From positions 1-42,517 of the forward strand of contig CALHCP010000050.1 of NCBI GenBank assembly GCA_937936705.1: DNA of 42,517 bases, given 5' to 3'. The notes below the pieces were generated by a model, which did no database searches, was not told where the DNA came from, and saw only the letters and a list, made by a program, of their open reading frames with translations. Numbering within the stretch: the first letter of the stretch is position 1; the number at the start of each line of letters is the position of its first letter. Source of the DNA: an uncultured cyanobacterium. Lineage in GTDB: Bacteria; Cyanobacteriota; Cyanobacteriia; Gloeomargaritales; Gloeomargaritaceae. Of the stretch, positions 1 through 42,517 are shown one piece after another. The position numbers were made by a program, and so were the translations under genes.

Positions 1-859
1 TGGGCGGGCGAGCCAGATAGATGCTGGCAGTACTGTGCTCAAGGTCGGTATGGCCAGGAGTCACCGGTTCCGGTTCCAACAAGTCCAGGTCATCTTCATC
101 ATCGTTCAATTCCCGCCCCCGGTGCCGCCGTTTGCCCTTGAGGCTGGCGTTCAACTTATTGAGTTTTTCTTCATCGGCCAACTCCTGCTCCCGGGTTTTG
201 CGTTTGGTGGGAGGTTTGTTGTCTTTTTCGTCACCTCCTCGGGGCTTGGTTAGGGTTGGGGGTGGGGCGAGTACCAGTAGCTCCACCGTGCCGGCTTCAG
301 AGACCGGTTCGGTATCAGGGAACCGAGGGGGTTTCAGAGGGGAAACCGCCCGTTCGGGAGGCACGGGGTTGGGATGGGGGGTGGATTTTTTAGGGGGGGT
401 CGGTCGCGGTGAAGACGGTTCACCGACCGGGGGTTGGGGACGCAGTTCCGGCCGTTTGGGGCGATTGGGTTTATGGGGTTGGTCGGGGCGGGTGGGCTCT
501 CGGGGGACCGGGGCTTCCGGTTTGGTGGGAGCTTCCACGCCTGAGCTTTGCCGGTAGCTGTAACTGCGAATTTGCAGTGGTTCTTTATCTTTCTCTTTCT
601 CTTTATCTTTAGTTTTCGGGGCAGCTTCCTTGGGTTTGGGAGTGGGGGGATGGGAACGGCCTTCCCCGCGGGGGATGGGGCGGGGGGGAGCAGGACGCTT
701 TTGAACGGCTTGGCGGATGCGCTCGGCCTCCTCCTCGGTAATCGTACTACTACAGGTTTTATAACTCACGTTCAGACGGTCGCACAGTTCTAGAACCGAC
801 TTATTATCTAAGTTCAGGTCACGGGAGAGGTCATAAATGCGGACACGGTCGTTGCTCAT
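1..859 (-). CDS. infB: Translation initiation factor IF-2, N-terminal part (cut by window edge)
   Basis: IF-2 is the GTPase that brings initiator fMet-tRNA to the 30S subunit and promotes subunit joining. The gene starts at ATG 859 (minus) and runs off the left edge, so about 286 codons are visible. Residues 1-52 look like the IF2-N winged-helix domain, starting MSNDRVRIYDLSRDLNL and containing a conserved NKSVLELCDRLNV stretch. After this comes a long low-complexity linker rich in Pro, Lys, Arg and Glu, then a Lys/Arg-rich segment and an acidic DDDEDD patch. That layout is typical of the long IF-2 N-terminus of cyanobacteria. The GTPase core lies outside the window, so the call rests on the N-domain and the linker. 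It is divergent from the GTPase gene at 964, with about 100 bp of shared promoter region between them. Confidence 0.9.
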   Translation of the reverse strand, partial: MSNDRVRIYDLSRDLNLDNKSVLELCDRLNVSYKTCSSTITEEEAERIRQAVQKRPAPPRPIPRGEGRSHPPTPKPKEAAPKTKDKEKEKDKEPLQIRSYSYRQSSGVEAPTKPEAPVPREPTRPDQPHKPNRPKRPELRPQPPVGEPSSPRPTPPKKSTPHPNPVPPERAVSPLKPPRFPDTEPVSEAGTVELLVLAPPPTLTKPRGGDEKDNKPPTKRKTREQELADEEKLNKLNASLKGKRRHRGRELNDDEDDLDLLEPEPVTPGHTDLEHSTASIYLARPP

Positions 860-963
860 GCGCGGCAGTTGGCTTAGGAAGTCGATCAGAGATAATAAGA
901 GGTAATTAAACCCCCATCATACTGTCTATCTATTCTAAATCCTTTCTAAATCCTTGGTGTCCG

Positions 964-1818
964 ATGCAGTCGCCCCCTTTGCAATGGTATCCCGGTCACA
1001 TGGCACGGGCGGTCAGAACCCTGACGGCACATCTGCAACGGGTGGATGTCGTGATTGAAGTCCGGGATGCCCGTATTCCCCGCAGTAGTACCCATCCTTT
1101 GTTGGCAACCCTGGCTCCCACCCGCGTTTTAGTCCTCAACCGCCGGGATCAAATTCCCGCTCCGGTGGGACGGGCCTGGGTTGCCCATTTACAAACCGAT
1201 GACCGCCCGGTGATTCTCACCGAAGCCCGCCAGGGTCAGGGGTTGAGCCAACTCCGGCAAGCCTTGGCGCAGGTGGGGCACCGACTCAATCAACGGCGGC
1301 AGCAGCGGGGTATGCTGGCGCGGGCGGTGCGGGTCGCGGTGGTGGGCTGCCCCAATGTCGGCAAATCGGCCTTGATCAATCGCCTATTAGGCCGGCGGGT
1401 CGCCCCTAGTGCCCCGAAAGCAGGAGTCACCCGTCAATGCCAATGGGTACGTCTGGGGGGAGATTGGGAACTGCTGGATACTCCCGGCATTTTGCCCCCC
1501 CGTTTGGAAGACCAGCAGGCGGCCGTGCATCTGGCGATTTGTGATGACATCAGCGAGGCTGTGTATGACCCCTACCTCATTGGGTTGGCTTTACTGGAAC
1601 GATTGTGGCTTTTGCCCCCCCAGGCGCGGCAGCCGGAGAATGGGCTGGAACAACGCTACCAACTAGCCACCCACAACCAGACCCCGGAGGCTTATTTGTC
1701 GGCTCTGGCCGCGCAAAAATGTAGAGGTGACCTCAACCGCAGTGCCCAGATGGTACTCCATGATTTCCGCAAGGGCACTTTGGGACAAATTGCCTTGGAA
1801 TTGCCGGAATTGGCTTGA
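964..1818 (+). CDS. ylqF: Circularly permuted ribosome-assembly GTPase, YlqF/RbgA family
   Basis: This 284-residue protein belongs to the RbgA (YlqF) family, which acts late in 50S subunit maturation. It has the family's N-terminal WYPGHM signature (residues 8-13). The G motifs are circularly permuted: G4 comes first (NRRD, 59-62), then G1 (GCPNVGKS, 128-135), a likely G2 Thr around 156, and G3 (DTPG, 172-175). The C-terminal helical region, about 190-284, matches the RbgA RNA-binding tail. G4 reads NRRD instead of the usual NKxD, a mild oddity. The ATG at 964 places the WYPGHM motif at the normal distance from the N-terminus. It faces away from infB, so two translation genes share an intergenic region. 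Confidence 0.92.
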   Translation: MQSPPLQWYPGHMARAVRTLTAHLQRVDVVIEVRDARIPRSSTHPLLATLAPTRVLVLNRRDQIPAPVGRAWVAHLQTDDRPVILTEARQGQGLSQLRQALAQVGHRLNQRRQQRGMLARAVRVAVVGCPNVGKSALINRLLGRRVAPSAPKAGVTRQCQWVRLGGDWELLDTPGILPPRLEDQQAAVHLAICDDISEAVYDPYLIGLALLERLWLLPPQARQPENGLEQRYQLATHNQTPEAYLSALAAQKCRGDLNRSAQMVLHDFRKGTLGQIALELPELA

Positions 1819-1858
1819 CCATAGGCATAGGATTTGCGTTCTGCCGAGCCGTCGCCGT

Positions 1859-3148
1859 CTAAATCACCGTACCGTTGGGAATCGTGGCATTTTTAATAAT
1901 CACCACAATACCGCTGCGGATATAAAACCCCAATGTTTCTCGGTCAGACTCCTGCACCCAATCTTTGTTAATAATCTGTACGTCTTTACCAATCCGGGCA
2001 TTTTTGTCCACAATCGAGCGGCGGATCACCGTATTTTCGCCAATTCCCAAAGGAATATGATGGTCGTTCGGCTCGGCAAACCGTTGCGTATAGGGTTCAT
2101 AAAAATCCGAACCCATCAGCAATGTATCCTCAATCACACAGCCTGATTGAATCCGGGAACGCACCCCCAAGACCGAATGACGCACCCGACAATTTTTCAA
2201 AATGCAGCCGTCACTGATCAGGGATTCACTGATTTCACAGTCCAGCAATTTGGAGGGGGGCAAGTAGCGGGAACGCGTGTAAATCGGCGCCGTTTCATCG
2301 TAGAAACTAAACGGCGGTTTGGGTTGTTTGGTCAACGCCAAATTAGCCTCATAAAACGACTCGATCGTACCAATATCCTCCCAGTAGTCATTGAATAGAT
2401 AAACCTGAATTTTATAATCCTGAATCGCCGCCGGGATCACCTCTTTGCCAAAATCCGTGCGGTTGGCATCCTCCTGTAAAAGTTTGCGCAGAATCTCTTT
2501 ATTAAACACATAAATCCCCATGGAAGCAATGTAGGGCTTGCGTTGCGCTTCCTCCGGCGATAGCCCCAACACCGTCGTATCTACCCGCATTTCTTGGAGT
2601 GCCGCCCCCTTGGGTTTTTCCCGGAAGGCCACCACCCGCCCCGTGGCATCAATTTTCATCAAGCCGAAGGCCGAAGCCGGTTTTTCCTCCACCGGAATCA
2701 CCGACAGGGTAATGTCCGCCCCGGTTTGTTGATGCCGGGCAATAAAATCCCGGTAATCCATGCGGTACAAATGATCCCCGGAGAGAATCAGGTAGTGATC
2801 CACATCCCAGGTCTCAAACAACCACAGATACTGACGCACCGCATCCGCCGTCCCTTGGAACCAACCCGGATTATCGGGGGTCTGCTGCGCCGCCAACACC
2901 TCCACAAAACCATCTACAAACCCGGAAAAGGCATAGGCACGATTAATATGGCGGTTCAAGGAAGCGGAATTGAACTGGGTCAGCACATAAATTTTGTGAA
3001 TTTCCGAGTTAATGCAATTACTGACCGGAATGTCAATCAAGCGATACTTCCCGGCCAGGGGCACCGCCGGTTTCGCCCGTAATTTGGTCAAGGGATAGAG
3101 TCGCGTCCCGGCACCACCGCCCAAAATTATCCCTAGAACCCGCTTCAT
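1859..3148 (-). CDS. glgC: Glucose-1-phosphate adenylyltransferase (ADP-glucose pyrophosphorylase)
   Basis: It makes ADP-glucose from ATP and glucose-1-phosphate, the committed step of glycogen synthesis. The 429-residue length is normal for cyanobacterial GlgC. The N-terminal nucleotidyltransferase domain has [12 protein letters not shown] near residue 10 and a [19 protein letters not shown] segment. It also has the GTADAVRQ loop, [11 protein letters not shown], and FREKPKG for glucose-1-phosphate binding. A C-terminal left-handed beta-helix follows, ending in [14 protein letters not shown] and the NGTVI terminus; the Lys residues there belong to the 3-phosphoglycerate activator region in known enzymes. 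A strong AAGGGGAGG ribosome-binding site stands about 8 bases upstream of ATG 3148. The gene is convergent with ylqF (40 bp apart), and no other glg gene is in view. Confidence 0.97.
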
Positions 3149-3248
3149 GGTCTCTGCCTCCCCTTGCGGTTGTCAGTACCAGTGTCCCCCGAGATGGCAT
3201 CCCTGACAAGAGCACCTGCTTCAGTTTTAGCACGGGGGCACCTGGTCG

Positions 3249-4106
3249 TCAGCCGGAAAAATGGATCGGGTTGTCCGTTTCCCCCAGCCGCAAGTAAAAC
3301 AGAATCGGCAGGAGAATCAGCAACATCAACACCACCGATAAAGCCGCCCCTAAAGGCCAATCCAGGGTTTTGAGAAACTGATTTTGGATCAAATTCCCCA
3401 CCATCAAACTCTTGGCACCCCCCAAAATATCCGGGGTCACAAACGCCCCCACCGCCGGAATAAAGACCAGCAGACACCCCACCCCAATCCCCCGCAGACT
3501 CAAAGGCAGCAACACCCGCCCCAAAATTTGCCAAAAATTGGCACCCAAATCCTGCGCCGCCCAGACTAAATGAAAATCAAATTTTTCCAACGTGCTGTAC
3601 AAAGGCAAAATCATAAAGGGCAGGTAGCCATACACCAACCCAATCCCCACCGCCAACGGCGTAAATAACAGATTCAACGGCTCAGCAATCACCCCCATGC
3701 CCATCAGCAGCGCATTGATCCATCCCCGCTGTCCCAGCAACACCATCCAGGCGTAAGTGCGAACCAAAAAATTCGTCCAGAAGGGAATAATCACCAACAG
3801 CAACCCCACCGTGCGCCAGGGTCGCGGTTGACTCACCAGCCAAAGCGCCAGGGGATAGCCCAGCACCAAACACACCCCAGTCGTGGCCAACGCCAAACCC
3901 ACCGAGCGCAGGAGAATTTCCGTATAAATCGGGTTCAGCAAGCGGACGTAATTTTCCCCCGTCCACTGCCACACCACATTGCCGTAACCCTGATGGGTCA
4001 AAAAACTATAAGTCACCAACAACCCCAGGGGCAGCACAAAAAATATCCCCAACCAAAGGACAGGCAGGACTAGAAAGCCCCACCACGCCCACCAAGAACT
4101 ATCCAT
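3249..4106 (-). CDS. ABC transporter permease, PotB/PotH type (spermidine/putrescine-like)
   Basis: This is a 285-residue inner-membrane permease of the binding-protein-dependent type 1 family. About six hydrophobic segments are visible, near residues 10-32, 66-90, 100-122, 150-170, 205-226 and 255-272. The EAA-type cytoplasmic loop (AAQDLGANFWQILGRVLLP, 183-201), which docks to the ATPase, matches the PotB/PotH subgroup. The family usually transports polyamines, although relatives move thiamine, iron or sulfate, so the substrate is inferred. No ATPase, second permease or binding protein lies next to it; its neighbours are glgC downstream and a response regulator upstream. The rest of the transporter must be encoded elsewhere. 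ATG 4106 is the first start. Confidence 0.85.
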   Translation of the reverse strand: MDSSWWAWWGFLVLPVLWLGIFFVLPLGLLVTYSFLTHQGYGNVVWQWTGENYVRLLNPIYTEILLRSVGLALATTGVCLVLGYPLALWLVSQPRPWRTVGLLLVIIPFWTNFLVRTYAWMVLLGQRGWINALLMGMGVIAEPLNLLFTPLAVGIGLVYGYLPFMILPLYSTLEKFDFHLVWAAQDLGANFWQILGRVLLPLSLRGIGVGCLLVFIPAVGAFVTPDILGGAKSLMVGNLIQNQFLKTLDWPLGAALSVVLMLLILLPILFYLRLGETDNPIHFSG

Positions 4107-4185
4107 GCCCCCACTTCCGTAATCCTACGGATATGCGACCGATCACCTAGGTACCAGCTTGCAGCTCTACCTTTTCAGGATACCC

Positions 4186-5301
4186 CTAAGCCGCCGCCAG
4201 ATAGCGGGTCACCACCGCCTTCAACTCGTCTGGGGTCGCCGGTTTCTCCATCACCTCATTGGCTCCCGCCAACCGGGCTCGGGCCCGGTCTAAAAGACCC
4301 CCATTCGCCGTCAACAGCACAATCGGCGTGTTCTTGAGAACGGGAGACTTACGCAGCAGGGAACAGATCTCCAAACCGTTCACCTGCGGGAACAGCCAGT
4401 CCAGGAGAATGACATGCGGGCGGGTTTGGATCAACGTCCCCAAGCCCCGCAGCGGGTCTTCCAGGGTCACCAAATCAAACTCATCCCCCAAAGCCGCCGC
4501 CACACTCTGCAAACAGGCCGGGCTATCATCCACACAGGCCACCACCGGCTTGGGCGCTTCCGGTTCCGGCACCACCGGAGCCAAGTCCTCCAAGGCTTGC
4601 AGACGGAAATAGCCCTCCCGCACCAGCGTTAGCAAGGATGTTCCCACCATCGGCAACTCCGCCCCGGTGGCCACCGCCAAATCCCAAAAACTGTTCTCCC
4701 CATTGCACAAACGGGACAGGGTCAGAAACGTCTGCGCATTCACCCGTTGTTCCAAGCGGCGTTTCTCAATAAACTGAGGCGCCATATCCGGGGACGTGGC
4801 CCGCAGACCCACCTGCTGCCACTTCTGCCACAGCTGCTCCACCTGCTGCCATTCCTCCGTCACCACCAAGAGGAGCAATTCGCCGCTCAAGCGCGCTTGC
4901 CCATCCCAATAACCCCGCACCTGACCGACACCCATCTGCGCCAAGGTGACCGCCTGCGCCAAGCCAAACAATACCTCGGTCACCGCCCCCCGAATCACCT
5001 GTTGCGCCTGCTCCCGGCTGATTTGTTGGGCAGCCACGGCCTGGGTTAACACGTCATATTCCCAAGCCACCTCCGGCGACCCCTGCACCGCCTGCAATTC
5101 CGGGGCAAACTTACCGGTCAACCGGCGCCACCGCCGATAGCGATGCTCGCCCCCGGTCGCAAACAGTAAACGCCCCCCCAGAAAAAACAACGACCACTGC
5201 TGCCGGCTATCCCCAAGCCGCAACTCCCCCGATAGCCGATTCGCCTGTACCTTGCTCCACAAGGAGCGCAACTCTGTGACCGTAAACGTCTGTCCCGACA
5301 T
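4186..5301 (-). CDS. PATAN-domain response regulator (PatA/PixG/PilG-like)
   Basis: This 371-residue protein has an N-terminal PATAN (DUF4388) region, about residues 1-235, and a C-terminal receiver domain, about 252-371. The receiver is complete: acidic pair D258/D259 (CVDDSP), phospho-acceptor D301 (ILLDWLF), T331 (LLTAN) and K353 (EKPA). PATAN-REC proteins of cyanobacteria (PatA, PixG, PilG, LsiR) take part in heterocyst patterning or in type IV pilus-based phototaxis, where some bind the pilus motor ATPase. ATG 5301 is chosen because a GGAGGT ribosome-binding site lies 7 bases upstream; the frame is open to a TTG at 5337 with no such support. It may work with the PixJ-like receptor 32 kb away, but that link is only inferred. 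It is orphan here, with no CheA or CheY beside it. Confidence 0.9.
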   Translation of the reverse strand: MSGQTFTVTELRSLWSKVQANRLSGELRLGDSRQQWSLFFLGGRLLFATGGEHRYRRWRRLTGKFAPELQAVQGSPEVAWEYDVLTQAVAAQQISREQAQQVIRGAVTEVLFGLAQAVTLAQMGVGQVRGYWDGQARLSGELLLLVVTEEWQQVEQLWQKWQQVGLRATSPDMAPQFIEKRRLEQRVNAQTFLTLSRLCNGENSFWDLAVATGAELPMVGTSLLTLVREGYFRLQALEDLAPVVPEPEAPKPVVACVDDSPACLQSVAAALGDEFDLVTLEDPLRGLGTLIQTRPHVILLDWLFPQVNGLEICSLLRKSPVLKNTPIVLLTANGGLLDRARARLAGANEVMEKPATPDELKAVVTRYLAAA

Positions 5302-5735
5302 GCTCTGTACCTCCCAAATTTCCGTAGTCTTACTCAACCGACTGATGACATCTTAACATCGCTTTACAAGAATTGCTACATTTTCTTAATCTTTCCCCTC
5401 TGAAACAACCATGACACCAATTTACTCGCTCCCTGGCCGGCTTGTAAAGCCTGTTGTACTGAACTTATAGCTTAGTATAAGCTAGATTTTGTATGTATTT
5501 TATATTAATATTTTACTAATAAAACTTGCAGATAGCCATTGGAAGCGCCGTCACCAAAAGCCCATGGCGCCAGCGTCTTGGTGAATATACTTAGGTATTT
5601 CTCCGTATAGGGAAAAATTTGGAGCAGTGATCCGGGGGAAAATCCTTAAAAAATCTTGATCCTCGACTTTTCTCCGTATATTTACTGAAATTGGGCTGAG
5701 CGATGCGGTTAACCCTGCGGCGGTTTGATGAACGC
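5302..5735. other. Intergenic region with AT-rich core, direct repeats and a hairpin
   Basis: I see no convincing gene here. It contains an AT-rich stretch at about 5465-5525 that could hold promoter elements for the PATAN regulator. A 12-base direct repeat, TTTCTCCGTATA, occurs at 5598-5609 and 5669-5680. A perfect 10-base inverted repeat (GGGCTGAGCG at 5693-5702, CGCTCAGCCC at 5733-5742) has a 30-base loop and overlaps the stop codon of the next gene. That hairpin could attenuate readthrough from the GST-like gene, but no T-run follows it. Confidence 0.5.
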
Positions 5736-6941
5736 TCAGCCCGCTGAGTGCCGAAATTGGGCCGGGTCTTGATCCCGCCGATGCTGGGTGGGGATGGGGA
5801 TGCCCTGCCGGTCGCCCGCCAACGCCGCCGTCTGTTCCAGCGCCGTGCGCAGGTGTTTGGCCGCATAAATACTCATATCCCTGGGCACACTGACCCGGTC
5901 CCGCAGGTAGCGCAAGGCCGCATCCGCCCCCGGCGGCGGTGGGCAGGATTCCCTCGTCCATAAATAAGTCAAAGCGCACCGCAGCGCCTCATCCATCAGC
6001 TCAGCCGGTGCCGGATTCACCCGGATGAGATTCGTCCGATGTTTCAGCACCCGATGCAGCGCCTCCAGGCGACTGGTGGCCGGTTCAGGGTAGCGGGCAT
6101 CCGGCAAATCCCACCACGGCCCGTGATCCACCCGTCGTTGATGCGCCTGCGTCACCGGGCTGTCATTGGCCCAACAGCCCCCCATCTGCGGCGGCAAATC
6201 GTGGGCATGGGTATGAAAATCGCCCTGCGTCCCCCGATAGGTCAAGCGGGTTTCCATGGCATCAAACCAGGCCGACAAAGCTGGATTTTGCTCCCGCAGG
6301 CCATACCCCTTGTAATAATAAAGACTGGCGTGCATCCGCTCCACATAGGGGGCAAAAATCACATCAATCGCACTAAAATCACCCAAAAAATAAGCCCCAG
6401 GCGTGCGCTGCAATACCTCTTCCACCCGATCCACCACCCGTTGAAATTGCGCTTGATGGGCTTGTTCCTGTTGGGGCGAAAAACTGGGCTGACACAACCA
6501 CAGGCACCAAGCGCGAAATAATAATCGCTCCAACTGCCGTAAGGCTATCGCTTCCGGGTCTTGCAGACCGATTCCCAGTGCGCCAAACGCCTCTTCCAAC
6601 GCCATTAAAATATCATCGCTTTCGGTGATCAACCGCCCATCCAATTCCAGCGCCGGTAACATCCCCGAACGCACCTTGCGCTGGTACCAAGCCTCCTTTT
6701 GCCCGTAGCAAAACATCGTCACTTTGGCAATCCGATAAGGGATGCGTTTTTCTTCCAGCCACAGCCACACCTTTTGGCAATAGGGACACCAGGCATGGTG
6801 ATCCCGGTACAAAGTCACTCGCACATCAGCTTCACGGTGGCCAAACAAACGCAGTTGCGCTTGGGCATTCGTGGCACCGTTGACTCGGTCAAACGACCAA
6901 TCATCCAACGCCGCCAATTCCGACCAAGTCAGGGGAGGCAT
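5736..6941 (-). CDS. Large glutathione S-transferase family protein with CPYC motif
   Basis: The protein has 401 residues, nearly twice the length of an ordinary GST. A thioredoxin-fold domain (about 40-125) carries a C52-P-Y-C55 redox motif at the start of its first helix. The cis-Pro and Glu-Ser-Asp glutathione-binding segment follows ([10 protein letters not shown], then ITESDDIL). A helical GST C-terminal domain occupies about 135-255, and roughly 145 further residues of unknown function end the protein. A C-x-x-C suggests glutaredoxin-like or dehydroascorbate-reductase-like chemistry instead of classical conjugation. I recall similar long GST proteins in cyanobacteria and plastid-bearing algae. 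A GGGAGGGA ribosome-binding site precedes ATG 6941. The start lies 3 bases after the preceding gene, so the two are probably co-transcribed. Confidence 0.85.
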
Positions 6942-6944
6942 CGG

Positions 6945-7382
6945 TCATCCCTCCCCAGAGCGCCGCTCATGGCACTCTAACGGTCGTGACCACAGATAGT
7001 ATCGCAGTGACTGCGACAACCCGAGCGGTACGGGCGTGGCATGGTCTAAATCCAGCCGCTGCCATCCCCCCATCCCACCCGCCGCGGTGCGATAGAGCAG
7101 AACGCGGTCACCCAATAAAGCCCTCAGAAAATCGACCACATCCTCCGTCACCTGCTCATCTCGCTGGGCTTGGGAGAGCGTGGCGTCGTCGGGATGGAAA
7201 TGCCCGTGAGCAATCCGTTCGATCCACACCGTGGCCTCGTTACCGTCATCGTAAATCAGGACTCGCCCCACCGCGGGTTGTGCCGCCGGAAAGGTCGCAA
7301 TCGGCCGGGGTGGAGTATCCAACTGCATCTCCCAACCCGCAAACTCGCGCTGCAAAGCCGGAATCAGACGGTCACGAAGCAT
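6945..7382 (-). CDS. Conserved hypothetical protein, cytoplasmic
   Basis: A 145-residue protein of unknown function with no signal peptide or membrane segment. The centre reads like a mixed alpha/beta domain (VGRVLIYDDGNEATVWIER, then LTEDVVDFLRALLGDRVLLYR). It is rich in charged residues and ends in an Arg/Glu-rich tail. I do not recognise a catalytic motif. It starts at ATG 7382, only 15 bp after the stop of the MBL-fold gene, and its stop is 3 bp before the start of the GST-like gene. The three genes therefore look like one operon. The phase and codon usage resemble the neighbours, supporting a real gene. Confidence 0.75.
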   Translation of the reverse strand: MLRDRLIPALQREFAGWEMQLDTPPRPIATFPAAQPAVGRVLIYDDGNEATVWIERIAHGHFHPDDATLSQAQRDEQVTEDVVDFLRALLGDRVLLYRTAAGGMGGWQRLDLDHATPVPLGLSQSLRYYLWSRPLECHERRSGEG

Positions 7383-7397
7383 CTGAGGGTTAACCGT

Positions 7398-8831
7398 TTA
7401 TTTCGTTTCCAGTCTAGCGGTGACCGGCGGTTGTCCGCGGTACCATTCCCCCACCCGCAACGAACCCCGCCGCCATCGCCACACCAGCCGCCCTGCCTCT
7501 ACAAACTCCCGCCACCGGCGCAGCCAAATCCCCAAATAACGCGGTTGCAGATGCTGCCACACCGGCAGGTATTCATTTTCCCAGGCATCCAAAAGCGATA
7601 AAAATAGGCGCACCTCCACCCAGGAAGCCGTAGGAGCCAAACGAATCCGCAGGCGTTTGGAAGGTCCCCAGGTGGAAAACATGCGTTTGCGACAACAATC
7701 ATTGACCACCAACGCCGGTATTTGAATCGTTAACGTCGCCGCCACCGGTTCCGATAAAGAGGTCACGGTACGCCGCCGAAAATCCAAGAACCAGTAGTAA
7801 TCTTGCTGCTGGTGAATGTGAAATAAAACCGTCATCTGAGACAGTTTGGGCAGTCCGGGCGGGAGAGCCTGCAACAAAGCCGTAAAATATCGTGCAAAGG
7901 CGGGATAATCCGGCTTCACCTGGGCTTCTCGAGCGTATTGTCTTTCTAAAGTCAGGTGATATTTTTTTTGTAAATCAGCAATGTATTGGTCTGCCTGTTG
8001 ATAAGCAAATTCCCGCAGCCGGAATCCCTCAGCCTCTGACCAGCAACTTCCCGGCGGCATTAAAACGCATTGGGTGGGCAATCCCCGCTCTTGACTGGTT
8101 TGATTGCAATAGGTGACTACCGCTTCCGGGGAAACCGCCGTGGCATTAAACTCCTGAGTTTCTCGGTGTAAAAAACAATGATTACTGGCGAAAGGAATGG
8201 CATATTTTGCCCCCACCGTCAAACTAAATTCCGTAAACTCTTGGATATATTGCTGAGCCGAGCGGAACTCCCCAAACCGTTCGCGATAATCGACAATGCA
8301 ATAGGGAATCGCCGATGCACTGGAAAAACTCCGAAACACAAAATCAATTTGCGGGAATTGCCGAAGAATCGCTCGGAGCGGCCAACCGAACAATTTACAG
8401 TCATTGGCATTAAACAAGGTCGTTTCCCCATTGGTAATCACCACGGCCGAATCCACCGTAATCCCGAATTGAAAGGAGTATAAAAATAACCGATTCCCCA
8501 GTTTTACCCGACCGCCGTGGGGAATTTCGGTAATGTTTTTGAATCCCAAATCCTGCAAATCCTTGACCATGCGCCGGGTATGCACCAGCGGAACGAGCAT
8601 CCGGGTTTCTCGGTCAAAATGGCGCAGAGACGGCCCATGAAAATGATCCCAATGCAAATGGGTAATGTAAATGTAATCCGGTTGTAATCCCTCAATCAAT
8701 TCCGCGGGAGCTTCCGGGAAGTTCCACCAACTGCGCCAATAGCAAGACCCGCGCAACCAAGGGTCAATCACTAACGACACCCCTTGGTCTTGTACTAACA
8801 AACCCGCATGACTGAGGATGGTAAATTGCAT
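7398..8831 (-). CDS. Metallo-beta-lactamase-fold hydrolase, UlaG/CMAH-like
   Basis: The protein is about 477 residues long. Its N-terminal half is a metallo-beta-lactamase fold with the metal-binding signature H58-L-H60-W-D62-H63 and the preceding SHAGLLV and VIDPWLRG strands typical of the UlaG-like branch. The overall length and the long C-terminal region resemble bacterial homologues of the CMP-Neu5Ac hydroxylase catalytic part without a Rieske domain. The substrate is unknown. The C-terminal region (about 310-477) has a further alpha/beta segment with many Trp and Arg residues. The frame opens at GTG 8837, but ATG 8831 is preferred because GAGG lies 5 bases before it. It leads the probable operon with the 145-residue protein and the GST-like protein. 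Confidence 0.85.
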   Translation of the reverse strand: MQFTILSHAGLLVQDQGVSLVIDPWLRGSCYWRSWWNFPEAPAELIEGLQPDYIYITHLHWDHFHGPSLRHFDRETRMLVPLVHTRRMVKDLQDLGFKNITEIPHGGRVKLGNRLFLYSFQFGITVDSAVVITNGETTLFNANDCKLFGWPLRAILRQFPQIDFVFRSFSSASAIPYCIVDYRERFGEFRSAQQYIQEFTEFSLTVGAKYAIPFASNHCFLHRETQEFNATAVSPEAVVTYCNQTSQERGLPTQCVLMPPGSCWSEAEGFRLREFAYQQADQYIADLQKKYHLTLERQYAREAQVKPDYPAFARYFTALLQALPPGLPKLSQMTVLFHIHQQQDYYWFLDFRRRTVTSLSEPVAATLTIQIPALVVNDCCRKRMFSTWGPSKRLRIRLAPTASWVEVRLFLSLLDAWENEYLPVWQHLQPRYLGIWLRRWREFVEAGRLVWRWRRGSLRVGEWYRGQPPVTARLETK

Positions 8832-8907
8832 CGGCACCTCACGACACTGGCTTTAGGTTAACGCCGGGGGGAAATGATTGCCCATGCCCACCGCCGGATT
8901 GATTCCA

Positions 8908-9006
8908 GGGAACCTCTATAAGTGCCGGAGCGCAGCCCCCGTTTCTCTATCGACTCGGTATGCCAGCGAGAGCGGGGTCGGCTGGCTCCAATCACATAGA
9001 GGTGCT
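8908..9006 (+). repeat. MITE-like element copy 1 (internally shortened)
   Basis: It starts GGGAACCTCTATA and ends CACATAGAGGTGC, with the family core (GCGCAGCCCCCG, then CTCGGTATGCCAGCGAGA and GGCTGGCTCCAATCA). It lacks about 20 bases of the left half compared with the 120-bp copies. It fills most of the gap between the MBL-fold gene and tRNA-Leu. Confidence 0.8.
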
Positions 9007-9045
9007 TTCAGCCATCATCTGATTATGGCATAATAATAATTCCCT

Positions 9046-9129
9046 GGGCGGATGGCGGAACTGGTAGACGCAGCAGACTCAAAATCTGCCGGTAGCAATA
9101 CCTTGCGAGTTCGATTCTCGCTCTGCCCA
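9046..9129 (+). tRNA. tRNA-Leu (anticodon CAA)
   Basis: An 84-nt cloverleaf can be folded. The acceptor stem is GGGCGGA/TCTGCCC with discriminator A. The anticodon stem is GCAGA/TCTGC with loop CTCAAAA, giving anticodon CAA (reads UUG). A long class II variable arm and a T-arm with GTTCGATTC follow. The 3' CCA is not encoded. An AT-rich segment just upstream (gattatggcataataataat) could hold its promoter. Confidence 0.96.
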
Positions 9130-9217
9130 TAACGGACAATGCTGACGGCGCAGGGGTTTTTCAGATTCAGGCTATACTGAAAACCGCAGAGCGTTTCTTT
9201 AGAGAACATACAGGGTC

Positions 9218-9883
9218 ATGGCAATTGTGCGCCGGCTGGCTGCCCGTAAACAACGAGCCAACGAGGTATTGGTGCGCCTCAAACGCCGTTACCCGAACGC
9301 CACCTGTACATTAAATTACCAAACGCCGGTGCAATTGCTGGTTGCCACCATTTTGTCGGCTCAATGTACCGATGAACGAGTCAATCAAGTCACGCCCGCC
9401 TTGTTTGCCCGCTTCCCCGATGCCCCGGCGCTGGCGGCGGCAGACCTGGAAGAACTGGAGAATTTAGTCAAATCCACCGGTTTTTACCGCAACAAAGCCC
9501 GGCACATTCAGGGAGCCTGCCGCAAAATTGTCAACGAATTTGGAGGACAAGTTCCCAAAGAAATGTCTCAATTATTGACCCTGCCGGGGGTAGCCCGCAA
9601 AACCGCCAATGTGGTGCTGGCGCACGCCTACGGCATCAACGCCGGGGTCACGGTGGATACCCATGTCAAACGGGTGTCCCGCCGTTTGGGACTCACTCAG
9701 CATAACGACCCCATTCGTATCGAACGGGATTTGATCGAACTATTACCCCAACCCGATTGGGAAAATTGGTCAATCCGATTGATTTATCACGGACGGGAAA
9801 CCTGCACCGCCCGCAGTCCCCGTTGTGGGGAATGTTTTTTGGCAGACGTATGCCCTGCTAAAGATACACTCATGGCCGCTTAA
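9218..9883 (+). CDS. nth: Endonuclease III (DNA glycosylase/AP lyase)
   Basis: It removes oxidised pyrimidines from DNA and nicks at the abasic site in base-excision repair. At 221 residues it has the normal length. A helix-hairpin-helix (LPGVARKTANVVL) carries the catalytic Lys128, and the catalytic Asp147 is in VDTHVKR. The four cysteines of the [4Fe-4S] cluster are C196, C203, C206 and C212 (C-x6-C-x2-C-x5-C). The ATG at 9218 fits the family N-terminus. The gene follows tRNA-Leu on the same strand and is followed after 25 bp by a glycosyltransferase gene, which may share its transcript. Confidence 0.97.
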   Translation: MAIVRRLAARKQRANEVLVRLKRRYPNATCTLNYQTPVQLLVATILSAQCTDERVNQVTPALFARFPDAPALAAADLEELENLVKSTGFYRNKARHIQGACRKIVNEFGGQVPKEMSQLLTLPGVARKTANVVLAHAYGINAGVTVDTHVKRVSRRLGLTQHNDPIRIERDLIELLPQPDWENWSIRLIYHGRETCTARSPRCGECFLADVCPAKDTLMAA

Positions 9884-9908
9884 ACCTCAACTTCTCCCTA
9901 ATGGATGG

Positions 9909-10853
9909 ATGACCTTAAATACACCGATTGTTTTTTTAATTTTTCGCCGCCCGGATTTAACCCAACGGGTATGGGAGCGCATCCGGCAAGTCCGTCCCAA
10001 AACTCTATTGGTCGTTGCCGATGGTCCTCGGGATGAGGCAGAAGCAGAAAAGTGCGCTCAAGCCCGGGCGGTGATTGCACAAATTGATTGGCCATGTGAT
10101 GTTTATAAAAATTATGCTGAAACCAACTTGGGCTGTAAAAAACGGGTATCTAGCGGCATTAGTTGGGCATTTTCTTTGGTGGAAGAAGCCATTATTTTAG
10201 AAGACGATTGCTTGCCCGTACCCAGCTTTTTTACCTTTTGTGAAACCCTCCTCAATCACTATCGCCAGGATGAACGCATTTTTATCATTTCCGGTAATAA
10301 TTTTCAAGATGGTAAAATACGTTCGCCCTATAGCTATTATTTTTCTAAATATCCCCATATCTGGGGTTGGGCAACCTGGCGCAGAGCCTGGCGATATTGG
10401 CATGACCATCCCGATTTATGGACAGAATATAAAAAACTCGATTTAATTTCAGCGATTCACCCTCATCCCTTAGAGCAAGGCCATTGGCAGGGGATTTTTG
10501 ACGCGATGTTTTACCATCAATATCCCGATACTTGGGATTATATTTGGACTTTCGCCTGTTGGTCACAGGGGGGATTAAGTATTGTGCCCAATGTGAATAT
10601 GGTCAGTAATTTAGGCTTTCGGGAAGATGCCGCTCATACCCGTAATCCCGATCATCAAAACGCCAATTTAGCCGTGGCCGATTTAGAACAAATCACCCAT
10701 CCGCCGTTTGTCGTCGTGGATCGTTGCGCGGATGAATATACATTCCAAAGGGCATTTGGTATTCAAAAACGTCCTCCCTTGTATCGCTGGCGCAGAAGGT
10801 TGGCCAAATTAAAAGATCGAATCAGCCGGATGTTTATTCAGAACACCAACTAA
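9909..10853 (+). CDS. Glycosyltransferase, GT-A fold (HlpA-like)
   Basis: This 314-residue protein opens with the nucleotide-sugar binding strand TPIVFLIFRRPDLTQRVWERIR, then VVADGPRD. The DxD-like metal site (IILEDDCLPVPSFF) is near residue 104. Later it has the WGWATWRRAW motif found in a cyanobacterial group often named hemolysin-like HlpA or family 2-like glycosyltransferases. It probably adds a sugar to a surface polysaccharide or glycan; donor and acceptor are unknown. The frame is open from 9825 inside nth, but ATG 9909, which begins MTLNTPIVFLIF, gives the proper start of the fold. The middle of the gene is visibly more AT-rich than nth, which could mean horizontal transfer. Confidence 0.8.
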   Translation: MTLNTPIVFLIFRRPDLTQRVWERIRQVRPKTLLVVADGPRDEAEAEKCAQARAVIAQIDWPCDVYKNYAETNLGCKKRVSSGISWAFSLVEEAIILEDDCLPVPSFFTFCETLLNHYRQDERIFIISGNNFQDGKIRSPYSYYFSKYPHIWGWATWRRAWRYWHDHPDLWTEYKKLDLISAIHPHPLEQGHWQGIFDAMFYHQYPDTWDYIWTFACWSQGGLSIVPNVNMVSNLGFREDAAHTRNPDHQNANLAVADLEQITHPPFVVVDRCADEYTFQRAFGIQKRPPLYRWRRRLAKLKDRISRMFIQNTN

Positions 10854-10856
10854 TTA

Positions 10857-10901
10857 GGTACAAGCAGTCGCCGGGGCGCAGCCCCCGTTTCTGGTTCGCC
10901 G
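10857..10901 (+). repeat. MITE-like element fragment (left-half core)
   Basis: It contains the core CAGTCGCCGGGGCGCAGCC and the following TTTCTGGTTC segment of the family. Both terminal repeats are missing or degraded. It lies just after the glycosyltransferase gene. The remainder of 10854-11035 shows no gene. Confidence 0.65.
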
Positions 10902-11035
10902 CCATCTCTGGAGGCTCACGGGGAGATTCTCGGTTGGTTGTCATCAAATCGCAGCTTCGGTTTTCCCCAAACCGTTGTTCCCTCTCAGGGCAAAATCACC
11001 AAAGTACCGCTGACTGCCCCTTTGCTAATCGTTCG

Positions 11036-11347
11036 CTAATCCCAATCATCGGCAAAGTCCCATTCATCTTCAGACGGGGGCGGTCGGCGCCGGGGATATT
11101 CCACATAGTCCGGTTCCAAAACAATCGGCTCCTCTGCCTCTTGAGGGCGTTGCCGTTTGGGGTGGGTCAACCATCGGTCTAACCCCCAAGAAACGCATAC
11201 GCCTAATAAAAACGAGAGGCAAAACCCCAACCCTAAGGACACAGGCACCACCGGTTGACCCAAAACCACCAAACGCACCCAGGGTTGCCAATTTTGCCCC
11301 AAAAAAACCAACAATAATAATCCCAAAATCAACCCCAACCCCTTCAT
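11036..11347 (-). CDS. Small membrane protein, LapA-like (DUF1049 type)
   Basis: The protein has 103 residues with two hydrophobic segments, about 4-18 (LGLILGLLLLVFLG) and 33-56 (VSLGLGFCLSFLLGVCVSWGLD). A Pro/Arg-rich then strongly acidic cytoplasmic tail follows, ending DEWDFADDWD. The two-helix hairpin with a short loop resembles LapA-domain proteins, but the fit is loose. ATG 11347 overlaps the ubiX stop codon by 4 bases (ATGA), which indicates translational coupling and fixes this start over an upstream in-frame option at 11449. It is the last gene of a three-gene unit. Confidence 0.75.
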   Translation of the reverse strand: MKGLGLILGLLLLVFLGQNWQPWVRLVVLGQPVVPVSLGLGFCLSFLLGVCVSWGLDRWLTHPKRQRPQEAEEPIVLEPDYVEYPRRRPPPSEDEWDFADDWD

Positions 11348-11952
11348 AACCACCGCCGTAAGGGAACGCAATCCATATCCAATTGATCCAAAGCCCTGGC
11401 TACGACAAAATCCACTAAATCCAGGATGGATTGGGGCTGATGATACCAAGCCGGGATCGCCGGCACAATCCTCGCCCCCGCTTCCGCCAAAGTCGTCAGA
11501 TTCCGTAGATGAATCAGGCTAAACGGGGTTTCCCGCGGTACCAGCACCAACCGTCGCCCCTCTTTCAAATGGACATCAGCCGTCCGTTCTAACAAATCGC
11601 CGCTCAGGCCACCGGCTAACTTCGCCACCGTTCCCATACTACAGGGCATTACCAACATCCCCTGGGTACGGTAAGAGCCGCTGGCCATGCCCGCCCCAAT
11701 ATCGTTCCAATGGTGGCAGAGCAGTTTCCCGGCGGCGGGTACGCCTACCTGTGACCGCCAAAAGCCCTCTTGAGCCGCCACTGCCGGAATTTTGACACCC
11801 ATCTCTTCCCGCCACACCGCATAGGCTCCCTTGGAAAGAACCAGTTCGACGATGGCCTCGGATTGTAATAAATACTTCAGAGCTTGCAGGGCGTAAACTT
11901 GCCCCGATGCCCCGGTGACGGCCAGGATAACGGGTCGTTGTGCCCCATTCAT
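11344..11952 (-). CDS. ubiX: Flavin prenyltransferase UbiX
   Basis: UbiX attaches dimethylallyl phosphate to FMN, making the prenylated flavin cofactor of UbiD decarboxylases. In cyanobacteria that pair serves plastoquinone synthesis. The protein has 202 residues from ATG 11952. The N-terminal FMN-binding strand-loop is VILAVTGASGQVYALQALK, followed by GMASGSY and MLVMPCSMGTVAKLAGGLSGDLLERTADV. RRLVLVPRETPFSLIHLRNL and AIPAWYHQP complete the family pattern. The start overlaps the upstream gene's stop as ATGA, and its own stop overlaps the downstream start in the same way. The frame continues upstream to 11982, but the coupled ATG is better supported. UbiD is not in the window. Confidence 0.93.
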   Translation of the reverse strand: MNGAQRPVILAVTGASGQVYALQALKYLLQSEAIVELVLSKGAYAVWREEMGVKIPAVAAQEGFWRSQVGVPAAGKLLCHHWNDIGAGMASGSYRTQGMLVMPCSMGTVAKLAGGLSGDLLERTADVHLKEGRRLVLVPRETPFSLIHLRNLTTLAEAGARIVPAIPAWYHQPQSILDLVDFVVARALDQLDMDCVPLRRWL

Positions 11953-12509
11953 AGCTGGGTCGCCTGTTGCACCAAAGCACAAATATCGGCGTAACTGAAA
12001 CCCAAGTTCTCGCCCAGGATCACCACCAAGTCATTTTCTTCAATGAGCGTCTGACCGTCCACCAGGGCTAATTGGGCGATCATTTTCAGGGCAATCTCCC
12101 GATCCTGGGGCACCAACCCCTGCACCCCCGCCCAAAACAACTCCAGCGGGTCAACTTCCCGCAACCACTGCTCTACCTGTCGGCGCAGATGCGGGCTGAG
12201 AACAACCCCGGCAGCCGCCAACTGCGTCTCTAATTGCGCCAGTTCCGTGGGCAACACCTCGTCATCAATGGCAATCATGGCGGTAGCCAAAGCCGCCAGG
12301 GATTCTTGCCGGTCAAGGCTCAGAGCCGTGACCATAGGCTCACGCAAACGCTTCCAGACGTAACGCATACCGGCGGCGATAAGGGTCACCCCCATTCTAA
12401 CCCGGTCATTTCCCAGGGACGCTGGATCAGCGCCGAGCCGGTGCCATAGCTGATAGTTAGTTTCAATAAAAAAGCCAGGGCATGCCCCCCGGCTGAGCTG
12501 TGTATCCAT
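11949..12509 (-). CDS. TerB-like helical protein, unknown function
   Basis: The protein has 186 residues. After about 60 residues it has two helical stretches with acidic pairs (LAALATAMIAIDDEVLPTE, then MIAQLALVDGQTLIEEND). These resemble the metal-binding helical repeat of TerB (tellurite-resistance/DUF533) domains. The resemblance is in pattern only, so the family call is tentative. No Shine-Dalgarno is clear at ATG 12509; ATG 12395 (MGVTLIAAGMRY) would give a compact 148-residue protein and is a fair alternative. It is coupled to ubiX by an ATGA overlap. An AT-rich inverted repeat lies about 35 bp upstream. Confidence 0.65.
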   Translation of the reverse strand: MDTQLSRGACPGFFIETNYQLWHRLGADPASLGNDRVRMGVTLIAAGMRYVWKRLREPMVTALSLDRQESLAALATAMIAIDDEVLPTELAQLETQLAAAGVVLSPHLRRQVEQWLREVDPLELFWAGVQGLVPQDREIALKMIAQLALVDGQTLIEENDLVVILGENLGFSYADICALVQQATQL

Positions 12510-12541
12510 CTGAGAGAGGAGAACTCTGGGATTACCCTAAC

Positions 12542-12568
12542 ATTTATTGATAAATAGTGTCAATAAAT
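12542..12568. promoter_or_regulatory. AT-rich inverted repeat upstream of the TerB-like/ubiX unit
   Basis: Perfect 9-base arms ATTTATTGA (12542-12550) and TCAATAAAT (12560-12568) are separated by 9 bases. It lies 33 bases upstream of the start at 12509 and could be an operator. No known regulator consensus is recognised. Confidence 0.35.
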
Positions 12569-12607
12569 TAGGTAGAAGCCATTTCCAGATTCGGTCAACA
12601 CACCAAA

Positions 12608-13062
12608 GGGCACCTCTATAGGAATATGATTTGACTGGCGAACAAAAATTTTACAGAACCAAGTCGGGGGCGGCGCCCCTACGACCGCTTATCTGTAATT
12701 TACAGAGGTTCCCCAAAGAAAAAGAATAATAGCGACGAGACCAAAAGCCCGGTAGATGTGCCGATGACGGTCATAGCGCCCCATCATCCAGGCCAAACAG
12801 TACTCGACTTTCCATCGGTGGCGGCAGCCAACTCCCACTCGCCGCTCGCAGGTCGGGATGGTGATGCCGCTGTAACCTGCGGCAAAAGTCTGCGCTCTCA
12901 TAGGCTTTGTCCACTACCCACCGAGTGCCGCTAGTGACCATTGATTCAATTTCTTTTCTTTCTTCTTAGGAATCAGCGGTTTGCGCACCGCCCATTGCTC
13001 ATCGGTTAAATTATGTCTGCTCATAGAGGATTTTCTGCTGGCTCCAATCAATAGAGGTGACC
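12608..13062 (-). mobile_element. Decayed IS5-family insertion sequence, probable parent of the MITE-like repeats
   Basis: The ends are GGGCACCTCTATA at 12608 and ATAGAGGTGACC at 13051-13062, an inverted pair identical in type to the termini of the small dispersed repeat. A TTAA follows the right end (13063-13066). Inside is a broken transposase gene (12711-13024). Between that gene and the left end (12608-12714) lies a stretch matching the repeat core: GAACCTCTGTAAATTAC, then GCGGTCGTAGGGGCGCCGCCC when read on the minus strand. The element has lost most of its transposase and cannot move by itself. Confidence 0.7.
12711..13024 (-). pseudogene. IS5-family transposase remnant (internal deletion and frameshifts)
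   Basis: Starting at ATG 13024, the sequence encodes MSRHNLTDEQWAVRKPLIP, a typical IS5-type N-terminus (LTDEQW...PLLP). It is soon interrupted. A different frame gives WVVDKAYESADF, the DDE-region motif usually read D-K-x-Y-D/E-S, and a third frame gives IPTCERRVG followed by RWKVEYCLAWMMGRYDRH and HIYRAFGLVAIIL, the usual C-terminal (R)WxVER-x-(F)AW motif. About 100 codons remain of an expected 250 or so, across at least three frames. The order of the pieces is preserved, so this is one decayed gene with an internal deletion. Confidence 0.8.
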
Positions 13063-13190
13063 TTAATAAACAATCAACAATTTCATTGATTAAATAACGA
13101 TTTATTGCGGTTTTCATTCTATTCGAGACAAGTTTTGCAGAGTCTGTTAACTTAAAATTCAAGCAAGAATTTAGAATTTGAGGTAATGGC

Positions 13191-13505
13191 GTGAAACGGT
13201 TGGCAGATACATGGATTGACCGGTGGTGTCAAGAACAGGGCTGGACAGAGTGGGTTGCGAGCGGGGGCACCTATTGGGCGTTTCCTCCCCATGCCGTGAT
13301 GCCGGTGCCCATCCCGACCGAAGTGTTACAAGAACTTAAAGCCACCCATGGTTTATCCCCCCAGGAACGCTGGGGTGTTGGTATTGTAATTGTTAGTACA
13401 CTAATCGCACTGTTTGGCAGTTGGTATAGCCAGTGTCCGTTGCCTTTGGTGGGAGCCTTTACCCTAGGAGCATTGCTCACGGCGGCGATGGATGATGAAA
13501 TTTAG
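13191..13505 (+). CDS. Conserved cyanobacterial hypothetical membrane protein
   Basis: A 104-residue protein starting at GTG 13191, supported by a GAGGT ribosome-binding site 7 bases upstream. Residues 1-60 form a soluble Trp-rich domain (WIDRWCQEQGWTEW, then TYWAFPPHAVMPVPIP). Residues 62-98 form one long or two short hydrophobic segments (WGVGIVIVSTLIALFGSW, then PLVGAFTLGALLTA). The PHAVMPxPIP stretch looks familiar from small proteins widespread in cyanobacteria, but no function is known to me. It stands alone between the IS remnant and tgt. Confidence 0.75.
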   Translation: MKRLADTWIDRWCQEQGWTEWVASGGTYWAFPPHAVMPVPIPTEVLQELKATHGLSPQERWGVGIVIVSTLIALFGSWYSQCPLPLVGAFTLGALLTAAMDDEI

Positions 13506-13769
13506 TCGCCCGTAACCAGGTCTGGTAAACTCAAGCACCCCAATCCACCCATGTAACTCCATCATCCCAACCCTGAAGCAGCCTATCTCGGCCTACGAGC
13601 CATGAAAATGGCGGCGGAGCGGGAAGGCACGCTCTCCCTAGCGGTTCCATCATAATTTTGCGACAAGCGGTCGCCGGGGCGCAGCCCCCGACTTGGGTTC
13701 TCCAGTGCATCGGTTCATATCTGGGGCAAAACGGTTCTAACTTCCACGTTCCCAGGTTTGCCCATCGGG
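13506..13769. repeat. Gene-free stretch with a MITE core fragment
   Basis: A family core fragment, AAGCGGTCGCCGGGGCGCAG through the CTTGGGTTCTCC box, lies at 13665-13704 on the plus strand without terminal repeats. Just before it, the plus-strand reading 13557-13655 translates as HHPNPEAAYLGLRAMKMAAEREG and ends at a stop. This could be a gene fragment, but it is too short to call. Nothing else is supported. Confidence 0.5.
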
Positions 13770-14924
<1,155 letters not shown>

Positions 14925-14969
14925 TTAACAAGATTTAATTTCTGTTGAACCCCCTTATCCCCATTTCCC

Positions 14970-16760
14970 ATGACTGCCCACATTCGCAATGTTGCTATTA
15001 TCGCCCACGTTGACCACGGTAAAACGACCCTGGTGGATGCCCTCTTGAAGCAGGCCGGGGCGTTTCGTCAAGGTGAGGAAGTACCCACTTGCGTCATGGA
15101 CTCCAACGACCTGGAACGGGAGCGGGGGATCACGATTTTGGCCAAGAATACGGCGGTTCGATACAAGGATTATTTGATCAACATTGTGGATACACCGGGG
15201 CACGCCGACTTCGGGGGTGAGGTGGAGCGGGTGTTGGGCATGGTGGAGGGCTGTTTGCTGATTGTGGATGTAAACGAAGGCCCGATGCCCCAGACCCGGT
15301 TTGTGTTAAAAAAAGCGCTGGAAAAGGGTTTGCGCCCGATTGTGGTGCTGAACAAAATTGACCGTCTGCGGACCGACCCCCACATCGCTCTGAATAAGGT
15401 TTTGGATTTGTTTTTGGAATTGGGCGCCGATGATGACCAGTGTGAGTTTCCCTATTTGTTTGCTTCGGGGATGGCCGGTCATGCCCGCCTGCGCCTTGAA
15501 GATGAGCCGGTGGATATGCAGCCTCTGTTTGAAGCCCTGTTGCACCATGTGCCGCCTCCGGCCGGGGATGAAAATAAACCGTTGCAATTGCAGGTGACGA
15601 CCCTGGATTATTCGGATTATTTGGGGCGGATTGTCATCGGTAAAATTCACAACGGTAAAATTACCAGCGGTCAACAGGCGGCTTTGATTACGGCTGAGGG
15701 GAAAATTATCCGTTCTAAAATTACCAAACTGCTCGGTTTTGAAGGCTTGAAACGGGTGGAATTGGCCTCGGCGACGGCGGGTTACATCGTGGCGGTGGCC
15801 GGTTTTAGTGAGGCCAATATTGGTGAAACGATTACCTGTCCCGACAACCCGATGGCGCTGCCCCTGATTAAGGTGGATGAACCCACTTTGCAGATGACCT
15901 TTTCGGTGAATGATTCGCCGTTTGCCGGGCAAGAGGGTAAGTTTGTCACCTCCCGGCAGTTGCGGGAACGGCTGCTGCGGGAATTGGAAACGAATGTGGC
16001 GTTGCGGGTGGAAGAAGCGGCAAGTACCGATAGTTTCTTGGTATCGGGGCGGGGGGAATTGCACCTGGGCATTTTGATCGAAACCATGCGCCGGGAGGGG
16101 TATGAGTTTCAGGTTTCCCAGCCGCAGGTGATCTACCGCCAAATTGACGGTCAACCCTGTGAACCCTATGAATATCTGGTTTTGGATGTGCCGGATGAAG
16201 CGGTGGGCAGTTGCATCGAGAAGTTGGGGCAACGGCGGGGGGAAATGCAGGATATGCAAGCGGGCGGGAATGGCCGTACCCAGTTGGAATTTATCATTCC
16301 GGCGCGGGGCTTGGTGGGCTTCCGGGGTGAATTTTTGCGCCTCACCCGCGGGGAAGGCATTATGAGCCATAGTTTTCTGGATTATCGGCCTTTGGCCGGC
16401 AGTGTGGAAACTCGCCGCAATGGGGTTTTAATCTCGCTGGAAGAAGGGGAAGCGACCTTCTACGCCCTAAAAAATGCGGAAGACCGGGGGGTCTTTTTCA
16501 TCTCGCCGGGAACCAGGGTGTACAAGGGTATGATTGTGGGGGAACACAACCGTCCCCAGGATTTGGAACTGAATGTGTGCAAAACCAAGCAGTTAACCAA
16601 TATGCGTTCGGCGGGGGCGGAAGAATTGACCCAACTGCAAACGCCGGTGGATATGAATTTGGAGCGAGCCTTGGAATACATCGGCCCGGATGAATTGGTG
16701 GAGGTCACCCCCAAGTCGGTGCGTTTGCGCAAGCTGAATAAAAAGCTGGCGCGTCGTTAA
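14970..16760 (+). CDS. typA: Ribosome-associated GTPase TypA/BipA
   Basis: TypA/BipA is a translational GTPase related to EF-G that acts in 50S assembly and stress adaptation. The protein has 596 residues, the usual length. The GTP-binding motifs are [10 protein letters not shown] (G1, near residue 11), RGITILAKN (G2 region), DTPGHADF (G3) and NKIDR (G4). These are followed by domain II, the EF-G-like domains III and V, and the BipA-specific C-terminal domain ending in [18 protein letters not shown] 14970 gives the canonical N-terminus. It has its own transcription unit, divergent from tgt. Confidence 0.98.
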
Positions 16761-16869
16761 GGGCACCATTGCCGGACTCCACTGTAATTCTTGCCACTTC
16801 ACAAACCGGTTGTGCGCCCTCTCCATACCCGTTGAGAGTCGTAGCGATACCCCCCGCAGACAGTTGCGG

Positions 16870-16910
16870 ATGGCGGTCGCCGGGACGCAGCTCCCGTCTC
16901 TGGTTCTCCA
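16870..16910 (+). repeat. MITE-like element fragment
   Basis: A degenerate family core (TGGCGGTCGCCGGGACGCAG, then TCTCTGGTTCTCC) without terminal repeats. It lies between typA and the fba terminator. Confidence 0.55.
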
Positions 16911-16938
16911 AAATCTTGGTTCGCCAATCCGGGCTATT

Positions 16939-16969
16939 AAAAAACCCCTCTCCCGGAGGAAAGGGGTTT
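16939..16969 (-). terminator. Intrinsic terminator of fba
   Basis: On the minus strand AACCCCT-TTCC, a 4-base TCCG loop and GGAG-AGGGGTT form a near-perfect stem followed by a run of six T. It begins about 20 bases after the fba stop codon. Confidence 0.85.
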
Positions 16970-16989
16970 GGGTTTGCAGTGGCCGGGAA

Positions 16990-18069
16990 TTAAGCGGTCA
17001 CCAACTTGCGGGTCACGGCTTTCAGTTCCCCTTTGGCATATTTGACCGCATACTCTTCACAGGTCATTTGCTTGATCTTGCTGGCATTGCCCGCCGTCCA
17101 GAACTGTTGATAACGGTCGGCACACACCCGCTGCATGTACTTGATGGAGGGCTTCAGGAAATGGCGGGGGTCAAATTCCTTGGCATCTTTCGCCAGGGCT
17201 TCCCGCACGGCAGCGGTAATGGCCAGACGATTGTCGGTGTCAATGTTCACCTTGCGCACCCCGTTTTTGATCCCCCGTTGGATTTCTTCCACCGGCACGC
17301 CGTAGGTTTCGGGAATCGCGCCGCCGTACTCGTTGATCAGGTCGAGCAATTCCTTGGGCACCGACGAGGAACCGTGCATGACCAAGTGGGTATTGGGCAG
17401 GCGGCGGTGCAGTTCCTCAATCCGATCCATGCGCAGGATTTCCCCTTCCGGCTTGCGGCTGAATTTGTACGCCCCGTGGCTGGTGCCAATCGCCACCGCC
17501 AAGGCATCCAGGTCGGTTTTTTCCACAAAATCCACCGCCTGATCCGGGTCGGTCAACAGTTGGTCGTGGGACAACACGCCTTCGGCACCGTGACCGTCTT
17601 CCGCTTCACCCGTGCCGGTCTCCAGGGAACCCAAGCAGCCCAATTCCCCTTCCACGCTCACGCCCAACCCGTGGGCAACCTTCACCACTTCCGCCGTCAC
17701 GGCTACGTTGTACTCATAGCTGGCCGGGGTTTTGGCATCCTCCAGCAAAGAGCCGTCCATCATCACGCTGGTAAAGCCGTTGCGAATGGCAGAATAGCAG
17801 GTGGCGGGGCTGTTGCCGTGGTCTTGGTGCATGGCCACGGGAATGTGGGGATAGGTCTCCACGGCGGCCAGGATCAGATGCCGCAGGAAGTTTTCCCCGG
17901 CGTACTTGCGGGCACCCCGAGAGGCTTGCAAAATCACCGGGCTGTCGGTTTCATGCGCCGCCTGCATGATCGCCTGGATTTGTTCCATGTTGTTGACGTT
18001 GAAGGCGGGAATGCCATAGTCATGTTCGGCGGCGTGATCCAGCAAAAGCCGCATGGGAACCAGTGCCAT
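16990..18069 (-). CDS. fba: Fructose-bisphosphate aldolase, class II (Calvin cycle subtype)
   Basis: The zinc enzyme condenses dihydroxyacetone phosphate with glyceraldehyde-3-phosphate or erythrose-4-phosphate, in the Calvin cycle and gluconeogenesis. The protein has 359 residues, as expected for the FbaA/CbbA group. Visible motifs are [11 protein letters not shown] and HQDHG (catalytic Asp and zinc His). [22 protein letters not shown] (zinc His) and [10 protein letters not shown] follow, then NIDTDNRLA for phosphate binding. A strong AGGAGGA ribosome-binding site lies 5 bases before ATG 18069. A clear terminator follows the stop. It is probably monocistronic. Confidence 0.98.
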
Positions 18070-18158
18070 AATGTCCTCCTAATGTTGGTGCAGTAAGTGC
18101 CGTTGGTCTTTACATTATTTTTAACATCTTCTGCACCCGGTGGGGAAATTTGCCTTGA

Positions 18159-18650
18159 CTAGGGGCAAAGATTTTGTAACCGGGCTAAATCCTGTTGCAC
18201 TTGTTGGGCGTGGGTTTCCGGTTTCACCTTCCGGTAGATTTGGGCGATTCGCCCCTGGGGATCAATAATAAAGGTATGGCGAAAGACGCCTTCGTCGCTT
18301 TTACCCATGAATTTTTTCGGGCCATAACTGCCGTAGGCACGGGCGACTTGTCCCTCTATATCGGCCAGTAATAAAAACGGCAAATGGTACTTACGGGAAA
18401 ACTTGGCATGGCTGGCTACCGTATCGCCACTGATGCCCAAGACCACCGCCTGGAGCTGTTGCAGTTGCGGGTAGGCATCCCGAAACCCGCAGGCTTCGGT
18501 GGTGCAACCGGGGGTGTTGTCGCGGGGATAAAAGTATAAAACCACCCACTGCCCCCGAAATTGCGCCAGGGACACCGTTTGACCGTCGCCGCCGGGCAGA
18601 CTAAATTCCGGGGCGGGTTGTCCCACCGCCAATTCCACCGCTTCCCTCAT
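18159..18650 (-). CDS. bcp: Peroxiredoxin, Bcp/PrxQ family
   Basis: It reduces hydrogen peroxide and organic peroxides, usually with thioredoxin as electron donor. The protein has 163 residues from ATG 18650. The active site is in PRDNTPGCTTEACGFRD: peroxidatic Cys49 and resolving Cys54, the atypical 2-Cys arrangement of PrxQ. The frame is open much further upstream, but only the ATG at 18650 fits the family. That ATG overlaps the preceding gene's stop codon (ATGA), so translation is coupled to the glycoside-hydrolase-like gene. Confidence 0.95.
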   Translation of the reverse strand: MREAVELAVGQPAPEFSLPGGDGQTVSLAQFRGQWVVLYFYPRDNTPGCTTEACGFRDAYPQLQQLQAVVLGISGDTVASHAKFSRKYHLPFLLLADIEGQVARAYGSYGPKKFMGKSDEGVFRHTFIIDPQGRIAQIYRKVKPETHAQQVQQDLARLQNLCP

Positions 18651-20521
18651 GGCCGTTCGGAAATGGGGCTGGGGGTGGTGACAACCGACCGGGGGCGGGG
18701 CAGCGTCGGCAGGGGTTGGCTCAGGGCGGTGGCCGGCATTTGTAAACTCACCCGGGCGCCGTACAACAGCCATTCCTGCAAGGTTTTCAAGCGTGCCCGC
18801 CAGGTGGGAATCCGGGTGAGGGTGTGCCAGGGTTGGGGATGTTGCCAGCCGTCGAGTTCCCGCTCTAAGGCTTGCAGGGCACTGCGGGCCGCCTGCCAAT
18901 GGGCTTCGCTGGGGTGGCGGCTGAGTTGAGTTAACGCCGCCGTCACCTGCTGGAGGGTTTGCCGGTCGCTGATGGTGAGTTGCCCCTGTTGGGCGAGAAA
19001 GAGCCATTCCCGCTCCTGGGCTTGGTAGCGTTGCAGGGCGTTTTGAAAGGGTTGCCGGTGGGGCAGGGGGGCACTCGGTTGTTGCAACAGCGGTTCTAGT
19101 GAGCCGTTGAGGTGGGACATGGCAAACAAGACATATCCCGACCCCAAACCACTGTTGCGCACGGCCTGGACTTGATCCAAGACGGCGGTCGGCGTGGTTC
19201 GCATCAAGGCAATGCCCGGGAGAAACAATACGGGGGCTGTCACGGAGATGGCCGGTTTCAGCCAATCCTGCAAGCCCTGGGTATCTTCGGCGTAGGACAT
19301 CAGCACCACCATATCCACCGCCCCCGTCACCGCCCAGGTTTCCCAGTCCTGCTGCAATCGGTACAACCGGGAGGGGCGGGAGTAGGCAAATACCGACGTG
19401 GATAGGATTAAATCGGGGCGTTGTCGTTTCAAACGTTGATTCAGGGTAGTCACAAAGTCGGTTACCTGCTGGGTGCGCCAGTCCGTCCAGTGTTGCCATT
19501 CCGGTTGACCGGGGCTGAGCGTCAGGGGGTCAATGCCGGTTAATTGCTGATAGATTTGCCGAGACGCTGAGCCGTAACCGTAATGCACCCCGCCGCTTTG
19601 AAAGGGGTAGCGAATGTAATCTAAGTGCAGGCCATCCACCTCGTAGCGGGTGACGATTTCCTCAAATAAACGCAGGAGATATTCCCGCGCCTGGGGGTTG
19701 CCGTGATCCAAAAACGGCTTATCCTGCCGCGGCGGAATCACATTGCCCCGGTTGTCCCGGTTCGCCCACTCCGGGTAGGCGGTCAGCACCGGTCCTAGAT
19801 AACCGGCGGGTTGCTTCAGGAGGGCATTATGCCGTTGGTTGCCCACCGCAAACACCCACACCCAGGGGTGCAGCTCCATACGGCGTTCTTTCGCCAGTTT
19901 CACCGCCGCCGCCAGCGGGTCCCAGCCCCGTGTCAGGGGGTTTTGCGCCGGCGCCACCCGGCTGGGATAGATGGGGTAACCGGCATTCACCGTTTCCAAA
20001 AAAACCAGGTTCACCCCGGCTGCCTGCATCCGGTCAAAAATCGGCACCAAGCCCGCTTCAGAACGAGCCGCCACAATCGTTCCCCGGTCGAGCCACATCG
20101 CCCGCACTTCCGGTTTCGCCTGAGCCGCCAAGGCGGGATAATTTTGCCAGAGTAAATTCTGCGCCTGTAGCCACTGGCTGCGGGCTAATTCCCCCTGATC
20201 CGCGGCGATCCAGCCGTCTAACTGTCCTAACACCGTCTCGGCAAACTGCAGCGCCTCCACCGCCCCGGCCACTTGGCGGTCTTGTCCTTGCATCTGCGCC
20301 AAAACGACAACCGCCCGCACCCGTTCCACCAGTTCTCCCAACTGGCGCTTCATGGTACGGAGTTGAAAGGGGTTGAGCGAGCGGGGAATCGGACGAGCGG
20401 GCAAAACCCAATGGGTGGGGTCTTGGGAATCCAGAGGGATGCCCCCTTCCTGCGCCAGGGCATACGGCGGCGCTAGCGCCAGGGTCGCCCAACAAACAAT
20501 GATACTGAGGAGCCGTCGCAT
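18647..20521 (-). CDS. Exported glycoside-hydrolase-like protein (GHL10/DUF187 family)
   Basis: A 624-residue protein with a signal peptide at residues 1-23 (hydrophobic IIVCWATLALAPPYALAQ, cleavage after AQ likely). An N-terminal helical part (about 50-140) precedes a TIM-barrel GHL10 domain (about 150-460). The barrel has GVNLVFLETVNAGYPIYPS, WDPLAAAVKLAKERRMELHPWVWVF, a conserved DGLHLDYIRYP strand near 295 and a VVLMSYAED strand. A helical tail of about 140 residues ends the protein. The family resembles family-10-type hydrolases thought to act on envelope polysaccharide or peptidoglycan, with the substrate unproven. It is coupled to bcp and divergent from ackA. Confidence 0.88.
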   Translation of the reverse strand: MRRLLSIIVCWATLALAPPYALAQEGGIPLDSQDPTHWVLPARPIPRSLNPFQLRTMKRQLGELVERVRAVVVLAQMQGQDRQVAGAVEALQFAETVLGQLDGWIAADQGELARSQWLQAQNLLWQNYPALAAQAKPEVRAMWLDRGTIVAARSEAGLVPIFDRMQAAGVNLVFLETVNAGYPIYPSRVAPAQNPLTRGWDPLAAAVKLAKERRMELHPWVWVFAVGNQRHNALLKQPAGYLGPVLTAYPEWANRDNRGNVIPPRQDKPFLDHGNPQAREYLLRLFEEIVTRYEVDGLHLDYIRYPFQSGGVHYGYGSASRQIYQQLTGIDPLTLSPGQPEWQHWTDWRTQQVTDFVTTLNQRLKRQRPDLILSTSVFAYSRPSRLYRLQQDWETWAVTGAVDMVVLMSYAEDTQGLQDWLKPAISVTAPVLFLPGIALMRTTPTAVLDQVQAVRNSGLGSGYVLFAMSHLNGSLEPLLQQPSAPLPHRQPFQNALQRYQAQEREWLFLAQQGQLTISDRQTLQQVTAALTQLSRHPSEAHWQAARSALQALERELDGWQHPQPWHTLTRIPTWRARLKTLQEWLLYGARVSLQMPATALSQPLPTLPRPRSVVTTPSPISERP

Positions 20522-20637
20522 GGAAAATATCCAAGTTAATCACTTCTCGAAGTGTACGGTAGGAGTGAGGCCAAAGGCAAGTCATATTGACACCCTTGGT
20601 AAACTAAAAGCGGCATCTATTGAGGGCATTTGTATTT

Positions 20638-21861
20638 ATGAATGATCTGTTTATCTTGGTCTTAAATGCGGGTTCGAGCAGCCAGAAAAGTTGCCTATAT
20701 CAATTATCGTCAACATCCCTGCCTGATCATCCTCCTAACCCCCTCTGGCAAGCCCATATTGATTGGGGGAAAATTCCGGGCAAGGCGGCGATAAAAATTA
20801 AAGCAAAAAATCAAGTTAATACCCAAGAAATTCCCCTCACCAGCCGCCCGGAAGTCATGCGCTCGGTTCTCCATACGTTAATCGCCGGCGAACTATCAGT
20901 CATTGATGATTTTAATGTCATTTCTATTGCCGGACATCGCATTGTCCACGGCGGGACGCAATACTATTTACCCACCCTGATTACTCCCGCAGTGAAACAG
21001 GGGATTGCGGATCTCATTCCCCTGGCGCCCAGTCATCATCCGGCTCACTTAGAAGGCATTACCGTCCTGGCAGAACTCCTGCCCCACTGTCAGCAAATCG
21101 CCGTATTTGATACGGCATTTCACCATCAAATGCCGTTAGCGGCGCAGGTCTATCCGATTCCCTATGAATGGTATGAAAAAGGCATCCGCCGCTATGGATT
21201 TCACGGCATTAACCATGAGTACTGCGCCGGGCGGGCTGCCCAACTCTTATCCCGCCCCTTAGCCGAATTAAAATTAATCTGTTGTCACCTGGGCAATGGG
21301 GCTTCCTTGTGTGCCATTCGGGAGGGAAAAAGTGTGGATACCACCATGGGATTTACCCCCTTAGAAGGCCTAGTGATGGGGACTCGCTCCGGTTCGGTTG
21401 ATCCGGGAATTATTCTGCACTGGTTACGCAATGAATCGTTCACCGGGGAGCAGATTAATCATTTACTCAATCAAGAATCGGGCTTAAAAGGGGTGTCCCA
21501 ATTATCCGGGGATATGCGGCAGATTTTAGAGGCAAGGGCGCAGGGGCATGCCGGCGCTACTTTGGCGTTTGATGTGTACATTCACCGATTAGCTCAATAT
21601 GTCGGTGCCATGCTGGCCAATTTGGGCGGCTGTGATGCCTTGATTTTTACCGGCGGCGTCGGCGAAAATGCCGCTCCCGTGCGCGCCGAACTCTGTCAAA
21701 AATTGGCATTTTTAGGCATCCATTGTGACTTAGAAAAAAATCAAATGCGCGGCCACGACCGGGATATTGCTACCCCCACTTCCCCGGTGCGAATTTTGGT
21801 AATTACGGCCGAAGAAGACTGGGCAATTGCGCAGACCTGTTGGCGGTTCCCATCCGCATAA
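20638..21861 (+). CDS. ackA: Acetate kinase
   Basis: It interconverts acetate plus ATP with acetyl phosphate plus ADP. The 407-residue protein has LNAGSSSQKSCLYQL at its N-terminus and GHRIVHGG around residue 100. HLGNGASLCAIREGKSVDTTMGFTPLEG and MGTRSGSVDPGI give the ATP-binding and catalytic loops, and FTGGVGENA is near the C-terminus. ATG 20638 is preferred: the frame opens at TTG 20620, and a GAGGG box at about 20622 sits at an acceptable distance from ATG 20638. No phosphotransacetylase gene is adjacent. It is divergent from the GHL10 gene with about 116 bp between them. Confidence 0.96.
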   Translation: MNDLFILVLNAGSSSQKSCLYQLSSTSLPDHPPNPLWQAHIDWGKIPGKAAIKIKAKNQVNTQEIPLTSRPEVMRSVLHTLIAGELSVIDDFNVISIAGHRIVHGGTQYYLPTLITPAVKQGIADLIPLAPSHHPAHLEGITVLAELLPHCQQIAVFDTAFHHQMPLAAQVYPIPYEWYEKGIRRYGFHGINHEYCAGRAAQLLSRPLAELKLICCHLGNGASLCAIREGKSVDTTMGFTPLEGLVMGTRSGSVDPGIILHWLRNESFTGEQINHLLNQESGLKGVSQLSGDMRQILEARAQGHAGATLAFDVYIHRLAQYVGAMLANLGGCDALIFTGGVGENAAPVRAELCQKLAFLGIHCDLEKNQMRGHDRDIATPTSPVRILVITAEEDWAIAQTCWRFPSA

Positions 21862-21968
21862 GGGAATCTATGTAAAAAGTTTATATAAATTAAGGATAAG
21901 CGTTCGCCGGGGCGTTGCTCCTGTCTCTGCTTCTCCTCTCCGGTCAGAGGGCTCCCATGGCTATATAG
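21861..21968 (+). repeat. Degenerate MITE-like element copy
   Basis: The region begins AGGGAATCTATG, carries AAGCGTTCGCCGGGGCG and the following TTCTCC box, and has a right half like that of the copy at 34813 (GGCTATATA near the end). Terminal repeats are decayed. It fills the ackA-cystine lyase gap. Confidence 0.55.
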
Positions 21969-21993
21969 TCAACACCATTTCCCCCCCCAACCC

Positions 21994-23127
21994 ATGAACC
22001 TTGCCGAACACCGTCGCCATTTTCCAGCCTTAGCCAATAAAATTTATCTCAACTTTGGCGGGCAAGGGCCCCTACCGACGCCAGCCATGACCGCCATACA
22101 GGCAGCGTACCGGCAAGGGCAAGCCTGGGGGCCGTTTAGTCGGCGCGCCTTGGACTGGGTCACCGCCGAAGAACAGCTCACCCGCACCGCCCTGGCGGCA
22201 ACCCTCAACGTCGCCAGCGCCGATATTACCCTGACCCAGTCCACTACCCAAGGCTGCGCCATCGTCCTGTGGGGCTGGCCCTGGCAAAGCGGGGATCACC
22301 TGTTGCTCAGCGATGGGGAACACCCCGGCGTTGTGGCGACGGTCGCCCAACTCGCCCAACGCTTTGGCCTCACCTGGAGTACTTGCCCCCTCAGCTTTAG
22401 TAATGATAATATAATTACAATTTTAGAACAAGCCGTCCAGCCCAACACCCGGATGTTGGTGCTCAGTCATATTCTCTGGCACACGGGGCAGGTTTTACCC
22501 ATCACGGAAATCGGGGCATGGTGCGGCCAACGGGGAATACCGCTCCTGATTGATGGGGCGCAATCCCTCGGCGTTTTACCCTTGGATTTAACCGGGGTGG
22601 ATTTTTACGCCGCTACGGGGCACAAATGGCTGTGCGGCCCGGCGGGTTTGGGGGTTTTGTACATTCATCCCCGGCAGCGCGAGCGCGTCCAACCCACCCA
22701 TTGCGGCTGGCGGGGGTTACGGGGATTCAGCGATCACCAACCCCAATGGACGGACGACGGGCAACGACACGAAATTGCCACCAGCGCCTGGGAACTGGGC
22801 GTGGGACTGCGAGCCAGTTTAGCCCTGCACCAGGCTTGGGGCACGGCCACCCAACGCTACGAACGCATCACCCACCTGGCCGAAAAACTCTGGACCGAGT
22901 TGGGGACAGTGCCCTCCCTCACCCGCCTGCTGCCCTACCCCCCCCACTGCGGCCTGGTGAGTTTTCGTATGCAACAACATTCCCCCGAAGCAATTGCCCA
23001 ACAACTGGAACAACGGGGGATATGCGTGCGAGCCGTACCGGCGGGAAATTGCGTGCGGGCTTCGCTCCACTACCTCACCACCCCGGAGGAATTGACCCAG
23101 GTGGTGCAGGCTCTTCAGGAACTATAG
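21994..23127 (+). CDS. L-cysteine/cystine C-S lyase, aminotransferase class V family
   Basis: This PLP enzyme of 377 residues resembles the cystine lyase C-DES of Synechocystis. That enzyme cleaves cystine to pyruvate, ammonia and cysteine persulfide and can supply sulfur for iron-sulfur clusters. The N-terminal [13 protein letters not shown] is the signature that sets this group apart from IscS/SufS. The cofactor Asp187 is in [10 protein letters not shown] and the PLP Lys211 is in [14 protein letters not shown]. The catalytic Cys loop of true desulfurases is absent near the C-terminus. The 3' end overlaps psbJ on the other strand by 6 bp (convergent). Confidence 0.9.
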
Positions 23128-23235
23128 AGACGAACCGACGCCGACGTAGGAACCCCAGAAGAATAGAGCCACCACCGCCAGTACGCCCATCCCGGCAACC
23201 GTACCGACCAACCACAGGGGAATGCGCCCAGACAT
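23122..23235 (-). CDS. psbJ: Photosystem II protein J
   Basis: A 37-residue single-span thylakoid protein of photosystem II, located near cytochrome b559 and involved in plastoquinone exchange. The sequence begins [20 protein letters not shown] and continues through [12 protein letters not shown] to GSSL, typical PsbJ. A TAGGAGGT ribosome-binding site precedes ATG 23235. It is the last gene of psbEFLJ. Its stop codon lies within the last sense codon of the convergent cystine-lyase gene. Confidence 0.97.
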
Positions 23236-23279
23236 AGCTAAACTCACCTCCTAATGACAGCAATCAGAGTCAATAACCG

Positions 23280-23396
23280 TTAGTTAAAAAAGTAGCTAGA
23301 GAACAAAATCGCCAACACAAAAATCAGCAGCAATCCCAAAAAAAGCGAGGTGCGATTGAGTTCAACCGGTTGAGTATTCGGATTCTTGTCAGCCAT
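23280..23396 (-). CDS. psbL: Photosystem II protein L
   Basis: A 38-residue single-span subunit at the photosystem II dimer interface, needed for QA function. Key sequence: [20 protein letters not shown], then [18 protein letters not shown], nearly invariant in PsbL. A TAGGAGGTGAT box lies before ATG 23396. It sits between psbF (12 bp upstream) and psbJ (44 bp downstream). Confidence 0.98.
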
Positions 23397-23408
23397 GGTC
23401 ATCACCTC

Positions 23409-23543
23409 CTAACGGCGGATAAACTGCATCGCGGCAATGGCACCCAGAAAGAAAATGGTCGGCACCGCCAGGGTGTGCACCGCTAACCAGCGCACCGTAA
23501 AAATAGGGTAAGAAACCGGCTCGTTCGAGCGATTGGTGGTCAT
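23409..23543 (-). CDS. psbF: Cytochrome b559 beta subunit
   Basis: A 44-residue single-span protein; His23 (LAVHTLAV) is the axial ligand of the b559 haem shared with PsbE. The sequence [19 protein letters not shown] and the end FIRR are typical. ATG 23543 overlaps the psbE stop as ATGA, while a TAGGAG box inside the psbE 3' end serves as its ribosome-binding site. Translation is therefore coupled to its partner subunit. Confidence 0.98.
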
Positions 23544-23806
23544 GGATTTTCTCCTAAACTCTGTTCAAAGGTGTCAATCTGTTGCCGCGCCTGATACCGT
23601 TCCGACACCACCGGCGGCTTGTCTTGCACGGGGCTGAAATAGGTGTCGGGACGGGGCGTACCGAACACATCGTAGGCCAAACCTGTACTCACAAACAACC
23701 AGCCCGCAATAAACAAAGCGGGAATGGTGATGCTGTGGATCACCCAGTAGCGGACACTGGTAATAATGTCCGCAAACGGACGTTCCCCGGTGCTACCTGA
23801 TGCCAT
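23540..23806 (-). CDS. psbE: Cytochrome b559 alpha subunit
   Basis: An 88-residue photosystem II core subunit with one membrane span. His24 ([13 protein letters not shown]) is the haem ligand. The N-terminal [15 protein letters not shown] and [10 protein letters not shown] after the span are hallmarks of PsbE. The C-terminal tail is a little longer than the usual 81-84 residues and ends [10 protein letters not shown] strong GAGGAGGT box precedes ATG 23806. The ycf48 and rubredoxin genes that often precede psbEFLJ in cyanobacteria are not here; holA is upstream instead. Confidence 0.98.
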
Positions 23807-23837
23807 AGAACCAACCTCCTCTCAGGGGTTAACATCA

Positions 23838-23850
23838 CTTATATTAATCT
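23838..23850 (-). promoter_or_regulatory. Possible psbEFLJ promoter -10 region
   Basis: On the minus strand TATAAG (23838-23843) lies in an AT-rich stretch about 32 bases upstream of the psbE start, between holA and psbE. No good -35 hexamer stands at 17 bases, so this could also be a weak or regulated promoter. Confidence 0.35.
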
Positions 23851-24849
23851 CTATTGTGCCGAGAAACCGCCCCGACTGTACAGGCGGCACAGCAAAATCA
23901 TCTGGGTGGGCAAAACCACGGTCGCCGCCGCCCCCCGCTTGATCCCCATCTCCATCTCGCAGAGAATCTCTAGGGTTTGCGTCAAAGCCGCCACCGATAC
24001 GGAGTGCACTTCTTTCTTCAAAAAGTAAAGGCGTTTGCGGTTACCCAAGTTGGTCATTGCCTGCACTTTTTCCTCCGTGACCTGTTGATCCGTCTGGAGC
24101 AATTTCACCCACAACCACAGGCGAAACTGACTGACCAAAGTGGCCGTAATCCGCAGCGGCGGTTCATTCATCGTCAGTAAATCGTGCAGCAAATTTAACG
24201 CCACCTCCGTCTGCCCCTGGCGAATCGCCTGCGCCAAGGCCAAACTCGTCTGTGTCGTCGCCGGAACCAGCGGTTGAATTTCTTGGGCACGTAAAGGGCG
24301 GGGGTCGTCGGGGCGGAGTAGGCTGATTTTCTGCAATTCTTGATTGAGTCGGTGGCGGTCATTGCCCACGGCTGCCACCAGATAATCCACCGCATCCGCG
24401 TGCAGGGATAGACCGCAGCTTTGCGCCATATCCTGCACCATTTTCGCCAAAGCCTCGGTTTGCCAGGGAGCAATGGGACTAAATTCCTCCACCCTGAATA
24501 ATGATGCCAATTTAGATCGATGAGCTTGAGCCGAGAGCTTCTGCCTAGCGGTGAATACCACGTGAGAAGTTGCCGGTAAATCGGGGGCTAAATCCAGTAA
24601 TGATTGCACCAATTCCGCCGAGCATTCCCCACTCAAAGGCGCATCGGTAATCCAGGTCAAACGCCCGCCGCCGCCGAAGGGTAACGCCCGCGCTGCGGCC
24701 AAAGCCTCCTGGATCCCTTCCAGGGAATTGCCCGCTATTTTTTGGTAATTAAAACTCTGCCAATTCGGGTCAACCACCTGCTCAACCAGCTTTTGCACCG
24801 CCTGCTTGATTTGGTAGTCGTCTTCCCCCCAATAGTAATACAGTGGCAT
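23851..24849 (-). CDS. holA: DNA polymerase III delta subunit
   Basis: HolA is the clamp-loader subunit that opens the beta sliding clamp. The protein has 332 residues from ATG 24849, which begins MPLYYYWGEDDYQIKQAV, the usual N-terminus. The clamp-binding helix region and the Rossmann-like ATPase-fold remnant (WITDAPLSGECS, then HVVFTARQKL) follow. The C-terminal collar domain contains ALNLLHDLLTMNEPPLRITATLVSQFRLW. The frame opens at 24903 inside the upstream MITE-like repeat, so that extension is spurious. The likely ribosome-binding site, AGAGGTG, is the terminal inverted repeat of that element. It is followed by psbE after 44 bp. Confidence 0.92.
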   Translation of the reverse strand: MPLYYYWGEDDYQIKQAVQKLVEQVVDPNWQSFNYQKIAGNSLEGIQEALAAARALPFGGGGRLTWITDAPLSGECSAELVQSLLDLAPDLPATSHVVFTARQKLSAQAHRSKLASLFRVEEFSPIAPWQTEALAKMVQDMAQSCGLSLHADAVDYLVAAVGNDRHRLNQELQKISLLRPDDPRPLRAQEIQPLVPATTQTSLALAQAIRQGQTEVALNLLHDLLTMNEPPLRITATLVSQFRLWLWVKLLQTDQQVTEEKVQAMTNLGNRKRLYFLKKEVHSVSVAALTQTLEILCEMEMGIKRGAAATVVLPTQMILLCRLYSRGGFSAQ

Positions 24850-24851
24850 AA

Positions 24852-24960
24852 GCGCACCTCTATTTATTGGATTGGAACCAGTAGAAAATGCTCTCGCTGG
24901 CATGCCGAGTTTACGGAGAACCCAAGTCGGCGGCTGCCCCCCGGCGACCGCTGATCCCTA
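24852..24960 (-). repeat. MITE-like element filling the cruP-holA spacer
   Basis: Reverse-oriented copy. The right end (GCGCACCTCTATTTATTGG on the plus strand) lies 5 bases from the holA start codon. The family core (CCCAAGTCGG, CCCCCCGGCGACCGCTGAT) follows. The far end has lost its GGGAACCTCTAT terminus near 24960. The element occupies nearly all of the 123-bp spacer. Confidence 0.8.
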
Positions 24961-24972
24961 TGCCCCTAACCC

Positions 24973-26556
24973 TTAGCGAGGGTAATCTTGACCGCTGCCG
25001 TAATAGTATTGCTCAAAACGCCGGCTTTGGACAGAATGCAGCGAACTTTGGGGGAGATTTTGCGCCAACCAAGTGTAGAGCACCAACATCCCATAATGCC
25101 CCGTCCAATTCAACAGCGAACCCATGCCGACATGACCGATTACCTGCGCAATTAACCCCGGATTTTTGCGCATCATCCCGATCAACGTTTGGGTTAATCC
25201 CGGCAGTTGAATCACATCTTGTAAAAAGGGTTTGAGCACCGCGTCTCCGGCTTCCGCCATGACTGCAAAGGCCGTACTCAACACTTCATTGACAAAATTA
25301 GGAGGACAATCACGACCTAGAGGCACCCGCATCACCTCTTGAAATAACCAGGTTAACGACAAATTGGGTTGATAAGGTTGCAGTTCACTCAAACTTTGCC
25401 GGTCGAGCGTATCCTCCCGTAAAACCGCATCAATTCCTGCCATCAATCTCGGTAAATGCCGCAATAACGTGCCAAATCCGCCGAAACTCAAAGGAGATTG
25501 CATACCGCTGCTATCGCCTACGGGTAAAATTCGTGCCCAATGACTCCCCAGGGGACTGCGGCGATAACTGGGGAAAAATCCAAATAAAAACCGTTGCCAT
25601 GCTAATTGCCCTAAATCCACCCCTTGATAGGCTGGCAAATGTTCTAAGTACGCCTCGCATAATGCCGTTAAACTAGGGCGTTGGGGATGGGCATCCACAT
25701 AGGTAAAAAGATAAGTTGTGCGGCCGTCCTGTGCCGGAAATGCCTCCCAAAAATACTGACAGGAATTGATAATCGGTGTGGTCGTGACCAGCAAATCCCC
25801 GTATTCATGCTCAGGAAACCCTTGGGCACAGCCGCCCACAACCAAACAGACCCCATCGGGAATTTGCCCCCGGCGTGCCAAGCGAGTCAAGGGCGAAAAA
25901 TGCCCCATCATATCAATCAGCAAACGGCTTTGGTAATTCAATTCTCCCGCTTGAATGGCGATGCCATTACTCCCGATGGTGATGGAATTGACCGCCTGTT
26001 GTTCGCCAATGTGTCCCCCCTGGCGGATGAATTTATTTTTGACCAAATCCAGGAGTAAATCCGGTCGCACCCCCCAATTCAAAACATCTTTCACCCACCA
26101 GGTTTGCCCCGGATGAAATTGAATCCGAGCGGGATTATATTCGGTAACCGTTACACTGGCCAATTCGCCCCAGGTCAGTAATTCTAAATTCACTAAAACC
26201 TGCAATTCAGAACGGGAGATATTCCATTCCTGCCGCCGCCCTTGCAACCTGCCCCGTTCGACCACCGCCACCCGATACCCCTTTTGCCGTAACCCCAACC
26301 CCAGCAGCAGCCCCAGGGTGCCCCCGGCGATCACCACATCCCAGTCAATCGGCTCCAAAACCGCACGGGTTTCCACCAGCGGCAACCTCCTCGATGGCTC
26401 TTCTGTCCAAGTTCCCCGCCCGGCACCACCGACGGGGAGCGCGGTCATTGCCTCTTGTTTTTTTAGGGCTGACCAAGCTCGCTCCGCCCGCTGCAACTGT
26501 TGCCAAGGGTCACCCGGTACCGTTTGCAATAACCGGAAAAGGGGAGTTGTTTCCAT
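24973..26556 (-). CDS. cruP: FAD-dependent lycopene cyclase homologue, CruP type
   Basis: The 527-residue protein is a FAD/NAD(P)-binding monooxygenase-fold protein. The dinucleotide motif is near residues 73-100 (DWDVVIAGGTLGLLLGLGLR), followed by the Glu that binds ribose (VAVVERGRLQGRRQEWNISR). That last stretch, the length below 600 residues, and the downstream GDSSGMQSPLSFGGFG motif match CruP, the paralogue of the CruA lycopene cyclase. CruP is reported to limit singlet-oxygen damage in plants, and weak cyclase activity was shown for the cyanobacterial protein. Substrate here is not proven. ATG 26556 is the only reasonable start. Downstream genes holA and psbEFLJ lie on the same strand. 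Confidence 0.87.
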   Translation of the reverse strand: METTPLFRLLQTVPGDPWQQLQRAERAWSALKKQEAMTALPVGGAGRGTWTEEPSRRLPLVETRAVLEPIDWDVVIAGGTLGLLLGLGLRQKGYRVAVVERGRLQGRRQEWNISRSELQVLVNLELLTWGELASVTVTEYNPARIQFHPGQTWWVKDVLNWGVRPDLLLDLVKNKFIRQGGHIGEQQAVNSITIGSNGIAIQAGELNYQSRLLIDMMGHFSPLTRLARRGQIPDGVCLVVGGCAQGFPEHEYGDLLVTTTPIINSCQYFWEAFPAQDGRTTYLFTYVDAHPQRPSLTALCEAYLEHLPAYQGVDLGQLAWQRFLFGFFPSYRRSPLGSHWARILPVGDSSGMQSPLSFGGFGTLLRHLPRLMAGIDAVLREDTLDRQSLSELQPYQPNLSLTWLFQEVMRVPLGRDCPPNFVNEVLSTAFAVMAEAGDAVLKPFLQDVIQLPGLTQTLIGMMRKNPGLIAQVIGHVGMGSLLNWTGHYGMLVLYTWLAQNLPQSSLHSVQSRRFEQYYYGSGQDYPR

Positions 26557-26692
26557 CTACCCCAGGCGTATTCCATGTTGCGCCAACGGTTCCTAAGATA
26601 GCACAATCATTCCGGCGAACCATCGCCCTGAAAACTGGTAAATCTTGCCCTGTAACTTGTGCTGTAAATCGAGTGAACCAGTGGTGCTAAAA

Positions 26693-26810
26693 GGACCTCT
26701 ATCAATTACGGAACAGCGGTCGCAGGGGCGCAGCCCCCGACTTGGGTTCTCCATCAACTCGGTATGCCAGCGAGAGGATTTGCGGCCGGCTCCAATAAAT
26801 AGAGGTTCGC
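26693..26810 (+). repeat. MITE-like element copy (full length)
   Basis: Left terminus GGACCTCTATCAATTACGG, core GCGGTCGCAGGGGCGCAGCC, then CTTGGGTTCTCCATCAACTC and GCCAGCGAG; right terminus AATAAATAGAGGTTCGC. TTAA follows at 26811-26814 and is shared with the next copy. Confidence 0.85.
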
Positions 26811-26814
26811 TTAA

Positions 26815-26934
26815 GGGAACTTCTATGAATTAGGGAATGGCAGTCGCCGGGGCACAGCCACCGCCTCTGGTTCTTCATTAACTCGGCATTCCGGCGAGAT
26901 GATTTTCTGCTGGTTCCAATAAATAGAAATGCCC
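26815..26934 (+). repeat. MITE-like element copy, 120 bp with TTAA flanks
   Basis: Left terminus GGGAACTTCTATGAATTAGG, right terminus AAATAGAAATGCCC. It is flanked by TTAA at 26811-26814 and 26935-26938, read as a 4-bp target duplication. It lies directly after the preceding copy. Confidence 0.88.
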
Positions 26935-27084
26935 TTAAATTTGCCCGGTGTTACCGAGCGAAACCGACAAGAGCGAACCCAGATTTAATGGCTCTAAGTA
27001 ACACCGGCTTTTATAATACTAGCAACAAAAAATCGGTTTGTAAACTCAGAAGAAAACCGGCGGTTCACCTCAACGGGGAAGCCA

Positions 27085-27190
27085 GTATGACAAAGCCAGC
27101 GTTCAGGGAACAACCCCCGACTTTGGTTCTCCATGAGACGGTATTCCGGCGAGATCATTTTTGGCCGACTGCAATCAATAGAGGTGCCCG
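27085..27190 (+). repeat. MITE-like element copy, left end decayed
   Basis: The right part is good (CGACTTTGGTTCTCC, GTATTCCGGCGAGATCATTT, CAATCAATAGAGGTGCCC). The left part has only a degenerate core near 27100-27118. Confidence 0.75.
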
Positions 27191-27224
27191 ACATTCTCAC
27201 AATGCAGAAGTGATGGCTATCGGT

Positions 27225-29095
<1,871 letters not shown>

Positions 29096-29140
29096 TCATC
29101 TTGACCTTGCTGTTCTATCATTGCCAGGGAACCAGGACTT

Positions 29141-29154
29141 GTAACTAATGATAC
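29141..29154 (-). promoter_or_regulatory. Putative NtcA-binding site for glnB
   Basis: The sequence GTAACTAATGATAC is a perfect GTA-N8-TAC palindrome half-site pair. On the minus strand a weak -10-like ATAGAA lies about 20-25 bases downstream, fitting the architecture of NtcA-activated promoters. The site also covers the rsmH ATG (29148-29150) on the plus strand, so bound NtcA could interfere with rsmH transcripts. Confidence 0.6.
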
Positions 29155-29993
29155 CGGATGAGGGACACATCCCTGTCCTGCCGCAGGAAGTGATCGCGGT
29201 GCTACAACCGGAAAGCGGTGGTCATTTTCTGGATGCGACGGTGGGGTTGGGGGGACACAGTGAATTATTGTTACAAACGCCGCATATCCAGCTAACGGCG
29301 ATTGACCGGGATGCCCAGGCGTTGGCACTGGCGCAACAGCGCCTGCAGGGCTATGCGGTGACCTGGTGGCAGGGGAATTATGCGGATTTTCCGGGGGGGG
29401 AGTTTGACGGCATTTTGGCGGATTTGGGGGTGAGTTCCCTGCATTTGGATACCCCGGCGCGGGGGTTTAGTTTTCGTCATGCGGGGCCTTTGGATATGCG
29501 CATGGATCAGGGGCAAGGCACAACCGCCGCAACCCTGGTTAACCAGGCCGGCGAGCTGGATTTGGTCGCCCTGTTGAGCCGCTACGGGGAAGTTCCCTTC
29601 GCCCGCCGCATCGCCCGCCGTATTGTGCAAAACCGCCCTTTTACCGACACGCTCACGTTGGCAGAAACCATTCGGCAGGCGGTTCCTCCCGCCGCCCGGT
29701 ACGGACGCATTCACCCGGCGACGCAAGTCTTTCAGGCTCTGCGGATCGCCGTGAATGAGGAATTGACCAGTTTAGAGCGGTTTTTGGCGCGGGCGCCGGC
29801 TTGGCTGAAACCGGGGGGGCGATTGGTGGTCATCAGTTTCCACAGCTTGGAAGACCGCATCGTCAAATGGGCATTCCGGCGGGATGAACGCCTGGAGATT
29901 CTCACCCCCAAACCGATTACCCCGACCGCCGAAGAGCGGCAGCAGAACCCCCGTTCCCGGTCGGCGAAATTGCGGGCGGCTCGGCGCTGGTAA
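29148..29993 (+). CDS. rsmH: 16S rRNA (cytosine1402-N4)-methyltransferase
   Basis: RsmH (MraW) methylates C1402 in the decoding centre of 16S rRNA with S-adenosylmethionine. It has 281 residues, somewhat short for the family (about 300), mainly because of a brief C-terminus. It shows HIPVLPQEVI, the SAM site DATVGLGGHSELLL, AIDRDAQAL, DLGVSSLHLDTPARGFSF, RMDQGQG and VVISFHSLEDRIVKW, all typical. A CAGGA box lies 11 bases before ATG 29148. It is divergent from glnB with a 79-bp spacer and stands apart from any dcw cluster. Confidence 0.95.
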   Translation: MIPDEGHIPVLPQEVIAVLQPESGGHFLDATVGLGGHSELLLQTPHIQLTAIDRDAQALALAQQRLQGYAVTWWQGNYADFPGGEFDGILADLGVSSLHLDTPARGFSFRHAGPLDMRMDQGQGTTAATLVNQAGELDLVALLSRYGEVPFARRIARRIVQNRPFTDTLTLAETIRQAVPPAARYGRIHPATQVFQALRIAVNEELTSLERFLARAPAWLKPGGRLVVISFHSLEDRIVKWAFRRDERLEILTPKPITPTAEERQQNPRSRSAKLRAARRW

Positions 29994-30077
29994 CGGAGGG
30001 TGCATACCGGCAGAGACAAAAGATTTACAAAAGATTTTATTATAATGAGCGAATCCAACGTGGTGCGGTGATTGTCC

Positions 30078-31226
30078 ATGAACAGTTTGACCTGTGAATA
30101 TCGTCCCGGATTGGAAGGGGTGCCGGTCACCCAGTCCAGTATTAGTTTTGTGGATGGTCAGCAGGGCATTTTGGAATATCGGGGCATCCCGATTCAAGAA
30201 TTGGCGGCCAAAAGCAGTTTTTTAGAAGTGGCCTATTTGCTGATCTGGGGGGCGTTGCCAACCGCGAGTGAATTGCACGCTTTTGAACACGAGATCACCT
30301 ACCACCGCCGGGTGAAATATCGCATTCGGGACATGATGAAGTGTTTTCCGGAAAGTGGTCACCCTATGGATGCGCTCCAGGCTTCGGCGGCGGCTTTGGG
30401 ATTGTTTTATTCCCGCCGGGCGTTGGATGACCCGGCCTATATTCGGGCGGCGGTGGTGCGGTTATTGGCGAAAATTCCCACGATGGTGGCGGCGTTTCAA
30501 CACATCCGCAAGGGCAATGACCCGGTGCAACCCCGGGATGACCAAAATTATGCGGCGAATTTTCTCTATATGTTGCGGGAGCAGGTGCCCCATCCCCTGG
30601 AAGCCCGTGCCCTGGATATATGTTTGACCTTACACGCGGAGCATACGATCAATGCGTCCACCTTTGCGGCGATGGTGACCGCTTCCACCTTGACCGACCC
30701 CTATGGGGTGGTGGCTTCGGCGGTGGGGACGTTGGCGGGGCCTTTGCACGGGGGCGCCAATGAGGATGTGATGCAGATGATCGAAGCCATCGGCTCGGTA
30801 GAACAGGTCAAACCCTACATTGAAAAATTGCTGGAACAAAAAGCGCGGATACCGGGGTTTGGGCATCGGGTATATAAGGTAAAAGACCCGCGGGCAACCA
30901 TTTTGCAAAATCTGGCCAAGGAATTGTTTGCGGAATTTGGGGCGGATAATTACTACGATATTGCGGTGGAGATGGAACGGGTGGTGGTGGAGTGGTTGGG
31001 GCACAAAGGCATCTATCCGAATGTGGATTTTTATTCGGGTTTGGTCTATCGGAAATTGGGGATTCCCAATGATCTCTTTACGCCCCTATTTGCCATCGCC
31101 CGGGTGGCAGGCTGGTTGGCGCATTGGAAAGAGCAGTTAAATCAAAATCGCATTTTCCGACCGACCCAAATTTATGTGGGGGGGCATAATTTGCCCTACG
31201 TTGCGATTGAAGAACGGATGGATTGA
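30078..31226 (+). CDS. gltA: Citrate synthase
   Basis: It condenses oxaloacetate and acetyl-CoA to citrate and supplies 2-oxoglutarate for nitrogen assimilation. The 382-residue type I protein has the catalytic His in GPLHGGANEDV, a second His in GFGHRVYKVKDPRA, and the catalytic Asp in NVDFYSGLVY. The frame starts at TTG 30072; ATG 30078 (MNSLTCEYRPGLEG) is the more usual choice. A weak hairpin (GGAGAG/CTCTCC, about 31348-31363) lies beyond the stop. Proximity to glnB fits the carbon/nitrogen theme, but it has its own promoter region. Confidence 0.96.
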   Translation: MNSLTCEYRPGLEGVPVTQSSISFVDGQQGILEYRGIPIQELAAKSSFLEVAYLLIWGALPTASELHAFEHEITYHRRVKYRIRDMMKCFPESGHPMDALQASAAALGLFYSRRALDDPAYIRAAVVRLLAKIPTMVAAFQHIRKGNDPVQPRDDQNYAANFLYMLREQVPHPLEARALDICLTLHAEHTINASTFAAMVTASTLTDPYGVVASAVGTLAGPLHGGANEDVMQMIEAIGSVEQVKPYIEKLLEQKARIPGFGHRVYKVKDPRATILQNLAKELFAEFGADNYYDIAVEMERVVVEWLGHKGIYPNVDFYSGLVYRKLGIPNDLFTPLFAIARVAGWLAHWKEQLNQNRIFRPTQIYVGGHNLPYVAIEERMD

Positions 31227-31334
31227 GCGGGGTTGAACCCTAGTCGCCGCCAGCCCTATGCCTGCGATGTGAGCGAGAAGGAAAAACCGGGAAACGCCGT
31301 ATTTTCGTCGAGACGCTCGCAAGGTGCTACCCTC

Positions 31335-31568
31335 TCAAAAACCAACGGAGAGATGGCTCTCCCCGTTTCTCACTGACTGGGTTGATTTGGGGTTCCCCGG
31401 CGAGTGACCGAGTTGCCCTCCGCTACCGCACCGCTTCTGGGCAAACCACACCTGCCAACGCCGGGCGACATCGGTCGGTTCCGACTCAGGTAGCGGTGGC
31501 TCACTCCCCAGATTGCGTAACCATTGCTCCGCTTTTTGGGCGAGCAATTGCCATTTCTGCTGAGGCAA
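31335..31568 (-). pseudogene. Small ORF or gene remnant next to a MITE-like element
   Basis: A 77-codon reading, TTG-initiated at 31568, encodes PQQKWQLLAQKAEQWLRNLG and then PTDVARRWQVWFAQKR. This part looks like a short helical protein. The second half becomes Gly/Ser-rich and less protein-like. A stop lies directly upstream and there is no ribosome-binding site, with a MITE-like fragment 10 bases further upstream. It may be a small gene truncated by the element. The rest of 31227-31334 shows nothing. Confidence 0.3.
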
Positions 31569-31578
31569 TGCTTAGATT

Positions 31579-31662
31579 ATGGAGAACCACAGCGGGGGGT
31601 GCCCCCTGCGACCGTTAATTCTGAATTAAATTCTGAAAAATTCTGAATTAGTAGAGGTTCCC
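31579..31662 (-). repeat. MITE-like element, half copy (reverse)
   Basis: The fragment runs from ATTATGGAGAACCACAGCGG through the GCGACCG core to TAGTAGAGGTTCCC. The right half is absent. A short duplicated stretch, ATTCTGAATTAAATTCTGAA, lies in the left arm. Confidence 0.75.
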
Positions 31663-31688
31663 TTTTGAAATAACTTCCATTTAATTCA

Positions 31689-31769
31689 TGCGGATGGCGA
31701 GACTCGAACTCGCAAGGCAAAGCCACACGCCCCTCAAACGTGCGCGTATACCAATTCCGCCACATCCGC
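31689..31769 (-). tRNA. tRNA-Leu (anticodon GAG)
   Basis: Read on the minus strand this folds as an 81-nt class II tRNA: acceptor GCGGATG/CATCCGC with discriminator A, anticodon stem CACGT/GCGTG with loop TTGAGGG, anticodon GAG, a variable arm, and T-loop GTTCGAGTC. CCA is not encoded. Confidence 0.96.
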
Positions 31770-31950
31770 ATTTGCAGTATCAGTTTAACATAGGCTCTGT
31801 CCGGCAAGGCTTGCCCAGTATGCCTCTAAAGTTAGAGGGTCTTGCTGAATCAGGCAATGAGTGCATCCCTGAAAGCCCTAGCGAATCTCAGCGCAATTCA
31901 CCCAATTATGTTGCCACTCAGCAAGGCTCAATTGGGATTGGGATTGCTAG

Positions 31951-32070
31951 TGGGCACCTCTATTGATGGGAGCCAAGCGGAAATTCTCTGATCAGAACGC
32001 CCCAATGACGGAGAACCACAGCGGGGGGTTTCCCCCTGCGACCGCTCATTCTGAATAATATAGAGGTTTT
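31951..32070 (-). repeat. MITE-like element, 120 bp with CTAG flanks (reverse)
   Basis: It begins TGGGCACCTCTATTGATGGG and ends AATATAGAGGTTTT. CTAG at 31947-31950 is repeated at 32071-32074, read as the 4-bp target duplication. The remaining part of 31770-32111 (31770-31946) holds no gene I can support. Confidence 0.85.
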
Positions 32071-32111
32071 CTAGTGATACCCTTCGAAGGCATCCAGATG
32101 GATTGCCGAGT

Positions 32112-32687
32112 TCAACCCAACTGCCGCAAACGCTGTTGTTCTTGGTGGGTTAATTCCCGCCACTCCCCCGGCGCTAAGCCCTGCAAATGGAGTTCACCAA
32201 TCGCCACCCGCACCAACCGCAAAGTCGGATAGCCAACCGCTGCTGTCATGCGCCGGACTTGGCGGTTCCGTCCCTCTCGCAGCGTCAGGCTCAACCACGT
32301 CGTCGGGATATGGCGGCGAAACCGAATCGGGGGTTCCCGTGGTGGCAATGCCGGTTCCGGGGACAACAAAACCACTTCCGCCGGTCGAGTCGTCCAGTCC
32401 TGAATCCGCACCCCCTGGCGCAGTGCCGCAAGCGCCGCGGGTGTGGGACAGCCTTCCACCTGCACCCAATAGGTACGGGGGTGGCCGTAGCGGGGGTCCG
32501 TCAGGCGATGTTGCAAACGACCGTCATTGGTCAGCAGTACCAATCCCTCGCTGTCATAATCCAGGCGACCGGCGGCATACACACCCGGTACCGGCACATA
32601 ATCCTTGAGCGTTTTCCGTCCTTGTTCATCCTGAAATTGGCATAAGACCTGATAGGGTTTATTGAATAATAAATACCGATATTTCAT
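32112..32687 (-). CDS. 23S rRNA pseudouridine synthase, RluE-like (RsuA family)
   Basis: A 191-residue pseudouridine synthase without an S4 domain, matching the compact RluE/RluF-type layout. It opens with [14 protein letters not shown], has the catalytic Asp in [17 protein letters not shown], and ends with [28 protein letters not shown]. RluE modifies U2457 of 23S rRNA in E. coli; the exact site here is inferred. It starts 3 bases after anmK, at ATG 32687, and so is likely co-transcribed with murQ-anmK. Confidence 0.9.
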
Positions 32688-32690
32688 GCT

Positions 32691-33800
32691 CTATAATTCG
32701 GTGATTTTTCCCAATAGTACCGGTCGTTTGGCACCGGTTACCGCCGGGATATTTGTCGGTTTGCCATCAATCCGTTCCGAAGCAAGAATCGCAAATGCCA
32801 GTGCTTCTTTACTATCGGCATCAATACCATAATCAGTACTTAAACAGACAGGAATTGGCCGAAAAATTTGGGTTAATTCCTCCATTAAAATCGGATTGTG
32901 TACGCCCCCCCCACTGACAATTACTTCTGTCACGGCTTGCTGAGGTTTAACCCAGGTTTGATAATGGTAGAAAATAGCCGCCGCTGTGAAATGAGTCACC
33001 GTGGCGAACAGATCATACCAAGATTGCGAAGAACCCGGGTTGGTATAATTAATTAATTCTTGTACAAACCAGCCGCCAAACTGTTCTCGTCCTGCCGATT
33101 TCGGGGGAGCTTGGGACAGAAACGGATGACTCATCAAATAATCCAACCATTCCGGGCGTATCTGTCCCTGGCTTGCCCAATATCCATCCCGGTCAATGCG
33201 AGTTTTGCCCCGACTAAACAGGCTAGCCAATTCATCCAAAACCATATTGGCCGGCCCACAATCCCAGGCCATCACGGCTTGACCGTTGACGACCAAGGTA
33301 AAGTTAGCAATTCCCCCCAGATTCAAGACCAGCAATGGCCGTTGTAAATGACCAAACAATTGCGCATCCACATAAGGAACTAAAGGCGCTCCACTGCCAC
33401 CCACCGCCACATCGTGAATCCGAAAATCCGCCACAACCGGACAGCCAAAACGTTCCGATAAAAAGGCTGCTTCCCCCAGTTGTAAGGTCATTTTTTGATG
33501 CTCATGATAGAGAGTTTGACCGTGACTGCCGATCAGATGCAATTCTGTAGGAAAATCAGCCAAAACCTGTGCCAAAGCATCGGCAAATGCCTCACCAATC
33601 CCGCGATGCCAATGGGCGATTTGGCTCAGACTGACCGGTGATTGATACAGAGAAAATCGCAGCGATTCTGGGTAGGGAATGGTTTGGGCGGTCAACCACC
33701 GACATTGCCAAGGACGGGTTTGAATTTCACATAAACAGACATCAATCCCATCCATAGAAGTCCCGGACATGAGACCGGCGACGATGCGTTTTTCCAACAT
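32691..33800 (-). CDS. anmK: Anhydro-N-acetylmuramic acid kinase
   Basis: AnmK phosphorylates and hydrates 1,6-anhydro-MurNAc to MurNAc-6-phosphate in peptidoglycan recycling. With ATG 33800 it has 369 residues, the normal length. It has GLMSGTSMDGIDVCLCEI at the start, GSHGQTLYHE, VLNLGGIANFTLV, AWDCGPANMVLDELAS and VSGGGVHNPILMEEL. The frame extends to ATG 33824 and TTG 33830; those would overlap murQ by 15-23 bases. No clear ribosome-binding site decides it. It lies directly after murQ. Confidence 0.95.
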   Translation of the reverse strand: MLEKRIVAGLMSGTSMDGIDVCLCEIQTRPWQCRWLTAQTIPYPESLRFSLYQSPVSLSQIAHWHRGIGEAFADALAQVLADFPTELHLIGSHGQTLYHEHQKMTLQLGEAAFLSERFGCPVVADFRIHDVAVGGSGAPLVPYVDAQLFGHLQRPLLVLNLGGIANFTLVVNGQAVMAWDCGPANMVLDELASLFSRGKTRIDRDGYWASQGQIRPEWLDYLMSHPFLSQAPPKSAGREQFGGWFVQELINYTNPGSSQSWYDLFATVTHFTAAAIFYHYQTWVKPQQAVTEVIVSGGGVHNPILMEELTQIFRPIPVCLSTDYGIDADSKEALAFAILASERIDGKPTNIPAVTGAKRPVLLGKITEL

Positions 33801-33807
33801 TTGCACA

Positions 33808-34722
33808 TCAATTAATCGCCACATTGCCAATCACCCGGCGTAAATGCCCCTGAGCTTGGTCAAGCAATTGTTGCGCCGTTTCATAATCGGCCTGCCGATG
33901 ATACATCACGACTGCGGTTTTCACTTGTCCTTTGGCCTGGACTAACAATTCTCGTGCCGCTTGCGATTCTAACCCGGTTAAATACTGAACAAAACGGGTT
34001 CCCCGCTCCCAAAGTTTGCTGTTAGTCGCCCGTAAATCCACCATCAAATTGCCATACACTTTTCCTAATTGAATCATGACCGAAGTGCTCAGCATATTTA
34101 AGACTAATTTAGTAGCTGTACCGGCTTTCATGCGGGTTGAACCGGTGAGGATTTCTGCCCCAACCGGCAGGAGAATGACCTGATCTACGGTCACCAATTG
34201 CGCTCCTTCGGGATTACAGGTAATGAAAATCGTCGGACTTCCTAAATGACGGGCATATTCTAATCCGGCCAACACGTAGGGCGTGGTGGAACCAGCGGCA
34301 ATTCCGCACAGAACATCACCGGTTTGAAACCCCCGATTTTGTAAATCCTGTACCGCCTGTTCCCGGTCATCCTCGGCTCCCTCAACCGCTTGCACCAACG
34401 CCCGCTCGCCCCCGGCAATCACCCCCTGCACCTGCTCCGGGTCAGCCGAAAAGGTAGGCGGGCATTCGGCGGCATCCAACACCCCCAAACGGCCACTGGT
34501 GCCTGCTCCCAGATAAAACAAGCGATGCCCCCGGTCGAGTTGGGTGAAAATCAGTTCAGCCGCAGCGGTAATCGCCGGAATCGCCTGCCCGACCACCACA
34601 GGCACCTGTTGGTCTGCCCGGTTAATGATCTGGAGAATTTCCCCAATCGAACGCTGATCGAGGTCAGCACTGGCGGGATGCCGTTGTTCCGTCAGTAAAT
34701 GTCCGCGATTGGGAAGCGACAT
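33808..34722 (-). CDS. murQ: N-acetylmuramic acid 6-phosphate etherase
   Basis: MurQ cleaves the lactyl ether of MurNAc-6-phosphate to give GlcNAc-6-phosphate and lactate, the step after AnmK. The 304-residue protein has a SIS domain: LFYLGAGTSGRLGVLDAAECPPTFS near residue 70, GIAAGSTTPYV, then ILTGSTRMKAGTATKLVLNMLST. ATG 34722 fits the family start. murQ-anmK-rluE form a three-gene unit. Confidence 0.96.
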   Translation of the reverse strand: MSLPNRGHLLTEQRHPASADLDQRSIGEILQIINRADQQVPVVVGQAIPAITAAAELIFTQLDRGHRLFYLGAGTSGRLGVLDAAECPPTFSADPEQVQGVIAGGERALVQAVEGAEDDREQAVQDLQNRGFQTGDVLCGIAAGSTTPYVLAGLEYARHLGSPTIFITCNPEGAQLVTVDQVILLPVGAEILTGSTRMKAGTATKLVLNMLSTSVMIQLGKVYGNLMVDLRATNSKLWERGTRFVQYLTGLESQAARELLVQAKGQVKTAVVMYHRQADYETAQQLLDQAQGHLRRVIGNVAIN

Positions 34723-34812
34723 GGGTACAATCCGGTGTCAGTATGATTGATGCAAGCACTGATGAGTCGCGTTGCCGATAACGGCGGGCTTGATTTTCAG
34801 AGTACCTTAGAT

Positions 34813-34912
34813 CGGGAAACTTCTATTAATTCGGGAACAGCGGTCGCCGGGGCACAGGCTCCGACTTGGGTTCTCTCGAATCGTTGCTGCGCCAATCCGG
34901 TCACATGGCTAT
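34813..34912 (+). repeat. MITE-like element copy, divergent right half
   Basis: Left part CGGGAAACTTCTATTAATTC and core GCGGTCGCCGGGGCACAGGC are good. The right half differs (ATCGTTGCTGCGCCAATCCG, then GGCTATATA), like the copy near 21900. It may be a second subfamily. Confidence 0.7.
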
Positions 34913-34916
34913 ATAT

Positions 34917-35040
34917 GGCAATCCTAACTGAGTTGAGAATGGCAGTCGCCGGGGCACAGCCCCCGATTTGGATTCTCCATAAACTCAGTATTCCAGCGAG
35001 ATAATTTGCTGCTGGCTCCAATCAATAGAGAGAGGTGCCC
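34917..35040 (+). repeat. MITE-like element copy with TTAA at its right side
   Basis: It carries the core GGCAGTCGCCGGGGCACAGC, the TTCTCCATAAACTCAGTATT box and the right terminus AATAGAGAGAGGTGCCC, with an AGAG insertion in the terminal repeat. TTAA follows at 35041-35044. The left terminus is altered. Confidence 0.78.
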
Positions 35041-35124
35041 TTAAGTTTTACTGCTGTAAAAGTGCCTCAAAGAAAGTTAGAAAAAGTGAGCAGTTCGTAA
35101 TACGATATAAAAAAATCTGTCGTT

Positions 35125-35151
35125 AAAGGGCATTGAATAAAGCCCTTTTTA
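35125..35151 (+). terminator. Terminator-like hairpin without an obvious upstream gene
   Basis: Arms AAAGGGC (35125-35131) and GCCCTTT (35142-35148) with a 10-base loop, followed by TTA; the arm itself ends in T. It lies 38 bases before the start of the exported-protein gene and could instead regulate that gene's leader. Confidence 0.5.
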
Positions 35152-35188
35152 TGATCACAATAAAGCGGGGTCTTAGGGGGTCATGGTC

Positions 35189-35638
35189 ATGGACAGAAAG
35201 CGGTGGTTTTACTCATGGATGGGATTACTGGGGTTGGTTGTAGGGATGGGGGTCGCTCATGCCCAACCGAATCCATTTTTGGCCAGTGTGCGGCAACAAC
35301 TGCGGGAAGCGGGGCGGGCAGTCGGGGGGCACGGGTATCAGTTGTCCCATGACCCATTCACCGGCAAATTACGCCCGAGAGAGGCAGAATTTGTGACGAT
35401 TACCTTGCGGGCGGGGATTAACTATATCATAGTGGCAGTCTGTGACCAGGACTGTCGGGATATGGATTTACGATTGTTTGATGAAAACCGCAATTTGATT
35501 GACGAAGACATTAGCCGGGATGCGGTTCCCGTCGTTGCCGTCACGCCCCGGCGCACGGCCACCTTTCGCATTCAGGCGATTATGAGCCATTGTGCCGCCA
35601 GAGATTGTCTATACGGAGTGGGAGCCTTTGCCCGTTAA
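35189..35638 (+). CDS. Exported protein of unknown function
   Basis: A roughly 149-residue protein with a signal peptide (positive DRKRW, then WMGLLGLVVGMGVAHAQ, cleavage after AHA/AQ likely). The mature part has a beta-rich stretch (AEFVTITLRAGINYIIVAVC, then DMDLRLFDENRNLI) and four cysteines in two close pairs (CDQDC, CAARDC) that could form disulfides in the periplasm. ATG 35189 is preferred over ATG 35183 because a TTAGGGGG box ends 8 bases before it. The next gene overlaps its 3' end, suggesting co-expression. Function unknown. Confidence 0.8.
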   Translation: MDRKRWFYSWMGLLGLVVGMGVAHAQPNPFLASVRQQLREAGRAVGGHGYQLSHDPFTGKLRPREAEFVTITLRAGINYIIVAVCDQDCRDMDLRLFDENRNLIDEDISRDAVPVVAVTPRRTATFRIQAIMSHCAARDCLYGVGAFAR

Positions 35639-36251
35639 TCAGGGATTCAGTCGGCCGCTGGCTGCCCTCTTACGCTGGTGGATACAACGGCAGGTGACCC
35701 AAGCCCAGGATGTGCAAGTGCTTTTAGAAGGGGCAGCCCAAGTCTGGCGGTCGGGCTGCTTACCCTATATCCAGGTCAGTGGCAAGCAGATCGTTTACCG
35801 AGACATTCACCTGGAACAGGTTACCTTAACCGCCGAGCAGATCCGTTTTCATTTGCCCTTTTTACAGAAAAAAGGGGAACCGTTTTTAGAACCGCTGACG
35901 GTACAAATCCAAGCGGTCCTTACCGAAGCCAATATCAACCATTCTCTGCCTGACTTGCAGGAAATTTTATGCTCGTATCTACGGGACTTATACCCACAAA
36001 TTACCACAATTCAAAAAATATCTATTGCCCCTGAAGGGATCACCTGGTTCATCGGTCAAGGCGAATCATATCTCACCCCCATTCAGTTAATTTCCCCACA
36101 GGCGTTAACCTTAATTGCTCCGGCGGCATCCCCTCAACCCGTGCGGATTGATTTGGGCACCGATGTCCAAATTGAGGAATTCAATTTGCACCCAGGTATG
36201 ATCCGTTTATCCGGTTATATAATCATCCGACCAGGGGCACCAGCAGGGTGA
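35592..36251 (+). CDS. DUF2993 (LmeA-like) phospholipid-binding protein
   Basis: A 219-residue protein matching the DUF2993/LmeA pattern: QAQDVQVLLEGAAQVWRSGC, then a long beta-rich region with VTLTAEQIRFHLPFL and VLTEANINHSL, ending in RIDLGTDVQIEEFNL and IRLSGYIIIRPG. Relatives bind phospholipids at the membrane. Start is uncertain: GTG 35592 overlaps the upstream gene by 47 bases, while TTG 35628 has GGGAG just before it and overlaps by 11. The last 29 bases overlap the end of cdsA on the opposite strand. Confidence 0.8.
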   Translation: MPPEIVYTEWEPLPVNQGFSRPLAALLRWWIQRQVTQAQDVQVLLEGAAQVWRSGCLPYIQVSGKQIVYRDIHLEQVTLTAEQIRFHLPFLQKKGEPFLEPLTVQIQAVLTEANINHSLPDLQEILCSYLRDLYPQITTIQKISIAPEGITWFIGQGESYLTPIQLISPQALTLIAPAASPQPVRIDLGTDVQIEEFNLHPGMIRLSGYIIIRPGAPAG

Positions 36252-37071
36252 CAAAGTAATAGGCTAAGGGGGCGGTAAACACATAGCTATCCGCCCGGTC
36301 TAAAATACCGCCATGCCCCGGAATCAACTGCCCGGAATCTTTCACCCCCGCATCCCGTTTCATCATGGATTCGGTTAAATCCCCCAATAAACTGGCAATG
36401 CCCGTCATTAAACCCAAGAGCATCCCCAACCAGCCCGGCCAGGTTAATTTCCAAGCCCCCACCGCCCCCACCACCATACTGGCACATACTCCGAATACCG
36501 CCCCTTCCACGGTCTTTTTCGGACTAATTTCGGATAGCTGGGTTTTGCCAAACGCCCGCCCAAAAAAGTACGCCCCAATATCCGATGCCCAGATACAACT
36601 AAAGGTGAGTAAAGTTACGTTTAACCCCAACGGCCAAGCCCCCCCCTGCGGCCAAAATCCCAGCAGCGGTAAATTGGTAAAATTCGGTTGTTCCAGACCC
36701 CGCAGGCGCACCCAAAAACTCGGTAGATAGCCCCCATAAAATAATCCCAAAATCGAGGTGGCAATATCGGCAATGGTGGCCAACTTGGGCTGAAAGAGTA
36801 AATAAAAACAAATCCAACTTCCCCCTAGTGCCAACACTGCATCGGTATATTGCGGCGCAACCGTCGCTGTGATGATCAGAATTTGACTGACCAGTAAAGT
36901 GGTCTTCGTGGCCGGTAAAATGCCCTTGCGCTGCGCCAATTCAAAGTATTCCCGTTGCCCCAGCAAGACCATCGCCGACACCCCCGCCGTAAATAGCCAG
37001 CCCCCCACCGTCACCCAAACCAGAGCCAGCACCAGGGCAACCGCACCGCTGCAAATCCGAATCCAGGGCAT
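36223..37071 (-). CDS. cdsA: Phosphatidate cytidylyltransferase (CDP-diglyceride synthase)
   Basis: CdsA converts phosphatidate and CTP to CDP-diacylglycerol, the precursor of phosphatidylglycerol, which thylakoids need. The 282-residue protein has about eight hydrophobic segments and the family signature at the C-terminus: SMMKRDAGVKDSGQLIPGHG followed by GILDRADS. The frame extends to GTG 37080; ATG 37071 is preferred with a GAGGTGG box before it. Its 3' end overlaps the DUF2993 gene by 29 bp (convergent). Confidence 0.95.
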   Translation of the reverse strand: MPWIRICSGAVALVLALVWVTVGGWLFTAGVSAMVLLGQREYFELAQRKGILPATKTTLLVSQILIITATVAPQYTDAVLALGGSWICFYLLFQPKLATIADIATSILGLFYGGYLPSFWVRLRGLEQPNFTNLPLLGFWPQGGAWPLGLNVTLLTFSCIWASDIGAYFFGRAFGKTQLSEISPKKTVEGAVFGVCASMVVGAVGAWKLTWPGWLGMLLGLMTGIASLLGDLTESMMKRDAGVKDSGQLIPGHGGILDRADSYVFTAPLAYYFVTLLVPLVG

Positions 37072-37128
37072 CGTCACCACCTCGGTTACCCTGAATAATT
37101 TAGGCGATGGGATGCAAGTACGGCAAAC

Positions 37129-40100
37129 CTAACTCACCTTAAACTGAGCCACGTTTTCTTGCAGTTCGGCCGCCACCCCCAACAGATGGGTAAAGGTATC
37201 GGCCACCGCCACCGACTGCTGGGAGGTTTGGTTGGCAATCTCCGCCACGTCTTGCATGGTTTGACTCACCACCGCCGAGGTTTGCGACTGGGCTTGGGCA
37301 GCCTGGGCAATTTCCCCCACCAGGGTACTGATTTGGGCAGTCACAGCCGCAATCTGGCTCAACCGTTGCCGCGCTTCCGCCACCAACTGCGTTCCCACCA
37401 CCACCTGTTCCGTCCCGGCTTCCATGGCCGCCACCACCTCGTTGGTTTCCGCTTGGATTTCCTCCACCAACTGTTCGATTTCGCCCGTGGCACTGGCCGA
37501 TTGCTGCGCCAACGAGCGCACTTCTTCCGCCACCACCGCAAACCCGCGACCTTCCTCCCCGGCGCGCGCCGCCTCAATTGCCGCATTCAAGGCCAGCAAA
37601 TTGGTCTGGGCGGCAAAATTGCCGATCAGGTTCACCACCCGCGAGATTTTTTGGGAGGCCTCACCCAGGCGTTTCACCTTTTTGGCCGTAGCCGCCACGG
37701 TTTCCCGAATCGCCGAAATCCCCTCCACCGTGCGGTTCATGGCCTCATCCCCCTCCTGCACCGTCTGGTTGGCCTGCTGAACCCGCAGTTCGGCACTGTG
37801 GGCATTGGCCGCCACCTGCTGAATGGACTGCACCATCTGCTGAATCTGCTGGAGCGCCACCCCAATCGCCTCCGCCTGCCGGGCCGCTTCCGATGACAGG
37901 GCATTCACCGGCGGGGCGCTTCTCTGGGCGGTATCCGCCACCGCCTGCGCCGCCACCTGCACCTGCTGCACAATCTGTTGCAAACTCTCCACAATCGCGT
38001 TGAAAAAGTCCGCCACCGTGCCCATTTCCCCGGAGGTCACCCGCGCCCGCACGGTCAAATCCCCCTTGAACGCCCCCTCAATGTCCCCCAAAAACTGGGC
38101 TAACTGGCCTTGAATCGCCTCCCGCTGCCGCTTTTGCTCCTCGGAAACCGCCTCGGCCTTCTGCCGCGCCTGCTCCACCTGCTCCAGCAAAATCGCCTGA
38201 TCCAGGGCAAAACCCACCTGCGCCGCCACCTGCCGCAGGAAATTGATTTCCATCTCCTGCCACGGGCGCGGGCCACTGCACTGGTGGGCGATCAGTAACC
38301 CCAACAACTTACCTTCGGCCAGAATCGGGGCCACCAAATTCGCCTTCACCGCAAAGGGTTCCAACTGCTGCAAATGACATTCCGTCAACCCGGCTTTGTA
38401 AATATCCGGCGTCGCTTGCACCCGTCCCCGCTGGTATTTCTCCACATATTTATCGGCAAAACAGGGGTCGGCAATTTGCGCACCCAGAGCCTTCGGCCAC
38501 GCCCCCGCCACCGCTTCCGCGACCACCGTTCCCTTCCAGGTTTCATCGAAGAGATAGACAATACACCGGTCGGATTTCAGGGCTTTTCGCACCTCTTGAA
38601 CCGTCGTGTTGTAAATATCCGAACGTCGCAAGCTCTGGCGAATTTTCGAGGTAATATCATTCACCAATTGCGCTTGAGTGGCGGCCAATTCCTGCTGCTT
38701 ACGCAGGGTTTCTTGTTCTTCTAAAGCCACCGCTTGGTCGAGGGCAAAACCCACCTGTACCGCCACTTTCCCCAGGAAATCCACTTCCAATTCCGTCCAC
38801 GGGCGCGGGCCGCTGCATTGATGGGCAATCAGCAAACCGAATAAGCGATTCCCCAACAGAATCGGCGCCACTAAATTCGCTTTCACCGCAAACGGCTCCA
38901 ACTGTTGCAAATGACAGGGCGTTAACCCCGCCTGGTAAATATCGGCAGTGGCCTTCACCCGACCCGCCCGGTACTGTTCCACATATTTATCCGCAAAACA
39001 GGGGTCGGCAATCAAGGCTCCCAAGGCGGGCGGATAACCGGGCGTGAGGGCTTCCGCCACCACCGTTCCCTGCCATTTTTCGTCAAAAAGATACACAATA
39101 CACCGATCCGCTTTCAGGGCATCTTTGACTTCCCAAACGGTGGTTTCGTAAATGGTTTTTCTCTGCAGGGATTCCCGGATTTTCGAGGTAATCCGGTTGA
39201 GCAATTGCTCCTGCTCGGCTTTGGCTTTTTGTTGCGCCAATAAATTGGCCTGATCCAGGGCAAAACCCACCTGCACAGCCACCTGCTGCATCAGTTCAAT
39301 TTCACCCCTCTGCCACTGGCGCGGGCCGCTGCATTGATGGGCAATCAACAAGCCGAACAATTGATTGCCTAACAAAATCGGGGCGACTAAATTGGCCTTG
39401 ACCGCAAAGGGTTCCAACTGCTGTAAATGGCACTCGGTTAACCCCGCCCGGTAAATATCCGGGGTGGCCTGCACCCGACCCCGCTGGTATTTTTCCACAT
39501 ATTTATCGGCAAAACAGGGGTCGGCAATCTGTGCCCCCAACGCCTTCGGCCAGCCCACCGCCACCGATTCGGCCACCACGGTTCCCTTCCAGGTTGCATC
39601 GAACAGATACACAAGACACCGGTCACTTTCCAGGGCTTCGCGCATCTGCTGCACCGTGGTTTGGAAAATCGCCTGCCGGTCGAGGGATTGACGAATCCGC
39701 AGGGTAATATCGTTGAGCAATTGCGCCAAATTCGCCTTGGTTTCCTGTTCCCGGCGCAGGGCTTCCTGCCGCTCCAGGGCAATCGCCTGATCCAGGGCAA
39801 AGCCCATCTGCAAGGCCACCTGCCGCGCCAATTCAATCTCGCCGGTTTGCCATTCCCGCGGGTCACCGCATTGATGGTTAATCAATAACCCCAACAATTT
39901 CCCTTCGACCAGAATGGGAGCAACCAGATTGGCTCTCACTTGGAACGGTTCCAACTGTTGCAGATGACACTGGGTTAAGCCGGCCTGGTAAATATCCGCC
40001 GTGGGTTTCACCCGTCCGGCGCGGTACTGCTCCACATACCGGTCGGCAAAACAGGGGTCGGCAATCTGCGCCCCCAACGCCTTAGGAAAGCGGGGATCGA

Positions 40101-41268
40101 CGGATTCCGCCACAATGGTGCCCTGCCACTGTTCATCAAACAAATACACCACGCAGCGATCCGATTTCAGGGCTTGGCGCAATTCCCGCACGGTCGTGTT
40201 GTAAATCGTTTGCCGGTCGAGAGATTCCCGCATTTTGGCGATAATTTGATTCAACAGAGCCGCTTGCGTCATCTGCATCTGTTGGCTTTGCCACAACTGG
40301 GCTTGCTCCAGGGCAAAACCCACCTGCACGGCCACCTGCGCCAAAAATTCCTGCTCCCCCGCCGACCACTGTCGGGTCTCCCCGCATTGGTGGGCAATCA
40401 GCAACCCCAGCAATTTCCCCTCCACCAAAATCGGGGTCACCAAATTGGCTTTGACCTGGAACCGCTCCAGAATTTGGATATGACAATTTTTTAACCCAGC
40501 ATTATAAATATCCCCCGTGGCCTGCACCCGCCCGGCTTGGTACTGGGTCACATACTCGCCCCGAAAACAGGGGTCGTCAATTTTTTCCTGCAACGCTTGC
40601 ACCCAACCCCGCCCCACCGACTCGGCCACCACCGTGCCCACCCAGTCGGCATCGAAGCGATAGACCAGCACCCGGTCGCACCGCAACACCTGCCGCACTT
40701 CCCGCACCGCCGTATCCATGATGGTTTGAGGGTCTTGGGTCTGCCGCAGTTGCCGCACCAATTCCCGAAACTGGTACGCCCGCTCCGTTTCCGCCTGCTG
40801 TTGTTCCTGAGCCGCTTGCAGTTGGGTCGCCAGCGCATTCAACTCCTGTGCCACCTGCGCCAGCTCATCCTCCCCCGGCAAAGACACCCGGGCTTGCCAA
40901 TCCCCCCGCCGCAGCCGTTGCGCCATCTGCATCAAAAGTAAAGCCGGTTTGGTCAACCCCTGCCCCAACAAGGCCGCCGCCGCCAAGCCGATGAGTACAC
41001 CCACCAGGGCTGCCGCCCCGCCCGCCAGGGTTTTCTGCTCCACCGTGGCAGCCGTCTCCTGGGGTAACAAAGCCTTGTAGGTCACCAGCCCGGCCACCGC
41101 CCCACACAAACCGGTCATCATCGCCAGAACCAACAACCGATTGCCCAGAGAACGAGGCGGGCGGGATGATTCCCCGGTCGCCGCCGCCATCTCCACAGGG
41201 GCAACCTCATGGGCGGTCAGGGCTGGCGAGCGGAGCGAAACCTTCGGTTTGGTCGGGGTGCGGGTCAT
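37129..41268 (-). CDS. pixJ: PixJ-like methyl-accepting chemotaxis receptor with five cyanobacteriochrome-type GAF domains
   Basis: A 1379-residue receptor, probably for phototaxis. Domains: TM1 about 43-65, TM2 about 81-103, HAMP about 104-156, five GAF domains (about 180-325, 352-497, 531-676, 703-848, 881-1026), a second HAMP-like segment about 1055-1105, and a methyl-accepting signalling domain to the end. The signalling tip at about 1209-1253 includes [20 protein letters not shown]. Each GAF has a DPCF motif (Cys234, 406, 585, 757, 935) and a Cys-His motif (Cys262, 434, 613, 785, 963), always 28 residues apart. In TePixJ (C494/C522) these two cysteines hold the bilin, so each GAF may bind phycoviolobilin or phycocyanobilin. 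The frame opens at 41571, but ATG 41268 (MTRTPTK) is the likely start, with no strong ribosome-binding site. A CheW gene lies 143 bp upstream. Confidence 0.93.
38191..40731 (-). repeat. Tandem array of five GAF-coding modules inside pixJ
   Basis: Modules of about 172-179 codons repeat five times at intervals of roughly 516-537 bases. Long near-identical DNA blocks recur, for example around the ACAGGGGTCGGCAAT segment (near 38463, 39000, 39525 and 40051). GAF3 and GAF5 are the most similar to each other at the protein level, and GAF1 the most divergent. Confidence 0.85.
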
Positions 41269-41411
41269 GGCTACTCGGGGTGGGTGTGGGGAAATAAACC
41301 TTGTTCTATGATGCCGTGTTACAAACAAAAATGGATGCTTACTGTGAAGTTTTATTAATCTAACGTTGCCCAAGGAAAAATGCTCCGTAATTCCCCTGAG
41401 ATGAGGGTGGC

Positions 41412-41894
41412 CTAGCCCGGTGAATTGACAGACAACGCCTGGAATATCCCCTGCCCGGCCAACACCAGGAAAAGGCGTTCGTCTGTGAGCCAATAGCCCC
41501 GCAGGCATTGGGCGAGGGTGGGCGACATTTCCGTACCGGGAGGGGATTGTAATTCGTCGAGGGGACACCAAAACATTTGCCCGACCTGGGCGACGACTAG
41601 GCCAAGGGGTTGTTTTTCGTGGGTAACAATGAGGACGTTATAGGTTAATTGCTGGGGATACAATTCCACAATTGAACCGAAGCCCAACCAAGCCGCCAAA
41701 TCCAACAACCACAGCACTTCTCCCCGCCAATTGGTAACGCCCATCACTGCCGGGAGCATATCGGGGATCGCCAGAATTTGTTGGGTAGGAATGGGTAAAA
41801 CTTCCAAGCATTCATGTGCCGCAAGCAGCGCCGGATTGGTCGGGGTCAGGGCAAAACTCAGGCAGAGTAAGGCTTGATTGGTGGTGGTGGACAT
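41412..41894 (-). CDS. CheW-like adaptor (PixI/PilI type)
   Basis: A 160-residue CheW-domain protein that couples a chemoreceptor to a CheA kinase. Motifs: [40 protein letters not shown] and [20 protein letters not shown], typical of cyanobacterial PixI and PilI. ATG 41894 is the natural start. It precedes the PixJ-like receptor gene on the same strand with 143 bp between them, so it is either an operon partner or separately transcribed. The kinase (PixL) and regulators (PixG, PixH) are not adjacent. Confidence 0.92.
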
Positions 41895-41934
41895 GGCGTG
41901 GTTGGCGGCAATTAATCAATTAAATTAATATTAA

Positions 41935-42054
41935 GGAAACCTCTATAAATTACGGGTAAGCGGTCGCCGGGGCGCAGCCCCCGGCTTGGGTTCTCGCTCC
42001 ATTCGTTATTCTAGCGAGATCATGTTTTGCTGGTTGCCATAAATAGAGATGTCC
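41935..42054 (+). repeat. MITE-like element, 120 bp with TTAA flanks
   Basis: Left terminus GGAAACCTCTATAAATTACG, core GCGGTCGCCGGGGCGCAGCC, CTTGGGTTCTCG, TCTAGCGAGATCATGTTTTG, right terminus AAATAGAGATGTCC. TTAA at 41931-41934 and 42055-42058 flank it. Best-preserved copy in the window. Confidence 0.9.
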
Positions 42055-42080
42055 TTAATAATAAAAATAATAAATAATAA

Positions 42081-42314
42081 GGGAACCTTTATAAATAAAT
42101 TAATTTAATTACGAATCAGCGGTCGCCGGGGCGCAGTCCCCGATTCTCCATAAGGTTACCTCTATTTATGAGCGGTCGCAAGGGGCTCCCCCGCTTGGGT
42201 TCTCCGTAATTTGAGCGTTCTGGCCAGAGGATTTCCGCTGGGTTCCCATAATACCCATAGGTTGGACATTCCAGCGAGATGATTTTCTGCTGGTTCCAAT
42301 CAGTAGAGGTGCCC
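42081..42314 (+). repeat. Compound MITE-like element (one copy interrupted by, or fused to, another)
   Basis: A left end GGGAACCTTTATAAATAAAT and core at 42081-42150 run into a second left end (TAAGGTTACCTCTATTTATG, 42151-42170) with its own core GCGGTCGCAAGGGGC. The unit finishes with ATGATTTTCTGCTGGTTCC and the terminus AGTAGAGGTGCCC. This looks like insertion or recombination between copies. Confidence 0.75.
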
Positions 42315-42404
42315 ATCAGATTCAGAGGCCGCCCCTGCATCGTGCCCACTTTTCCCGGTTTGGCCGGAGTCCGATGCCCAAATGCTGACCAGCACTCTGC
42401 CGGT

Positions 42405-42517
42405 CTAATTGGGGTTCACTTTGGCCGCTTGGACGATTTGGGCAAACGTCTCAGGGTCAAAAATGCTCATCTGCGCCAGCATTTTGCGATTCAGGGCAAT
42501 GTTGGCCTTGGCCAGTT
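42405..42517 (-). CDS. rplT: 50S ribosomal protein L20, C-terminal part (cut by window edge)
   Basis: The last 37 codons read LAKANIALNRKMLAQMSIFD, then PETFAQIVQAAKVNPN. The LNRKxLAxxxxxDPxxF pattern is the conserved C-terminus of L20, a 23S rRNA-binding protein needed for early 50S assembly. The gene continues beyond the right edge. Confidence 0.9.
   Translation of the reverse strand, partial: LAKANIALNRKMLAQMSIFDPETFAQIVQAAKVNPN

Follow-up and report, generated by a model that had tools for sequence, protein, structure and literature searches.

A probable PixJ-type photoreceptor of Gloeomargarita with five two-cysteine GAF domains in series

The direct prior art for an array of this kind is PixJ_Se of Synechococcus elongatus UTEX 3055 (Synpcc7942_0858), which reportedly, in work ascribed to Yang and colleagues in 2018, carries five blue/green GAF domains before its MCP domain. 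Cysteine changes in different GAFs of this receptor are said, from the same work, to have affected positive and negative phototaxis. PixJ_Se senses blue and green light and steers movement in both directions (PMC12652804, PMC10781874). Across PixJ receptors at large, the number of tandem GAFs ranges from one to five (PMC13383048). For example, TePixJ of Thermosynechococcus (PDB 4FOF, 4GLQ, 3VV4, 6PRU) has a single GAF in an open frame of 941 residues (locus L163), and Synechocystis PixJ1 (TaxD1), a blue/green receptor with two transmembrane helices, tandem GAFs and a C-terminal MCP domain, has two, of which only the second binds PCB (PMC5812497). The PtxD receptor (NpF2164) of Nostoc punctiforme likewise couples cyanobacteriochrome GAFs in tandem to an MCP domain, but these are seven in number and of mixed spectral types, with six colours in total and a bilin linked to a second cysteine in two of them (PMC5812497). 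In N. punctiforme, PixJ is reportedly not what drives phototaxis, at least as Harwood et al. 2021 are cited in PMC9090330.

The stretch of DNA analysed here (the window) is an entire contig (C50) of 42,517 nucleotides from a Gloeomargarita MAG of 2.05 Mb that is 83% complete, and its receptor gene extends the multi-GAF PixJ receptors to Gloeomargarita, a genus to which plastids are more closely related than to any other free-living group known. The pixJ-like gene occupies 37129..41268 of the minus strand, with its ATG at 41268 and its stop codon ending at 37129, and encodes 1379 amino acids in the PixJ-type order TM-TM-HAMP-GAF x5-MCPsignal, in which the transmembrane helices were read from the sequence and the other domains were identified with Pfam. 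All of its parts lie on the minus strand. Two hydrophobic segments (40957..41142; approximately residues 43-65 and 82-104) are read as transmembrane helices connected by a short loop in the periplasm. The HAMP domain lies at 40813..40965 (residues 102-152; PF00672, 31.7 bits against a cut-off of 25) and the MCP signalling domain at 37237..37704 (residues 1189-1344; PF00015, E 2e-43). Between the two, a Pfam search of the translated open frame returned five GAF stretches (E 7e-109): GAF1 at 40309..40734 (C234/C262), GAF2 at 39793..40218 (C406/C434), GAF3 at 39256..39681 (C585/C613), GAF4 at 38740..39159 (C757/C785) and GAF5 at 38203..38622 (C936/C964).

The original prediction held that all five GAFs keep both the DXCF and the Cys-His cysteine at the distance found in TePixJ (C494/C522), and the residue positions bear this out: the DPCF motifs start at residues 232, 404, 583, 755 and 934, and the two cysteines are 28 residues apart in 5/5 GAFs. 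Neither varies in any of the five GAFs across seven Gloeomargarita sequences, which comprise the window, five genomes and strain SKYG116, and hence the pattern is not due to chance. The description of the GAFs as near-identical was overstated. Over a core of 128 amino acids their pairwise identity is 55-81% in protein and 62-79% in DNA, with GAF1 as the outlier, and they are therefore like modules and not near-identical copies. At this level of DNA identity, with a longest identical run of 35 nt, a recent DNA duplication within the window was rejected.

By sequence and predicted fold, the five GAFs can be classed as putative TePixJ-type bilin GAFs. The best four PDB sequence matches of GAF4 are TePixJ chains (E 1e-43 to 8e-45). 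A structure model of GAF1 (pLDDT 93) has 4FOF of TePixJ as its best Foldseek match (E 5.7e-20; TM-score 0.82 on the query and 0.87 on the target) and aligns at 1.0 A on 4GLQ and at 1.0-2.2 A on the TePixJ crystal structures overall. GAF2-5 are placed among two-cysteine GAFs in the sampled tree, and the position of GAF1 is unsure. The counter-cases named beforehand, a blocked pocket and a placement among non-bilin MCP GAFs, were thus not borne out. Ten TePixJ positions were compared (Y463, D492, C494, F495, W499, R507, C522, H523, Q526 and N535), among them Y463, F495 and R507, which were added on what is generally known of the family. Residues D492, C494, H498, W499, C522, H523, Q526 and N535 of TePixJ have been named around the chromophore (PMC6955287). 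Of the ten positions, GAF2-5 keep nine and GAF1 keeps eight, with Y463, D492, C494, F495, R507, C522, H523 and N535 present in 5/5 window GAFs and Q526 in GAF2-5. At the Q526 position, GAF1 has Ile in all seven Gloeomargarita sequences compared, a state that is rare in two-cysteine GAFs outside the genus (3/218). The other exception is position 499, where every window GAF has Tyr and TePixJ has Trp; W499Y was considered as an unusual feature and rejected, as Tyr is the common state (195/218 outside the genus). The window GAFs also differ from TePixJ at H498, a position with no conservation in the compared GAFs.

The receptor with five GAFs is conserved in every Gloeomargarita genome examined. 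A full-length match with five two-cysteine GAFs was found in 6/6 other genomes of the genus searched (80-89% identity), and Gloeomargarita sp. SKYG116, with a matching GAF at 84% identity, has a receptor with the same five GAFs and the same spacing; the assignment of the genus to Gloeomargarita is based on this named relative. The dN/dS values of 0.04-0.21 per GAF against five relatives, which are rough because dS is high and near saturation in several comparisons, point to purifying selection on the receptor. Among the seven Gloeomargarita sequences, the sole loss at the other kept residues is a Cys at the TePixJ Y463 position in GAF4 of genome G001 (L024), the only such change among the 35 GAFs compared.

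A CheW-like (PixI-like) gene identified with Pfam (41412..41894, minus strand) adjoins pixJ directly upstream on the same strand, and the contig ends approximately 600 bases past it. Another contig of the source genome encodes a PixL-like CheA, whose domains are two Hpt, HATPase, CheW and a receiver. CheW adjoins pixJ also in one further genome (G005), its best match lies elsewhere in four other species, and a single species (G006) has a weak match only. Since the position of CheW varies among species and the PixL-like CheA sits on another contig, the pix genes appear to be dispersed in Gloeomargarita. In a genome of the same family (G007) a CheA-like gene directly follows pixJ, and in other Gloeomargarita species groEL, a signal peptidase gene or ftsH is found upstream of pixJ (L117, L118, L120). 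ATPases of the PilB/PilT family (type IV pilus type) are present. PcyA (PF05996) was not found in the source genome, at its completeness of 83%; it is present in 6/6 relatives and its absence is probably an assembly gap.

The best explanation, to which we give a probability of roughly 0.85, is that the gene encodes the PixJ cyanobacteriochrome receptor of Gloeomargarita, in which bilin-loaded blue/green GAFs in series would steer movement. The claim of a PixJ-type receptor with DXCF cyanobacteriochrome GAFs has stood, with TePixJ the best match by sequence (GAF4) and by fold (GAF1) and most of the bilin-linked residues examined kept, and all five GAFs of the receptor are very probably pigment domains that switch between blue and green. 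In each GAF the Cys-His cysteine would be the attachment point of a bilin, phycocyanobilin would be converted to phycoviolobilin, and the DPCF cysteine would bond to C10 when the domain is in its dark state, so that each GAF would photoswitch between blue and green like TePixJ. Helices would join the GAFs in series, with lengths that keep the coiled-coil register. Light-driven changes in one or several GAFs would pass along the stalk to the MCP hairpin, and from there to CheW and CheA and on to the type IV pilus machinery, which would set the direction of movement. Several points speak against it: only the second of the two GAFs of Synechocystis PixJ1 binds PCB, so that an array may be loaded in part; GAF1 has the rare Ile at the Q526 position; PcyA is missing from the incomplete source genome; and PixJ reportedly does not drive phototaxis in N. 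punctiforme. The literature searched contained no paper on phototaxis in Gloeomargarita.

Homogeneous two-cysteine arrays had been proposed to depart from the known PixJ receptors. This was not borne out, as they recur in several lineages and PixJ_Se itself is said to have five GAFs. The loci examined were fetched with the window GAFs, with ‘all two-cysteine’ referring to every detected GAF, and the counts therefore show the recurrence and not the frequency of the arrays. All-two-cysteine MCP receptors were found with six GAFs in genome G018 and five in G037 of the same genus, and with five in Hydrococcus Prado102 and in a Xenococcaceae MAG; those listed from the last two have Cys-Tyr instead of Cys-His. 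Similar receptors with three GAFs occur in Nostocales, Prochloraceae and Aliterella. A strong match to the window GAF type is present in 134/291 genomes of the class surveyed. Searching plasmids yielded nothing beyond short matches to MCPs of Vibrio.

Genome G037, which we take to be probably Synechococcus elongatus (PCC 6301), offers a comparison with PixJ_Se, as its receptor has five two-cysteine GAFs and PixJ_Se reportedly has five blue/green GAFs before the MCP domain. The G037 receptor belongs to a run of genes whose sizes suit CheY, CheW and CheA, the same arrangement being Pfam-identified in G018, and this apparent pix operon contrasts with the dispersed pix genes of Gloeomargarita. Its GAF spacing is 172 residues throughout, whereas Gloeomargarita alternates between 172 and 179. 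The GAFs of G037 and G018 cluster with one another and with TePixJ (98/86) and are separate from those of Gloeomargarita. Within Gloeomargarita, GAF1, GAF2, GAF3 and GAF4 each form one tree group across the genus, and GAF5 does so partly; the order of the five GAFs therefore predates the sampled species. One founder array common to Gloeomargarita and the S. elongatus-like genus, with a single founder clade for both GAF sets, was weakly rejected (p 0.045) in a test of approximately 131 columns for which the group was named after the first tree had been seen. This modestly favours a separate amplification of the two sets of arrays. The tree also suggests an origin from two founders, with GAF1 apart from GAF2-5, yet the test did not reject a single clade (p 0.40). 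What is new is a second lineage with a five-GAF array, its 172/179 spacing, and modest evidence for more than one origin. This lineage, separate on the tree from the S. elongatus-like one, can be used for asking what several like switches are for.

The GAF-to-GAF spacing is 172, 179, 172 and 179 residues in all Gloeomargarita receptors examined. Across the fetched loci, 165/184 neighbour pairs, many of them related by descent and therefore not independent cases, are spaced 172 or 179 residues, one heptad apart; spacings of 164, 171, 173, 174, 178, 180 and 184 also occur. A model of the five-GAF array (mean pLDDT 71, pTM 0.38) predicts continuous inter-GAF helices of 44-53 residues, and as its overall confidence is low, the helix assignment alone was used. 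Regular tandem-GAF spacing and coiled-coil linkers have already been noted in cyanobacteriochromes (PMC6798134). Such regularity eases the design of linker-register and GAF-deletion tests.

As to the purpose of the array, signal averaging, sensitivity and dose gating, which the original prediction put forward, are speculative suggestions. A tentative refinement that is compatible with the PixJ explanation is that five like blue/green switches serve photon catch, through more chromophores in each receptor, or a graded reading of intensity, with the output following the number of switched GAFs. Throughout Gloeomargarita neither cysteine is lost from any of the five GAFs, all-two-cysteine arrays are met with in several lineages and are likely to have more than one origin, and the number of GAFs is still shifting: the G018 and G037 receptors of one genus differ by one GAF (six against five), and GAF3 and GAF4 of G018 have 93% DNA identity. 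Against this stand the divergence of GAF1 from GAF2-5, for which reason the modules are not interchangeable, and the PixJ_Se mutants, whose cysteine changes in different GAFs reportedly differ in their effect on direction. A bolder and more doubtful version is that arrays of five or six like blue/green GAFs were amplified independently in several lineages of cyanobacteria since chromophore number is itself selected, PixJ being a graded light-dose sensor and Gloeomargarita GAF1 being differently tuned.

Alternatively, one or two GAFs may control the output, and the others may act as structural spacers, fixing how far the CheA base plate lies above the membrane and so directing the receptor to an array of its own. 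The spacing fixed at 172 or 179 residues, the inter-GAF helices of 44-53 residues in the low-confidence array model, and the change of receptor length by whole-GAF steps would fit such a role, but pure spacers need neither cysteines nor bilin-linked residues, and these are kept in the five GAFs of seven sequences, which makes this an unlikely account. That the GAFs are MCP GAFs without bilin which merely resemble cyanobacteriochromes is very improbable and was rejected, given that photoactive TePixJ is the closest solved relative by sequence and fold and that purifying selection has preserved the cysteines and most of the residues examined.

Two minor observations concern loci outside the genus. 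A two-GAF MCP receptor of Hydrococcus sp. Prado102 (L035, 6791-7162) has one GAF that is 80% identical to a Gloeomargarita GAF and falls among the Gloeomargarita GAFs in the tree, a possible case of gene transfer. Likewise, a contig filed as Candidatus Gracilibacteria (L056) carries cyanobacterial PixJ-type receptors, which is probably a binning error.
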